The notes beneath the pieces are model-generated. The model did not search any database. It was given only the letters and a program-made list of their open reading frames with translations, and had not been told where the DNA came from. Made by a program: the position numbers and the translations under genes. Below are positions 1 through 64,000 of a stretch of 64,000 bases of DNA, one piece after another (position 1 is the stretch's first letter; the number at the start of each line of letters is the position of its first letter). Source of the DNA: Pirellulales bacterium (lineage in GTDB: Bacteria > Planctomycetota > Planctomycetia > Pirellulales > Thermoguttaceae); NCBI GenBank assembly GCA_016928165.1, contig JAFGLH010000262.1:1-64000 (forward strand), written 5' to 3'.

Positions 1-2
1 AG

Positions 3-161
3 GAGAAGAAGCCCGATCCCGACGATCCCTTCGCCGAGGAGCCGGAAAAGAAGCCTGAAGAAAAACCGGAGGCCCCCAAATCCGAGACCGGCGCCAAGAA
101 AAAGGGCGTGTTGGGGGGGTTGGCCGGCGCGCTGGGAAAATCGCTCGGCGGTAAAAAGTAA
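3..161 (+). CDS. 3' end of a protein with Pro/Glu/Lys-rich tail (partial, begins before window)
   Basis: Open frame from window start ending in TAA at 159-161: ...EKKPDPDDPFAEEPEKKPEEKPEAPKSETGAKKKGVLGGLAGALGKSLGGKK*. Confidence 0.6.
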   Translation, partial: EKKPDPDDPFAEEPEKKPEEKPEAPKSETGAKKKGVLGGLAGALGKSLGGKK

Positions 162-518
162 TCCGCCGCAGACGCACTCTCGGCGCGGCGGCCGAACAAC
201 GGGGATACGGGCCGGGCAGGCGGTCCGCTCTAATCCGCCCCAAGCAATATGCCGTAAAATGCCTCCGCCGGGAGCCGTCGGCAAGCCCCCGTTCTCGCTC
301 GCGGCACGTTCAATTGCATAGCCCGGACAAATAATCTCGTCGTCTATTATAATCCCCTAATTCCCCTGCTTGACTGCCGGCCGCATAGTACGATAATCAC
401 CGGCACGGCAGTGGCGGACGTGTCGGACATGCGTCTTATCGCATGGCGCGGCGTCCGGGCGACTCCATAATCCCTTTTCACCCTATTCCTTTTCACCCTA
501 TCAAGAAGGAACGATCAA

Positions 519-755
519 ATGGAAGACTTCTTGAAGTTCAAGAAGATGGTCACGCCGATCATTATCCAAGTGCTGTTCTGGCTGGGAGTCATTGCCTGCG
601 TTCTCGCCGGCATCGTCCAGTTGCTTAATGGAGATGTTTTCGGGCTGTTGACGCTGATCATCGGGCCGCTGGGCGTAAGAGTGTATTGTGAAATCTTGAT
701 CGTGATCTTCAGCATCAACGACACGCTCACGGAAATAAAAAACAAGTCGCAATAA
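519..755 (+). CDS. DUF4282-like small membrane protein
   Basis: 78 aa, two hydrophobic segments, MEDFLKFKKMVTPIIIQVLFWLG... resembles DUF4282; AAGGA SD upstream. Confidence 0.75.
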   Translation: MEDFLKFKKMVTPIIIQVLFWLGVIACVLAGIVQLLNGDVFGLLTLIIGPLGVRVYCEILIVIFSINDTLTEIKNKSQ

Positions 756-806
756 CGGCCTGAAAGGGGGCGATACCGCGGTATCGGTCCGTTCGGGGAG
801 CGTCTT

Positions 807-1571
807 CTATCCTGATAGTCGCCGCTTCTCGACGAACGCCCGATAGTCCTCCGGCGTGTCGATGCCGAAGGTCGGCTCGTCGACCACTCCGACCAGGATC
901 GACCGGCCCGCCTGCAACACGCGAAGCTGTTCCAGCTTCTCGGTCGTCTCCAACGACGAAGGCGGCATGGCGGCCAGTTCGAGCAGAAAATCGCGGCGGT
1001 AGGCGTACAGACCGACGTGCTGGTAAAACAAGGGCGGATCGGACGCCAGCAGCGAGTCGTCCCACTGCCGGGGACAGGGAATCGCGCTGCGGCTGAAATA
1101 GAGTGCCCGGCCGAAGTCGTCGAACACGACCTTCACGCAGGCCGGGTCTTCCAACTGCCGGCGGCTGCGGATCGGCGTCGCCAGCGTGCTCACCGCGGCC
1201 GACGGATTTTTTTCCAGCAGTTCGATTGCCAGATCGATCGATTCGCCTGCGACCTCCGGCTCGTCCCCTTGGAGGTTGACGATTATGTCCGCGTCGGTCA
1301 TTCGCCGGGCGACTTCGGCCACCCGGTCGGTGCCGCTGGGGGCCGCCGGATCGGTCATTTCGACCCGGCCACCGAACGAGCGGACCTCTTCGGCGATTTC
1401 CTCGCAGTCGGCGGCCACGCAAACGCCCGACGCCCGCGCGGAACGCCCCGCGGCCTCGTATGAGTGTCGGATCAGTGACTTGCCCGTCTCGCGCAGAAGC
1501 AGCTTGCGCGGCAGGCGGGTCGAAGCCAGTCGAGCGGGAATGATGATCCGGCTGGTGGCCATATTATCCAT
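807..1571 (-). CDS. kdsB: 3-deoxy-manno-octulosonate cytidylyltransferase
   Basis: IIIPARLASTRLPRKLL, NLQGDEPE, QHVGLYAYRRDFL motifs of KdsB. Confidence 0.93.
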   Translation of the reverse strand: MDNMATSRIIIPARLASTRLPRKLLLRETGKSLIRHSYEAAGRSARASGVCVAADCEEIAEEVRSFGGRVEMTDPAAPSGTDRVAEVARRMTDADIIVNLQGDEPEVAGESIDLAIELLEKNPSAAVSTLATPIRSRRQLEDPACVKVVFDDFGRALYFSRSAIPCPRQWDDSLLASDPPLFYQHVGLYAYRRDFLLELAAMPPSSLETTEKLEQLRVLQAGRSILVGVVDEPTFGIDTPEDYRAFVEKRRLSG

Positions 1572-1736
1572 ACCTCCACGTCAAATTCTTCCTTTTAGCC
1601 GAGGTCGTCTCTCCTCGCACGATGCCACTTTATCAAAATATCGCCGTTCAACCTACGTCATTTTGTTAGAGCTTGTTAACGGCGTCGTAAGCGACTTCTC
1701 CATGCAGTGTCAAAGGCGCGGCGTTCGCCCGAGGGT

Positions 1737-1875
1737 AACCGTTCATGGGCTGGGGGCTGGCTCGTTTTTCGCCCTTTCAAGGGCGAAAATGTGCCTGTCC
1801 CCTTCACCGCCGAGGGGGACAGTCCCATTTTCGCGCTGAACCGCGAAAATCGGGACAGTCCCCTGTGAAGGGTTA
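1737..1875. repeat. dispersed palindromic repeat, family 1, copy A
   Basis: CCGTTCATGGGCTGGGGGCTGGCTCGTTTTTCGCCCTTTCAAGGGCGAAAATGTGCCTGTCCCCTTCACCGCCGAGGGGGACAGTCCC. Confidence 0.85.
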
Positions 1876-1953
1876 CGCCCGAGGAAATACGAGAAGCCTT
1901 TAGCGAGCAATATGACATCAAGACAAGCCGCCGGATGAACGCCCTTGCTTATC

Positions 1954-3669
1954 TTACGCCGCCAAGTCGATCGGGCCGGCGGGGCATTTCAACTCGAACA
2001 AGCCGAATAGCTCTTCCTGCGTAAGCCCCAGCTTGCGGCGGTCGTCGGCGCCGGAGAATATCTGCTCGAACAATTCCCGCTTCTGTCGTAATATCGCGTC
2101 GATCCGCTCCTCGATCGTATCCAGCATGAGGAAGCGGGTAACGTTGACCGGGCCGTCCACGCCGATCCGATGGGCGCGGTTGATCGCCTGGTCCTCGACG
2201 GCCGGGTTCCACCAACGGTCGAAGAGAAAGACGTAGTTGACGAATTGCAGGTTTAGGCCCACTCCGCCCGCCCCGTAACTGATCAGCAGCACGTGCTTGT
2301 TCGACTCTTGCTGAAACTGACGGATCACCGCGTCGCGGCGATGCGAGGGGACCTGGCCGTGATACTCCAGTGGGCCGAACCGCTCCAACCGCCGGGCGAG
2401 CACCCGCAGCGTGGAGACCCATTGGCTGAAGACGATCGCCTTTCGTCCGCTGGCGGCGATCTCCTCCAGGTCGGCCTCGATCCGTTCGAGCTTGGCGCTG
2501 GCGCCGGTGGCGGGGTCGAAATTGCAGATTTGCTTCAGCCGCATCACCAACTCGAAGACGTGGCGGATGGCGGCCGAGCGGCCCAACTCGTTCAATCGCA
2601 ACACGCCGTCGTCCTCGGCCAGCCGATAGCTTTCCCGCTGCTCCGGGGTCAGATCGATCGCCGCGTCGCGGACCAGCTTGGGCGGCAGGTCGGCGAGCAC
2701 CTGCTCCTTGGTCCGCCGCAGCACGTGATCGCCGATCGCCCGGCCGATCGACCGCGGTTTCATTTCCGGCGAGAGGAAACCCGGCGAGAGGAACTCGAAA
2801 ATACCCAGCAGGTCTTCGACGCTGTTCTCCACCGGCGTGCCGGTCAAGGCCCAGCTCCGCCGTCGGGAAATCGAAGCGACGGTTCTATTGGTCGAGCTGG
2901 AACGATTCTTGATCCGCTGCGATTCGTCGAGCACCACCAGGTCGAAGCGCATCCGTTCGGAGCAGTCGCGGAGGAGCGATTCGTAGTTGACGATCCTTAC
3001 GGGCACGTCGGGCAGCCGCCACTGCCAGTCGCGTTTTGCCTGGTCCCCCTCGATCACCATCGCCGGCGTCTCGGGAGCCCAGCGCTCGAATTCGCGCCGC
3101 CAGTTGGTCACCAGCGGCTTGGGGCAAACCAACAGCACGCTTTTCACCTCGCCGCGGCGGAGCAGCAGGCGGATGGCGGTGATCGCCTGCATCGTCTTGC
3201 CCAGCCCCATCTCGTCGGCCAGAATCGCCGCCTGACGCGGATAGAGAAAGGCGATCCCCTCGAACTGAAACGGAAAGGGACGATATGGAAAGGCGAGCGA
3301 GTTTTCCTCCAAAATCGCTTCCAACGACGGCTGCAACAGATATTCCAGCCGGTCGGAGAGTTTGATCACGTCGCTGGGCGGTTTTAGTCGGGTATATGTA
3401 ATGCTTTTCAAGGATGAAGAAATGTAATGCTTGGCGGACGCGGCCGAGGGCGGGCGTGTCTTATGATTCGCGGCCGCTCTCGGCCGCGCCGCATCCGAAT
3501 CGACGAAACGAAAACTTCTCGCGCGGACAGCCGGCGCGGCGATGGGAACGGAAACCACCCGCGGACAAGCAAACTCAAAGGGCAGCGGCCGGCAAGGCCG
3601 CGCCGCGCCGAACTTAAGATCGACGCTCGCGGTCCGCGGCGGGGACGGTGCGTGCCAGTGGAAAATCAT
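1954..3669 (-). CDS. SNF2-family DEAD/DEAH box helicase
   Basis: Walker A ADEMGLGKTMQAI, DEAH-like VLDESQRIKN, ALTGTPVEN, C-terminal helicase INRAHRIG. Homologous part begins near a GTG at 3369; the 5' ~300 bp may not be coding, although the ATG at 3669 overlaps the upstream stop (ATGA). Confidence 0.85.
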   Translation of the reverse strand: MIFHWHAPSPPRTASVDLKFGAARPCRPLPFEFACPRVVSVPIAAPAVRARSFRFVDSDAARPRAAANHKTRPPSAASAKHYISSSLKSITYTRLKPPSDVIKLSDRLEYLLQPSLEAILEENSLAFPYRPFPFQFEGIAFLYPRQAAILADEMGLGKTMQAITAIRLLLRRGEVKSVLLVCPKPLVTNWRREFERWAPETPAMVIEGDQAKRDWQWRLPDVPVRIVNYESLLRDCSERMRFDLVVLDESQRIKNRSSSTNRTVASISRRRSWALTGTPVENSVEDLLGIFEFLSPGFLSPEMKPRSIGRAIGDHVLRRTKEQVLADLPPKLVRDAAIDLTPEQRESYRLAEDDGVLRLNELGRSAAIRHVFELVMRLKQICNFDPATGASAKLERIEADLEEIAASGRKAIVFSQWVSTLRVLARRLERFGPLEYHGQVPSHRRDAVIRQFQQESNKHVLLISYGAGGVGLNLQFVNYVFLFDRWWNPAVEDQAINRAHRIGVDGPVNVTRFLMLDTIEERIDAILRQKRELFEQIFSGADDRRKLGLTQEELFGLFELKCPAGPIDLAA

Positions 3670-4244
3670 CGCGCTGCCTGCCGGGCCTCCTCGATCGCCT
3701 CGTAAATGCGGCCGAACGGCTCGAACAGGTCGAACGACTCGTCCACGCCGCTCAGCCGCTCGACGATCAGACGCCGATCTTCGTCGGCCCGCTCGGGCAG
3801 GGCCAGCCGGTTTCGGCCGTATCGGAAATGGGCCAGCCGAGGTCTGCCCTCATGCGCCGCGTCAATGCGGTAGATTTTCTCATCGTCATCCGTCGACTGT
3901 GTGCCGCCGCCGGCTACCGAAGGCGAGAGCACCAACGCCAACGGCGGCGAGACGTATTGCCGCGCGGCCAGCGCGGGCCGGCGGTCGGTGAAGACAATCA
4001 GCGGCGGCCCGCTCTGCTCAATCAGCGTCCGTCCGATTTGCTCGCCGAAGATAAACTCTTCCAGCGTGGGACCATAGAGTATCTCCTGTGCCCGATTCGG
4101 TTTCAGCGGAGCGGTGCAGTGGAACTCCAACGGCCGGCCGAAGGCGTTTAACACCAAATACCCGCCAAACAGACCGAATTGCGGGTGTTCCGTCACCGAC
4201 AGGAACCCCAAAGTTGTCTCGGAACTACCCTTTTTTGGCTCCAT
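3666..4244 (-). CDS. hypothetical protein
   Basis: Open frame; probable start MEPKKGSSETTLGFLSV; directly upstream of the SNF2 helicase. Confidence 0.6.
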   Translation of the reverse strand: MEPKKGSSETTLGFLSVTEHPQFGLFGGYLVLNAFGRPLEFHCTAPLKPNRAQEILYGPTLEEFIFGEQIGRTLIEQSGPPLIVFTDRRPALAARQYVSPPLALVLSPSVAGGGTQSTDDDEKIYRIDAAHEGRPRLAHFRYGRNRLALPERADEDRRLIVERLSGVDESFDLFEPFGRIYEAIEEARQAAR

Positions 4245-4414
4245 GACCCCCTCTTGTGGTGGCTTCAGGCCCGCAAACCTCTCGCGCAACAGTTGCTTCC
4301 AGGCGCATCGGGCCGGTATTGAGGACGACTTTAGCGATAGAAGCGTTTTTTGTTCCGCCACTCGACAATCGGGGGCCGTCTTGCTTATACTGGAAGGTGA
4401 AAGGAGTTTAGCCG

Positions 4415-4882
4415 ATGGGTCCCGAGTCCCCACGAACGCGTTCGCCGCTTTACAGCCAGATAGACGTATCCCACGCCATGGCCTCCGGCGCGCGTCAGGA
4501 TAACGAGCAAACGCGCCTGCTCCGCGACATCCTCGCCGCGCAGGACCGGCAGAACGAGATGCTCGAGGAACTGATCGGACAGCTTGGCGCGTCCCAAAAG
4601 CAGCGGGCCAACGAGTTGGGACAGTGGAAGCAAGCCAATCCGCACTTGGCCAACAACTGCCGCATGGCCGCCGAGGCCCTCGGCAAAGTGCAGGCCGAGT
4701 TCCTCGGCTCGTTGACGGCCGAGATCAACGCCAATTACGAGAACCTCCTGGACGGCGAGTTCATGCTCAACGAGTTCATCGACCGTTTCGGACCGCGGAT
4801 GGCCCATCTCAACGGCATTCTACAGGTTCTCTCGCAACTGAGCGCCATTCCCAATCCGACCGGCGCGACGAACACGCCTTGA
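4415..4882 (+). CDS. hypothetical coiled-coil protein
   Basis: 155 aa with AAGGAG SD; LLRDILAAQDRQNEMLEELIGQL coiled-coil-like segment. Confidence 0.65.
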   Translation: MGPESPRTRSPLYSQIDVSHAMASGARQDNEQTRLLRDILAAQDRQNEMLEELIGQLGASQKQRANELGQWKQANPHLANNCRMAAEALGKVQAEFLGSLTAEINANYENLLDGEFMLNEFIDRFGPRMAHLNGILQVLSQLSAIPNPTGATNTP

Positions 4883-4915
4883 GAACGTGTTTTGGAGTAA
4901 ACTCTTCGGAATTCC

Positions 4916-5001
4916 ATAAAGCCGCGACCGCTGGTCGCGCCTGTTGACGCTCTGTTTTCGTGAGTTATTCGTCTATGCGCGACCAGCGGTCGCGGATTTA
5001 T
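4916..5001. repeat. inverted repeat, 25-bp arms (24/25 match), 36-bp spacer
   Basis: ATAAAGCCGCGACCGCTGGTCGCGC (4916-4940) versus GCGCGACCAGCGGTCGCGGATTTAT (4977-5001). Confidence 0.85.
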
Positions 5002-5034
5002 ACTGTTTTAATCCACTGCCGCACTCTCCTGAGA

Positions 5035-5063
5035 TTGACACACATCCGCGACTCGGGCATAGT
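5035..5063 (+). promoter_or_regulatory. putative sigma70-type promoter for the MscS gene
   Basis: TTGACA - 17 bp - CATAGT, ~32 bp upstream of ATG 5095. Confidence 0.4.
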
Positions 5064-5094
5064 GTGTGAAAACCGCTCTATCGGGAGAATCGCC

Positions 5095-6171
5095 ATGCCA
5101 TTCTTAGACCCTCTTGAAAAGACGCTTCTCGAATATCTCAATTCCATATGGCAAGTCGTCGCCGACAACTATCACAAGTGGATCGAGGCATTGGTCGTCG
5201 CCGTGGTCGCCTTTGTCGTCCTGCGTATCGCTCGCGTCATAATTCAGCATTACACGGGGCGACTGGCCAAGAGCGAAAAAGGGGGATGGTTCCGGGACGT
5301 CGATTGCGCGGCGCGGCGGACTAAAACGTGGATCATGCTCCTTGTGGCGCTGTGTCTGGGCAGCCTTAGCCTCGAAGTGATGCCGCCGGTAGTCATAGGC
5401 CGGATCGCCGTTTCGCTGCTGCTGGTCCAAACGGCGCTGTGGACCAACGCCCTGATTTCCTCCGCGGTCAATCGCTACGCCGAGCGGCGCAAGGAGACCG
5501 ACGCCGCCGGGGCGACCACGCTTTCCGCCCTGGGATTCGTCGGTCGGATGGCGGTTTGGGCAACCGGCGCGCTGTTGATCGTCACCAACCTCGGCTACGA
5601 CGTGACCACGATGGTCGCCGGGCTGGGCATCGGCGGCATCGCCGTCGCGCTGGCCGCGCAAAACATCCTCGGCGACCTGTTCGCCTCGGCCTCGATTGTG
5701 CTGGACAAACCGTTCGTGCTCGGCGATTTCATCATCGTCGACGACAAGTCGGGCAACGTCGAGCACATCGGCCTGAAGACCACCCGGCTGCGGAGCCTCT
5801 CCGGCGAGCAACTCGTCTTTTCCAATGCCGACCTGCTGAAGAGCCGCATCCACAACTACAAGCGGATGTATCAGCGCCGCGTGGTCTTCGCCATCGACGC
5901 GACCTACGACACGCCCTACGAGAAGGTCGAGGCCGTTCCGGCCATGCTCCGCGAGGCGGTCGAGTCGCAGCAGCGGGTCCGCTTCGACCGCGCCCATTTC
6001 GCCCGCTTCAGCGAGTCGGCCCTCACCTTCGAGGTCGTCTACTATGTCCTCGCGCCCGAATACGGCGTCTACATGGACATCCAGCAGGCGATCAACCTGG
6101 CCATTCTTCGCCGCTTTACCGATGAGAAGATCGAGTTCGCCTTCCCCTCGCGGACGGTTTATCAAGGATAA
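5095..6171 (+). CDS. mechanosensitive ion channel family protein (MscS)
   Basis: TM helices plus MVAGLGIGGIAVALAAQNILGDLFAS signature; GGGAG SD before ATG 5095. Confidence 0.92.
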   Translation: MPFLDPLEKTLLEYLNSIWQVVADNYHKWIEALVVAVVAFVVLRIARVIIQHYTGRLAKSEKGGWFRDVDCAARRTKTWIMLLVALCLGSLSLEVMPPVVIGRIAVSLLLVQTALWTNALISSAVNRYAERRKETDAAGATTLSALGFVGRMAVWATGALLIVTNLGYDVTTMVAGLGIGGIAVALAAQNILGDLFASASIVLDKPFVLGDFIIVDDKSGNVEHIGLKTTRLRSLSGEQLVFSNADLLKSRIHNYKRMYQRRVVFAIDATYDTPYEKVEAVPAMLREAVESQQRVRFDRAHFARFSESALTFEVVYYVLAPEYGVYMDIQQAINLAILRRFTDEKIEFAFPSRTVYQG

Positions 6172-6179
6172 TTGCCCCC

Positions 6180-7445
6180 GTGAGCCGCATTTTCCCAATC
6201 GCTTTGCTCGTTTCGATTGCAATTGCGCTTCATGCCGCCGCCGCGGGCGGCGATGAGGAAGGCAAAATCGTCAACGACGCCGACCGTCGCTGGCTGGAAG
6301 CGCGGCTGGAGAAAATCGTCGCCCAAACGCGCAATAAACTACCCGACGGCGCGACGATCTACTCGGCCGGCGGCTACGGCCCGCACGTCTGGGCGCGAGA
6401 CATGTATTATATCGTCTCGGCCGCGAGGCGTTTGGTCCCGGCCGACGAGGTCGGGGCAGTCGTCGAGTTGTTTATCAAACACCAACGACCCGACGGCTCG
6501 ACGCCAAAGGGGATCAGCGCCCGGGGGCAGCCGTCATACGCCGTTTGGAACGTGCCCGGCGGATTCGATTCGCTCAAGTTGCCGTTGGACAGAAAATCGC
6601 CGGTTTGGAGCAGCCAAAATCCCAGGGCCGAGGGCGACTCGGCCCAGTTCGTCGTCCTGCTGGCATACGAGTATTTCGATCGGACCGGCGACAAGCGGTT
6701 TGTCGCGAAAAACCTCCCGGCGCTGGTCCGCGCGATGGACTCGATGCCCCGCGGCCGCCGAGGACTGATCTGGATCGATCCCCAAAATCCCCACACCTCA
6801 TACGGCTTCACCGACAACGTGGCCAAGACGGGCGAGGAATTGTTCTGCTCGCTGCTCTACTGGGAAGCGGCGAGGCGGCTGGCCGAGATGGCCCGCGCCG
6901 TCGATCGGCCGGAAATTGCGCGGGATTTCACCGCCCGCGCCGAGTTGATCGAACAGAACATCGACCGCTTGAAAGACGAAAATACCGGCCTGTATTTCGC
7001 CGCCGGCGAGTTGGGCCGCCAGATCGACGTGTGGGGAAACGCCTATCTGGTCTACAGCGGCTTTCCCGACGCCGCCCGGCGCCGACGGATCAGCCGCTTT
7101 CTGGCCGCAAATCAAGACGCTTATGTTTTTCACGGTCAGATTCGCCACCTGCTCAAGCCCGACTATTGGCAAAAAACCTTTCGTTGGCCGACCGGCGGCG
7201 ACTATCCGCGGGACCGCTACCAGAACGGCGGCTACTGGGGCACGGCCTCGGGCTGGGTCATTTACGCCATTGCGCAGACCGACCGCCGGGCGGCCGCGCG
7301 GATGATGAGCGCTCTGGTCAACTATTATCGCCAAAACGGCGTCTACGAATGGATCAACGAGGAAGGCGCCGCCGAGCGGCCCGACTACGCCGCATCGGTC
7401 GCCAATCCCTTTTCGGCTCTCCGCCGTCTCCGGCCGCCTCGGTAA
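6180..7445 (+). CDS. six-hairpin glycosidase-like protein (glycogen-debranching/GH-type)
   Basis: Signal peptide, VWARDMYYIVSAARRL, GGYWGTASGWVIYAI motifs typical of alpha/alpha6 barrel glycosidases. Confidence 0.65.
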   Translation: MSRIFPIALLVSIAIALHAAAAGGDEEGKIVNDADRRWLEARLEKIVAQTRNKLPDGATIYSAGGYGPHVWARDMYYIVSAARRLVPADEVGAVVELFIKHQRPDGSTPKGISARGQPSYAVWNVPGGFDSLKLPLDRKSPVWSSQNPRAEGDSAQFVVLLAYEYFDRTGDKRFVAKNLPALVRAMDSMPRGRRGLIWIDPQNPHTSYGFTDNVAKTGEELFCSLLYWEAARRLAEMARAVDRPEIARDFTARAELIEQNIDRLKDENTGLYFAAGELGRQIDVWGNAYLVYSGFPDAARRRRISRFLAANQDAYVFHGQIRHLLKPDYWQKTFRWPTGGDYPRDRYQNGGYWGTASGWVIYAIAQTDRRAAARMMSALVNYYRQNGVYEWINEEGAAERPDYAASVANPFSALRRLRPPR

Positions 7446-7464
7446 AAAACAGATTTCAACCAAG

Positions 7465-7495
7465 GTTGGGGTGGCGGTTAAACTGTCACCCCAAC
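7465..7495. terminator. hairpin between convergent genes
   Basis: GTTGGGGTG...CACCCCAAC 9-bp arms between CDS 6180-7445(+) and 7527-7850(-). Confidence 0.5.
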
Positions 7496-7526
7496 AATCT
7501 GGCCGCCGGCCACTGACCATTATTTC

Positions 7527-7850
7527 CTACCAGCCCATCACCATGTTCGACTCGATCGCTTTGCGCGAGCGTTCCAAGTCGGCGCCGGTGTGCTGCATAT
7601 AGAGGCGGATGGCGTGCAGTTTGTCTCCGGCGGCCTTGTCCAGGCAATCCCGCGCGGTGGCGCAGGGGTCGGTCGCGCCGGTTATGCCCAGCGCGGACTT
7701 GGAAATCACCCAAGTGTCGCGCGGGCGACGGGTGATGCGAATCGGCGGCTCGTGGGGATAGCTCGCGCGGACCACCTCGGTGGCCGCCTCGTCGCTGTCG
7801 GCCCAGGTGATGATGATATGCGAGTCGGTTTCGACCTCGAAAAGCGGCAT
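7527..7850 (-). CDS. hypothetical protein
   Basis: 107 aa MPLFEVETDSHIIITWADSDEAATEVVRASYPHEPP...; longer called ORF extends into intergenic DNA. Confidence 0.6.
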   Translation of the reverse strand: MPLFEVETDSHIIITWADSDEAATEVVRASYPHEPPIRITRRPRDTWVISKSALGITGATDPCATARDCLDKAAGDKLHAIRLYMQHTGADLERSRKAIESNMVMGW

Positions 7851-7977
7851 GACCGTCCTCCTCTGCTGTGTGTGGGAATGGTCGTCAACCACCATCCTAG
7901 GCGCGGCCCCGCCGTCCGTCAATATCGCCGCCCGGCATCTCCCCACGTCCGAAAAGTGGAAGAGGAGGCTTATCGAT

Positions 7978-8020
7978 GCTCCCCTCGCCCGCCGTGCGGG
8001 AGAGGGGTTGGGGTGAGGGC
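7978..8020. repeat. CCCCTCTCCCG-type palindromic intergenic repeat (reverse orientation)
   Basis: GCTCCCCTCGCCCGCCGTGCGGGAGAGGGGTTGGGGTGAGGGC; related copies at ~11.85, 26.65 and 27.3 kb. Confidence 0.7.
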
Positions 8021-8042
8021 GTTTTACGCGGCGCCGCATCAT

Positions 8043-8051
8043 TGCTATAAT
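8043..8051 (+). promoter_or_regulatory. putative extended -10 promoter
   Basis: TGCTATAAT, ~60 bp upstream of ATG 8112, flanked by CGGCGCC...GGCGCCG. Confidence 0.4.
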
Positions 8052-8111
8052 GGCGCCGTTGGAAGGACCGCTATCGTATCGACGCACCATCCACGCCGCT
8101 CGTGCGAGGTT

Positions 8112-9032
8112 ATGCCCATGCCGATCCATCTGCCGCCGATCAACCGCCGCGATTTCCTGTCCGGAACCGTCGCCGCCGGGGCCGGATTGCTCCTGCCCCG
8201 CAATCTCTTGGCCGAAGAAACCACGACCGACCCGAATCTCTGGGTGCTGATGGCCGACGTTCACGTCCCCGCAGACCGCGAGAAAATTCACCGCGGGATT
8301 CAGCCGGCGAAAAACCTCGCCCTGGCGATCGAGCGAATCCTCGCCTTCGCGCCCCGCCCGGCCGGGATGATCGTCGCCGGAGACGTCGCCATCGATTACG
8401 GCGAAGCGGGCGACTACGCCACGCTCGGCGCGCTGCTCAAACCGCTGCGGGCCGCCGGCGTGCCCGTCCACTTCGCCCTGGGCAACCACGACAACCGCAA
8501 GCGGTTCCTGGCCGCCTTCCCCGACGCGGAAAGAGCGGCCGCCGTCGAGCCGCAAAAGTTCAACAAGTTCGTCTCCATCGTCGAAGCCCCGCAAGCCGAT
8601 TGGATCCTGCTCGATTCGTTGAGCCTGCCGGACGGCGTGCCCGGCCGAATGGGCAAGGCCGAGCTGCAATGGCTGGCCGAGACCCTCGACGCCCGCGCCG
8701 ACCGCCCCGCGCTGCTGGTCGCCCACCACAATCCGGATCGAAACATGAAGGCGCAGGGGCTGCTCGACACCGCCGAGTTCCTGGCGGCGGTCTTGCCCCG
8801 CAAGCAGGTGAAGGCCTACTTCTACGGCCACACCCACGCCTGGAACGTCTCACGCGAGGACGACCTGCGCCTGGTGAACGTCCCCGGCAACGTCTGGCTG
8901 TTCGACAAGACACAGCCGCGCGGTTTTCTTACCGCTCGCTTGCAGCCCGCCGGAGCGAACATTCAACTCCACTCCCTCGACCCGACCCATTCCAAGCACG
9001 GCGAGCGGGCCGCGCTGAAGTGGCGGGCGTGA
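8112..9032 (+). CDS. metallophosphoesterase with TAT signal
   Basis: INRRDFLSGTVAAGAG TAT motif; GDVAIDYG, LGNHDN, VAHHNP, GHTHAW metallophosphatase motifs. Confidence 0.9.
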   Translation: MPMPIHLPPINRRDFLSGTVAAGAGLLLPRNLLAEETTTDPNLWVLMADVHVPADREKIHRGIQPAKNLALAIERILAFAPRPAGMIVAGDVAIDYGEAGDYATLGALLKPLRAAGVPVHFALGNHDNRKRFLAAFPDAERAAAVEPQKFNKFVSIVEAPQADWILLDSLSLPDGVPGRMGKAELQWLAETLDARADRPALLVAHHNPDRNMKAQGLLDTAEFLAAVLPRKQVKAYFYGHTHAWNVSREDDLRLVNVPGNVWLFDKTQPRGFLTARLQPAGANIQLHSLDPTHSKHGERAALKWRA

Positions 9033-9063
9033 GACGGAAGGCTTGAGGCCGGAGGAGGAGTAG

Positions 9064-9083
9064 GGTGCGTGCTTGCACGCACC
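9064..9083. repeat. perfect hairpin
   Basis: GGTGCGTGC TT GCACGCACC. Confidence 0.75.
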
Positions 9084-9140
9084 GTTCTCGACTAATTCAG
9101 AAGTGTGCGGTTGTAAGCCCGAAGGGCTTTTATAAGACAG

Positions 9141-9171
9141 CCCTGGGTTGCCGCGCAGCGGCTACCCAGGG
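9141..9171. repeat. hairpin, 14-bp stem with one mismatch
   Basis: CCCTGGGTTGCCGC GCA GCGGCTACCCAGGG. Confidence 0.75.
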
Positions 9172-9396
9172 GGAACTTCACGCGCCATGCCAAAAAAACA
9201 GCCGCCCTACTGACGCAAGGCGGCCGGTTGCCCCGTAGGGCATGGCCTGCGAATGACTATGCAATTTACAGCGCTTCGATAAAAAAAGCCGCAGGTCGGC
9301 TTGCGAGCTGCGGCGGTCGCTAAAATGCGGTGCCTGCGGATGTTTCGCCTTGTAGTGTATCCGATCCCAGCCCGTGAGCAAGCCGCAACTTATGTT

Positions 9397-9449
9397 TATT
9401 TATCCAGAAAAATCCCCCGGCGCAGCCGGGGGATTTTTCTGGATAAATA
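9397..9449. repeat. perfect inverted repeat: 25-bp arms, 3-nt loop
   Basis: TATTTATCCAGAAAAATCCCCCGGC GCA GCCGGGGGATTTTTCTGGATAAATA. Confidence 0.95.
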
Positions 9450-9548
9450 TTTCACCAAACAAACCGCCATCGCGTCTAAATTGGGCTGCCTGGCATAAAT
9501 ACATTCTTGAATAATATTATTTCTTCGCCGAAAACACGCCGCGGGGCC

Positions 9549-9596
9549 GGCCGTGCCTGACAGACTCATCCGGCAACACAATCGTCAGGCACGGCC
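9549..9596. repeat. inverted repeat, 13-bp arms
   Basis: GGCCGTGCCTGAC ... GTCAGGCACGGCC. Confidence 0.85.
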
Positions 9597-9831
9597 TGAC
9601 CTACGGGGTGATTGGCACAAATCTTGAACTTGAATCGACGCTTCGCCGCAGATAGGATCGCTCTTGCCGGAGATTAGGCCGGAGGCTGGAGGTCGAATAG
9701 CTCGCTGCTCATAACTCAAAGCTCATATCCGTCGCGGAGGGGGAACGGGGGGGTTAAGAATGGAAAATCGTGAAGTTGATGACCAACAGAATCAATGGCC
9801 AGCGGTCGGCGGCTAGCGGTCGGTGGCCGGG

Positions 9832-10239
9832 CTATTTGCGATCGCCTTTCAGCCAGACGAGGTCTTCGCGCAGCTCTTCGAGGGTTTCGCGAAGGCCGGT
9901 GAACCGCCGACGGAAACGGCGCCAGGCGCAGTATCCGCCCGAGAGCGACATGACAAGCAACACGGCGGCGAGGATCAGCAGCCAGCCCGGGCGGCCGATG
10001 CCCAGTCGGCCGTCGAGCGCTTCGGCCAGGGCGGCGGCGGCCAGCGGCAGCGCGGTTAACAGGGCGGCCGCGGCCAGCGACCAGAAAATCGCCAGCCGGA
10101 CGAGCGAACGCAGGTCGGACTCGATCTCCAGCCGGGCCAGCTCCCATCGGGCGGCGGCCAACTCGCGCAGCTCGCCGCCGATGGCGGAAAGCCGCTCGCG
10201 CACGGCGGCAAGCAGCGGTCGGTCGGCCGTTTCATTCAT
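9832..10239 (-). CDS. phage holin family (Holin-X/YqjE-like) membrane protein
   Basis: 135 aa with two TM segments, LARLEIESDLRSLVRLAIFWSLAAAALLTALPLAAAALAEAL... Confidence 0.7.
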   Translation of the reverse strand: MNETADRPLLAAVRERLSAIGGELRELAAARWELARLEIESDLRSLVRLAIFWSLAAAALLTALPLAAAALAEALDGRLGIGRPGWLLILAAVLLVMSLSGGYCAWRRFRRRFTGLRETLEELREDLVWLKGDRK

Positions 10240-10588
10240 CGTCGGATCGCCCCCGGTCGTTCTGGTTCGAGTCGGCCCGGCGGCGGCGGAGTTGGTCCGT
10301 CGGTCCTTTCCAAAGTTCGTTCAGCGTTTGGCGGAGCAGCGATCGGCCGAGCCATTTCCACAGGGCGGCGGTCCGCGGCGCGCGCGAGGCGGCCATGCCC
10401 GCGCCAAACGCGGCGGCCAACGCCCAAACGGGATGGCGTGCCACGCAGGTCCGCCAGTCGATCAAGCGGCGCGCGTCGTCGGCGACGGCGCGGAGGCGGC
10501 GGTCGATGCGGCGGCGCGAGCGGGCGATGCGCAATTGCGCCTGCCGCTTGCGGCGGAGCGGATCGAGGGCGGTGGGCGGAAAAAACAT
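10232..10588 (-). CDS. hypothetical protein (YqjK-like/DUF3618-like position and composition)
   Basis: 118 aa, overlaps the start of the downstream holin-like gene; Arg-rich with one hydrophobic stretch. Confidence 0.5.
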   Translation of the reverse strand: MFFPPTALDPLRRKRQAQLRIARSRRRIDRRLRAVADDARRLIDWRTCVARHPVWALAAAFGAGMAASRAPRTAALWKWLGRSLLRQTLNELWKGPTDQLRRRRADSNQNDRGRSDDE

Positions 10589-10607
10589 GGCGGCGCGGCT
10601 CCACTGC

Positions 10608-10874
10608 TCAGCGTCGGAACAGGCGTCCGATGAAAAAACCCAACAGCGCGGCGACGCCCAGTCCGGCGGCCGGATGGCGTTTGACCGTCTCCAGCGTGCC
10701 GTCGATGACGTCGCCGAGGTTGGTTTTCCGCGCGTTTTCGATTTTTTCGAACGCCCCGCGGCGGAGGTTTTCGTAGCATGTTTTTGCCCGCTCCAGTTCG
10801 ACCTGCGCCCGCGACAGGGCGTCGTCGATCGTCGCCTCCGGCATCTTGTCGGCTTTCTTTTTCTTTTTTCCCAT
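10608..10874 (-). CDS. YqjD/ElaB-like (DUF883) membrane-anchored protein
   Basis: 88 aa, C-terminal VKRHPAAGLGVAALLGFFIGRLFRR glycine-rich anchor typical of DUF883. Confidence 0.65.
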   Translation of the reverse strand: MGKKKKKADKMPEATIDDALSRAQVELERAKTCYENLRRGAFEKIENARKTNLGDVIDGTLETVKRHPAAGLGVAALLGFFIGRLFRR

Positions 10875-10994
10875 CGCCTGTTCCTCGCGAGTATTCGATC
10901 GCCTATAAGAAGGTACGTCGCCGTTGCGGCGGGCGAAAAGAAAGCGCCGGATCGGGGTCGTTACCGCCGCTAGAACCGGCACGATCGGAAACCG

Positions 10995-11267
10995 CTAGAA
11001 ACGGATCTCGAAGTCCTCGAAGCGTCCGTCGGCGGGTCGTTCGATTTCTTCGACGCCGGCGACGTAGCGGCCCATTTCGCGATCGACGGCGGCGACGAAG
11101 CGGTCGATCTCGTCCGCCTCTCCCTCGACAACCAGATGCACACGGCCGTCGGGCAGGTTGCGGACGAAGCCGGCCACGTCGAATCCGGCCGCCAACGAGC
11201 GAACGGCGTAGCGGAAGCCGACCCCTTGCACCCGTCCCGTGAAGAATAACTCGCGTTGCATCGCCAT
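10995..11267 (-). CDS. acyP: acylphosphatase
   Basis: FFTGRVQGVGFRYAVRSLAAGFDVAGFVRNLPDGRVHLVVEGEADEIDRF. Confidence 0.93.
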   Translation of the reverse strand: MAMQRELFFTGRVQGVGFRYAVRSLAAGFDVAGFVRNLPDGRVHLVVEGEADEIDRFVAAVDREMGRYVAGVEEIERPADGRFEDFEIRF

Positions 11268-11304
11268 CGGCCATTTCTCCGTGTTGCGAATGGTTTGCGA
11301 ACGT

Positions 11305-11405
11305 GTAACCGTTCACGGGCCGGGGACTGGCTCATTTTTTCGCCCTTTCAAGGGCGAAAAATGTGCCTGCCCCCTTCACCGCCGAGGGGTACAGTCCCCT
11401 GTAAA
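11305..11405. repeat. dispersed palindromic repeat, family 1, copy B
   Basis: GTTCACGGGCCGGGGACTGGCTCATTTTTTCGCCCTTTCAAGGGCGAAAAATGTGCCTGCCCCCTTCACCGCCGAGGGG; copies at 1737-1875 and 35119-35190. Confidence 0.85.
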
Positions 11406-11419
11406 CGATTGCGCGAACG

Positions 11420-11758
11420 TTAATGGTGTTGGCAGCCGGGGCATCCGCCGCCGCGCGGGACGTTGGGGTTGTCGATGGCGAAGCCGCTTCCCATCGGCCC
11501 GACGCGGAAATCGATCGTCGTTCCTTCGAGGTGGAGGGCCATTTTCTTGGCGGCGATCAGGGGAATGCCGTGTTGGTCGAAACGGGCGTCGACTTTAGGG
11601 TTGAAGTTGTCGTCGAAGCCGAGCGAGTATTGCAGCCCGGCGCAACCGCCGCCGGCGATGCCGATTCGCAGCATGTCGCCCGGCTTGACGTTTTCGGACT
11701 CCATGTGGCGTTTGATTTCCCCAGCCGCCGCCTCGGTGATGGTGATGGACATGTGCAA
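11420..11758 (-). CDS. iron-sulfur cluster assembly accessory protein (IscA/SufA/ErpA type)
   Basis: ITEAAAGEIK..., GGGCAGLQYSLGFD, GSGFAIDNPN; C-terminus GGGCPGCQHH. Confidence 0.9.
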   Translation of the reverse strand: MHMSITITEAAAGEIKRHMESENVKPGDMLRIGIAGGGCAGLQYSLGFDDNFNPKVDARFDQHGIPLIAAKKMALHLEGTTIDFRVGPMGSGFAIDNPNVPRGGGCPGCQHH

Positions 11759-11816
11759 GTCGCCTTTCTGGAGGAATGTCGGATGCTCGGTTCCCGGTGG
11801 AAACCGACGTGTAATA

Positions 11817-11894
11817 ACTGGACTTTTGCAAATTTGCCCCCTCTCCCTTTGGGAGAGGGGACTTTCGTTTTCGAATTTGCAGCAAAAGTTCAGT
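11817..11894. repeat. IR-bounded element with CCCCTCTCCC hairpin
   Basis: Outer arms ACTGGACTTTTGCAAATTT / GAATTTGCAGCAAAAGTTCAGT; core CCCCTCTCCCTTTGGGAGAGGGG. Confidence 0.75.
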
Positions 11895-11949
11895 AATAAT
11901 ATACAAATGGCGTCCCGCGGCCAAGCCGCCTTGAAAAGTGCGTTCGATA

Positions 11950-14169
11950 TCAGCGTTTTTCGGGCACATCGAGCAACTTGGCCAACTGGTCCAGAGCGCC
12001 CTCGGCGAACGTGGCGTTGAAGCCGTTAACCTCGAAATTTTCCTTGTAGCAGGCGCCCGTTGCCCAAGTGTCGCGGCGGAGCAGGTCGGCCACGCGTCTG
12101 GCCTCTTCGTAGTGGGGCCGGGCCTCGTCTTTTTTGCCCGCCCAGGCCAGTTGAAACGCCCTAACGCATTGGTCGTAGTAGCGCAGCGTCCGCTCGGCGT
12201 AGGCGAATACCCGCTCGTCCTCGATCAGTCGCGACTTGATTCGATCAGGCGCCGGCATTTTCAGCGCCTCGTCGATCAGTCGTCGGCACTCTTCGCCGGC
12301 GGCGACCATCTCGACCAGCGACGGCCCCGAACCTTTCGCCTCCGAATCGCGTCGGTATTGCAGGTGCGGATCGGGAAAGAGATTCTTGTCTCCCCGATTT
12401 AATCGCCCGGCGAAACCATGCCAGTTGTTTTTCAACGCCTCGGCGTTGATGAGCATCTTTTCCAGCGAGGCGTAGAAGCGGGTCATCACATCCGCCGCCG
12501 GACCGTAGCGGCGTTGAAAGTAGTCCCTCCAGAGCAATTCGCAGTCGGCGTCCGCGTCCCAGAGTTGCCGGGCCATCTGATAATTCGTCAGCGCCTTGCT
12601 CCCCCAGCGGGCGGTCGTCGCGTGCATGTAGTGGAATTGCCGCGCTCCCAGGCGGTGGTAGCAGGGAATGTCGGCGGCCATCGAGTGCATGAAACAAATC
12701 GGCAGACTGCGAAAATACGAAACGTTATAGTATTCGCCGATGCATACTTGACCACGGTAGTGACGATCCGGCTTCTTGATCCAGCCGTCGAGTTGTTTTT
12801 GAAAAGGGGCGTTGCGGCCACACGAGGGGTCATCGAAATTATGCGCGTAACAGCGGGTAATGGGGAAAAACGCGGCTGTGCAAGTCTGGTAATCGAAATC
12901 ATCGGGCAATGGGCGGGTCGGCGGCTCGATTACGTCGGCGTAGGCCAGAAAGCGAATCGCCACCGGCCGGTTGAGCCGCCCTTCGCGCCGGGCCTTTTTT
13001 ATCTCCTTGTCGAACCGATGGACAACGAGCAGGTTTCGATCGGTGGGCGTTCCCGCGGCCTTGCACCGCGGGCATTGGCACCATTTGCCCACGTCGAGCA
13101 TCCACATCTCGGCCACGTCGGCGCCGCGGAAATCGCCGTCGATCAACGATTGGACGTAGTTCTTCGTGAACTCCGCTACCGCGTCTTTGTTCGAGGTGCA
13201 AAAATTGACGCCGCTCCATTGCTCGACGCCCGGGACGCGACGGCCGTCGACCATCGGATACCACTCCGCGTGCGCCTCGAAATACGACAGCTTTCCGTTG
13301 CCGTCGGCGTCGCCCCGGAAAGAGTCGCTGATCGGGTACGGATCGGCGGGTTTGTTTTCGTCGCCGTCGAACTTTGGATGATCGTATGGATAGTCGGACT
13401 TGGGGCTTATGAATCGCCAGGACACGTCGTGCGTGCCGCACTGGAGCTTCAGTCCCAGCTTACGCATCAGCGGCTTTTCGTCCATGTGGACCGTCCATAG
13501 ATTCAGTCTGTTGCGGGCCATCCAAAGGACGAACTCGGGCGAGCCGCGCTTCTCCCAAACGTAGAATCCGCGGACCTCGAACGCCGGCCGCTCGGTCGCG
13601 TCGAAAGTGGGATTCCACTCGGCGCGCGGCAATTCCTCGTCGAACTCGGCGGGACTGAACCAGCGGCAGCCCAGCCGATGAAGCAGATCGTAAACGCCGA
13701 ACAGCGTGCCTTCCCGGCCCCCGCCGGCGATCAACGTAATGCGGCGGCCGTCGGTCGTTGCGGTTTTGATTCGATAGCCTTCGCGGCCCAGCTTAGCGAT
13801 TTCACCGACGTTGATGTCCAACTGGCCGGCCATTTTCGCGGCGGCGGCGTTGCCGGCGGGCGAACCGATCAGAATCAGTTCGCCTTCCGGGATACTGTCG
13901 TCGTCAACGATATTGAAATCATTGTGTCGGCCGGTCATTATCCGCAGGCAGCGTTGCAACTCCAAGGCGGCGAATGCCTCCGTGCAGACCGCGTCGTCGG
14001 TCCGATCGGCGTCGTACCAATCGACCTCGGCCTCGGAGTTGCCCGCCGCTTGGGCCGAAGAATATGGACCGAAGTTGACCACTATCGAGGTGTCGGCCGA
14101 TGCGGACATCGAGAAAAAGATTAGCGATGGAAGCGCAATCAGCGTCAGTAGCGATATGTTTTGGGACAT
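11950..14169 (-). CDS. DUF4838 domain-containing protein
   Basis: 739 aa, signal peptide; highly similar to adjacent paralogue 14172-16415. Confidence 0.8.
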   Translation of the reverse strand: MSQNISLLTLIALPSLIFFSMSASADTSIVVNFGPYSSAQAAGNSEAEVDWYDADRTDDAVCTEAFAALELQRCLRIMTGRHNDFNIVDDDSIPEGELILIGSPAGNAAAAKMAGQLDINVGEIAKLGREGYRIKTATTDGRRITLIAGGGREGTLFGVYDLLHRLGCRWFSPAEFDEELPRAEWNPTFDATERPAFEVRGFYVWEKRGSPEFVLWMARNRLNLWTVHMDEKPLMRKLGLKLQCGTHDVSWRFISPKSDYPYDHPKFDGDENKPADPYPISDSFRGDADGNGKLSYFEAHAEWYPMVDGRRVPGVEQWSGVNFCTSNKDAVAEFTKNYVQSLIDGDFRGADVAEMWMLDVGKWCQCPRCKAAGTPTDRNLLVVHRFDKEIKKARREGRLNRPVAIRFLAYADVIEPPTRPLPDDFDYQTCTAAFFPITRCYAHNFDDPSCGRNAPFQKQLDGWIKKPDRHYRGQVCIGEYYNVSYFRSLPICFMHSMAADIPCYHRLGARQFHYMHATTARWGSKALTNYQMARQLWDADADCELLWRDYFQRRYGPAADVMTRFYASLEKMLINAEALKNNWHGFAGRLNRGDKNLFPDPHLQYRRDSEAKGSGPSLVEMVAAGEECRRLIDEALKMPAPDRIKSRLIEDERVFAYAERTLRYYDQCVRAFQLAWAGKKDEARPHYEEARRVADLLRRDTWATGACYKENFEVNGFNATFAEGALDQLAKLLDVPEKR

Positions 14170-14171
14170 TG

Positions 14172-16415
14172 TTATTGATCGTCCTTGTTTTGCGGTTCAT
14201 TTTCCTCGCCCAGTAGTTTTTCCAGCCGATCGAGCGCGCTGGTCGCCAAAGTCGAGGTGAAACCGTTCAGCTCGAACGGCTCGCGATGGGCATAGGCGTA
14301 TTTCATCGACTCGGTGTCCTTGCGGAGCAATTCCGCCACGCGCTTGGCTTCTTCGTAATGAGGGCGGGCTTCGTCCTTTTTGCCGTCCCAGATCAAATGA
14401 TACGCCTGAATGCATTGGTCGTAGTAGCGAAGCGTCAACTCGGCGTAGGTGAAGATTTTTTCGTCCTCGGCAAGCCGGGCCTTGATCCGCTCGGGCAGCT
14501 CTTGCGACCGTGCCTCGTCGATCAACTCGCGGCACTTTTCGCAGGCGGCGACCATTTCAACCATCGTCGGCCCATCGAATTGTTTCCCTTCCACGGGCCG
14601 GTATTGCATGTGCGAATCTATCAGCAGGGGTTTTTGGCCCTTCGCCAACCGGCTCGGCAGGCCGGGGTGCCAGCCCTTGAGCAACTCGATGTTGCAGAGC
14701 ATCTTTTCCAGCGATTCGTAATAGCGGCGCATGGTCTCGGCCACAGGTCCGTAGCGCTTGGCAAAATAATCCTCCCACAGTGCCTCGCAATCGGCGTCGA
14801 CGTCCCAAATTTGCCGGGCCATCTGGTAATTGGTCAACGACTTGCTCCCCCAGAGTTTGGTCGTCACGTGCATGTAGTGGAAATGCCGGGCGCCGGCGCG
14901 GTAATAGAAGGGAATGTCGTGCTGCATGACGTGCATGAAACAGACTGGCAGCCCCTTGAAACGGGAATAATTGTAATACTCGCCGATGCAGACCCGGCCG
15001 CGAAAATGCCGGTCGGGGTCCGTCATCCAGCCTTCGAGTTGCTCTTTATAATGAGAGCGGAAATCGCATTCCGGATCGCCGAACCGATGGACGTAGCAAC
15101 GCTTGATGGGGAAGAAGGTCGCCTGACACATTTCGTAATCGAAGTCTTCCGGCAGCGGCCGGGTCGGCGGAGCGACCACGTCGGCATAGGCCAGAAAACG
15201 GATGAGGATCGGCCGATTTAGCCGCCCTTCGCGTTGGACACGCTTCAACTCTTGGGCGAAGCGATGGACCAACAGCATGTAGCGGTCGGTGGGGGTTCCC
15301 AGCGCCTTGCACTGCGGGCACTCGCACCATTTGCCCCAGTCCGCCGTCCAGACGCGCGCGATGTCCGCGCCGCGGTAGCGGCCGTCGACGATCGCCTGGG
15401 CGAAGTTTTTCGCGTATTCGGCGCAGGCGTCGGCGTTTGACGTGCAAAAATTGGGGCCATGTATTGGCTCCGTCTTTGACGAACGATGGCCGTCGAGCAA
15501 TGCGAACCATTCGGGATGGGCCTCGAAGTACGTCAGCTTGCCGTCCTTGTCGGCGTCGCCCTGATAGGATTCGCTTTTGGCGTAAGGATCGGCGTGCTTC
15601 GCTTCGTCGCCGTCGAAATCGGGGTGGTTGTAGGGGTACTCGGACTGCGGATTGAGGAACAGACGTTGGGAGTCGTGCCCGCCGCAGACCATCTTGATTC
15701 CCAACTTGCGCATCAGCGGCTTGTCGTCCACTTCAATGGTCCATTGGTTGAGCCGGTTGCGGACCATCCACTGGATGAACTCCGGGGTGTCGCGCTTGCC
15801 GACGGAATGGAATCCCCGGATCTCGAACGACGGTTGCTCCGTAACGTCGAAGGCCGGCTTCCACTCGGCATGTGGAGTTTCCTCGTCGAACGCGGCGGGG
15901 CTGAACCAACGGTAGCCGAGCCGATGGAGCAGGTCGTAAACGCCGTATAGCGTTCCGACCCGTCCGCCGCCGGCGATGATCGTGACGCGGCGACCATCCG
16001 CCTCGGCGGTCTTGATCCGATAGCCCTGCTCGCCTAGTTTTTCGATGGCCTCGGCATCGACGCCCAGCGCCTCGGCCATTTGTCCGGCCGTCGCGTTGCT
16101 CGACGGGGAGCCGATCAGGATCAACTCGCCGGGGGGAGTTATATTGTCGTCCGCGATATTAAAATCGTCGTTGCGGCCGGTCATTTTGCGAAGGAACGTC
16201 TGCAATTCAAGCGCGGCGAAGGCTTCGGTGCAGACCGTATCGTCGCTCCGGTCGGCGTCGGACCAGTCGACGGTTGCTTCGCAGTTGCCTGCCGCCTGGG
16301 CGGATGGGTGCGGACCGAAGTTGACGACTATCGAGGTCTCGGCCCGCGCCGACGGGGTGACAAGCATAACCGCGCCGACGGCGGCGCATAGTGTGTTCTT
16401 GGCGGCCATTCTCAT
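14172..16415 (-). CDS. DUF4838 domain-containing protein
   Basis: Signal peptide MRMAAKNTLCAAVGAVMLVTPSARA; called ORF start at 16511 includes the promoter, SD GGAGGAAA precedes ATG at 16415. Confidence 0.8.
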   Translation of the reverse strand: MRMAAKNTLCAAVGAVMLVTPSARAETSIVVNFGPHPSAQAAGNCEATVDWSDADRSDDTVCTEAFAALELQTFLRKMTGRNDDFNIADDNITPPGELILIGSPSSNATAGQMAEALGVDAEAIEKLGEQGYRIKTAEADGRRVTIIAGGGRVGTLYGVYDLLHRLGYRWFSPAAFDEETPHAEWKPAFDVTEQPSFEIRGFHSVGKRDTPEFIQWMVRNRLNQWTIEVDDKPLMRKLGIKMVCGGHDSQRLFLNPQSEYPYNHPDFDGDEAKHADPYAKSESYQGDADKDGKLTYFEAHPEWFALLDGHRSSKTEPIHGPNFCTSNADACAEYAKNFAQAIVDGRYRGADIARVWTADWGKWCECPQCKALGTPTDRYMLLVHRFAQELKRVQREGRLNRPILIRFLAYADVVAPPTRPLPEDFDYEMCQATFFPIKRCYVHRFGDPECDFRSHYKEQLEGWMTDPDRHFRGRVCIGEYYNYSRFKGLPVCFMHVMQHDIPFYYRAGARHFHYMHVTTKLWGSKSLTNYQMARQIWDVDADCEALWEDYFAKRYGPVAETMRRYYESLEKMLCNIELLKGWHPGLPSRLAKGQKPLLIDSHMQYRPVEGKQFDGPTMVEMVAACEKCRELIDEARSQELPERIKARLAEDEKIFTYAELTLRYYDQCIQAYHLIWDGKKDEARPHYEEAKRVAELLRKDTESMKYAYAHREPFELNGFTSTLATSALDRLEKLLGEENEPQNKDDQ

Positions 16416-16483
16416 TTTGGCTTTCCTCCAGCGTGGGTGGTAAGTATAGAACGATAGCGGTAGAGGAACCAGGCGAGAACCGG

Positions 16484-16511
16484 ATTGTAACATACCGAGA
16501 GCGTATGTCAA
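16484..16511 (-). promoter_or_regulatory. putative sigma70-type promoter of the DUF4838 pair
   Basis: On minus strand TTGACA - 16 bp - TACAAT (TGT-extended -10). Confidence 0.5.
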
Positions 16512-16544
16512 TCAATTCGCGGAAAAAGTCCGGAATATCGGGCG

Positions 16545-17177
16545 TTAAGCGGGCTTCTTCCCGAACAGGGCCGTCATGCAGATTTGCGACCAGGTTTCGA
16601 ACCCGTCGAGGTCGGAGAGGATTGCCTCGACGGGCCGGAAGCCACATTCGATGATTTCCGATTCGCGGGGCCGCACCTCGGGCCGCTGAAGGTCGAACAG
16701 ATGGACCAACCCCAAATGCACGCTGCCGACCTCCGTTTGGTCGTCGTTGATTAGGCCGACGCAGCGGGACGTATACGGCGTATCGACGGCGACCTCTTCG
16801 TCGAGCTCCCGTTTCATGCCCTCTTCGTATGGGCTGCCTCCTCCGTTTTCCGCGGCGTCGACCGAAGAGATATGTCCGCCGATGCCGACGCTGCGTTTGC
16901 TGTGCAGTCGTCCCTCGCCCATGCCCGTGCCGCGCGTGTATTGAAAAACCGTCTCGCGGCCGTCGCCGTCGACGTGGCGGAAGATCATGTAGGGGATCAG
17001 TTGCTTGAAGCCGGGGTCTTTTTCGACCTCGTCGCGGAGGCGATAGCTGATATGTTGCGGACGAAGCAATTCGTCGAGATACCGATCGACGTCGTCGCTG
17101 AAGCCTTGAAAGTGGCCGAGGCGATGGAAGACTTCGGTGGGTACGACAAGAACTTTTTCGTTTTCGTATTTGGACAC
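16545..17177 (-). CDS. NUDIX-type phosphoesterase/hydrolase
   Basis: GIGGHISSVDAAENGGGSPYEEGMKRELDEEVAV Nudix-like box. Confidence 0.75.
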   Translation of the reverse strand: MSKYENEKVLVVPTEVFHRLGHFQGFSDDVDRYLDELLRPQHISYRLRDEVEKDPGFKQLIPYMIFRHVDGDGRETVFQYTRGTGMGEGRLHSKRSVGIGGHISSVDAAENGGGSPYEEGMKRELDEEVAVDTPYTSRCVGLINDDQTEVGSVHLGLVHLFDLQRPEVRPRESEIIECGFRPVEAILSDLDGFETWSQICMTALFGKKPA

Positions 17178-17195
17178 GGTTGAGTCCTCATATAA

Positions 17196-17220
17196 TAGGA
17201 CAGGTTGTTAACCTGTCCTA
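17196..17220. repeat. hairpin repeat, 11-bp stem
   Basis: TAGGACAGGTT GTT AACCTGTCCTA, abutting the end of ftsY. Confidence 0.8.
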
Positions 17221-18135
17221 CGTTTCGGCGAACAGCGCGTCGACGAACGGGTCCGGCTCGAACAGGGCGATGTCCTCGGCCTTCTCACCGACGCCGATGT
17301 ACTTGACGGGCAGCCCGACTTGTTTGCGGATTGCCACAACGACCCCTCCCTTGGCCGTGCCGTCGAGCTTGGCCAAGACCAGGCCGGTGCAGCGGACCGC
17401 GTCGGTGAAATGCTTAGCCTGGCTGATGCCGTTCTGGCCGGTGGTGGCGTCGAGGACAAGTATCACTTCGTGCGGGGCGTCGGCTATTTGCTTGCCCAAC
17501 ACGCGGTGGATTTTCGTAAGCTGCTGCATCAGAGTTTGTTGCGTTTGCAGCCGGCCGGCGGTGTCGACGATGCAGACGTCGGCGCCGGTCTCGATCGCTT
17601 GAGCGACGGCGCGATGGGCGACGCTGGCAGGGTCGCTGCCCGATGGGCCGGTAACGATCTCGGCCCCCAGCCGCCCGGCCCAGACGGTCAATTGCTCGAC
17701 GGCCGCGGCGCGAAATGTGTCGGCCGCCCCGAGGACGACTTTTTTTCCCTCGGCCTGGAACATGCCGGTCAGCTTGGCGATGGTGGTCGTCTTTCCGCAG
17801 CCGTTCACGCCGGCGACCATAATAACGGTCGGGCCGGCGGCGGCGAAGCGGACCGGATCGGCCGGCTGCGCCATCAGGGCTTTCAGTTTCTTTTTGATTT
17901 CATCAATAATTTCCGACATCTGCACGACCCGGGCGCGGAACATATCGCCGATGTCGTCGACGATTTCCTGCGACGCATCGACTCCCATGTCGGTTTTGAC
18001 CAGCATCTCGAATAGTTCATCCAGAAAGTCAGCGTCGACCAGCCGTCCCTCGGCCTTGAACAGGTCGCGGATGTCGGTATTCAGCAGCTGGTTGGTCTTG
18101 CGGAGACCTTGTTTTAGTTTGTCGAATAGGCCCAT
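17218..18135 (-). CDS. ftsY: signal recognition particle-docking protein FtsY
   Basis: GVNGCGKTTTIAKL, DTFRAAAVEQL, DTAGRLQTQ, TKLDGTAKGG-type motifs. Confidence 0.96.
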   Translation of the reverse strand: MGLFDKLKQGLRKTNQLLNTDIRDLFKAEGRLVDADFLDELFEMLVKTDMGVDASQEIVDDIGDMFRARVVQMSEIIDEIKKKLKALMAQPADPVRFAAAGPTVIMVAGVNGCGKTTTIAKLTGMFQAEGKKVVLGAADTFRAAAVEQLTVWAGRLGAEIVTGPSGSDPASVAHRAVAQAIETGADVCIVDTAGRLQTQQTLMQQLTKIHRVLGKQIADAPHEVILVLDATTGQNGISQAKHFTDAVRCTGLVLAKLDGTAKGGVVVAIRKQVGLPVKYIGVGEKAEDIALFEPDPFVDALFAET

Positions 18136-18243
18136 GGTTTTATTTGAGGAGGGAGAGGAGAGAAATGAATGGAGGAAAGACTGTAACGCAATAAACAGGA
18201 GCAGTGTTCCGAGTGGAGAAAAAGGTATTCTGTAACATGCTTC

Positions 18244-18687
18244 CTATGCGTTGCATACTTCTCTTCCTTCTCCCCTCTCCCCTCTCTCCTTCGTTTCCCT
18301 CATAACTTTGTCTAAAATCCCGTTGACGAACTGCGGAGATTGTGCGGCGCCGAAGCGTTTTGCCAACTCGACGGCTTCGTCGACGACCGCTCGCGGAGGG
18401 GCGTCGCCGTGCAATAGTTCGTAAGCGCCGAGGCGGAGGACGTTGCGGTCAGTGGCCGCCATCCGCTCCAGGCCCCAATTTTCGGCGACTTTTTTCAGGA
18501 CGGCGTCCACGTCCGCCCGATGTTGCCGCACGCCGGAGACCAGCCCGCGGGCGAACTCGGCCAGTCCGCCCTTGCCCAGCCGCTGCTGGATCAGTATGTC
18601 GCCGAAGGCGGGATTGCCGCGCGGGTTCAGGTCGTCCTGGAAGAGGACCTGAAGGGCGACTTCTCGCGCTCGGCTGCGGGTGGTCAT
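18244..18687 (-). CDS. nusB: transcription antitermination factor NusB
   Basis: SRAREVALQVLFQ, VDEAVELAKRFG, FVNGILDKV; start MTTRSRAREV. Confidence 0.95.
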   Translation of the reverse strand: MTTRSRAREVALQVLFQDDLNPRGNPAFGDILIQQRLGKGGLAEFARGLVSGVRQHRADVDAVLKKVAENWGLERMAATDRNVLRLGAYELLHGDAPPRAVVDEAVELAKRFGAAQSPQFVNGILDKVMRETKERGERGEGREVCNA

Positions 18688-18740
18688 TGGTTTAATTATC
18701 GCGGAATGTAGCGGAACCGCAAGCGGCCGGCAGCGATCCG

Positions 18741-19256
18741 TTAAAATACAGACGGTTTCGTCTTGGTCATTAAATCGACCATTTCCAACGCGGCCAGGGC
18801 GCAATCGACACCCTTGTTGCCCAGGTGGGCGTCCGGGTGATCCTTGCCGGTGGAAGACTCACGGCCGCCGGACCGGGCAATCGCCTGCTCGATGGTGTTG
18901 CAAGTGAGCAGCCCGAAGAGAACCGGCAATTGATAGCGGACGCCTAGTTCGCACAGCGCTGTGCTCACGGCGCGGTTGATGTGCTGGTCGTGGGTGGTTT
19001 CGCCGCGGACGACCGCGCCCAGGCAGATTATCGCCGCATGGCGCCCCTCTTCGGCCAGCAGCGCGGCGACGGTGGGAATCTCGAACGCGCCGGGGGTCCA
19101 GAACACGTCGATCCGCTCGTCGGCCACGCCGTGTTCGACGAGCGTCCGCACGGCCCCGTCGAGCAGCCGCGAGGTAACCGACTCGTTGAAGCGCGAGACC
19201 ACCACGGCGAAGCGGCCATCCGTCTCGGTAGGTTTTCCTTGGAATACGTTGGGCAT
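18741..19256 (-). CDS. ribH: 6,7-dimethyl-8-ribityllumazine synthase
   Basis: [20 protein letters not shown]-like [27 protein letters not shown]. Confidence 0.96.
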
Positions 19257-19316
19257 GGCGATTTTATTTGTTGCGCAACCGGGTGCCCCCTTCCCCTCTC
19301 CTTTCTCCCCTCCCTC

Positions 19317-20795
19317 CTACATCTTCATGTTCATGCTCATGAGGAACTCGGCGTTGCTCTTGGTCTTTTGCAAGCGGTTGACCAGCAGTTCCATGGCGTC
19401 GGGCGGGTTCATGTCGTTGAGCACCCGGCGGAGGATGCAGACGCGGCGGTGCTCCTCCGGGTCCAGCAGCATCTCCTCCTTGCGGGTGCCGCTGCGGTTG
19501 ATGTCGATCGAGGGCCAGATGCGGCGGTCGACCAGCTTGCGGTCCAGCACGATCTCCTGGTTGCCGGTCCCCTTGAACTCCTCGAAGATCACTTCGTCCA
19601 TGCGGCTGCCCGTATCGACCAGGGCGGTGCCGATCACGGTCAGCGACCCGCCCTCTTCAACCTTTCGGGCAGAGCCGAAGAACCGTTTGGGACGGGTCAG
19701 GGCGTTGGCGTCCACGCCGCCGGAGAGGAGTTTGCCCGAAGAGGGACATTCGGTGTTCCAGGCCCTGGCCAAACGGGTGATCGAGTCAAGGAAGATCAAC
19801 ACGTCGTAGCCGTATTCGACCATTCGCTTGGCTTTTTCCAAGACCATTTCGGAGACCTGGATGTGGCGGGTGGCCGGCTCGTCGAAGGTCGAACTGACCA
19901 CTTCGCAGTTCGGTCCCTTCACCTCCCGTTCCATGTCGGTCACTTCCTCGGGTCGTTCGTCGATTAAGAGCATGAAGACGTAGAGGTCGGGATAGTTTTT
20001 CAACGCGGCGCGGGCCATCTTCTGCATGAGGATGGTTTTTCCGGCCCTGGGCGGGCTGACGATCAGTCCCCGCTGGCCAAAGCCGATCGGCACAATCAGA
20101 TCGACCACTCGCATCTCGATCTCGTCGGGCGTGGTCTCCATGCGGATTCGCGCGTCGGGGTGCAGGGGAGTCAGTTCGTCGAAGGCCACCTTCGAGGCCA
20201 ACACGTTGGGGTCTTGATAGTTGATCGCCTCGACCCGCAGCAGGGCGAAGTAGCGCTCGTTTTCTTTCGGCGGGCGGATCTGGCCGGAAACGGTTGCCCC
20301 GGTCTTCAGCCCGAAACGGCGAATCTGGCTGGGCGACACGTAAATGTCATCGGGGCAAGAAAGGTAATGGTAATCGGGGCTGCGGAGGAAGCCGAAACCG
20401 TCGGGCAGGACTTCGAGCGTTCCTTCGCCGAACATCAGGCCGCTGAGTTTTACCCGCTCCTTGAGGATTTTGAAAATCAATTCCTGTCGTTTCGCGCCGG
20501 CGTAGTCTTCGATGTTTTCGCGCCGGGCCTCCTCGATCAGCTCGGCCATCGAGAGCTTTTGCAATTCGGCGATGTGCGTGTCGCCCGCCTGTTTGATCTG
20601 CTCGTAGCGGTCCTGGTCCTGATCATGGTCGCGGTTGCGGCGTTTTTCGGCGGCAATTTCCTCGGCCAGCGATAGCGGCTCCTCCCGCTCCAAAGCCCGC
20701 AACGCCTCGTCCAACGACGGCTTCGAACGCTGCTCGAAATCATCGCGGAGTTCTTCTTCGGCGGCGGTCAGTTGTTCTTCTTTTTCCGGGGTCAT
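19317..20795 (-). CDS. rho: transcription termination factor Rho
   Basis: [69 protein letters not shown]. Confidence 0.97.
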
Positions 20796-20942
20796 TACTC
20801 TCTGCTCCTGGTGAATAGCGGGCCGGCGCGCGAACGGCGCCGGCGGCGGGATAAATTGTCCTGGTTGAGAAGCGATGCGTTAGGTTGGAATTTGCCGTGC
20901 CGTGCCAATATAATCGCTCCAGCCAATCATAACATTGTCCGA

Positions 20943-21155
20943 TCAAACGGCTACTTCGATATATGCCGAATCGCTGCTCGGTTGTGGGATGGGGCATCCT
21001 TCCTGTTTCATGCCTTCCAGATGAAAATCAATAGCCTCGCGCATATTGCGTTCCACCTTCCCGACCGCATGGCCCGTGGAAATACAGCCGGGCAAGTCCG
21101 GCGAGTAAGCCGAATAGCCAGTATTCGTTTTTTCTATGACAATTAAGTATTTCAT
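20943..21155 (-). CDS. HicB family antitoxin
   Basis: 70 aa MKYLIVIEKTNTGYSAYSPDLPGCISTGHAVGKVERNMREAIDFHLEGMKQEG typical short HicB. Confidence 0.9.
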   Translation of the reverse strand: MKYLIVIEKTNTGYSAYSPDLPGCISTGHAVGKVERNMREAIDFHLEGMKQEGCPIPQPSSDSAYIEVAV

Positions 21156-21340
21156 TATTTCAATCCCGATTGCTTGAACACACTCGACAACGTGCCCGGC
21201 GCCAGGTCGTCGCCAAGTTTTCCTGGTACTGTAACGAGTCCTGGTTTTCGGGAATGTTTGTATTGGCGATGGCTTCCCCGCGTACGCACAAGCTGCTAAT
21301 CATCTTGTTCGATCAATTTGATTACGTCGCGAACTTTCAA
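21155..21340 (-). pseudogene. hicA toxin, interrupted by in-frame TAG (21296-21298) and with TTG instead of ATG start
   Basis: Minus-strand reading: (L)KVRDVIKLIEQDD*QLVRTRGSHRQYKHSRKPGLVTVPGKLGDDLAPGTLSSVFKQSGLK*; stop overlaps hicB ATG (TAATG). Confidence 0.85.
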
Positions 21341-21414
21341 GATTGGTTCTCGCTAGTCTTCGCACATTTTTTGTTGTAGGGGGCTAAGCGGGCAAGTTTT
21401 ACGAGCGGGGGGAT

Positions 21415-22017
21415 TCAGCGAACGAGGGACGCCCAAAAACGCTCGACTTGAGCTTGCGTCCGTTCCGGGGAAGCGGAATTGTCTATTATCACATCGGCAT
21501 TTTCTCGTTTTCGTTGCAACGATTCCTGGGCGTCCTCTCGGGCCGTAAAATCTCCCTTATTCCACCCTCGGGCCAAGGCCCTTGCCAGTCTGGCGTTCCA
21601 AGGGGCTTCGACAAACACGATCTTTTCACACACATCCTTCCAGCCCGCTTCCAGCAGCAACGGCGCGTCGAGCACGACAACCTTGACGTCGCCGGCCTGC
21701 TCGATAGCGTCGGCTTGCAGTTGCAGCAAGCGGGCAATTTCCGGATGAGTCAACTGTTCCAGGTATATGCGTTCCGTATGCCCCTGTTTTCCGGGGGCGA
21801 AGACCACGCGAGCCAGGCTCGGGCGGTCTATTCGCCCGTCGGGTCCAATTACTTTCTCTCCCCAACGTTTTTTCGCGGCCGCCTCGACGTGCGGCAGCCG
21901 CAGCGCCTCGTGTCCCGCCCAATCCGCGTCCAACACGGCGGCGCCCAAATTTTCCAACATCCTGGCGACGGTGCTCTTGCCGCTCGCCACTCCGCCGGTA
22001 ATGCCGATGATTTTCAT
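21415..22017 (-). CDS. coaE: dephospho-CoA kinase
   Basis: IGITGGVASGKSTVARML, LDADWAGHEAL, DAPLLLEAGW. Confidence 0.95.
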   Translation of the reverse strand: MKIIGITGGVASGKSTVARMLENLGAAVLDADWAGHEALRLPHVEAAAKKRWGEKVIGPDGRIDRPSLARVVFAPGKQGHTERIYLEQLTHPEIARLLQLQADAIEQAGDVKVVVLDAPLLLEAGWKDVCEKIVFVEAPWNARLARALARGWNKGDFTAREDAQESLQRKRENADVIIDNSASPERTQAQVERFWASLVR

Positions 22018-22020
22018 TTC

Positions 22021-22074
22021 GGGGAATCGGGGAATCGGGGAATCGGGGAATCGGGGAATCGGGGAATCGGGGAA
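22021..22074. repeat. 8-bp tandem repeat (GGGGAATC)x6 plus partial, G4-prone
   Basis: Direct reading; lies between the coaE start (22017) and polA stop (22086). Confidence 0.97.
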
Positions 22075-22085
22075 ATGGTCTTCTC

Positions 22086-24938
22086 TTATTCCCGCATCCC
22101 CGTATCCCCATTATCCCGAATCCCGACCGTCTCCGTCTCGGCCCAATTCGGACCGGCTTTCATGTCTACTTTCAGGGGAACTTTCAACGTAAAAGCGCCG
22201 CTCATCTCTTCCCGGACGAGTGCGACCAGTTCGTGGAGTTGATTGGCGGGTACTTCTAGGATCAACTCGTCGTGGATTTGCAACAGCATCCTCGCCGAAA
22301 GGCGTTCCGTCCTCAAGCGGCGGTGGATATCGATCATCGCGCGTTTGATCAAATCCGCCGCCGAACCCTGGATAACCGTGTTGACAGCAGTCCGTTCGGC
22401 CAGATTTCTCTGTCGTCCGGCCCCTTCGCGGACCCCGCTGATGGCACGTCGCCGACCCAGGATAGTTTTAACATAACCGTTTTTGCGGCAATCCGCCAGT
22501 ACCTTTCGGAGAAATTCCTCTATTCCCGGATACCCCTCGAAATAGTTGTCGATGAACCGGGCCGCTTCGTCTTGGTCGATGCCCAAGGCTCGGGCGAGTC
22601 CGAAGGCCCCCTGGCCGTATATGACGCCGAAGTTGACGGCCTTTGCCGCTCGGCGCATTTCGGGGGTGACTTTTTCCAAGGGAACGCCGTTGACGCTGCC
22701 GGCGACCCGGGCGTGGATGTCCTCGTCCCGGGCGAAGGCCTCGGCGAGCTTTGCATCGCCGGAGAAGTGGGCCAAGACCCTAAGCTCGATCTGCGAATAA
22801 TCGGCCGACAGCAGGATCCAATCATCCCGTCCGGCCGTGAAGGCCGAGCGGATTTCGCGGCCCTGCTCCGTTCGCGCCGGGATGTTTTGCAGGTTCGGAT
22901 CGCTCGAACTGAGCCTTCCGGTAGCGGTGACGGCCTGGTGAAACGAGGCGTGGACCCGGCCGGTCTCCGGACAAATCATTTCCGGCAAGGCATCCACGTA
23001 GGTGTTCTTCAGTTTGGCGTATTGGCGGTATTCGAGAATCTTGGCCGGCAGGGGATGCAACGGGGCAAGTTCCTCCAACACCTCGGCGTCGGTGCTGGGG
23101 CCCGTTTTGGCGGTCCTTTTCACCACCGGCAATTTCAACTTGTCGAACAACAGCACTTGCAACTGCTTGGGCGAAGCGACGTTCACTTCCCGGCCGGCGA
23201 GAGCGAAAATTTCCTCTTGGACTTTTTCCATCCGCAGTCCGTATCGGCGGCTCAGTTCGCCCAGCCGACCGGCGTCCACCTTGACGCCGCAATACTCCAT
23301 GTCGGCCAACACGTCGATCAGCGGCAGTTCGAGCGTCTCCAGCAGGTTGTCTAGTTCGGCCTCCTTTAACTTTTCATCCAGTATCGGCCGCAGCCGCGGC
23401 GGCAGCCAGGCGTCCTCGCCGGCGTAGTCGGCCACTCGGCGGACGGGTACTTCGTCCATCCGCCTCTGGTTCTTGCCCTTGCCGATCAACTCCGAGATTT
23501 TAATCGTCTCGTGGCCGAGGTAGGTCCGCGCCAGTTCGTCGAGATTATGGTTTCGGCGTCCCGCCTCGAGCAAATAACTGGCTACCATTGTATCCATCGC
23601 CACTCCCGCCAGTCGAACGCCCGCAGCACGGAGTACGATCATGTCGTACTTGAGATTTTGCCCGATTTTTTCCACGTTCGGGTCTTCAAGGACCGGCTTC
23701 AAGGCGGCGATGGTTTCCTCCGCGTCGAGGTGCGGCTCCCCCGGCGGCGCCCGCAGCGGCAGATACCACGCCTCCGCGTCGTTCCAGGCCATCGAGACGC
23801 CGACCAGCTTGGCCCAGCGCGGCCGGACGTCGGTCGTTTCGGTGTCGATGGAAATACATTTTTGTCGCCGCAGTTGGTCGAGAAATTTTTGAAACGCCTC
23901 GGGGGAATCAACGATATGGGTTATCAGGCCGGCCGATTTGTCAAATGGCGAAACGTCGGTTTCTCGTCCGGCCGTTGAAGCGGTAGGCCCTTGTCCAGCC
24001 AGAGACGCGAGCTTTTCCCCCAGGCTGCGGAAGCCGAACTCGCGGAACAGCGTCAGCGACGCTTCGAGGTCGATGTTGCCGGTGCGGCCGGCGTTCCAGT
24101 CGATTTCCAGAGGGACGTTCTCGTCGAGACGGACCAGGTCGCGGCTCAGCAGTGCCTGGTCGCGGCAGTTGAGCAGATTTTCCTTGCGCTTGGCGCCGGA
24201 GACCTGGGAGGCGTGGTCCAACACTCCTTCCAGCGATCCGTACTGCTGGAGCAACTGTTGGGCGAATTTTGGACCGATCAAGGGAACGCCCGGCACGTTG
24301 TCCACCGAATCGCCCACCAGGGCCTGGAAATCGACCACCTGCGACGGCGCGATCCCCCAATCCTCGCGGAGGCGGGCCTGGTCGTAAATTTCGTTTTTTC
24401 GGATGTTGAAAATCTTCACCCGATCGGAAATCAACTGGCGGCAGTCCTTATCGGCGGTCACAAGAAAACATTGGCCGCCGAGTTTTTCGACGCCCCGTGC
24501 CAGGGTGGCGAGAACGTCGTCCGCCTCGTAGGACTGGCGGGCCAAGGCCGGGATGCCCAAGGCCGCGATCACCCGACGGATGGCGGGAATCTGCGGCGCC
24601 AGGTCGTCGGGCATTTCCACCCGCTGCTCCTTGTACGGCTCGTACATCTCGTGACGGAAGGTTTTGCCAGGCAGGTCGAAGGCACAAAACAGATAGTCCG
24701 GTCTTTTTTCTTCCAATAAGTACAACAAATCGCGGGTGAAACCGAACACGGCGCCGACCGGCTCGCCCCGCGGGCCGGTCATTTCCGGCAGGGCGTGAAA
24801 AACCTGGTGAATCAGCGAATGGGCGTCGATCGCCCAGACCGTTTGCCCTGCCAGCGAGGAGGGATGGCCGGACGTTATTGCGTCTGGCGAATAATCGCCA
24901 AAACCGGGCAATGATGTCTGTCGAGAACGGGCCTTCAT
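22086..24938 (-). CDS. polA: DNA polymerase I
   Basis: 5' nuclease, DnaQ-like exo (SIDTETTD), polymerase motifs (LLSADYSQIELRVLAHFSGD, RRAAKAVNFGVIYGQG, LQIHDELILEVP). Confidence 0.97.
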   Translation of the reverse strand: MKARSRQTSLPGFGDYSPDAITSGHPSSLAGQTVWAIDAHSLIHQVFHALPEMTGPRGEPVGAVFGFTRDLLYLLEEKRPDYLFCAFDLPGKTFRHEMYEPYKEQRVEMPDDLAPQIPAIRRVIAALGIPALARQSYEADDVLATLARGVEKLGGQCFLVTADKDCRQLISDRVKIFNIRKNEIYDQARLREDWGIAPSQVVDFQALVGDSVDNVPGVPLIGPKFAQQLLQQYGSLEGVLDHASQVSGAKRKENLLNCRDQALLSRDLVRLDENVPLEIDWNAGRTGNIDLEASLTLFREFGFRSLGEKLASLAGQGPTASTAGRETDVSPFDKSAGLITHIVDSPEAFQKFLDQLRRQKCISIDTETTDVRPRWAKLVGVSMAWNDAEAWYLPLRAPPGEPHLDAEETIAALKPVLEDPNVEKIGQNLKYDMIVLRAAGVRLAGVAMDTMVASYLLEAGRRNHNLDELARTYLGHETIKISELIGKGKNQRRMDEVPVRRVADYAGEDAWLPPRLRPILDEKLKEAELDNLLETLELPLIDVLADMEYCGVKVDAGRLGELSRRYGLRMEKVQEEIFALAGREVNVASPKQLQVLLFDKLKLPVVKRTAKTGPSTDAEVLEELAPLHPLPAKILEYRQYAKLKNTYVDALPEMICPETGRVHASFHQAVTATGRLSSSDPNLQNIPARTEQGREIRSAFTAGRDDWILLSADYSQIELRVLAHFSGDAKLAEAFARDEDIHARVAGSVNGVPLEKVTPEMRRAAKAVNFGVIYGQGAFGLARALGIDQDEAARFIDNYFEGYPGIEEFLRKVLADCRKNGYVKTILGRRRAISGVREGAGRQRNLAERTAVNTVIQGSAADLIKRAMIDIHRRLRTERLSARMLLQIHDELILEVPANQLHELVALVREEMSGAFTLKVPLKVDMKAGPNWAETETVGIRDNGDTGMRE

Positions 24939-25071
24939 CTTGCCTTTACAAATCGAATCTACATCGAGGGCGGAGTTGAATACCCCGATTTTCGGACATT
25001 ATTACCCCGACCGCAAGGACCATCGCCACAACAGGGGGGTACGAAAGCGCACTCAAGATAATGGCGCTTCG

Positions 25072-25100
25072 TTGACATAAGGTGATAAGCTGGGTAACAT
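25072..25100 (+). promoter_or_regulatory. putative sigma70-type promoter
   Basis: TTGACA - 17 bp - TAACAT, 48 bp upstream of ATG 25148. Confidence 0.5.
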
Positions 25101-25147
25101 TAGGGAAGGTTTTGTGCTAGATCAGACAGAGAAGAGGAAGGTCCGCC

Positions 25148-26590
25148 ATGGCCCGCGAAAACCAAGTCCTACACGGTGTTTTAATCGTCTTTGTGATGTT
25201 CACCATCATCTTCGGCGTGACTACATATTGGTTCTACAAAGAGTATAGCGAATCTAGCAAAAGGGCTGACAACAACGCATCGGAAGCGAGTAAACAGAAA
25301 AGCCTTGCCGAAGGCCACGAGAAAAACGCGAACGAATTGAAGGAACTGATCGGCGTGGCCAAGACCGAGAGCGTCGAGGACGTCAGGGACAAGTACAACG
25401 AGGACATGAAGCGCTACGGGCAGAGCTACCCCGAAGAGGCCCGATACTATCGCCTCCTGCTGGAGAAGATGCAAAAGACGATCGAGGAAAAGAACGCCGA
25501 CCTCGAGGCCGCCAAGAAGCAACTCCGCCGCTGGGAGGAAGAGTATGCGGTCCGCGAGGAAAACAAGGATCCGCAATTGAAGCAATTCGAGGAGGCGCGC
25601 GACAAGGCCGCCAGCGACCTGGCCGAGGAGAGGAACAAGTTCAAAACGGAGAACGAGCGGAAGAACGAAGACCTGGCCAAACGGCAGGAGGCGCTGCAAA
25701 GCGCGCGACGGGACGCGGCCGAGCAGATCGCCAAAGTCGAAAACAAGTTGAAGGAATCCGAGGCAAAAGTCGAAAAACGCGGCGACATAATCGACAAGCA
25801 AGCAGATGTTATCCGCGAGTTCACCGAAGGGCACATTCCGGCCCCGGACGGCGAAATCCTTTGGGCCAACCAACGCGAGGGCACGGTTTGGATCAATCTT
25901 GGCCGGGCCGACAACCTCCGCCGCCAGGTCACCTTCAGCGTCTATCCGGTGGAAAACAACAACCTCACCGTGAAAGACAAGAAGGGGAGCATCGAAGTCA
26001 CTCACATTCTCGGCGAACACCTAGCCGAGGCACGGGTGTTGGAGGACGAGATCGGCGATCCGATCATACCCGGCGACAGGATCCACACCGTGTTGTGGTC
26101 CGCCAACAAGCCGCGGCATTTCGCCCTGGCCGGCTTGATCGACATCGACGGCGACCGCGTCAGCGACTTGGACACGGTGGTCAACCTCATCCGCCTCAAC
26201 GGCGGCGAAGTCGATTGTTACATATCCGACAAGGGCGAGAACAAAAATGAAATGGTCGGCGAAATCACGGTCAACACGACCATCCTGGTCCTCGGCGAAG
26301 CCCCGGACGAGAAGGGCGATCCGGCCCAGCTCTCCGCCTTTACGAAAATCCAAGATCAGGCCGACCTGCTCCGCACCCCAAAGGTTCAACTTGCCGACAT
26401 GCTACAACAGATGGGCTGGAAAAACCTTTCCCCGGTAGTCCGATACGGACGCGGCGCGAATCCAAACGATTTCCGCGCCAAGCCGGACGACGGCGTGCCG
26501 CGCAAGTCAACCGGCAACGTCAGCGATCTGTATCGGAAGCGCGAGCCGCCCAAACAAGCGCCATCCGGCGGCAGGTATTACCGCTTCTAA
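25148..26590 (+). CDS. membrane-anchored coiled-coil protein of unknown function
   Basis: N-terminal TM, long Glu/Lys/Ala-rich coiled coil, then a folded C-terminal region. Confidence 0.8.
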   Translation: MARENQVLHGVLIVFVMFTIIFGVTTYWFYKEYSESSKRADNNASEASKQKSLAEGHEKNANELKELIGVAKTESVEDVRDKYNEDMKRYGQSYPEEARYYRLLLEKMQKTIEEKNADLEAAKKQLRRWEEEYAVREENKDPQLKQFEEARDKAASDLAEERNKFKTENERKNEDLAKRQEALQSARRDAAEQIAKVENKLKESEAKVEKRGDIIDKQADVIREFTEGHIPAPDGEILWANQREGTVWINLGRADNLRRQVTFSVYPVENNNLTVKDKKGSIEVTHILGEHLAEARVLEDEIGDPIIPGDRIHTVLWSANKPRHFALAGLIDIDGDRVSDLDTVVNLIRLNGGEVDCYISDKGENKNEMVGEITVNTTILVLGEAPDEKGDPAQLSAFTKIQDQADLLRTPKVQLADMLQQMGWKNLSPVVRYGRGANPNDFRAKPDDGVPRKSTGNVSDLYRKREPPKQAPSGGRYYRF

Positions 26591-26692
26591 GCGGCCGTTC
26601 AAAAACAACTTCGGTTTTTCGTGCGCCAACCGCCCTCACCCCCTGCCCCTCTCCCGCTTGCGGGAGAGGGGAGAAGTTATTGAACGGCTGCT
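26590..26692. repeat. IR-bounded intergenic element with CCCCTCTCCCG hairpin
   Basis: Outer arms AGCGGCCGTTCAA / TTGAACGGCTGCT; core CCCCTCTCCCGCTTGCGGGAGAGGGG. Confidence 0.75.
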
Positions 26693-26709
26693 AACGGGGT
26701 CGCGTTTGT

Positions 26710-26740
26710 GTTGGGGTGGCAGTTTTCCTGCCGCCCCAAC
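26710..26740. repeat. hairpin repeat related to 7465-7495
   Basis: GTTGGGGTGGCAG TTTTC CTGCCGCCCCAAC. Confidence 0.75.
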
Positions 26741-27003
26741 TGTTTTCCCGCCGCCCCCAACTGTGGTCTTTGGTCTCACAATTGCCCGGGGGGGATTGCC
26801 ACATCGCCTCGGGTGTCGATATAATCGACGCTCATGTCGCAACGTGCGACACCAGCCGTCGCTTTCGAGAGCCTCAGAAAACGACGCAACCGATTACATG
26901 GTGACAACCTACGGCGTCCGGGCGTTTTTTTCCATGTGCCGGCATCACAATTGCATCGCTGGTGTTTATATGCGCTTTAGGTATGCATTGGAAAGGAGTT
27001 TTC

Positions 27004-27228
27004 ATGTCTTCGATTCTTTCTGCTGATGTCGCGCTGGAACGTGAGTTCCTCGGCATCCGCTGCCGCCTGATCGATTTGGCGGCGTCACTGGACCGCATCG
27101 ACCGTTCGGCGGGCGGACCGCCGGACGATCCCCGTTTGGCGCAGATCCGCCGCGGTCTGGAAATCATCGCCTCTGACGGCCCCGATCGGGCCGAACGGGT
27201 GCAATTGGAGTTTTCGTTACCATACTAA
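27004..27228 (+). CDS. small conserved-looking hypothetical protein
   Basis: MSSILSADVALEREFLGIRCRLIDLAASLDRIDRSAGGPPDDPRLAQIRRGLEIIASDGPDRAERVQLEFSLPY; GGAG SD upstream. Confidence 0.6.
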   Translation: MSSILSADVALEREFLGIRCRLIDLAASLDRIDRSAGGPPDDPRLAQIRRGLEIIASDGPDRAERVQLEFSLPY

Positions 27229-27279
27229 GGATACAAAGATCAGAGGTCGGGAATTATTTGGGACTCTAACAAAACCACA

Positions 27280-27322
27280 CCGCCCTCACCCTCTGCCCCT
27301 CTCCCGCAAGCGGGCGAGGGGA
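27280..27322. repeat. CCCCTCTCCCG-type intergenic repeat
   Basis: CGCCCTCACCCTCTGCCCCTCTCCCGCAAGCGGGCGAGGGG, direct relative of the 26.65 kb copy. Confidence 0.75.
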
Positions 27323-27388
27323 GTAATACTTGGACAACCGCTAATTTCCGTCCTCTGACCTACGACCATCAACCCTTCGCCCCTCACC

Positions 27389-28201
27389 ATGTACTTCATC
27401 GAACCACACATACATATCGCTTCCCGGACGACCGACGACCTTCAGGCGATGGCCCGCGCCGGCTGCGTGGCGGTCGGCGAGCCGGCCTTCTGGATGGGCT
27501 ACGACCGGACCAGCGTCGGCAGCTTTTACGACTATTTTCGCCAGCTTACCGAATGGGAACCGACCCGGACGGCAAGATACGGCATGCGCCACTTCACTTG
27601 GATCGGCGTCAACGCCAAGGAGGCCGAAAACGTTTCCTTCGCCCGGGAGGTGATGGAGAAGATGCCCGAGTTCCTCGACTTGCCCGACGTGCTGGGCGTC
27701 GGCGAGATCGGCCTGAATAAATGCACCAGCAATGAGGTCGCCACGTTGACCGCGTTGATTGACATCGCGCTGGAGCGCGGCGAAATGATGCTCTTTCACA
27801 CGCCGCACCTGGAACACAAATTGATGGGCACGCGGATGATTCTCGATTTGTTGCGGAACGACAATCGCGTGAACCGCGACCGGGTGTGGATCGACCATTG
27901 CGAGGAACACACCATACGCCAAGTTCGCGACGAAGGGTATTGGGCCGGATTGACCCTTTATCCGACCACCAAGGTGACGCCGGAGCGGGCCGTCGACATG
28001 GTGGAAATCTACGGCCCCGAGCGGCTTTTGGTCACATCCTCGGCCGATTGGGGGCCTTCCGATCCGCTGGCGATTATCGCCTTCATGGCGGCCATGCGCA
28101 GCCGCGGACACGACGAATCGCTCATCCGCCGGATCGTCTACGATAATCCTCTCGAGTTCATGCGCCAGTGCGAACGATTTAAGTTCGGTGCCCCGCAGTA
28201 A
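27389..28201 (+). CDS. TatD family metal-dependent hydrolase
   Basis: EPHIHIASR, GVGEIGLNK, HTPH, IDHCEEHT, SSADWG metal-binding pattern. Confidence 0.85.
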   Translation: MYFIEPHIHIASRTTDDLQAMARAGCVAVGEPAFWMGYDRTSVGSFYDYFRQLTEWEPTRTARYGMRHFTWIGVNAKEAENVSFAREVMEKMPEFLDLPDVLGVGEIGLNKCTSNEVATLTALIDIALERGEMMLFHTPHLEHKLMGTRMILDLLRNDNRVNRDRVWIDHCEEHTIRQVRDEGYWAGLTLYPTTKVTPERAVDMVEIYGPERLLVTSSADWGPSDPLAIIAFMAAMRSRGHDESLIRRIVYDNPLEFMRQCERFKFGAPQ

Positions 28202-28225
28202 TGTCGCGTTAACCGGGGACCGTTA

Positions 28226-28375
28226 GTGCTTTGTCAAGACTAAAAATTGGGGCGCCACTGCTGGCTTGTCCAGCAGTGCAAGCACTTCGACCACTTCGAA
28301 ACACTGCTGGACAAGCCAGCAGTGGCACTCATTTCGACAGTCGAACCCCAAAATTAAATCTTGACGCAGCATTAG
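28226..28375. repeat. MITE-like nested inverted repeat; perfect 25-bp inner arms
   Basis: Inner: GCCACTGCTGGCTTGTCCAGCAGTG (28254-28278) / CACTGCTGGACAAGCCAGCAGTGGC (28302-28326); outer imperfect GTCAAGACTAAAAATTGGGG / CCCCAAAATTAAATCTTGAC. Confidence 0.88.
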
Positions 28376-28405
28376 TCTCCGGCTATTGCATATCGGATTC
28401 ATAAG

Positions 28406-29767
28406 CTATTTATTCTCACCGACAAAGACTTTATCCCCGTCTTTCAAGCTGCTTTCCGGAGCGAGGACGACTTGCTCTCCCTCTCCTTCGGCCAAGCCTT
28501 CGGCGATTTCGACTTGTTCGTCGTTCATCAGGCCGACCTCGACCTTTTGCAGCACGGCGCGGCCTCCGCGGATGACGAACAGCCGCCAGGAGTTGTCGGC
28601 CGTGCGGAACAACGCCGAGCGCGGAACCAACAGCGCCTTCGGCTGGTCGTCGGTCAGAATCTTTACGCGTACCCGATAGCCGATGCCCAGGCCGCGCTCG
28701 GCCAACAGGCGTTCGAGTTCGCCGTCGTCGAAGCGGACGATGACCTTCACCCGCTGCTGCTCGACGCCCAGCGAGCTGAGCTTTGTAAAGCCGGCGGGAT
28801 AGATGCGATGGACTTTCCCCCAAGCCCGGCCGACGGCCGGGCCGTAGATTTCCACCCGGTTGCCGACCTTCGCCGCAACCACGTCGAGGCTAAGCACGTC
28901 GGCCTCGATTTCCAGTTCCTCCAGCCGTCCGATTTCCAACAGAATCGTACCGGCCGAAAGGTATCGCTCGTTGGTGATCGGGCGGTCGAGCACGACGCCG
29001 TCGACCGGGCTGCGCATCTCTCCCCGTTCCTGGTCTAGCAACACCTGTCGCAGTTTGGCCTCGGCCTCGGCCTTTTGTTTTTCCAGCACCGCGCCGGAGA
29101 GCTTCTTGTGGTCGATGTACTGGAGGACCATCGAGGGCGTCAGGTCGGTGGCTGCGGCGACGGCGACCATCGCTGCGTGGACCAACTGGTCCTGCTTGTA
29201 ATCGACGTCGCTTTGCACCTGGCTCAGTTCCGCCCGTTCCAGTTCGTCCTGGGTCCGCGCGCCGGTGGCGGCGAGCTGTTTGACGCGGGCCAGATCATTT
29301 GCGGCGTATTTCAATTTGGCCGCGCCGGCGACCATCCGTTCGGCGGCGGCCTTGACGGTGGCGGCGGTCGATTTGACGAATTGCAGGGTTTGTTGGTAAG
29401 CGGTTCTCTCCACGGCGACGTCGGCGTTTTCGGCAATGCTCGCCTCCAGTCGGCCGACGACTGCGGCGGCCTGGTCGACGGCCAGTTGAAGGTCGCGGGG
29501 GACGATTCGGGCGACGACCTGGCCCTTCTTAACCGTCATCCCTTCGACCAGCGCGATCGGTTCGATTCGCCCGGTGATGGGCATGGTGATCAAGTAGGTT
29601 TGTGGCAGGCGGGTTTTCGCTTGCTCGTCGACGAACTTGACAATCGGACCGACTTTTGCCCGGGCCGCCTCGACGGCCGTGCCCGCGGAAAATCCGCCCC
29701 TGAGGGCGTAGACGATTACCGCCGCGATCAAGACGGCGGCGATGATTAGCCAACGATTGATTTTCAT
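28406..29767 (-). CDS. HlyD-family efflux periplasmic adaptor subunit
   Basis: MKINRWLIIAAVLIAAVIVYALRGG membrane anchor, coiled coil, MRSPVDGVVLDRPITNERYLSAGTILLEIG. Confidence 0.88.
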   Translation of the reverse strand: MKINRWLIIAAVLIAAVIVYALRGGFSAGTAVEAARAKVGPIVKFVDEQAKTRLPQTYLITMPITGRIEPIALVEGMTVKKGQVVARIVPRDLQLAVDQAAAVVGRLEASIAENADVAVERTAYQQTLQFVKSTAATVKAAAERMVAGAAKLKYAANDLARVKQLAATGARTQDELERAELSQVQSDVDYKQDQLVHAAMVAVAAATDLTPSMVLQYIDHKKLSGAVLEKQKAEAEAKLRQVLLDQERGEMRSPVDGVVLDRPITNERYLSAGTILLEIGRLEELEIEADVLSLDVVAAKVGNRVEIYGPAVGRAWGKVHRIYPAGFTKLSSLGVEQQRVKVIVRFDDGELERLLAERGLGIGYRVRVKILTDDQPKALLVPRSALFRTADNSWRLFVIRGGRAVLQKVEVGLMNDEQVEIAEGLAEGEGEQVVLAPESSLKDGDKVFVGENK

Positions 29768-29775
29768 GGTTGACG

Positions 29776-32151
29776 TTATTCCTGTATTTTTAAGGCGTCG
29801 AGCCAGTCCATTTTGTTGATCGACCGTTGCACGAACAAATGCGTAATCAGTCCGAAGATAATCGCCGTGACCATCGTCAGAATCCACAGTTCCGGCGCGG
29901 CGACGATCGGCATGCGGAACAGGTCGCTGGCGTATGCCTCGGCCGTGGCGAGCATGAGCAGGTATCCCAGCGGCATACCCAGCAGCGTTCCCAGAATAGT
30001 CGTAATCATGCTCTCGCGGAACAGCAGGCCGCCGACCCGCCAGGGTCCGTAGCCGAGCACGCGGAGCGTGGCCACCTCGCGCTGCCGCTCGGCCAGGCTG
30101 ACCAGCGAGGCGTTCAGGATGCTGCCGAAAAAGACGATGCCGGCGAAAAGCACCAGCAAGAGGATGAAGATCGACTGCGTTTCCAGGACGGTTTCCAGGT
30201 TTTCGATCATGTCTGCCCGCGCGGCGACCGTCTGCACGGCGGGCAAATTTTTCAACGCCCTGTACAATGCTCCTCGGCTGGCCGGATCTCGCTGGACGGC
30301 CAACTGCACGCCGCTGACGGCGTACTCCTCATAGACCAATCGGCTGAGGTATTTTATATCGGCGTAGACGGCCGTGCCCAGATAGCTGTCGGAGATTTCC
30401 ACCACCGGCACGTATCGCAGACGCTTCTGGCCCTTGACCGGCTCGAAGCCGACCAGACTGCCGCGGCCGACGCCCAACGCGTCGGCCAGTTGTCGGCTCA
30501 TCACCAACCCGCGGGCGGGAATACGGAGCCGCCGCCCCGCGGCGTCGCGGGGGACGGTCAGCACGGCGTCGCGGATCAGTCCGGTGACGGCCCCTTTCTT
30601 TCGCCGCCAGCCGTTTATAAACGTGCAGGCGACGTTCAACGTCGGCTCGGCGCGGTCGACGCCGGGCAGCCTGACCGCTTCGTCCAGCGCGTCGCGGCCC
30701 CGTTCGTCGTTGAACGTCAGGTCGACGTCGCTCCGCATGATCCGATGGAATTGGAAGTCGATCAGCTCGTCGATCGACAGTTGCATCATAAAGGCGTTGA
30801 TCAGCACGCAGGCGCCCATCGCCGCGGCGAAGACGCAGGCGGCGGTCCGCAGCCGGCTCCGCGTCGCGTTTCGCAGGACCATCCGCCAGCCGGAGCCGAG
30901 CGAACGCCAGAGCCATCCGACCCGCTCGATTAGGATAGCGCCGCCGCGTCTGGGAGGGCTTGGGCGCATGGCCTCGGCCGGATGGAGCCGCAGCACCGCC
31001 CGGCTGCCGCGAAAGCTGCCCAGCGCCGCGCATCCGGTGCTGACCAACATGCCGATCGCGAAAACGCCCCAGTACGGCCGGCTGGGCAACTCGGGAAACT
31101 GGTAAAAACGGCTGTAAAGATCGGTCAACAGCCGGGCCAGCCACCAGCCGAGGCCGCAGCCGAGCAGCCCGCCGGCAACGCCCACGATCAAGCCGAATTT
31201 GAGAAAGTGCCAAAATATTTGCAGGTCGCCGTAGCCGAGCGCCTTGAGCGTGCCGACCACGATCCGTTGCTGTTGGGCCAAACGGGCCAACAATACGTTC
31301 AGCACCAGCGCCGCTACGGCAAGGAAAATGCACGGCGTCACCACGGCGAAGGTTTCCAGCCCCTGAATTTCCTGGGTGAGAAATTTGTTCGACAGTTGGT
31401 CTTCCAAGGGGGTGGTCGTGAAGACGCCGTAAGGCGCGAGCATTTCCTCGGCCCGGCGGAGGACTTCGCGCGGATCGCCGCCGGCCGCCGCGCTGAGCCG
31501 GCCGAGAACCTGATTGGCCGATCCCTCAAAATCGAACACTTCCTCGGCGTAGGTCCGCTTCATGTAGAAGACGCCGAACCGCCTGTCGTCCGGGACTATC
31601 GCCCCCGGACCAATCAGGTAGACGAACTCGCTGCTGATGGCCGTCCCCACGATGAACAATTCCTGCTGCTGGTTGTTCAGCAACATGCGGATCCACTGGC
31701 CGGGACGCAGGCGATGGGCCTCGGCGAACTTCTCGTTGACGATCACCTCGTTGTCGCGCCGGGCGGTGAAATAACTACCCTCGCGGATAACGATGTCGTT
31801 TATGACCGGACGGCGACGGTCGGGCAAGGAATAGACCTGCCCGATGATCGGTTCGATCATGCCCGGCAAATCGACGGTGACGGCGTGTTGGATCCGCGGC
31901 CGCAGCTTGGCCACTTCCGGCATCTCTTCCAGTGGTTTCAGTTCGGCCAGGGGGGCCTTTCTCAGTTCGACGGAAAAATCGGCCATCCGGCACTGGGAGT
32001 AATACAACTGCTTGGCGTCGGCCAAGTTGATGTACGCCGAGACCATTGTGACCAGGCAGGTCACGCCCACCACGATGATGCCCCCCACGGCGAGCAACAT
32101 GCCCAGATGCCCTCGTGCCTCGCGGAGCAGTTTGCGGTCGAGCACTTTCAT
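29776..32151 (-). CDS. FtsX-like ABC transporter permease
   Basis: Start MKVLDRKLLREARGHLGMLL; two FtsX-type TM modules (ERQREVATLRVLGYG). Confidence 0.9.
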   Translation of the reverse strand: MKVLDRKLLREARGHLGMLLAVGGIIVVGVTCLVTMVSAYINLADAKQLYYSQCRMADFSVELRKAPLAELKPLEEMPEVAKLRPRIQHAVTVDLPGMIEPIIGQVYSLPDRRRPVINDIVIREGSYFTARRDNEVIVNEKFAEAHRLRPGQWIRMLLNNQQQELFIVGTAISSEFVYLIGPGAIVPDDRRFGVFYMKRTYAEEVFDFEGSANQVLGRLSAAAGGDPREVLRRAEEMLAPYGVFTTTPLEDQLSNKFLTQEIQGLETFAVVTPCIFLAVAALVLNVLLARLAQQQRIVVGTLKALGYGDLQIFWHFLKFGLIVGVAGGLLGCGLGWWLARLLTDLYSRFYQFPELPSRPYWGVFAIGMLVSTGCAALGSFRGSRAVLRLHPAEAMRPSPPRRGGAILIERVGWLWRSLGSGWRMVLRNATRSRLRTAACVFAAAMGACVLINAFMMQLSIDELIDFQFHRIMRSDVDLTFNDERGRDALDEAVRLPGVDRAEPTLNVACTFINGWRRKKGAVTGLIRDAVLTVPRDAAGRRLRIPARGLVMSRQLADALGVGRGSLVGFEPVKGQKRLRYVPVVEISDSYLGTAVYADIKYLSRLVYEEYAVSGVQLAVQRDPASRGALYRALKNLPAVQTVAARADMIENLETVLETQSIFILLLVLFAGIVFFGSILNASLVSLAERQREVATLRVLGYGPWRVGGLLFRESMITTILGTLLGMPLGYLLMLATAEAYASDLFRMPIVAAPELWILTMVTAIIFGLITHLFVQRSINKMDWLDALKIQE

Positions 32152-32182
32152 GGACGGGGACCGTTGCTCAAGTGTGAACACA

Positions 32183-32914
32183 TTACCAGACCACATCCTC
32201 CGGCGGCAGCGGCTGCGGATTGTCGTGCAATTCGACGATCTGACCGCTGCGGAGCCGCACAACGCGGTCGGCCACCTGGGCGATGGCCGCGTTGTGGGTA
32301 ATCAAGATGACCGTCCTGCCTAATTGTTGCTTCAGGTCGACCAGGATCCGCAGCACTCGCTTGCCGGTGGCGAAATCGAGCGCCCCGGTCGGCTCGTCGC
32401 ACAACAGCAGGGTAGGGTTCTTTGCCATCGCCCGGGCTATCGCCACCCGCTGTTGCTCGCCGCCGGAAAGCTGCGAGGGAAAATGGTCCTTTCGGTCGTT
32501 CATGTCGACCAGCCTCAACGCCTCGATCACATCCATCGGCTCCCGGCTCAGTTCGGTCGAAACCATCACGTTTTCCAGCGCGGTGAGGTTCGGCACCAAG
32601 TTGTAGAACTGAAAGACGAAGCCGACCGTATCGCGGCGGTAGCGGGTCAACTCGGCGGCCGAGAAGGCGGTGATCTCGCGGTCCTCGAACCAGACGCGGC
32701 CGGAGGTGACCGAATCCAGTCCGCCGACCAGATTCAGGATCGTCGTTTTTCCCGACCCGCTGGGGCCGACCATTACCAGGAACTCGCCGGCGAACACCTC
32801 CAGCGAAACGTCGCGGAGCGCCTCGACCTTGACTTCGCCCATCTGAAACGTCTTGTCGACGTTTTGCAGGCGGAGCAAAATGCGGCGCGGTTGGTCGGAC
32901 GTTACGGTCATCGT
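32183..32914 (-). CDS. ABC transporter ATP-binding protein (LolD/MacB-like)
   Basis: GPSGSGKTTILNLVGGLD, LSGGEQQRVAIARAM, LLCDEPTGALD. Confidence 0.94.
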   Translation of the reverse strand, partial: TMTVTSDQPRRILLRLQNVDKTFQMGEVKVEALRDVSLEVFAGEFLVMVGPSGSGKTTILNLVGGLDSVTSGRVWFEDREITAFSAAELTRYRRDTVGFVFQFYNLVPNLTALENVMVSTELSREPMDVIEALRLVDMNDRKDHFPSQLSGGEQQRVAIARAMAKNPTLLLCDEPTGALDFATGKRVLRILVDLKQQLGRTVILITHNAAIAQVADRVVRLRSGQIVELHDNPQPLPPEDVVW

Positions 32915-33084
32915 CAATTTCAAGAATCGCGTGGCACGGCCGAGGGCGGCCGTGCTGCACAATAAAGGTTTCCAACCGCAGTACCCCTATAAAGAGGGTA
33001 GATTATGAGCAGGCGGTAGGCAAAATGTGATTATAGTAAAAAAACCTTGTGCAGGCAAAATCGTCATTACCGGGAGATTCGTCA

Positions 33085-33885
33085 ATGCATATCGCCTATA
33101 TACAATTCGCCCCGGCCTTGGCGGATTTGGAAGCAACGCTCGAACGGCTTCGCCCTTTTCTGGAAAAATGTGCGAACGCCGATCTGATCGTCCTGCCCGA
33201 ACTGTGCAACTCGGGCTACAACTTCTCTTCCCGCAAGCAGGCGGCGGCCGCCGCCGAGCCGTACCGGCGGAGTCGGTTCATCGACGTCCTCGTCGAGCAT
33301 TGTCGCCAGCGCGACTGTCGCGTCGTATCGGGCTTCAACGAACGGGACGGAGATACGCTTTTCAACGCCGCCGTTCTGATCGGCCCCGACGGACCGCTGG
33401 GGCGATACCGGAAGCTCCACCTGTTCAAGGACGAAAAGGACATTTTCGCGCCCGGCGACCTGGGGTTGCCCGTCTTCGACGTCGGAATGGCGAAGATCGG
33501 CATGTTGGTCTGCTTCGATTGGATTTTTCCCGAGACTTGGCGGGTGCTGACGCTTCGCGGGGCGGAGATTATTTGTCACGCGGCGAATCTGGTGCTGCCG
33601 GGCATGGCGCAGCGGGCCGTGCCGGTGCAGGCGATGATGAACCGGGTATTCGTCGTCACCGCCAACCGCGTAGGCGCGGAAGGCAGGTTGACATTCACCG
33701 GGGCGTCGCTGATCGTCGATCCGTTGGGCGAGGTGCTGGCCGCCGCGCCCCAAGAGGGACCGCACGCGGCCGTCGTCGAGATCAATCCGCTACGGGCGCG
33801 GGACAAAATGGTCACGCCACGGAACCACCTGATTTCCGATCGTCGCCCCGCGGAATACGCGGCGTTGGTGAAGTCGCCCGAGTAG
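33085..33885 (+). CDS. carbon-nitrogen hydrolase (nitrilase superfamily)
   Basis: VLPELCNSGY, RKLHLF, GMLVCFDWIFPETWR (Glu-Lys-Cys triad). Confidence 0.92.
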   Translation: MHIAYIQFAPALADLEATLERLRPFLEKCANADLIVLPELCNSGYNFSSRKQAAAAAEPYRRSRFIDVLVEHCRQRDCRVVSGFNERDGDTLFNAAVLIGPDGPLGRYRKLHLFKDEKDIFAPGDLGLPVFDVGMAKIGMLVCFDWIFPETWRVLTLRGAEIICHAANLVLPGMAQRAVPVQAMMNRVFVVTANRVGAEGRLTFTGASLIVDPLGEVLAAAPQEGPHAAVVEINPLRARDKMVTPRNHLISDRRPAEYAALVKSPE

Positions 33886-34063
33886 CGGCGGATGGAATTG
33901 TCGTCGCGCGCGTCGCCCGATAGTCGCAACAAGACCACGGCCGCGCGGAGACGGTCCACGCGACCGGCTCGGTGATGCCGATCAAGAACACCAGGTTCGG
34001 CGGAAACTGCCCTGGTATCGCCATACTCAAGCATAGCTTTTTCCGGCTTTCGCGGGGGGGCGG

Positions 34064-34951
34064 CTATTTTTCAAGCGAGGCGTTCAACTTCCGCCAGACG
34101 GCAATCGATGCGGCCAAGTTTTCCCGCCTGTCGCCGGGGACCAGATAGCCTTGCAGGCCGATCGGACCGGAATAATGGACTTCGTCCAACGCTTTCAGCA
34201 CTCGGGCGACGTCGAAGTCGCCTTCGCCGAGCCGTTGTATCAAGCGGTCCCAGCCCATCTCGTTCGTCTCGCCTCGGTCGGCCCCGTTGATGCTGACCAG
34301 GAACAAGTGCGGCGCCGCTTCGCGGATGCACCGTTCAAGGTTCTTTTCGTCGTCGATCTTGAGGAAATGGCAGAGGTTGAAAGCGATGCCGAGGTTTTTT
34401 CGCTCCACTTTTTTTACCAATCGCAGTCCGTCCTCGACGCGTTCGACGTAGTTGGATCTGTGCGGATAGAAGGCCGCGCGCAGCCCGGCGCCGGCGGCCA
34501 TGTCGGCGATCTCGCGGGCGATCTTTACGGCCCGCTCGTCGTGGGCGTCGGAGGAGGGCCTGCCGCCGACGACGCTCAGCCAGAGGACGACTTCGCGCCC
34601 CTTGAGCTGCTCGACGGCGGTTTTCAGTTCGGCATCGTAGGGCGGTTTTTTCGGATCGACGTTCATCGACGTAAACACGCAATACATCTTAAGACCCTGC
34701 TCGTCGAGCGCCTCGAGCATTTCGGGTATCCGCTTCAGACCGGAGTAGCCGATGCCGTCGTAGCCAAGTTCCTTCAACATCCGGGCCTGCTCTTCGAGCG
34801 GGACTTCGCCGCGCCCGGCGCCGTTGTCGAAGGCGAAGAAGGGCCATTTCGGCTTCGCGTCGGAGGCGCCGTCGGCGGCCGCAGCGAGCGGCAAGAATGT
34901 CAGGCACAGTGCGAAGACGGCGGAAAATCGAAAAATCGCTCTCTTAGACAT
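34064..34951 (-). CDS. sugar phosphate isomerase/epimerase (TIM barrel), secreted
   Basis: Signal peptide; LKELGYDGIGYSG, LGIAFNLCHFLK. Confidence 0.82.
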   Translation of the reverse strand: MSKRAIFRFSAVFALCLTFLPLAAAADGASDAKPKWPFFAFDNGAGRGEVPLEEQARMLKELGYDGIGYSGLKRIPEMLEALDEQGLKMYCVFTSMNVDPKKPPYDAELKTAVEQLKGREVVLWLSVVGGRPSSDAHDERAVKIAREIADMAAGAGLRAAFYPHRSNYVERVEDGLRLVKKVERKNLGIAFNLCHFLKIDDEKNLERCIREAAPHLFLVSINGADRGETNEMGWDRLIQRLGEGDFDVARVLKALDEVHYSGPIGLQGYLVPGDRRENLAASIAVWRKLNASLEK

Positions 34952-35040
34952 GGTGACACTCCTGATGTTTTATTGCAGTCGGAAAACGTCCGCCGGCTGC
35001 GTCCGGCGGGTTTGAAGCGCGCAATGATGTCCGCTCTTGC

Positions 35041-35062
35041 CCCCGCGAGCGCAGTCGCGGGG
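35041..35062. repeat. CCCCGCGA/TCGCGGGG hairpin
   Basis: CCCCGCGA GCGCAG TCGCGGGG; related to 47759-47780. Confidence 0.6.
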
Positions 35063-35118
35063 CGTTGTTCCATCATGTTGGGGCAACAGTTGAACTGCCG
35101 CCTCAGCAAAGCGGACGT

Positions 35119-35190
35119 AAACGTTCACGGGCTGGGGAGTGGCACATTTTTTCGCCCTTTCAAGTGCGAAAAATGTGCCTATCCCCCCTT
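35119..35190. repeat. dispersed palindromic repeat, family 1, copy C
   Basis: AACGTTCACGGGCTGGGGAGTGGCACATTTTTTCGCCCTTTCAAGTGCGAAAAATGTGCCTATCCCCC. Confidence 0.85.
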
Positions 35191-35197
35191 CACCGCC

Positions 35198-36550
35198 TTA
35201 CGCCGACGCCCAATTGCGGGCCGGCGGCAAGGCAAGCATCCCGTTCGCCTCGTCGTCGCCGATGAAACGTTCTTTGTCGGGATCCCATTCCAGCTTTCGG
35301 CCCAACCGGATGGCGATTTGCGCCAGATGTCCCAGCGAGGCGGTTCGATGCCCGACTTCGGCGTCTTCGAGGGTTTGGCCGCGTGTTTTCACGGCGTCGA
35401 GGAAATCGCGCTTCTCATGCTTCAGCGGGAAGTGTAGTTCATCGGGACCGATCTTGGAGGCCAACAGCGATTTCGGCTCGGCCTCCAGCGGCGTGCCCCC
35501 ATAGCTGGCTTGCACCCAACCTTCCTCTCCCTCGAAGCGCGTATGGGGGCGGCCGGAATCGGTTTTACAGTTCAGCGTCACGCCGTCGGCGAATGTGCAG
35601 GTAAAATCAAAATCATTGCAGCAATCCCACAGGCTTCCCGGGGGTGGACATGCGCCGCTTCCCTCGACGGCCGTCGGACCGGTGCGGTCGGTGCCGTGAC
35701 CCCATTGAGCAATGTCGTTCAGGTGCGTCGTCCAGTTGAGGATCATCCCGTCGCAGTAGTCGCGAATGTTCATCCAGCCGGGCCGCGCGTAGCCCTTGAT
35801 CGGATGCACTCGTTGTTCGGTGTATGGACGCGCATGCGCCGGGCCTTGCCAAAAGTCATAGTCCAACTCCTCGGGGACGGGCATCTCGACAAACGGCGGC
35901 GATTCGTCGGCCCCCATCGGCACCGTGGTAAAAATCTTCCGCAGCTTGCCGATCCGGCCGTTGCGGACCAACTCCACCGCGCAATGAAAATTCTTTCGGG
36001 AACGGAACTCGCTGTCGGTGCGAAATACTCTCTTCTGCTTGGCGACCAAATCGGCCAGCAAACGGCCCTCGGCGATACTACGGGTGAGCGGCTTTTCGCA
36101 GCAAACGTCCTTGCCCGCATCGACCGCCATCATGGAAATCGGCACGTGCCAGTGGTCGGGCGTGCTGATCATCACGGCATCCACGTCGTCGCGGTCGAGC
36201 ACCGCGCGAAAATCGACGTAACGAGGGCATTTGGGGACCTTGAATATCCGCTTTTTATTGCCCTTGTGATAATCGAATACTCGTTGGTCCGTGACGTTGA
36301 GCCGCCAGCGGTCAACGTCGCACAGGGCCGCCACTTCGCTGTCCGGTTGATCGATGAAGTATGGTAGGTTATAGGCCAGCACCTGGCGACCGACGCCGAT
36401 CATGCCCACCGTGATCCGATTGCTCGGGGCCGCAGCGTCCTCCAGGCCGAGCGCCCGGGCGGGCACAATCGACGGCGCGGCGCAGGCGGCCGCCGCCGCC
36501 GAGGAGGCTTTCAGAAATGATCGCCGCGAAAAACATCGTTTGTCGTGCAT
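35198..36550 (-). CDS. Gfo/Idh/MocA family oxidoreductase with TAT signal
   Basis: CFSRRSFLKASSAAAAACAAP; GMIGVGRQ, CEKPLTRS. Confidence 0.92.
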   Translation of the reverse strand: MHDKRCFSRRSFLKASSAAAAACAAPSIVPARALGLEDAAAPSNRITVGMIGVGRQVLAYNLPYFIDQPDSEVAALCDVDRWRLNVTDQRVFDYHKGNKKRIFKVPKCPRYVDFRAVLDRDDVDAVMISTPDHWHVPISMMAVDAGKDVCCEKPLTRSIAEGRLLADLVAKQKRVFRTDSEFRSRKNFHCAVELVRNGRIGKLRKIFTTVPMGADESPPFVEMPVPEELDYDFWQGPAHARPYTEQRVHPIKGYARPGWMNIRDYCDGMILNWTTHLNDIAQWGHGTDRTGPTAVEGSGACPPPGSLWDCCNDFDFTCTFADGVTLNCKTDSGRPHTRFEGEEGWVQASYGGTPLEAEPKSLLASKIGPDELHFPLKHEKRDFLDAVKTRGQTLEDAEVGHRTASLGHLAQIAIRLGRKLEWDPDKERFIGDDEANGMLALPPARNWASA

Positions 36551-36594
36551 GGTATTCCTTTCAATTTTTATTATAACCTTTCACGGTCCGGGGT

Positions 36595-37164
36595 CTACCG
36601 CTCGGGTCTCGACTTAATCAAGTAAAGCAGAACTAGGAAATCGTAGACCGCGTGGACCACGATCGGCACCAGCAGGTTGCCGGTCGCCATCCAAATGCCG
36701 CCCAGATAGATGCCGATCAGTCCGGCCAATACGGCATAGGCGGGCGTAATCGTATGCAACAGTCCGAAGAGGACGGCAGCCGCCGACAGTCCGATCCACG
36801 GCCCGGACGGATCGCCGATCCACTCGCACAACCCCGATTGCACAACGCCGCGAAAAAGGGTCTCCTCGCCCAGCCCGGCAAAGGCCGAAATAACCGCCAA
36901 CTGCGCCGGCCGGCATTGACGAAACAGCGGAAGGATCATCTCGTCGATCAGCCGAACGATCTCTTTCAGCGGTCCCAGCGGAAATTTTATCGACAGCCAG
37001 AACAGCGCCAGCGGAGGCGCCGTGGCGACCAGCGCCAGCAACGCGTCTTGCGCCTTGAAGCTGAAGGTCTTCAAAGGCTCTATTCCCAGAAGCCATCCGA
37101 GGGCGATCGCGAGGACGAAAATTCCCCCCTCGAACGCCGCCGCCACTAGGGGGAAGTGTTTCAT
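36595..37164 (-). CDS. CPBP family intramembrane metalloprotease
   Basis: AGLGEETLFRGVVQSGL (EExxxR) and VHAVYDF motifs. Confidence 0.9.
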   Translation of the reverse strand: MKHFPLVAAAFEGGIFVLAIALGWLLGIEPLKTFSFKAQDALLALVATAPPLALFWLSIKFPLGPLKEIVRLIDEMILPLFRQCRPAQLAVISAFAGLGEETLFRGVVQSGLCEWIGDPSGPWIGLSAAAVLFGLLHTITPAYAVLAGLIGIYLGGIWMATGNLLVPIVVHAVYDFLVLLYLIKSRPER

Positions 37165-37229
37165 GAATGGGACTTCCTAGATTCAGGGCGCTGACCATTA
37201 TCACATTGAATCGGCCGATCCGCCAGCAT

Positions 37230-37295
37230 GTTTAGCAGCCGCCGGTGCGGCGGTTTGCGACGGAACCGGGCCGACGTTCCGTCGGCCGAGAAATT
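37230..37295. repeat. GTTTAGCAGCCGCC element
   Basis: Shares GTTTAGCAGCCGCC-GCGRCGG-TTGC with 58617-58683. Confidence 0.65.
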
Positions 37296-37313
37296 ACCGA
37301 ATGTCCCCGATCC

Positions 37314-37342
37314 TTGACGCTCCCCCGCCCGACTGATAAACT
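37314..37342 (+). promoter_or_regulatory. putative sigma70-type promoter of ppdK
   Basis: TTGACG - 17 bp - TAAACT, 45 bp upstream of ATG 37387. Confidence 0.4.
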
Positions 37343-37386
37343 TTCCGGTTCCGTTTTTTGGGACAATTAACGAAGGAAGGGCGGCC

Positions 37387-40128
37387 ATGAGCAGCAAATA
37401 CGTATACTTCTTCGGCCCGCAGGAGACCGAAGGCGATGCGGCGATGAAAAACACCTTAGGTGGCAAGGGGGCGAATTTGGCGGAAATGGCGAAACTCGGA
37501 ATGCCCGTCCCCGCCGGCTTTACTATCAGCACCGAATTTTGCACGGCATACTTCGCCGAAGGGAGGCAGTTCCCCCAATCGCTCCGCGACGAGGTGGCCG
37601 CCGCCATGCGTAAGGTTGAAGCGGCGATGGGCATGACCTTCGGCGACCCACAGAACCCTTTGTTGCTCAGTTGCCGCAGCGGGGCCAGACAGTCGATGCC
37701 CGGCATGATGGAGACCGTGTTGAACGTCGGCCTCTCGTCGAAGACGATCCCCGGGCTGGTCAAGAAGACCGGCAACGAGCGGTTCGTCTACGACGCCTAC
37801 CGCCGCTTGATAATGATGTATTCCGACGTGGTCATGGAAAAGGCCGAGGACGTCGAGCCGGCCGAAGGCAAGGGCATCCGACTGCAACTTGAACACCTGA
37901 TGACGCGGGCGAAGAAGAACGCGGCCAAAAAACTCGGCAAGGCGGCAAAAGACGTGCTCGACACCGACCTGACCGCCGCCGATCTGAAGCGGCTCTGCCT
38001 CAACTTCAAGAAGAAGGTCCAAGAGGTGCTCGGCCGCGAGTTCCCCGACGATCCGCAGGAGCAGCTTTGGGGCGCGATTGGCGCGGTGTTCAAGAGTTGG
38101 CAGGGGCGGCGGGCGGTATCCTATCGAAAGATCGAGAACATTCCGGCGGAGTGGGGCACCGCCTGCAACGTGCAGAGCATGGTCTTCGGGAACCTGGGCG
38201 AGACGTCGGCCACCGGCGTGGCTTTTTCCCGCAACCCCGCCACGGGCGACAATAAATTCTACGGCGAATGGTTGGTCAACGCCCAGGGCGAGGACGTGGT
38301 GGCCGGCATCCGCACGCCCAACCCCTTGAACGAAGAGACCAAGAACCCGCAAAACAAACATCTTCCTTCCCTGCAAGCCGAATGGCCGGAACTCTATCGG
38401 CAACTCGATGAAATCCGCTCCAAGCTGGAACACCACTACAAGGACATGCAGGACATCGAGTTCACGATCCAAGACGGCAAGCTCTATATGCTTCAGTGCC
38501 GCAACGGCAAGCGGACCGGCACCGCCGCGTTGAACATGGCGATGGACATGTTGGAGGAGGGATTGATCGACGAGCGGACCGCCGTTACGCGCGTCCAGCC
38601 GGCGCAGTTGGACGAGCTGTTGCACCCGATCGTTGACGCCGAGGCGGAGAAGTCCACCGAGCCGTTTTTGCACGGACTACCGGCCGGCCCCGGCGGCGCG
38701 TGCGGCAAGATCGTCTTCACTTCGGCCGACGCCGTGGCCGCCGCCCGCAAGGGAGAGAAGGTAATCCTTGTCCGCGAAGAGACCAATCCGGAGGACGTGG
38801 AGGGAATGCGCGCCGCCGAGGGCATTTTGACCGCTCGCGGCGGCATGACCAGCCACGCCGCGCTGGTCGCCCGCGGCTGGGGCAAGTGCTGCATCGTCGG
38901 CGCGGGCGAGGCCAAGATCGAGGCCGCCGCGAAGAGGATGAGCGTCGGCGCCATAAAGCTCAAGGAGGGCGACCTGCTGACGCTCAACGGCACGAAAGGC
39001 TGCGCCTATCAAGGGGCGCTGAAGATGATCGACGCCACCGAGAACCCCCGCTTCCAGGGCTTCATGCGACTGGTCGATAAATTCCGCGACATGGGCGTGC
39101 GGACCAACGCCGACACGCCCGAGGACGCACGGGTCGCCCGTGGCTTCGGCGCCGAGGGGATCGGCCTGTTCCGCACCGAACACATGTTCTACGGCGCCGG
39201 CGCCGACGAGCCGCTGTTCCTGTTGCGGAAGATGATCCTCAGCAAGAACGTCGAGGAGCGCAAGGCGGCGTTGGACGAACTGTTCCCCTTCGTCAAGAAG
39301 AGCATGAAAGACACGCTGGAGGCGATGGACGGACTGCCGGTGACGATCCGGCTGTTGGACCCGCCGCTGCACGAGTTCGTCCCCCAAGACCCGAAGAACC
39401 GGAGCGCGCTGGCCAAGGCGTTGGGCATCAGCCCCGCCCAGATCAAGAAGCGCGGCGAGGCGCTGCACGAGACCAACCCGATGATGGGCCATCGCGGCGT
39501 CCGGCTGGGAATCACCTATCCGGAAGTGACCGAGATGCAAGTCCGCGCGATCGTCGAGGCGGCCGCCGAACTGAAAAAGGACGGCCGCTCGCCGAAGCCG
39601 GAACTGATGGTCCCGGTTACCTGCGACGTCAGCGAACTGGACGTTACGAAGGTCGTTTTCGATAAGGTGAAGAAGGAGGTCGAGGAGCGGATGGGCATCG
39701 CGGTCGATTGCCTCTACGGCACGATGGTCGAGATTCCCCGGGTCTGTCTGCTGGCGGACAGAATGGCGAAGACGGCCCAGTTCTTCTCCTTCGGCACGAA
39801 CGACCTGACGCAAATGACTTTCGGATTCAGCCGAGACGACGTGGGCGGGTTCCTGCCCGATTATCTGGAAGACAACGTGCTCGAGGCCGATCCGTTCCAA
39901 ACGATCGACCAAAGCGGCGTGGGCCAGTTGGTCGAGATGGCGGTGGTCAAGGGGCGCTCGACCCGGGCCGACCTGAAGCTCGGCATCTGCGGCGAGCAGG
40001 GGGGCGATCCGGCCAGCGTCGAGTTCTGCTTCCGCACCGGCCTGACCTACGTCAGTTGCAGTCCCTACCGGGTGCCGATCGCCCGACTGGCCGCCGCCCA
40101 GGCCGCCATCAAGGCAAAAAAGAAGTAA
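37387..40128 (+). CDS. ppdK: pyruvate, phosphate dikinase
   Basis: YVYFFG, GGKGANLAEMAKLGMPVPAGF, LTARGGMTSHAALVARGWGKCC, GEQGGDPAS. Confidence 0.97.
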   Translation: MSSKYVYFFGPQETEGDAAMKNTLGGKGANLAEMAKLGMPVPAGFTISTEFCTAYFAEGRQFPQSLRDEVAAAMRKVEAAMGMTFGDPQNPLLLSCRSGARQSMPGMMETVLNVGLSSKTIPGLVKKTGNERFVYDAYRRLIMMYSDVVMEKAEDVEPAEGKGIRLQLEHLMTRAKKNAAKKLGKAAKDVLDTDLTAADLKRLCLNFKKKVQEVLGREFPDDPQEQLWGAIGAVFKSWQGRRAVSYRKIENIPAEWGTACNVQSMVFGNLGETSATGVAFSRNPATGDNKFYGEWLVNAQGEDVVAGIRTPNPLNEETKNPQNKHLPSLQAEWPELYRQLDEIRSKLEHHYKDMQDIEFTIQDGKLYMLQCRNGKRTGTAALNMAMDMLEEGLIDERTAVTRVQPAQLDELLHPIVDAEAEKSTEPFLHGLPAGPGGACGKIVFTSADAVAAARKGEKVILVREETNPEDVEGMRAAEGILTARGGMTSHAALVARGWGKCCIVGAGEAKIEAAAKRMSVGAIKLKEGDLLTLNGTKGCAYQGALKMIDATENPRFQGFMRLVDKFRDMGVRTNADTPEDARVARGFGAEGIGLFRTEHMFYGAGADEPLFLLRKMILSKNVEERKAALDELFPFVKKSMKDTLEAMDGLPVTIRLLDPPLHEFVPQDPKNRSALAKALGISPAQIKKRGEALHETNPMMGHRGVRLGITYPEVTEMQVRAIVEAAAELKKDGRSPKPELMVPVTCDVSELDVTKVVFDKVKKEVEERMGIAVDCLYGTMVEIPRVCLLADRMAKTAQFFSFGTNDLTQMTFGFSRDDVGGFLPDYLEDNVLEADPFQTIDQSGVGQLVEMAVVKGRSTRADLKLGICGEQGGDPASVEFCFRTGLTYVSCSPYRVPIARLAAAQAAIKAKKK

Positions 40129-40186
40129 CCGCGATGTTTGACAATAGCGGCGGCGGCAGCGATAATATCCGCTAAAAGGGGATGTT

Positions 40187-41194
40187 ATGAATCCGCGCGC
40201 CGCTGCTCTGATTGGATTGTTGCTGTGCGCACTGACGGCGCCCGTCGCCGGAAATCCGAGCGACGCTACGCCCTCGCTCGACGCGGTCAAATGGGCCGAC
40301 GGACCGGTCTCTTTCCAGGCCCTGCGTGGAAAAACCGTCGTCGTGCTCGTCTACGCCACCTGGTGTCCGAAATGCAACAAATGGTCCGGCGAATTGTTCG
40401 CTCAACTTATAAAAGCGATTGCCGACAAGCCGGTCGTCGTGCTGGCGATCAACGCCGACAAATCGCCGCACAAAATTAAAGAGTATCTTACGCAGAGAGG
40501 CTTTTTCGCGCCGAATGTGATTCACGGTTACGATCCCTCGATGCCCGGACGGCTGGGCTTCCAAAGCAATCTTTTTCTCTACGTCCAATATCGTCCCGAC
40601 GGCGCTCTTGGCGGGCGGGGCCAGGCCGGCTCGTACATAGCGGGCAGCGATCCGAAGCAATTCGTTCTGCCGGCCAAACTGGCCGCGGACAATGATCTCG
40701 GCAGCTTTTCACTGCTCAAGCCCGAGATGTCGGACGCCTTGAAACAAGCGATTTGGCCCTTGGAGATCGGCCGCTTGCCCGACGCCTCGTCGGTTGCGGC
40801 GGGGCAAAGACTGAGCCGCGAAGACCGCAAGGAGTTCGACGCCGCGCTGGAGAAACACCTGGGCGAAAAGCTCCGCTGCGTCGCCGAGTTGGCCAAGGGA
40901 ACGCCCATCGAGCAATTCGAGGCATACGACGAGGCGAATCGAATCGCCGCGCTCTTCAAAAACACCGAGCAGGGAAAGGAGGCCCGCCGCTTGGCCGCCG
41001 AGTTGGGCAAAGACAAGGATTTCCGCCGCGAGTTGGCCGCCAAGCGGGCCTATGATCGGGCGATGAAATCGGCCGCCGCGAAACCCAACCTTGGAGAGCG
41101 GATCGTCAAAGCCTTCATCAAACGCTTCAAAGGCACCTACTACGCCGAACTGGCCGAAAAGGAACTTGAGGGCGAGCGGCAAAAAGACAAATGA
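40187..41194 (+). CDS. thioredoxin-fold protein
   Basis: Signal peptide; VVVLVYATWCPKCNKWSGEL CxxC. Confidence 0.82.
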   Translation: MNPRAAALIGLLLCALTAPVAGNPSDATPSLDAVKWADGPVSFQALRGKTVVVLVYATWCPKCNKWSGELFAQLIKAIADKPVVVLAINADKSPHKIKEYLTQRGFFAPNVIHGYDPSMPGRLGFQSNLFLYVQYRPDGALGGRGQAGSYIAGSDPKQFVLPAKLAADNDLGSFSLLKPEMSDALKQAIWPLEIGRLPDASSVAAGQRLSREDRKEFDAALEKHLGEKLRCVAELAKGTPIEQFEAYDEANRIAALFKNTEQGKEARRLAAELGKDKDFRRELAAKRAYDRAMKSAAAKPNLGERIVKAFIKRFKGTYYAELAEKELEGERQKDK

Positions 41195-42315
41195 AAATAC
41201 TATCCCTTGTCGTGCTATTCGTTGGTTTCGCGGCGACCGTCTCCGCAAGCCGGGAAACTCGCGCCGAGTCGTCGAACGAGACGGCGGCTACGACGGACCA
41301 CTCGCGGTTGATGGAATACATTTCGGCCGACGGCCGGTTGCTGCCGGTGCAAACGAAAGACGATTGGGATGCCCGTCGCCGACTGATCGTCGCCGGCATG
41401 GAAGAGGTCATGGGACCGTTGCCAAATAGATCGAACTTGCCGCCGCCGGAAGTGAAAACCCTCAAGCGTTTGGAAACCGATGATTTCGTCCGATACGAGA
41501 TCGAGTACCGCGCCGAAAAGGACGATTTGGTGCCAGCACTGTTGTATCTACCGAAAAATCGCCCGGCCGGGCGCAAGGCGCCGGCGATGCTGGCCCTGCA
41601 TCCAACTTCCAAGCATGGAAAAAAGGGGATCGCGATCGAAGACGGCGCGCCGCCGAATCGCGGCTACGCCACCGAGCTTGCCCGGCGCGGTTACGTCGTG
41701 CTGGCGCCCGACTATCCGACCTTCGGCGATTATCATTGGGACTTGAGCAAGAGCAACTACGCCTCGGGCACGATGCAGGGCATTTTCAACCACATTCGCG
41801 GCGTGGACTTGCTCTCGGCGAAGGAAGAGGTCGATCCGGAGCGGATCGGCGTTATCGGCCATTCCCTCGGCGGTCACAACGCGATGTTTGTCGGCGTCTT
41901 CGACAGGCGACTGAAAGTGATCGTTTCCAGTTGCGGCTGGACGCCGTTCCACGACTACTACGGCGGAAAACTCAACGGCTGGGCACAAGACCGCTACATG
42001 CCCCGAGTCCGCGAGAAATTCGGCTTGGACCCGGACCGCTTGCCCTTCGATTTCTACGAGGTGGCGGCGGCGTTGGCCCCCCGGGCGTTCTTCTCCGCCT
42101 CGCCGCTGCGCGACGACAACTTCGATGTACACGGGGTAAAGAAAGCCGAGCCGAAAATCCGCGATGTATATTCCCTGCTGGAAGCCGCCGATCGGCTGGA
42201 ATTTACCTATCCCGATTGCCCCCACGACTTTCCGCCGCCGGTTCGACTTGAAGCATATCGATTCATCGACCGCGCTCTGGGGCATGAAAAGAGGGAAAAT
42301 GGGGTTACGCAATAA
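41191..42315 (+). CDS. alpha/beta hydrolase (acetyl xylan esterase/dienelactone hydrolase-like)
   Basis: IGVIGHSLGGHNAMF nucleophile elbow, CPHDFPPPVR; ATGA overlap with upstream gene. Confidence 0.85.
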   Translation: MKILSLVVLFVGFAATVSASRETRAESSNETAATTDHSRLMEYISADGRLLPVQTKDDWDARRRLIVAGMEEVMGPLPNRSNLPPPEVKTLKRLETDDFVRYEIEYRAEKDDLVPALLYLPKNRPAGRKAPAMLALHPTSKHGKKGIAIEDGAPPNRGYATELARRGYVVLAPDYPTFGDYHWDLSKSNYASGTMQGIFNHIRGVDLLSAKEEVDPERIGVIGHSLGGHNAMFVGVFDRRLKVIVSSCGWTPFHDYYGGKLNGWAQDRYMPRVREKFGLDPDRLPFDFYEVAAALAPRAFFSASPLRDDNFDVHGVKKAEPKIRDVYSLLEAADRLEFTYPDCPHDFPPPVRLEAYRFIDRALGHEKRENGVTQ

Positions 42316-42521
42316 CAACTGAACAGCGGTTAATAAACCGCAAACGGCCGGAGAACGCCCCCCAAAAAAGTCTAATTTTTCCCACTTCTCAAAGCAAACC
42401 ACTTCCCGTTTGGAAAAACTGGTCTTTTCCCGGTGGGCGGAATTTGGTACTAACCCGCCCGATTGTATTGCCGCAGGGAGTCTTTTCTCTGGAATCTAAC
42501 CCCTCCGCAAGGGGACTCGCT

Positions 42522-44441
42522 ATGAAATCACTACTGGTGCGCGTCGGGGCGTTGGGTGGTCTGTTTCTACTTGGTTGGATAGCCATCGCGCAGGCACAAC
42601 GGGGCGGAGAACCGGTGGAAGGTCGATCGACCGCCGATTCGACCGCAGTTGCCTCCGACTACCGTTCACCGAGTCCGTCGTCAAAGCAACGGAATGTGAA
42701 TCCATTGCGCGCGCCGGCTTCTGCGCCCCCGTCTTCGGATATTCCGGACGCCGAGCCGGATTTGGGCCGTCCGACGGCCGATCCCTTCGGGCTGCACAAC
42801 CAATATCCGGTGAAGCCGACTTCGGCCGAAGAGCCGGCGTCCGCCGGGCCAAACCTTGTTCCGATAGAGGCGCCGGTGCGGCCGGAAAATCGATACTCGG
42901 CCCCGCCCCCCGCGGAGGCCGCCGTTTCGGCGGAGCGGGAACCGGCGCCGTTTCAGGCCGATCCATACGCCATGCCGGCCAATATCACGCCAATGTCTCC
43001 GCCGGGCGGTTTTGCCGAGCGGGCGCCGACCGACGCCGAAGGGACCGGCCGACCGGGCAATCCCCAACTGGAAGGCATCCAAAGTCCGCAACTGACCGTT
43101 CATAAAGTAGCGCCGAAGGAGATACAAGTCGGCAAGCCGGCCGCCTTCCGCGTCGTGGTCCGCAACATCGGCCAAGTCCCCGCCTGCGACGTCGAGGTCC
43201 GCGACCAAGTACCGCAGGGGACGCGGCTGTTGAAGACCGAGCCGCAAGCTAAAGCGGGTGTCGGCGGCGAATTGACTTGGACGCTGGGCACGCTTCAACC
43301 GGGCGAAGAGGCGGCTGTCGAAATGCAACTCATGCCCACCACCGAGGGTGAGATCGGTTCCGTGGCCGCGGTCCGTTTCGGCGCGGAGGCCACCGCCCGC
43401 AGCATCGCCACCCGGCCGCAACTGGTGCTGGAAACCGCCGCGCCGGAAAAGGTGCTGATCGGCGATCAACTGACGCTTTCGATCGTGGTTTCCAATCCTG
43501 GCACGGGCGTGGCGAGCGGCGTGGTTTTGGAGGAACGGATCCCCGCCGGATTGCATCACCCGGCCGGCAATGAACTGGAATACACCGTCGGCGACCTGAA
43601 GCCGGGCGAGAGCCGCAAGCTGGAACTGCCGCTTGTGGCTGATCGCGCCGGACGGATCGTCAATCTGTTGACCGCCCGCGGCGACGGCGATCTCCGCGTG
43701 GAAAACAAACGTGGTTTGGAGGTAATCGCTCCGCAACTGGACGTCGCCGTCGCGGGTCCGAAACGCCGCTACCTGGAGCGGCAAGCGACGTATCAACTGT
43801 CGGTGGCCAATTCCGGCACGGCCCCGGCCGAACAGGTCGAGTTAGTGGCTTCGTTGCCGGCTGGGTTGAAGTTCGTTAGCGCGAACAACGCCGGCTACTA
43901 CGAGGAAGCAACTCGCTCCGTGCATTGGCGGCTGGAGAAACTCCCCGCCCAGGAGGTCGGAAGCGTCGAGTTGGTGACCTTGCCGGTCGAGGCCGGCGAG
44001 CACGCCATCCGGCTCCGCGGCACGGCGGAAAAAGGGTTGGTCGCCGAGAAGGAACAACCGGTGCTGGTCGAAGGCATCGCGGCGATTCTCTTCCAGGTGG
44101 CCGACCGGGTCGACCCGATCGGCGTCGGCGGCGAGACCGCCTACGAGATCCGCGTGATGAACCAAGGCTCGAAAGCGGCCGCGAACGTGCAGCTTGCGGT
44201 CCTCTTGCCGCCGGAGCTTCAACCGGTGTCCGCCGAGGGGCCCGCCCGACACGCCGTGGAAGGGAACCACGTCTTTTTCGAGGGGCTTGCCCAACTGGCG
44301 CCCAAGGCCGAAACCGTCTATCGCGTCCGGGCGAAGGCCCTCCGCCCCGGCGACCTGCGGGTCAACATGCAACTGAAGAGCGACGACATGCAAAGCCCTG
44401 TGACCAAGCAAGAGAGCACGCGGGTCTACGCCGAAGAGTAG
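42522..44441 (+). CDS. DUF11/CARDB repeat-containing secreted protein
   Basis: Repeated VRNIGQVPACDVEVRDQVPQGTRLL... and SNPGTGVASGVVLEERIPAGL modules. Confidence 0.85.
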   Translation: MKSLLVRVGALGGLFLLGWIAIAQAQRGGEPVEGRSTADSTAVASDYRSPSPSSKQRNVNPLRAPASAPPSSDIPDAEPDLGRPTADPFGLHNQYPVKPTSAEEPASAGPNLVPIEAPVRPENRYSAPPPAEAAVSAEREPAPFQADPYAMPANITPMSPPGGFAERAPTDAEGTGRPGNPQLEGIQSPQLTVHKVAPKEIQVGKPAAFRVVVRNIGQVPACDVEVRDQVPQGTRLLKTEPQAKAGVGGELTWTLGTLQPGEEAAVEMQLMPTTEGEIGSVAAVRFGAEATARSIATRPQLVLETAAPEKVLIGDQLTLSIVVSNPGTGVASGVVLEERIPAGLHHPAGNELEYTVGDLKPGESRKLELPLVADRAGRIVNLLTARGDGDLRVENKRGLEVIAPQLDVAVAGPKRRYLERQATYQLSVANSGTAPAEQVELVASLPAGLKFVSANNAGYYEEATRSVHWRLEKLPAQEVGSVELVTLPVEAGEHAIRLRGTAEKGLVAEKEQPVLVEGIAAILFQVADRVDPIGVGGETAYEIRVMNQGSKAAANVQLAVLLPPELQPVSAEGPARHAVEGNHVFFEGLAQLAPKAETVYRVRAKALRPGDLRVNMQLKSDDMQSPVTKQESTRVYAEE

Positions 44442-44456
44442 AATGCAAAGGCCGGT

Positions 44457-44903
44457 CTACGGAGCGAGGACTTCGATTTCATCAAAAGGGCGAAAATCGG
44501 AGTGATTCAGCGTATATATCTTGCGTACGCCGTTGCCGAGCATTGCCGCAACCAATTGCACGTCAAAAGCCGCCCCGCGTGTCGCTGGGCATCGTCTCAT
44601 CAAAGCGACCCAACGTTCCACTAGATCGACCGGCGTCGGCAACAGCAACAAGCCGGTCATCGAGATAAAGCGTTCGATGGCGTCAAGGGCCTCTGCCGGC
44701 CGACGCGGTGGAGAAATGCGACGATCATCTGTGACCACAGCATAAAATTCCACCAAATTTTGCGGCACTACACAGAGCTTGATTTCTCCCGCCTGGGCGC
44801 TGTCCAGCAAGGATCGTGAATGTTAATGATGCGGAGAATCCCGCAGCACGGCGTACACCAGCACGTTTGTGTCTACCAGCGCGAGTTCATCGGACATCTT
44901 CAT
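44457..44903 (-). pseudogene. PIN-domain (VapC-like) toxin interrupted by in-frame TAA at 44823-44825
   Basis: Reading: MKMSDELALVDTNVLVYAVLRDSPHH*HSRSLLDSAQAGEIKLCVVPQNLVEFYAVVTDDRR...AAFDVQLVAAMLGNGVRKIYTLNHSDF; SD GGGAG before ATG 44903. Confidence 0.85.
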
Positions 44904-45072
44904 AAAGCTCCCTGCGAGTCAAATCGCCGATCACTTTTCCCGGCCAGATGGGCAAATCCACCGGCGGACGGGGATTTACCGGAGTATGCACTTGCTCTCG
45001 CACCGCCTTGACGACAACTTCCAACGATCGCACTACCGGCTCGGGCAATCCCTCCACGTTAATCGTTTTCAT
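44887..45072 (-). CDS. antitoxin partner of the PIN-domain toxin
   Basis: MKTINVEGLPEPVVRSLEVVVKAVREQVHTPVNPRPPVDLPIWPGKVIGDLTRRELYEDVR; overlaps toxin start. Confidence 0.75.
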   Translation of the reverse strand: MKTINVEGLPEPVVRSLEVVVKAVREQVHTPVNPRPPVDLPIWPGKVIGDLTRRELYEDVR

Positions 45073-45270
45073 GCCTGCCACCTCGTTCTGATTATTTCGG
45101 ACCAACACAGGCAATCCAGACGACCTGTCATCAACAGAATACAGGCGCGCATTGCGACGGTCAATCATATTTTGGGAGAGCCAATAATTCTTGGCGCGTT
45201 CGTTTCAATGCGTTGCTGGATTATTTGCCACACCCCATATTTGTCGGAGGTTCAGCACCTTTGTTGCGTA

Positions 45271-46299
45271 TCATTTCCGTTCAGAAAGCTCTTTCCACCG
45301 CAGCGATTGAAAGACTTTTTCCTTCCCGTCGATAACGCGGACGATCAACGCTGCCGCGTCAGGCTCATCCTCGATCAATTTCAATCCATCCTCGGGGCCA
45401 AGCACGCAGAGGGCCGACGAATGCGCGTCGGCGGTCGTGCCGTTCTTGCACACCACGGTCACGCTCATCCGCCCGGTCAAAGCCACTCCGGTCCGCGGAT
45501 CGACAATGTGCGAATAGCGAACGCCGTCAATCACGGCGTGTTGACGCAGATCGCCGGAGGTGGAAACCGAGCGGTCGGCCAGCGACAAGTATTGGCGCGG
45601 CGGGGCATTCTCCACGGGCGAAGCGACGCCGATCCGCCACCCGACCCGATCCGGCGGCGGATCGCCCAGGCCGAGGTTGCCCCCGGCGTCGATCATCATC
45701 CGCTCGACGCCGCGTCGCCGCAAGACCTTCATCGCCTCATCGACGGCGTAGCCTTTGGCGATTCCGCCCAGGTCGAGCCGCATATCCGGCCGCATCAATT
45801 CGACCGTCCGGCGATCGGGGGCCAGCTTCATTAACCGATATCCGACCTTCGCCCGCGCCCTTTCCAACGCAACGGACGAAGGAAACTCCTTGGTGTGCCT
45901 GGCGTTGCGCCATAGCTTGACCAGCGGTCCGACGGTTGCGTCAAACGCCCCCCGCGAACGCCGGGCGATCTCCTGGCTACAGAGCAACACTCGCCACAGA
46001 TCGTCGCTGACATGCACTGGGTGCCCCTCCGAGGAACTATCGCAGAGCCGCCGCAGCTCGCTGTTTGGGTCATAATCGCTGAGAATGGCGTTTAGCTCGT
46101 GAAAACGAGCGAAAACGGCCCGCGCGGCCTCGCTGGCGACGCGCTTGTCGCTTGTGTATAATACGACCCTGACGGGCACGGCCATTTCGACTTGCGTAAA
46201 CTCGAACCGCTCGAGCGCCGCGACCGGCGAAACGGCCGTCAGCCCCAGACTGACTAGAGTAGCCGCACTCAACCAACCCTTTGATATACCTCTCATCAA
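45271..46299 (-). CDS. apbE: FAD:protein FMN transferase
   Basis: [50 protein letters not shown]. Confidence 0.93.
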
Positions 46300-46376
46300 T
46301 CATCCCGCCGCAAGTTGTTGGTTGCGTTTTCGATCCGCGTCGGGCGCCGCCGATATTACAACGGAGCGAACTGCAT

Positions 46377-47714
46377 ATGTATAGAGTAATCCGTCGTCGA
46401 GGTGTTACGCAACAGCTACTTGATTTTATATGTGTCTTGGTTATCGCCGCTACAGTGGGCTGCCGGCCGAGCGAGAGCAAACCCCGACCGGAACCGGAAA
46501 AGCCGAATGTAGCGCAGCCGCACTCGGCTGCGAAAGATTCAGCCCAGCCGCCCCCGGCCGCAGAAAGCAAATCCGAACCGGCGGTTCCCGAAACGGTCGC
46601 TCCGCAGAAGAAACCCGAGACTCCCGCCGCGCCGCCTGCCGAGATACCCGCCGCGCCGCCGGCAGCGACCGATCAGACGCTCGAAGTGGCCGTAAAGTTG
46701 ATGCCCGCGCCGGTCGAAAATCCGGCCTCCGAGGCCGCGGCGGAAAAGGACATGAAGCCCTACGCCGAGCGGATCACGGGCACGGACGTGAGCTTCGAGA
46801 TGGTACCGATTGCCGGCGGCGTCTTCAAGCTCGGCAGTCCGCCCGGCGAAGGAGGCCGGAAAGACGACGAAGGGCCGCAAGTCAAAGTAAAAATCGAGCC
46901 GTTTTGGATGGGTAAATGCGAGGTCACCTGGAACGAGTTCGAGTTGTGGGAATCGGGCCTGGACAAACAACGACGCGAGGCCAAAAAGGACTACGCGCCC
47001 AACGTTTGGGACAAGACCGCCGACGCCCTGGCGATTCCCACCCCGCCCTATTCCGACATGACTTTCGGCATGGGCAAGGAGGGTTATCCGGCCATCTGCA
47101 TGACGCAATTCGCCGCGAAGTTGTATTGCAAGTGGCTCACCGCCAAGACAGGACGCTACTATCGCCTGCCGACCGAGGCCGAGTGGGAATACGCCTGCCG
47201 GGCGGGAACGGAAACCGCCTACTCCTTCGGCGACGACCCGGAAAAATTGGACGATTACGCCTGGCACGCCGACAACAGCGAGGAGCAATATCATAAAACG
47301 GGCGAGAAGAAACCCAACCCCTGGGGACTTCACGACATGCACGGCAACGTCTGCGAATGGTGCCTCGACGAGTACGTCGCCGACCGCTACTCGCAGTTGA
47401 AGGGCAATCCGGTCGAAAGCCCCTTGAACGTCGTCGCCAAGTCTTATCCCCAGGTAGTTCGCGGTGGGGCGTGGACCGACGAAGCGGAGCTGCTCCGCAG
47501 CGCCGCGCGTCGCCCGTCGAACCCGCAGTGGAAAGAGCAGGATCCGCAAATCCCGCAGAGCATCTGGTATTTCACCGACGCCGATTTCGTCGGTTTCCGC
47601 GTGGTCCGGCCGTTGCGAGTTCCCACGCCCGAAGAGGCCGCGCGATACGAACTCACCGAGTTCGAGAAGCAAGAGTATCTCGATTACCAAGAGGCCCAGG
47701 CGGGTAAACAGTAG
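46377..47714 (+). CDS. formylglycine-generating enzyme (SUMF1/FGE-sulfatase) family lipoprotein
   Basis: Lipobox-like [50 protein letters not shown]. Confidence 0.93.
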
Positions 47715-47758
47715 AGGGGAAAGGAGAGAGGGAAGAGAGAGGAGGGGAGAGTGAAACG

Positions 47759-47780
47759 CCCCGCGACTGCGGTCGCGGGG
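47759..47780. repeat. CCCCGCGAC hairpin
   Basis: CCCCGCGAC TGCG GTCGCGGGG. Confidence 0.75.
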
Positions 47781-47842
47781 GCGGCGTACCGCTTGCGACT
47801 TTGCAATAATTCATCTATCACTTTTATTTCGGAGCCACAACC

Positions 47843-49150
47843 ATGAACGATAAGAAACCTTCCCGGCGCGATTTTCTCCGTGGAACCACCGCGGCGGCTG
47901 CCGGAGTCGCATTGGCCGGCGGCTTGAACGTCGCCCGAACGGCCCACGCCTCCGGTAGCGATCAACTGAAGATCGCGCTCGTCGGCTGCGGCGGCCGCGG
48001 GCGCGGCGCGGTGATGAACTGCCTGCAATCGTGCGACAACGTCAAGCTGGTGGCCTTGGCCGACGCCTTCGAGGACAATGCGAAGATCAGCCTCAAACTG
48101 TTGCGAAAGGAAGAAAAAATCGCAGCGAAGATCGACGTTCCGCAGGACCGGATATTTTTCGGTTTTGACGCCTATCGTCAGGCGCTGGCGACCGATCCGG
48201 ACGTGGTATTTCTGGCCACGCCGCCCGGCTTCCGGCCGATCCACTACGCGGCGGCCGTCGCGGCCGGCAAGCACGTCTTCATGGAGAAACCCTGCTGCGT
48301 CGACGCCTCCGGATTCCGCTCGTTTATGGAGACCAACAGGCTCGCCGACGAAAAGGGCCTGAAGGTGGTCGTCGGCCTGCAACGCCGCTACAGCCGACCC
48401 TTCATCGAAAAGGTAAAGCGAATCCAGGACGGCGCCATCGGCGACCCGATGCTGATGCGGGCCTATTGGAACTGCGGCCCGATTTGGGTCCGCAAACGCA
48501 AACCTAACCAGAATGAAATGGAATACCAAATGAACAACTGGTATCACTTCGTCTGGCTTTGCGGCGACCACATCGTCGAGCAACACGTCCATAACCTCGA
48601 CGCCTGCAACTGGGTCAAGGACGCGCACCCGGTCGAGGCCAACGGCATGGGCAGTTGCCACGTCCGCGACAATCGCGGCATCGGACAGATTTACGACAAC
48701 CACTGCGTCGAGTTCACCTACGCGGACGGCACGAAATTGTACAGCCAATGCCGCCAACAGCCGAACACCTGGGAACAGGTTACCCAATTCATCCACGGCG
48801 CCAAGGGCGTGATGGAACTGCACTGCCGCGCCGCGGACGACGAGCGCACCAGCAGCGACGGCCACGGCTCCGACGGCTACGACCTGGAGCAGATCGCATT
48901 GATCGACGCGATCCGCAACGGCACGAAACGCAACGACGGCTGGTACGGCGCGACCAGCACCTTCACCGGCATTTTGGGCCGCATGGCGACCTACTCCGGC
49001 AAGCTGGTTAAGTGGGACGAGGCCGTGGCGGGCGGGCCGGACGAAATGCCCAAACGCTTCGCCTTCGACGCCGATCCGCCGGCGATGCCCGACGCCGACG
49101 GCAATTACCCCATGCCCGTGCCGGGCTTATACAAGCCGTATCGGACGTAG
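47843..49150 (+). CDS. Gfo/Idh/MocA family oxidoreductase with TAT signal
   Basis: PSRRDFLRGTTAAAAG; ALVGCGGRGRGA, MEKPCCVD. Confidence 0.93.
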   Translation: MNDKKPSRRDFLRGTTAAAAGVALAGGLNVARTAHASGSDQLKIALVGCGGRGRGAVMNCLQSCDNVKLVALADAFEDNAKISLKLLRKEEKIAAKIDVPQDRIFFGFDAYRQALATDPDVVFLATPPGFRPIHYAAAVAAGKHVFMEKPCCVDASGFRSFMETNRLADEKGLKVVVGLQRRYSRPFIEKVKRIQDGAIGDPMLMRAYWNCGPIWVRKRKPNQNEMEYQMNNWYHFVWLCGDHIVEQHVHNLDACNWVKDAHPVEANGMGSCHVRDNRGIGQIYDNHCVEFTYADGTKLYSQCRQQPNTWEQVTQFIHGAKGVMELHCRAADDERTSSDGHGSDGYDLEQIALIDAIRNGTKRNDGWYGATSTFTGILGRMATYSGKLVKWDEAVAGGPDEMPKRFAFDADPPAMPDADGNYPMPVPGLYKPYRT

Positions 49151-49189
49151 AACGGATTTCAATCCGTTCCCGGCACGTGCCAAGTTGAT

Positions 49190-50689
49190 TTATTTCATCC
49201 GGCTTTGTTGCGCCAGATGGCCCCGCAAATGCGGGAATAAATCCTTATAGAACGCCATTCGCTCGCGATAGATCGCCTGTCGGGCTGGTTGCGGCGTGAA
49301 CTCGCGTCCCCGCGTGGCGAGCAGTGCGGCCCCCTCGGCCGGCGATGCGAACTCGCCCGTGGCCGCGCCGGCGATTATCGCCGCCCCCAACAGTCCGCAC
49401 TCGGTATACTTGGCGCGGACCAGCGGCACGCCGTAGACGTCCGCCTTGATTTGCAGCCAGGCATCGCTCCGCGCCCCGCCGCCAGTGGCAATCAACTCCG
49501 AGGCGTCGATCCCCAGCGGCCCCAATCGGTCGAGGGCCTCGGCAAAGTAATACGCGACGCCCTCCATGATCGCCTTGAGTATTTCGCCGCGGTCGGTCGA
49601 TGCGCGGAGGCCGAGAATCACGCCCGACGTATCGCTGATGAAATCGGGCGAACCGGTCGGCGCGAAACAAGGGAGCACGAACAAATTGGTCGGCTCGGGT
49701 GGCATCTCGGCGGCCAGCGCGTCGTAGATGTCCGGCTCGTCTTTCCGCTCGACGGCGAAGGTGTCGCGGAACCAGCGCACCAGCGACCCGGCCTGGTTGA
49801 AGAGAAAGCTGACGAACAGCCCCGGGGCGACATGGTGTTGAACGTTCATTCCCGCGGCCAACATTTCGGCCGTGGCCGGGACCTTTTCGTAGACGGGGGT
49901 AATGCACTCGAAGGTCCCTATTCCGTCGACCGCGCGGCCGGCGGCCGCAATGCCCGCCCCCAAGGCGTTACAGCACTGGTCGTGTCCGCCGACGACCACT
50001 TTAACGCCCTTCGGCAAGCCGAGTTCTTCGGCAAGGCGATGGTCCACCTCCCCGGCCACCGTCCCGGCGGGCAAACAGCGGGGCAATTTCTCTCGGTCCA
50101 ACCCGCAGACCTCCAGCAGTTCCTCGGACCAATCCTCGCGGCGGATGTCGAACAGCAGCGTCCGATTGGCGTGCGAATGGCTGACGAACGGCTCGCACCC
50201 CAGCGCCATCGCGGTCAGGCCGTCCCAAAGCAGGAACCGGTTGGCGCCGCGGTAAAGTTCCGGGTCGTTGTCGCGGAGCCAGCACAGCTTCGGCATGGTG
50301 TAGCCGGCCGAGAGAATGTTGGGATTAATCCGGTAGACCGCCTCCGACCCCATTTCCTCGCCGAGCCGTTGAGCGTAGCGGATGCCCCGGGAATCGGAGG
50401 AGAGAATGCTGTTTCCGAGGATTCGCCCGTGCCGGTCGACCGGCGTGGCGGCCTCGCCCAGCGCGCTGACCGCCAGGGCGGCGATCGGATCGGCCCGCGC
50501 GGCGGCGGCGACTTGGGCAATCACATCCTTGATTTGACGGACCACCGCGGCGCTGTCCAACTCGGCCCAATCCGGCCGTGGATGCAAGGTGGGGTACTCG
50601 CGATAGGCGTCGGCCAGAACTTTGCCCGAGCCGTCGAAGGCGGCCGCCTTGACGCCCGTCGTCCCCACGTCGATCCCCAGCAGGCTCAT
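49190..50689 (-). CDS. FGGY-family carbohydrate kinase (xylulokinase-like)
   Basis: LLGIDVGTTGVKAAAFDGSGKV, GGHDQCCNALGAGI, ATGGGARSDAWLQIKADVYGVP. Confidence 0.92.
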   Translation of the reverse strand: MSLLGIDVGTTGVKAAAFDGSGKVLADAYREYPTLHPRPDWAELDSAAVVRQIKDVIAQVAAAARADPIAALAVSALGEAATPVDRHGRILGNSILSSDSRGIRYAQRLGEEMGSEAVYRINPNILSAGYTMPKLCWLRDNDPELYRGANRFLLWDGLTAMALGCEPFVSHSHANRTLLFDIRREDWSEELLEVCGLDREKLPRCLPAGTVAGEVDHRLAEELGLPKGVKVVVGGHDQCCNALGAGIAAAGRAVDGIGTFECITPVYEKVPATAEMLAAGMNVQHHVAPGLFVSFLFNQAGSLVRWFRDTFAVERKDEPDIYDALAAEMPPEPTNLFVLPCFAPTGSPDFISDTSGVILGLRASTDRGEILKAIMEGVAYYFAEALDRLGPLGIDASELIATGGGARSDAWLQIKADVYGVPLVRAKYTECGLLGAAIIAGAATGEFASPAEGAALLATRGREFTPQPARQAIYRERMAFYKDLFPHLRGHLAQQSRMK

Positions 50690-52089
50690 ACGATAGTCAC
50701 CTCGTGGCCAAGGTATCGAGCAAGCGCCTCCCAGACCGGGGCCGCCAGCCGGCCGCCGGCGACGCTCACGTGGTGTCGATGGCCCAGATAGCCGATCGTT
50801 TGCAAGACGGTCTGCAAGTCGGGGATCTCGGCCGCCGCCGCGCAGCCGAAGAAATCATCGGGGATTGGATCGTCGGTGAAACGCCCCTCGCCGAGATAGA
50901 ACTCCAGCCGCCCGTCGCGGGTCAGCATGGAGCCGAAGGTCATCTCCATCGGCTTTATCCGGCCGACGTTGCAGCCGAACGAGCAGCCCGGGGGCAGGGC
51001 GTTGTCGAGAATCGAATGGGTGACGATGCGTCCTCGGCCGGTCATCAGGCTCCAGGGTACCGGACCGCAATGGAAGAGGATGCACTTGTCGGGCTGATCG
51101 GCGTAGTTATTGTTCCAATCGAGGCAGATCGCCGGGCCGTCCGAGGCGGCGGCCAGGGCGTGCATCGCCACGGCGCTGCCTATGTCCACTTCGCAGGCGG
51201 CCGAAATGCCCCGGTCGTTCAACTCGCCCATCAAGACGCACGGCGAGACGTGCAACTGCTCCTGGATCTCGGTCCAGCAGCGCAGCGCGATCGCGTCCAA
51301 GTGCAACTCGTCGATGTATTGATCGAGCACCACGCCGAGCCGGCTCAGCATGGCGAGCGCTTCGGGCGGAACGCCGCTCCAATCGGCCGCGGCGCGGAGC
51401 TTCTCGGCCTTCGCCTTGACCTCCGCCGCGTCTTCGCCTTGTCTCCTCACCCGCTCGAAAACGGCGGAGAGATCAACTGTTTCGGTGGTGATGCCGGCCT
51501 GTTGCAGGGCCAATTCGTCGATCCGCACGGTCTTGAACGGCGTGGTCCGCGCGCCGAAGGCGCCGACGGTCATTCTTTTCAGCGCGGCGGTCGCCCGGCA
51601 GAGCCGATCGAAATAGTCCACCTGCCCGGCGAACTCGGCGGCGGACGGATGGACCGTGTGCGGCGGCAGGGCGGTGAACTTTACCCCGTATTGACCGAAC
51701 ACGTCCATCACCGACAGTTTGCCGCAGAACGAATCGCGCCGCAGCTCGGGGGCCATCTTGTCCAGCTCGTCCGGATATGCCTGCACCAGAATCGGCACGC
51801 CGGCGTCTTGCAGCGCGGCCACCGCGCCGGTCTCGTCGCCGAAGTTTGGCAGGCAGAGGACCACGCCCTGATACTCGCCCTCGTGTCGGCGAAGAAACTG
51901 GGCGTAAACGCGTCCCTCCTCGGGCGTCTCGACCGCGCCGTGGCGGGTGGCGTCCTCGTCGAGCAATAATACCTTGTGGCCCATTCGTTCCAGCGACTCG
52001 CGCATCTCGCGCCGCGCCGCCGCCTGGAGCGAGGCGGGAAAGAATCCCCGGTTGCCAAAAAACAGGGCAAAAGTCGATTTCCGCGACAC
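50686..52089 (-). CDS. L-fucose/L-arabinose isomerase-like protein
   Basis: 467 aa; AISAACEVDIGSAVAMHAL, CLDWNNNYADQPDKCILFHCGPVP; ATGA overlap with kinase gene. Confidence 0.82.
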   Translation of the reverse strand: MSRKSTFALFFGNRGFFPASLQAAARREMRESLERMGHKVLLLDEDATRHGAVETPEEGRVYAQFLRRHEGEYQGVVLCLPNFGDETGAVAALQDAGVPILVQAYPDELDKMAPELRRDSFCGKLSVMDVFGQYGVKFTALPPHTVHPSAAEFAGQVDYFDRLCRATAALKRMTVGAFGARTTPFKTVRIDELALQQAGITTETVDLSAVFERVRRQGEDAAEVKAKAEKLRAAADWSGVPPEALAMLSRLGVVLDQYIDELHLDAIALRCWTEIQEQLHVSPCVLMGELNDRGISAACEVDIGSAVAMHALAAASDGPAICLDWNNNYADQPDKCILFHCGPVPWSLMTGRGRIVTHSILDNALPPGCSFGCNVGRIKPMEMTFGSMLTRDGRLEFYLGEGRFTDDPIPDDFFGCAAAAEIPDLQTVLQTIGYLGHRHHVSVAGGRLAAPVWEALARYLGHEVTIV

Positions 52090-52141
52090 GGCTGACGGTC
52101 CTTTTCAAAAAAAGCAGGGTGCATCGTGGACGCACCAAAGA

Positions 52142-52480
52142 TTACTTCGATCCACGCTTGCAGAGCGGGGAGGTCAACAGGCCGACCAGAATCGCTCCCA
52201 AAACACCTACAATTATTCCCACCTTAACAAAAGCCACGAAATTAAACCACCGGTCCATCGGGTAGAAAGCTCCGCAAAGGACCGCAATTCCGCATATTCC
52301 AGCGCTCAGCAGCGGCCCGCAGATCAAAGCCAGCAGCGTCAAGGCGAGGTACCGCCGCCGGCCTGAACGACCGGGTCGGCGGAGAAAGACGACGATCAGC
52401 AAGGCACAAATCAAAATCCCCACGCCTACTCCCGTGAGGAATTGACGCGGCGGCGGATTGGCGAACAGGGAGCAATCCAT
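52142..52480 (-). CDS. small membrane protein, hypothetical
   Basis: 112 aa with three hydrophobic segments; follows DUF4340 gene by 3 bp. Confidence 0.6.
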   Translation of the reverse strand: MDCSLFANPPPRQFLTGVGVGILICALLIVVFLRRPGRSGRRRYLALTLLALICGPLLSAGICGIAVLCGAFYPMDRWFNFVAFVKVGIIVGVLGAILVGLLTSPLCKRGSK

Positions 52481-52483
52481 TCG

Positions 52484-54184
52484 CTACTTCGCCTTTTCCC
52501 GGTTCTTAAGATCGTCCAGGACCTCGTCCGGAAAGGCGCCTGGGTCGTGGGCGTCCGTGGGGGCGTCCGCCGCCGGCTTGTCCGCCGCCGGTTTCTCTTT
52601 CTTTTTGATCAGTTCGGATCGGGTAAGGTGGATTTTCTTGTACACGTCGTTCGAGATGACATAATACCAACCGGCGAAGCGGGCGTTCAGCTCGGCCACG
52701 CGATTTTTCCCCTCTTCGACGAGCAGGTCGTATTCGTCCTGCTTCCGCTGGTTGTCCTTTTCGATCCGCTCCCGTTCGATCTTGATTTCGGCGGGGGTTT
52801 TTGCGGGTGGTTCGGCGGGCTTTTCCTCGTCGCTCTTTGCCCCGTCCGGTTTGGCCTCTTCGCCTTCTTTTTTGGAATCCCCCTCCGCCGCGGCCTCTTT
52901 CGGTTGTTCCGGGGCCTCTTTCGCGGCCTGGGGCGACGGCGCCTCGTCGGGCAACGGCTCGAACTGCGGCTTGGGGATAATCTCGGGATTGAACTCGGTC
53001 ATCACGAACAGGTAGCGGTTGACCCCTTTGTCGGCGTCCTTGCCCGGTTCGCCTTCGGCTGATTTTTCCGTCTCGACCGGCGCGCTGCCGGTCGCTATTT
53101 CGCCGAAGCGGAGTACGTATTCAACGCCGTCCTTCATCGTAACGCGGACCTCGCCCTCGTTGGAGAACAACTCGACGCGGTCGTTCAATTTGGCCACGAA
53201 AAATCCCTTTCGGGCCAACGATTCGACGGCCTCGTCCCGGTTGATGAAATCGGCGTCGGCCTTCAAGTCGGCGCTTAGCCCGGCCGGCTTGGGACTGACG
53301 TCGACGATCTTCAGATCGTCCAAGGCGGCGAGCATCTCGTTCAATTTATCGGTATTCAACTCCTCGTCTTCGGCCGGTTTGACCGGTTCCCACTTGCCGG
53401 CGGCGAACTTCAAGTCCTCAATCAGTTTCCAACGCTCTTTGCCCGCGTCGTCGTAGGAGACGCGAATCTCGCCGCGTTGGATCAGTGCCCCGTTCAACTC
53501 ATCTACTGAATAGTCGCGGAGCCACAAGCGGCGCACGTCCCAACTCTGGATGTCCAACAGGTTTCGCTCGATCCAGTCGTCGAACTTCGTCGACAACGCC
53601 GAAGTGTTCAATTCGACGACGTAGATCGGGTTTTCGCCGACTTTGCGGACGTAGCGCTGCTCCGCAGTCGCCTTGGCGTCTTGATCCGTCCGGGCTTTCT
53701 TGCCGATCACCAGGTCCAGCAGGGTCTTGCCTTCAGCGTCGCGCATGACCACCCGATCGCCGACTCCGGTTGCCCCGACGCGGAGCTTTTTCGGATCGGG
53801 CTCGACGACGCCGAACTCTTGTTGATCGCCGCGTTGGTCTCCGGCCACTTCGAAGATTCTCAGGCCCATCAGCGCGGAAGCCGCGTCGGCCACGCGGTCC
53901 TTGGCGTCGGCCGGGTAGTCGTAGTGCGAGGGGATCACCCAGCGGGTTTTGCCCTTCACTTCCTTCTGGGCGACCTCGAACGAGATCACCTCGGCCGACT
54001 CCTCATTGTATTTGACGATCTCCACGCCAGTCACGGCCAGAGGGTCGTCGAAATCGGGATAGAGCGGCTTTCCGCGTTGGTCTTCCGGGTCGATCATCTG
54101 CGCCTTCGGCAGAGTGAATATCACCACCAGCGCCACCACGGCGGCCAAGGCCACGAAGGTCAGCGTTTTCGTTGTTTCGTTCAT
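52484..54184 (-). CDS. DUF4340 domain-containing protein
   Basis: N-terminal TM; DLVIGKKARTDQDAKATAEQRYVRKVGENPIYVVE typical DUF4340. Confidence 0.85.
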   Translation of the reverse strand: MNETTKTLTFVALAAVVALVVIFTLPKAQMIDPEDQRGKPLYPDFDDPLAVTGVEIVKYNEESAEVISFEVAQKEVKGKTRWVIPSHYDYPADAKDRVADAASALMGLRIFEVAGDQRGDQQEFGVVEPDPKKLRVGATGVGDRVVMRDAEGKTLLDLVIGKKARTDQDAKATAEQRYVRKVGENPIYVVELNTSALSTKFDDWIERNLLDIQSWDVRRLWLRDYSVDELNGALIQRGEIRVSYDDAGKERWKLIEDLKFAAGKWEPVKPAEDEELNTDKLNEMLAALDDLKIVDVSPKPAGLSADLKADADFINRDEAVESLARKGFFVAKLNDRVELFSNEGEVRVTMKDGVEYVLRFGEIATGSAPVETEKSAEGEPGKDADKGVNRYLFVMTEFNPEIIPKPQFEPLPDEAPSPQAAKEAPEQPKEAAAEGDSKKEGEEAKPDGAKSDEEKPAEPPAKTPAEIKIERERIEKDNQRKQDEYDLLVEEGKNRVAELNARFAGWYYVISNDVYKKIHLTRSELIKKKEKPAADKPAADAPTDAHDPGAFPDEVLDDLKNREKAK

Positions 54185-54201
54185 GGGGAAAACGAGTTGT
54201 T

Positions 54202-54222
54202 GGTTTTCGGTTTTCGGTTTTC
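54202..54222. repeat. 7-bp tandem repeat (GGTTTTC)x3
   Basis: GGTTTTCGGTTTTCGGTTTTC, 18 bp upstream of the DUF4340 start. Confidence 0.9.
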
Positions 54223-54255
54223 AGTTTATGGGACGCGACCGGCGGTCGCGGCTTC

Positions 54256-57063
54256 TTATCGCAAACGGGCGCGGGCTACTCCTTCCCGCTCGCGGGCGCG
54301 GCGCGAGAAAAAGACAAAGACCGCCACCAACAGCGGCGGGATCGGCGGCAGCAGCACCGCCCACAACTTGTATTGGTCCTGCACTCGCTTGATTTCCAAG
54401 TTCAACTCGGTCTCGCTGCGGTTGATTTCCCGGTCCTTCTCGCGTCGGGCCTGTTCGAGCTTGGCCTCCATCTTGCGTTCCAACTCCTGCTGCTTCATGC
54501 CCACCACGATGGCCAGGTGTTGCAGGTCGATGTTTTTCTGATTTTTCAACTCGGCGAGGGTCTTTTGCATTGCCTCCTCTTCCTGCGTTTTGAGCCTTTC
54601 GTACTCCTCGGTGAACTTCTTCCGCGCGTCGGCGGCTTCCTTGCGGGCTTCCTTGGTGCGATCCTCGATGCGGGTCAACGTGCGATGGACCGGACGCCGC
54701 TTGCGAATCTCGATGAAACGCGGATCGCCGGCCAGGGAATCCAACGCATTGAGTACGAACGTGACGTTGTCGAAGTCGAAATGCACGCCCGCCTCCGGCA
54801 CGTTGCCCTGCTCGCGGAGGCGGAAGAAGTCGCGGGAAATCATGTCGATGTCGGGCGCCAGCACGACGTCGATCTCCACCTCGCGCGGCTCGGCCGCCTT
54901 GGCCTCTTCCGCCGCGTCCGGTTTTTCGGGTTCCGCCGGCGGATCGAGCGCGATCTTTCCCCGGATACGGGCGGCCTCGACGTAAGACTCGCCCGTGGGT
55001 ATCTGCCGGCGGTTTGGATTCAAGCCGCCCCGCGGGCCGAAGGGCGTCATCTGCATGATCTCGCTGAAAAGGACCGTGCCGGTCTGTTCACCGGTGCGGA
55101 CCAGGGGGATGAACTCCAGATCGGCCGAGCCGGATTCGGCAAGGTAGCCTGGAAACGGGAAAAGCATCAGTTGCAAACCGGCGCTGATCGGATCATCCTG
55201 ATTGAACGGGCGAAATCCGTCGTATTCGGAGGATTTGTTGTTTTCTTCGCGAGATACTTCATTTCCGCCTTTCAGATCAACCGGCTGGGGACCGTGGCAG
55301 GCATTGTCGATAAAAATGAACTCGGTCGGGAACTGACTGAACTTCGGGAATGGGTTGTAATCTTGCCAGACGATCAAATCGGCGGGGAACCGCACGCCTA
55401 GAAGACTCCAGAGCGGCTTGATGTCCCCCTTGGGCAACGGCTGGCGGGGCATGAACATGGCGTTCATCCCTCCCGGCGGCATCCTGGGCGCGCCGGTGCC
55501 CGGCACGCTCGGACAGAAGACCGGGGCCGGGTCCTCGAAGATCGCCGTCGCCTGGCCGCCGCGGACAGCCGCGATGAAGTTCTTCATCGCTTCCGGGTCC
55601 AACGACGACGGCTGAACGGCCAGCAGCACGTCGTAACGATCGGAAATCGGCTTGGTCGGATCGACGCGGACCACCTCGTATTGCTTCTTCAATTCGTCGA
55701 CGATCGGCCAATCGGGGTCGGCCGACATGCTCTGCATGTTGAAGCCGCCGAACAGTTTGGCGTCGGTCTCCAAAACGCCGATCTTTTTCCGTTCCTGCTG
55801 GGCGACGGTGCAGATCGAGCGGATCAATTCGTACTCGGCCGGTATGCCGCGGTCGAAGTATTGGACCAACGGTTCCCCGGCGCCGCATTTGATCGCCACG
55901 TCGAGGAAGATGTAATCGACGGCCAGCGCTCCGTGGCTGAGCGTGGTGACTTCGTGCGGCTCGATGCCGAATCGCTCCTCGGCCAAGGCGGCTTCCTTGC
56001 TGAACCGCTCGGTGGCGTGAATTTCAACTTCCAGATTGTTGCCGCCCCAGGCTTGCAACTCCCTCAGCGCCGAGAGTAGATTCAGCCGCGTCTGCACGTA
56101 CGACTCGGGTACGACAGGGCTGACGTAAGCCTCGATCCGCACGGGCCGCTCCACTTTCAAGTCGTGGAGCAACTCGCGGGTCGGCTTCGAGAGCGAACTG
56201 AGCTTTTCGTAGGTCGCGTCGCACCGCAGGTCGTGGTGGCGGAAGAAGACCACCGTGGCCGACGCGATTACAACCAGCGACAACGCTCGGACGAGGTAGT
56301 GGCCGGCCTGCTCCCAGCGGTGCAGGCCGCTGAACCAATGCCGTCGCCCGATCAACACCATGCTCAGGTAGAGCATCACTACGACGATCACCAAAAAGTA
56401 GACCACCGAAGCGAGGCTGATCACGCCGTGCGCGAAGTCGTCCATGCGGCTGCCGATGCTCCAACTCTTGACGGCCATGGTCGCTTGACGCCCCAGGCCG
56501 CCGAGCATCGCATCGGTCTGGGCAAGTGCGACGAGGGGAATGTTGAACAACACGCCCAAGACGAAGCTGATGGTGATGTTGGCGGTGAGGAAGGAGGCCA
56601 CCAATCCGATGGCCAGCATTGCCAATCCGACGAGCCAGTAGCCGACGTATGTGCCGAGGAACAGTCCCACGTCGGGATTGCCCAGCCAGGCAAGCACGGC
56701 GAGGTTGCAGACCAACGAGAACAGCAGCGCGACGGAGAAGATGGCCACGGCGGACAGGTATTTTCCCAGCACGATCTCGAAATCGCCGGCGGGGATGGTC
56801 AGCAGCAACTCGTCGGTACCCTGTTTGCGTTCGTCGGCCCAGACGCCCATCGTAATTGAAGGGACGTAGACCAACATGATGAAGGGGAACCAGAAGCTGA
56901 GTTGGTCGAGGTTCGCCAGGTTGTTGTTGAAGAACGCCGGCACCCAAAAAGCGGCTATCGCGCCCATCAGGACGAAGACGCAGATGAACAGATAGCCCGT
57001 CGGACTGGCGAAGTAACTGCCGAAGTTCCGCCGAAAAACGGCCGTTAGCACGTTGAAGTTCAT
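54256..57063 (-). CDS. ABC permease fused to GldG-family domain (GldF/GldG-like)
   Basis: N-terminal 6-TM ABC-2 permease, C-terminal GldG/IFT52-like region (GVLETDAKLFGGFNMQSM...). Confidence 0.87.
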   Translation of the reverse strand: MNFNVLTAVFRRNFGSYFASPTGYLFICVFVLMGAIAAFWVPAFFNNNLANLDQLSFWFPFIMLVYVPSITMGVWADERKQGTDELLLTIPAGDFEIVLGKYLSAVAIFSVALLFSLVCNLAVLAWLGNPDVGLFLGTYVGYWLVGLAMLAIGLVASFLTANITISFVLGVLFNIPLVALAQTDAMLGGLGRQATMAVKSWSIGSRMDDFAHGVISLASVVYFLVIVVVMLYLSMVLIGRRHWFSGLHRWEQAGHYLVRALSLVVIASATVVFFRHHDLRCDATYEKLSSLSKPTRELLHDLKVERPVRIEAYVSPVVPESYVQTRLNLLSALRELQAWGGNNLEVEIHATERFSKEAALAEERFGIEPHEVTTLSHGALAVDYIFLDVAIKCGAGEPLVQYFDRGIPAEYELIRSICTVAQQERKKIGVLETDAKLFGGFNMQSMSADPDWPIVDELKKQYEVVRVDPTKPISDRYDVLLAVQPSSLDPEAMKNFIAAVRGGQATAIFEDPAPVFCPSVPGTGAPRMPPGGMNAMFMPRQPLPKGDIKPLWSLLGVRFPADLIVWQDYNPFPKFSQFPTEFIFIDNACHGPQPVDLKGGNEVSREENNKSSEYDGFRPFNQDDPISAGLQLMLFPFPGYLAESGSADLEFIPLVRTGEQTGTVLFSEIMQMTPFGPRGGLNPNRRQIPTGESYVEAARIRGKIALDPPAEPEKPDAAEEAKAAEPREVEIDVVLAPDIDMISRDFFRLREQGNVPEAGVHFDFDNVTFVLNALDSLAGDPRFIEIRKRRPVHRTLTRIEDRTKEARKEAADARKKFTEEYERLKTQEEEAMQKTLAELKNQKNIDLQHLAIVVGMKQQELERKMEAKLEQARREKDREINRSETELNLEIKRVQDQYKLWAVLLPPIPPLLVAVFVFFSRRAREREGVARARLR

Positions 57064-57071
57064 GGCGAATA

Positions 57072-57099
57072 TAGTGGGTAGTGGATAGTGGATAGTGAA
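57072..57099. repeat. 7-bp tandem repeat (AGTGGAT)n
   Basis: TAGTGGGTAGTGGATAGTGGATAGTGAA, 9 bp upstream of GldFG-like start. Confidence 0.88.
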
Positions 57100-57191
57100 A
57101 AGCGGTCAGCGACAACGGTTTCAAAACCTACCCGCTCAACAACACCGACAACTGATTCCTAAAAACTGACTGCTGATAACCGACAACTCCC

Positions 57192-57923
57192 TCACACCGC
57201 GGTCAACTCGCGGAAAGACTCATCCAGGGGTCGCCCCTCTCGGGTCAAATCGCCGATCGGTCCGTCGAAGATTAAATGCCCCTCGTTGATGAACAGCGCG
57301 CGTGCGGCCATTGCCTCGACCTCCTGCAAGATGTGAGTGGAGAGGAGGATCGTTTTGCTACGGCCCAGCTTGCGGATCGTCTCGCGTACCTCGTGTATTT
57401 GATTGGGGTCCAGTCCGGCGGTCGGCTCGTCGAGGATCAACACGTCCGGTTCGTGGAGCAGCACTTGCGCCATGCCTACCCGCTGGCGATAGCCGCGCGA
57501 GAGCTTGCCGATCGGTTTGCCGATCACGCTGCCCAGCGAGCAGAGTTCGACCACCTCTTCGATCCGTTCCTTTCTACGGATTTTCGACAGCCCCCTGGCG
57601 TCGGCGAAAAAGCCGAGCAGCGCCCTGGGAGTCATATCCGCGTAGAGGGGACCGTTCTCGGGCAAATAGCCGAGCTTCGCCGCGCCGGCCAGCCGATCGT
57701 TGGTCATGTCGTGACCGGCGATGCGCGCCGTGCCCGAAGATGGGGCCAGGTAACCGGTCAGCAACTTCATCGTGGTGCTTTTGCCGGCCCCGTTCGGACC
57801 GAGAAAGGCCACCACCTCGCCTTGGCTAACCTGGAAGGAAACGTCCTCGACGGCGGCGAAGCGTCCGTAGTATTTCGATAGCCCGATGGCCTCGATCATT
57901 GCGGGGCCTTGCTGCTGGGTCAT
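57192..57923 (-). CDS. ABC transporter ATP-binding protein (GldA-like)
   Basis: LGPNGAGKSTTMKLLTGYLAP, LSRGYRQRVGMAQVLLHEPDVLILDEPTAGLDPNQ. Confidence 0.93.
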   Translation of the reverse strand: MTQQQGPAMIEAIGLSKYYGRFAAVEDVSFQVSQGEVVAFLGPNGAGKSTTMKLLTGYLAPSSGTARIAGHDMTNDRLAGAAKLGYLPENGPLYADMTPRALLGFFADARGLSKIRRKERIEEVVELCSLGSVIGKPIGKLSRGYRQRVGMAQVLLHEPDVLILDEPTAGLDPNQIHEVRETIRKLGRSKTILLSTHILQEVEAMAARALFINEGHLIFDGPIGDLTREGRPLDESFRELTAV

Positions 57924-58082
57924 GGCAACTCGCTCCTGCTGCTGAACTTAGGGCGGGAACCGGCCGGCCTGCCCAACGGCGGTTGGATCGAAGCGACGAT
58001 TATAACACCCCGCCGCGCGAAGCCAAACCCCCATTTTCATGGAATTCGTTGCCGCCACGCGGGGTTTCTTGCAGTCCAATCG

Positions 58083-58577
58083 CTACTCGGCCGGGGCGGA
58101 CGAGGAGTTGGCGAACGACTGCAACGCCAAATAGCTGGGACCGAACCGCTTGATGTTGTCCAACTGCTTGTCAAACTCGTCGTAGTGCGCCTCTTCGTCG
58201 GTCACCAAGCTCTCGAAGAGTTGCTTCGAGACCGAGTCGGAGTTGGCGGCGCACCGGTTGGCGTAGTCGTTGTACATCTCCACGGCGGCGTTCTCCATCT
58301 CGGCCGCGGATTTGAGAATCTCCTCCGGGTCGGTGATTTTTTTCACCTCGGCGGAGGGGACCATCTCCACGTCGCCCTTGAGGAAGAGAATCCGCTCGGA
58401 GAGGCGCTCCAGGTGGGCCATCTCGACGATGGCGATCCGCCGCAACATGCCGGCCAAGGGGGTAAAGCCCTGGTCGTCCAAATGGAAATGCCAGTACATG
58501 TACTGGTGGATCGTGGCGAGTTCCTCGGCTACTCCCTTGTTCAGCAGTTCGATGCTTTTGGTTTTGCTGGCGCTCAT
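58083..58577 (-). CDS. bfr: bacterioferritin-like ferritin
   Basis: LLNKGVAEELATIHQYMYWHFHLDDQG, IAIVEMAHLERLSERILFLKGD, LVTDEEAHYDEFD. Confidence 0.88.
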   Translation of the reverse strand: MSASKTKSIELLNKGVAEELATIHQYMYWHFHLDDQGFTPLAGMLRRIAIVEMAHLERLSERILFLKGDVEMVPSAEVKKITDPEEILKSAAEMENAAVEMYNDYANRCAANSDSVSKQLFESLVTDEEAHYDEFDKQLDNIKRFGPSYLALQSFANSSSAPAE

Positions 58578-58616
58578 GATGGTTGCTTTCGTTGTGCGAG
58601 TTGAATTTCGTGCATA

Positions 58617-58683
58617 GTTTAGCAGCCGCCAGCACGACGGCTTGCAGCGGGATCGAGGGCCGTCGTGCCGACGGCCGCTAAAC
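58617..58683. repeat. IR-bounded GTTTAGCAGCCG element
   Basis: GTTTAGCAGCCG ... CGGCCGCTAAAC (11/12), internal ACGACGG/CCGTCGT. Confidence 0.75.
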
Positions 58684-58706
58684 AACCCATCCGCCGCTGA
58701 GACCGC

Positions 58707-61700
58707 CTACAACGCCGCGCGGCCTTCTTGAAGCAGTTTTAACGGTTCCGTGCGGCCTGTCAAGACGGCCGGCCAGAGTGCGGCCAGGAGACACAAACCC
58801 AGGGCCATGCCGAACCCAATCGACAGATGACCCCAGGGAATCACCAGCGGCGGGGCCAAACCGCCGAAAAAGCTGACGTTTTGCGATATGCCCGTCCCGC
58901 ACCAGCCGGAAAGAATGCCGAAGGCAAGACTCAAGATGCAGGTAATCAGCCCGATCATGATCCCCTCGGAAATAATCATGCGGAACAGCCCGGAGCGGGT
59001 GACGCCCTGCGAGCGCAACACGCCGAACTCCCAGCGCCGCGCCCGGACCGAGGCCATTACCGTGTTGATCATTCCTATCGAGGTAATGACCAGCGTGATC
59101 AGCGGCAGGTAGCAATAGCCCCAAATCATGCTATCGGCCCGGCCGATGATCCGCGCGCGGATTTCCTCGGGCGTGGTGATGCGGACCGACTCGCCGAACA
59201 TCTGCGCTCCGGCACTCCATTCGCCCTGGCGGTTGACCGGCTGTTTTTCGCCGATGTTCCGAGCGGCGATCGGCTTCAAGGCTTCGCCGAGGTTCAGCAT
59301 CGCCGATCGTTTGGCGTCGATCTCCTCGCCCATATTGGTCGGCTGCGGTCCGGCGCCGGCTTTCTCTTGTGACACGCGGAGGATTTCGTCGGCGATTATT
59401 TTCGCTTCGGCGAGATGCTTGGCGCCGTACTGTTGATCGACGTTCAACCAGATGAAATTGGTTCGCGGCAGGTTGAAGTCGCGGCGCACGTCGGCGTAAT
59501 TGGTGAACACGATTGCCGCAGAGCGTCCCTCGCGGCGTCGCAGGCCGGAAAACTTCGTCATCCAGTGCCAACCGGGCAACTCAACCGCGCCCGCAATAGT
59601 GTACTCGACGCGCTCCGCAGGCGTTTCGGGCGGAACCACCGCGAACTTATCGCCCAACGTCAAGCCGGTCGCACGGAGGAAATGGTCGGGCACTATGCAG
59701 TAATGGCCCGATTTCAGCTTCGCAACGGCATCCGACGGATCGCCCTCGGCAAACTCCGCCTTGACCATCGGATCGGAACCGCCGAAAGCCAGTTCCGGAT
59801 CGAGGCCGATAACAATCACGTTATTTTGGCTAATCACCGAATGACGTTTTTTGCTGCCGGTGATGTCTTCGGCCAATCGCGGCTGCTCGACGGCCAGGGG
59901 CATGAACTTCTCCTGTTGAACGCCCGGCAGCGCGTGGACGGATTCGATCTCGCCGTCTGGCAAACCGCCCTGTTGAAACAACACCAGCACGTCCGGCGGC
60001 CAGTCGCCCGGATTGAACGGCGCCAACATCGAATAACCCCAAATCTGGAACGAAGCGAACAGCCCCAGCCCGACGGTCAGGGCGGCCGTTGTGCCGAGCG
60101 TCCGCCACAGGTTGCCGCTCAATTGCGAACGGAGCAAGCGCGGCTCCAGCCCCAGGCATCTGGCGAGCCAAGGGCCGAGAATTTTTTCGAGCAACAGAAT
60201 CGCCGCCGGCGCCAACAACACAAAGCCCACGGCCATGGTCGCGTAGCCCAACCCGGCGTAACTGTAATAGAGCGTGTCGCTCGACATCGAAATCGAGGTG
60301 ACGTAAACCAGAATAGGATTGATGGAAATCAGCGACAGCCCAATGACGGCGAACGCCACCGCCCGGGGCACGTTCGGCCGGAACCACGGCCGCGGCGACA
60401 TGGCCTCGAGCGGTTGCACGCTGTTGGCCCGCCATGCCGGCAACAGCGAGGCAGCCATCGCCCCGCCGACGGTACTCGCCCCGGTAAGCAGGACGCACCA
60501 CGTTCCCACAGTAACTTCGCTACGGAACAAGCCGGGCTCCCACCAAGCGACGAAGCTCAGGACTCCCCAGCCGGCCAGCAGCCCGCCGCCCCAGCCGATC
60601 AGGGCCAGGATCAACCCTTCGGCGGCGATTACCCGGGCGACCTGACCGCGCGTCAAACCGACGGCCCTCATCACGGCGAACTGCCGGACCCGCTCGGTCA
60701 CACCCATACTCAGCGTGGTAAAGATAATGAACAGCGAGGCCAGCATCGCCAATCCGGTAGCGGCCAATGAGTTGCGCCTCGCGCTTTGGGCCGACCGTCC
60801 CTCTTCGATGCCGGAGCGAATGTCATCGACGCCCAACAGCGACGCCGTCGGCGAGGAATCCGCGATTCGCGCGGCCAACGACCGTTGAACTTCGGCGGCT
60901 TTACTTTTTGCCTCCGGCGCGAGTTTAATATTTACCAGATTGGTTAGGGCCTTGCCGCGGGTAAAGTATTCCGCCAGAGCGGACGAAACGTAGAGCGCCG
61001 ACGAGGCCGGACCGGCCTCGATGCCCGTCTTCGCTTTTTCCTCGCCGGGCGGCCGCATCCGCCCCATGCCCATCGAACCGCCCTTGCCGGGATCGAGAAT
61101 GCCGACAATCTTGACGCGATACTCCTTCATCCCAATGATGACCAACACGTCGTCGCCCGACTTGACCTTGTATTGCTCGGCGGCGCTTTTGGCGAGGACC
61201 GCTTCGCGAGCGTCGATGTTTTTAGGATCAACAGTTCGGTTGGGATCGAGCCACTTTCCTTCGGTGATTGGGTAAGGCGGATTTTCGGCTCCGGCGCCGA
61301 CCAACATCGGGGAACTGAACATGCCGAACCCGGGCCGCCCTCGTCCTCGGCGATGCTTTGGTTTTTCATCCGTCGGCTTGCCGGCAGCGGCTTTGTCATT
61401 TTCCAATTCAGCATCCCGTGAATACACGGGGGGAATTTTCCGTCCACCACCACCTTTCCCCCTGGTGTCACCCGGGGCTATATGGCCCTGTTTCCGATCG
61501 CCGCCCATCCCCATCAATATGCTCATTCCATCTCCGCCGCCGGGCGGGGCGTTCGGATTGATAATCCGGATCGTGGTCTGCGAAACCGGATCGACTTCCG
61601 CCAACATCGAGTCGCCGCGCAAGTCGGCAATCAGTCGCGCGTCGATATGCGGATCTTGTTCATCCTCGGGCACGACGAAAAAATCGTATCGGCCGAGATA

Positions 61701-61859
61701 TTCCGCCGCCTGTGTGCCGAACTGGGACGACATCGCGTCGTAGATGCCGACGACCCAAACCACGACGCAAGACGCGGCAACCATCGCCAGAGTGGTTAAA
61801 AACATCCGCGCCGGATGGCGCACCGCGTAGGCCACGGCCAATTTCCATGCAATCGACAT
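58707..61859 (-). CDS. FtsX-like ABC transporter permease
   Basis: 1050 aa, two FtsX modules (VRQFAVMRAVGLTRGQVARVIAAEG; RRWEFGVLRSQGVTRSGLFRMIISEG). Confidence 0.92.
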   Translation of the reverse strand: MSIAWKLAVAYAVRHPARMFLTTLAMVAASCVVVWVVGIYDAMSSQFGTQAAEYLGRYDFFVVPEDEQDPHIDARLIADLRGDSMLAEVDPVSQTTIRIINPNAPPGGGDGMSILMGMGGDRKQGHIAPGDTRGKGGGGRKIPPVYSRDAELENDKAAAGKPTDEKPKHRRGRGRPGFGMFSSPMLVGAGAENPPYPITEGKWLDPNRTVDPKNIDAREAVLAKSAAEQYKVKSGDDVLVIIGMKEYRVKIVGILDPGKGGSMGMGRMRPPGEEKAKTGIEAGPASSALYVSSALAEYFTRGKALTNLVNIKLAPEAKSKAAEVQRSLAARIADSSPTASLLGVDDIRSGIEEGRSAQSARRNSLAATGLAMLASLFIIFTTLSMGVTERVRQFAVMRAVGLTRGQVARVIAAEGLILALIGWGGGLLAGWGVLSFVAWWEPGLFRSEVTVGTWCVLLTGASTVGGAMAASLLPAWRANSVQPLEAMSPRPWFRPNVPRAVAFAVIGLSLISINPILVYVTSISMSSDTLYYSYAGLGYATMAVGFVLLAPAAILLLEKILGPWLARCLGLEPRLLRSQLSGNLWRTLGTTAALTVGLGLFASFQIWGYSMLAPFNPGDWPPDVLVLFQQGGLPDGEIESVHALPGVQQEKFMPLAVEQPRLAEDITGSKKRHSVISQNNVIVIGLDPELAFGGSDPMVKAEFAEGDPSDAVAKLKSGHYCIVPDHFLRATGLTLGDKFAVVPPETPAERVEYTIAGAVELPGWHWMTKFSGLRRREGRSAAIVFTNYADVRRDFNLPRTNFIWLNVDQQYGAKHLAEAKIIADEILRVSQEKAGAGPQPTNMGEEIDAKRSAMLNLGEALKPIAARNIGEKQPVNRQGEWSAGAQMFGESVRITTPEEIRARIIGRADSMIWGYCYLPLITLVITSIGMINTVMASVRARRWEFGVLRSQGVTRSGLFRMIISEGIMIGLITCILSLAFGILSGWCGTGISQNVSFFGGLAPPLVIPWGHLSIGFGMALGLCLLAALWPAVLTGRTEPLKLLQEGRAAL

Positions 61860-62638
61860 TACTGGCCCTCCCCAGCCGGTCCCATGCCCACCACGTCCTG
61901 ATACTGGGCCGCCAGTTCATGCAAGTCGCTGAACGGTTCGGTCTTGAACTCGGTCAGCAAGCGACCGTCCTTGAGCACCACGATCCGCTCCGACCAGACG
62001 GCGACCGCCGGTTCGTGCGTGACCAGAACGATTGTTCGTCCCTGCTCCTTGCACAACCGTTTCAGTAGTTTGCAGATGCTCTGGCCGGTGACTGAATCGA
62101 GGCTGCCGGTCGGCTCGTCGGCCATGATGATCGAAGGCTCGCCGACGATTGCCCGGGCGATGGCCACCCGTTGCTGCTCGCCGCCGCTTAAGGCGTCGGG
62201 GAGATGGCGGCCGCGATCGGTGAGGCCCAACTGTCCGAGCAACTTGTCGAGCGCGGCGGAATCGGCCTCTCCCCGGTCGGCCAAAACGGGCAGCATCACG
62301 TTGTCCCGCGCGGTCAGCGTGGGAATCAGATTGAACGCCTGAAAGACCAGCCCGATATGGCGGCGGCGGAAGAGCGTCAGATCGTAGTCCGACATGGCGG
62401 AGATGTCCTGCCCGTCGACCAGCACTTTTCCGGCGGTGGGGCGAGTCAGTCCGGCCATGACGTGGAGCAATGTGCTTTTGCCCGATCCGCTGGCCCCCAT
62501 CACGGCGACGAACTCGCCTTTTCGGATGGTCAAATCGACGTTGCTTAGCGCCTCGATAAATGAATTGCCCTGTCGAAAGCGTTTGGTCAAGCCCTCGACC
62601 CGCAGCGGCGGGGCATTGGTTGTGGTTGCCGTGCTCAC
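61859..62638 (-). CDS. ABC transporter ATP-binding protein
   Basis: GASGSGKSTLLHVMAGL, LSGGEQQRVAIARAIVGEPSIIMADEPTGSLD; probable GTG start; stop overlaps permease ATG (TAATG). Confidence 0.94.
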   Translation of the reverse strand: MSTATTTNAPPLRVEGLTKRFRQGNSFIEALSNVDLTIRKGEFVAVMGASGSGKSTLLHVMAGLTRPTAGKVLVDGQDISAMSDYDLTLFRRRHIGLVFQAFNLIPTLTARDNVMLPVLADRGEADSAALDKLLGQLGLTDRGRHLPDALSGGEQQRVAIARAIVGEPSIIMADEPTGSLDSVTGQSICKLLKRLCKEQGRTIVLVTHEPAVAVWSERIVVLKDGRLLTEFKTEPFSDLHELAAQYQDVVGMGPAGEGQ

Positions 62639-62658
62639 ATGATGGTCCTTAATAAATG

Positions 62659-63693
62659 TCAATACGCGTTTCCAGAAAGTATTTCTCCGCCGTCGCGGGT
62701 CCAGAGCCGGCGCCAAACCTCGATATTGATCGAATCGCCGATGAACCGGACGCTGCCGTCGCAGAAACAGACGTTGACCCCGCCGGGATGCCGGCTGCGG
62801 GCGGCGGTGACTTTCGACGATTTATAAGCCAAATCCGGCCAGGGGCAATTGGGCGGGAAACGCCCGTTCATCACAGGTCCAGACGGACTACATCCGCGCA
62901 GCCACGTGGTCAGCCGCTTTCCGTCCCAACCGCAACCGCTAATGTCCAGGTTGCCCGCCTCGGCAACGGGCGCCTGATTGGAAGATATCTGGGCGCGATA
63001 GACCTGAATATCAGGGATCGAACCGGAACTGGGCGAATCGCCTGGGCCTCGAAGCGACTCGGTGAATGCAAGCGTGTTGCTTGTGCCGTCTTGGATGTCG
63101 CGGAAGGCGATCCTGGAGTTGACCCAGCAAAGGCCGTCGCAGTTGTCCGAAAAGCTCGGGTGGTAGGCCCCGTCCAAGCCGCTGCTCCCATTCATCGCGT
63201 AATTGGTTCCGGCGGCGGGGATCGGCTCCGAACCTACATTGACAACATGCACCGGCTCCTCGGCATCGCTGGGACATATAAACATAGGCACCACGGTCGC
63301 GACGGCGGCGTGCAATTCGACCGGGAGGGGGGCCGAACCGGGATGGCCCATGTAAATGTCAAAATCGATCAAGTCTTGCAAGTTAGCTTGCTCGGCGTAG
63401 GGAAGTATTTTCGCCAGCGGCGAATAATCGTTGGGGTAACCCGGCGTTCCGTCGAGGTACGTGTAAGACCAGCCGGCGTTAGGCAAATACCCGTTCGCGC
63501 TCGCGTAGTTGTGCGTCGCCAAACCGATTTGCTTGAGGTTGTTCGTACACTGCATTTTCCTGGCCGCCTCGCGGGCCGATTGCACCGCCGGCAGCAGCAG
63601 CGCGATCAGACTGCCGATGATCGTTATCACGACCAATAATTCCACCAATGTAAAGGCGAATCGGCGCGCATGAGTTTTTTCGTCGAATCGCAT
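62659..63693 (-). CDS. DUF1559 domain-containing prepilin-like protein
   Basis: FAFTLVELLVVITIIGSLIALLLPAVQSAREAARKMQCTNNLKQIGLA; C-terminal CFCDGSVRFIGDSI. Confidence 0.96.
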   Translation of the reverse strand: MRFDEKTHARRFAFTLVELLVVITIIGSLIALLLPAVQSAREAARKMQCTNNLKQIGLATHNYASANGYLPNAGWSYTYLDGTPGYPNDYSPLAKILPYAEQANLQDLIDFDIYMGHPGSAPLPVELHAAVATVVPMFICPSDAEEPVHVVNVGSEPIPAAGTNYAMNGSSGLDGAYHPSFSDNCDGLCWVNSRIAFRDIQDGTSNTLAFTESLRGPGDSPSSGSIPDIQVYRAQISSNQAPVAEAGNLDISGCGWDGKRLTTWLRGCSPSGPVMNGRFPPNCPWPDLAYKSSKVTAARSRHPGGVNVCFCDGSVRFIGDSINIEVWRRLWTRDGGEILSGNAY

Positions 63694-63775
63694 TATTGTC
63701 CTTCCATGTGCTTCGATATACTTTTCGCAATAGCCCGAGGCTATTGAATCGAGCGTGAACCGGGTGCATATTGGT

Positions 63776-64000
63776 TCACTTTTCCGCGGTCGGCCGACAA
63801 TACGTCAAAGCCAGCAACGCGAATGAAGTAGCCAGGTTCGGGTCGCCTTCCATCCAGCGCTGGTTTTCGTTGACCCACGAGCCGTTCTCGTTCTGCCGGC
63901 CGGCCAACGCTTCGAACAACTCCTTGCGCCAATCGTGCTTCACTCCCTTGGCGTCCTCGAACGGTTCCTCGCCCAGCACGTTCATCGCCTTGGCAAAGGT
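63776..64000 (-). CDS. prenyltransferase/squalene-oxidase-repeat-like protein, C-terminal part (continues beyond window)
   Basis: ...FEALAGRQNENGSWVNENQRWMEGDPNLATSFALLALTYCRPTAEK; open to the window edge. Confidence 0.7.
   Translation of the reverse strand, partial: TFAKAMNVLGEEPFEDAKGVKHDWRKELFEALAGRQNENGSWVNENQRWMEGDPNLATSFALLALTYCRPTAEK

Follow-up and report, generated by a model that had tools for sequence, protein, structure and literature searches.

A perfect single-copy 25-bp hairpin between convergent genes, a candidate bidirectional terminator, beside a probable CRISPR-Cas9 relic in a Pirellulales bacterium

What is the origin and possible role of a flawless inverted repeat that lies far from any coding sequence in a Pirellulales genome? 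In the window, by which we mean the whole stretch of 64,000 nucleotides analyzed here, positions 9397-9449 read TATTTATCCAGAAAAATCCCCCGGC-GCA-GCCGGGGGATTTTTCTGGATAAATA, 53 bases in which the arms are complementary at 25 of 25 positions around a 3-nt loop, exactly as the initial annotation of this DNA had described them. The predicted RNA fold of 9380-9470 has an energy of −43.2 kcal/mol, with z = −9.1 against dinucleotide shuffles. In a census covering 917 kb (25%) of the 3.62-Mb assembly of the same genome, no perfect hairpin with a loop of 3-10 nt was longer, the next being of 21, 20 and 16 bp, and in first-order Markov controls of this sequence no arm exceeded 12 bp. The hairpin is far beyond chance. 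The two longest runners-up (21 bp, L155:812-857; 20 bp, L139:4987-5030) are unrelated to it in sequence, and the 20-bp hairpin is itself present as a single copy.

The 53-mer occurred once in a search of the complete assembly, and no further copies of its core were found across that assembly when up to three mismatches were tolerated; the alternative first considered, that the hairpin is one of many degenerate copies of a common repeat, is contradicted by this count. Nothing in the window matched Rfam at the gathering thresholds, and no tRNA genes were found. An artefactual foldback introduced during assembly is unlikely, because the flanks beyond the 53 bp are not complementary and the contig continues for another 100 kb. 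BLAST searches of the order in which the hairpin alone was the query returned only short partial matches caused by the palindromic core, and these were set aside.

The nearest coding sequences are a metallophosphoesterase gene with a Tat signal (PF00149, PF10518; 8112-9032, plus strand) and a gene for a Holin-X superfamily III protein (PF07332; 9832-10239, minus strand), the latter being the final gene of a minus-strand run. Their ends are 364 and 382 nt from the hairpin, in agreement with the ~365-380 bp given by the initial annotation, which had overlooked that both are 3′ ends, i.e., that the genes are convergent. With both 3′ ends facing the hairpin, the intergenic region around it is convergent. 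In the congener G095, 9.5 kb and other genes separate the two, and the hairpin is absent at the corresponding gene ends of both congeners, G095 and G197. This loss of synteny, together with the missing hairpin, indicates that the region is lineage-specific.

We consider it probable, with moderate confidence, that this single-copy hairpin serves as a bidirectional intrinsic terminator between the two convergent transcription units, the metallophosphoesterase on the plus strand and the Holin-X run on the minus strand. Its central part, AAAAATCCCCCGGC-GCA-GCCGGGGGATTTTT (9408-9438), is terminator-like on either strand, since the two strands are nearly identical and differ in the 3-nt loop only. 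The layout is symmetric, with A5, a GC stem and T5: the core CCCCCGGC-GCA-GCCGGGGG forms a GC-rich stem with a short loop, and on each strand a U-tract, ATTTTTCT, follows directly after the stem. The position between convergent genes is also that expected of a bidirectional terminator, though at some distance from both. When 59 convergent intergenic regions sampled from the same genome were filtered for an A-tract, a GC stem and a T-tract in this arrangement, the region of the hairpin alone passed, and none of the 59 shuffled regions did. In either direction of approach, a polymerase would copy the GC-rich stem and then U5, so that one DNA element would release both transcripts. The stem owes its unusual length to the extra AT-rich base pairs. 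A scan of the plus strand from 9032 to 9830 listed no terminator sites, leaving the hairpin as the sole candidate on that strand; the hairpin itself escapes the simple scan, since the long stem pairs its T-run. For transcription of the minus strand, the T-runs of the tail modules described below are also terminator-like, and the hairpin would therefore be the first of several.

Some features count against a terminator. In the full-length stem the T5 run is base-paired, and 25 bp exceed what termination needs. The two congeners, moreover, lack the hairpin at the equivalent gene ends. The gap of 364-382 nt to the stop codons is larger than in nearly all of 35 comparison loci. Furthermore, a hairpin followed by a U-tract was detected in only 12 of 409 regions downstream of genes in this genome, with 12 in the antisense control and 1 of 409 after shuffling; such sites are rare at gene ends, and intrinsic termination may thus be a minor mode here. 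The distance to the stop codons and the scarcity of U-tract hairpins are the reasons why our confidence in the terminator reading is kept moderate. Intrinsic terminators mapped in Zymomonas mobilis occur between convergent genes more often than expected and have an A-tract on the side opposite to the U-tract; bidirectional terminators with these two tracts are documented in such settings (PMC7566282). With the bidirectional terminators of E. coli and Z. mobilis (PMC7566282), the hairpin, as a candidate terminator, shares the convergent setting, the GC stem, the A-tract and U-tract and the strand symmetry; it differs from them in its perfect 25-bp stem, which includes both tracts and 11 more pairs, and in its distance from the stop codons.

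The same core is also found elsewhere. The inner 27-nt pattern AAATCCCCCGGC-NNN-GCCGGGGGATTT is present, without mismatch, in 35 contigs of other, mostly unrelated bacteria. By simple ORF calls, which make these context counts crude, 32 copies could be placed. Of these, 24 lie outside called genes, where 12% of random positions fall (p 6e-16). Convergent genes flank 11 of the 24, compared with an expectation of 19% (p 0.003), and for 16 of the 18 copies that could be measured a gene 3′ end is no more than 71 nt away. In five of the 35 contigs the core carries perfect arms of 25-36 bp, so that the hairpin of the window is not the only one to combine this core with long perfect arms. The initial annotation was right to remark that the hairpin exceeds the length required and does not adjoin a gene end, yet at least five other contigs hold arms of this kind. 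The five hairpins (L041, L053, L062, L065 and L067) are proteobacterial and have the form TTAA-N9-11-AAATCCCCCGGC-NNN followed by its mirror, and their outer arms are unrelated yet perfectly complementary. A kinship with the hairpin of the window was considered, because core and long arms are shared, but the window copy lacks the TTAA and we treat the likeness as convergence.

The intergenic region holds more than the hairpin. When relatives were searched with the whole region, positions 9354-9389 matched direct repeats of the relative G135 spaced 66-67 bp apart, which form a CRISPR array, and two further stretches matched sequences beside cas9 in relatives. On the minus strand, 9354-9389 is a single 36-nt type II CRISPR repeat, GTTGCGGCTTGCTCACGGGCTGGGATCGGATACACT, written here in the orientation complementary to the anti-repeats of relatives and identical to relatives' repeats at 29-35 of 36 positions; the matches include genuine arrays adjoining Cas9 (TIGR01865) and cas1. 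Two tracrRNA tail modules, each ending in T7, were detected on the same strand by a profile and by a covariance model derived from the tracrRNAs of relatives' Cas9 loci, one at about 9282-9353 (covariance model 44.2 bits, E 3.4e-7; nhmmer E 8.7e-11) and the other at 9194-9267 (64.6 bits, E 8.1e-12; nhmmer E 1.4e-15). On the minus strand the hairpin comes first, followed by 7 nt, the repeat, tail module 1 with T7 and tail module 2 with T7. No anti-repeat precedes tail module 1; the strand runs from the repeat straight into the tail, and the place of the anti-repeat is taken by the repeat in the opposite orientation. Neither was a recognizable anti-repeat found at tail module 2. The assembly contains no second copy of the repeat and hence no array of two or more repeats. 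The region, called gene-free by the initial annotation, is indeed free of protein genes, but it contains this repeat and the two tails at 9194-9389.

Cas9 was detected in 33 of the 118 relatives searched, and was not found in this assembly (88.5% complete) or in those of the congeners G095 (94%) and G197 (87%). The repeat and the two tails are shown by homology to be counterparts of type II CRISPR components, and they are probably the remains of a CRISPR-Cas9 locus that decayed or was lost. Judging from the layout of the locus L224, the observed order would follow from a deletion of cas2-cas1-cas9 and the anti-repeat that brought the last repeat of an array up against the tracrRNA tail.

The type II loci used for comparison (L224-L228, from G135, G008, G206, G004 and G001) carry Cas9 (TIGR01865), and type II Cas1 (TIGR03639) was confirmed in L224; in their tracrRNAs, an anti-repeat leads into a tail that closes with a T-run. 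Such a tail is shared by the window, as is the 36-nt repeat, which is 29-33/36 identical to those of the six Cas9-bearing relatives compared. Unlike these loci, the window has no detected cas9, no array and no anti-repeat, its repeat is fused to the tail, and it carries two tail modules in tandem and a hairpin that the compared loci lack. Tandem double tail modules were also seen upstream of cas9 in L268 (G073) and L227 (G004). Apparent combinations of repeat and tail in L290 and L228 were among many repeats and were judged to be chance spacer matches. In G095, a lone repeat at another place (L274, G095:C106:12480-12515) is 35/36 identical to that of the window and has neither Cas9 nor a tail; genes nearby resemble a DNA-repair exonuclease and a helicase, according to names read from the translations. 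Isolated CRISPR repeat remnants are comparable to the window in having one repeat without an array, and the window differs from them by retaining tracrRNA tails.

Since the hairpin is only 7 bp from the repeat and on the side where spacers and array are expected, we asked if it belongs to the CRISPR locus, as a leader, an array end, a stabilizing element or the 5′ part of a minus-strand RNA containing the repeat and tails. We regard this as very unlikely. Near the arrays or tracrRNAs of nine related loci no comparable hairpin was present (0/9), the array ends of the closest relatives being likewise without one, and the hairpin is therefore better described as a neighbor than as a component; as judged from these loci, it is not a conserved part of the CRISPR system. 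The failure to find Cas9 in the genome argues in the same direction, as do the 23 nt 5′ of the repeat, which have no exact match in viral contigs, and the fold of repeat and tail, which surpasses shuffled sequences by a small margin only (z −1.9). We hold it to be similarly improbable that the hairpin, repeat and both tails form a retained CRISPR-derived RNA, a natural fusion of repeat and tail shielded by a strong upstream hairpin and working without a Cas9 of its own or with one missing from the assembly. If this were true, the 35/36 identity of the repeat in G095, compared with ~76% for neighboring genes, would reflect selection. The initial annotation had proposed a strong bidirectional terminator of an unannotated ncRNA. 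The terminator half of this proposal is the best of its four guesses, the others being a transposon or REP-type end, a phage or plasmid origin remnant and an integrator-type site, in view of the convergent genes, the A5/GC-stem/T5 layout and the mostly intergenic location of the core elsewhere. As for the other half, an ncRNA relic does adjoin the hairpin, but the relic has T-run terminators of its own and nothing indicates that the hairpin serves it.

A more serious competitor, although we still think it rather unlikely, is that the hairpin has no selected function and is a recent foldback, produced by template switching beside the decaying CRISPR locus and not yet decayed itself. Such a product would fit a hairpin that is single-copy and was not found in the congeners, a region rearranged relative to G095, and the two other perfect hairpins of 20-21 bp and unrelated sequence in the sampled part of the genome, one of which was checked for copy number; the mechanism itself is documented. 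Against this explanation, the core has the textbook form of a GC stem flanked by correctly placed A5 and T5, and it recurs mostly between genes in other bacteria. A mobile origin, in the form of a REP- or MITE-type palindrome or a transposon end, has very little to commend it: the genome is rich in repeated hairpins, such as the 173 copies of TTTTTCGCCCTT..AAGGGCGAAAAA, and some proteobacteria hold at least 20 copies of the stem core, but there is exactly one copy of the hairpin here with three mismatches allowed, viral contigs contain no exact match to the core, and the surrounding region has no phage or plasmid match. Dispersed genomic copies, which a REP or MITE family should have, were thus not found, and copy number largely refutes this reading, including the transposon or REP-type end suggested earlier; the suggested remnant of a phage or plasmid origin likewise found no phage, plasmid or viral matches to support it. 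The repeated hairpin just mentioned also occurs in the window (11336-11361); its 173 matches in the assembly, counted with up to two mismatches, are often at contig ends, and it lies inside a MITE-like element with the ends GTAACCGTTCAC and GTGAACGGTTAC.

The hairpin is most likely a bidirectional terminator, an element of an ordinary kind that here takes an extreme form. Its perfect symmetry would result either from recent copying of one arm by a template switch or from repeated events that keep the arms identical. The exact symmetry would be explained most simply by template switching during replication, a documented process that can both generate perfect hairpins and preserve them (PMC8794818). 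If the hairpin is a terminator, it adds one more two-way terminator that is unusually long and perfect, and it exemplifies how flawless inverted repeats can arise outside repeat families. The adjacent relic indicates that this lineage lost a type II system but kept a repeat and tracrRNA tails, and because both this relic and the lone repeat of G095 are without Cas9, the loss and possible retention of CRISPR RNAs can be studied within one genus.

Two further observations were made on the CRISPR loci of relatives. In L276 (G187:C15), a small gene pair that, by eye, resembles a HicB/HicA toxin-antitoxin system has a complete tracrRNA on either side. In L225 (G008), a perfect 15-bp hairpin at 14178-14211, ~90 bp after the tracrRNA, contains GTTTCACGTGAAAC, which resembles a ParB-binding parS site.
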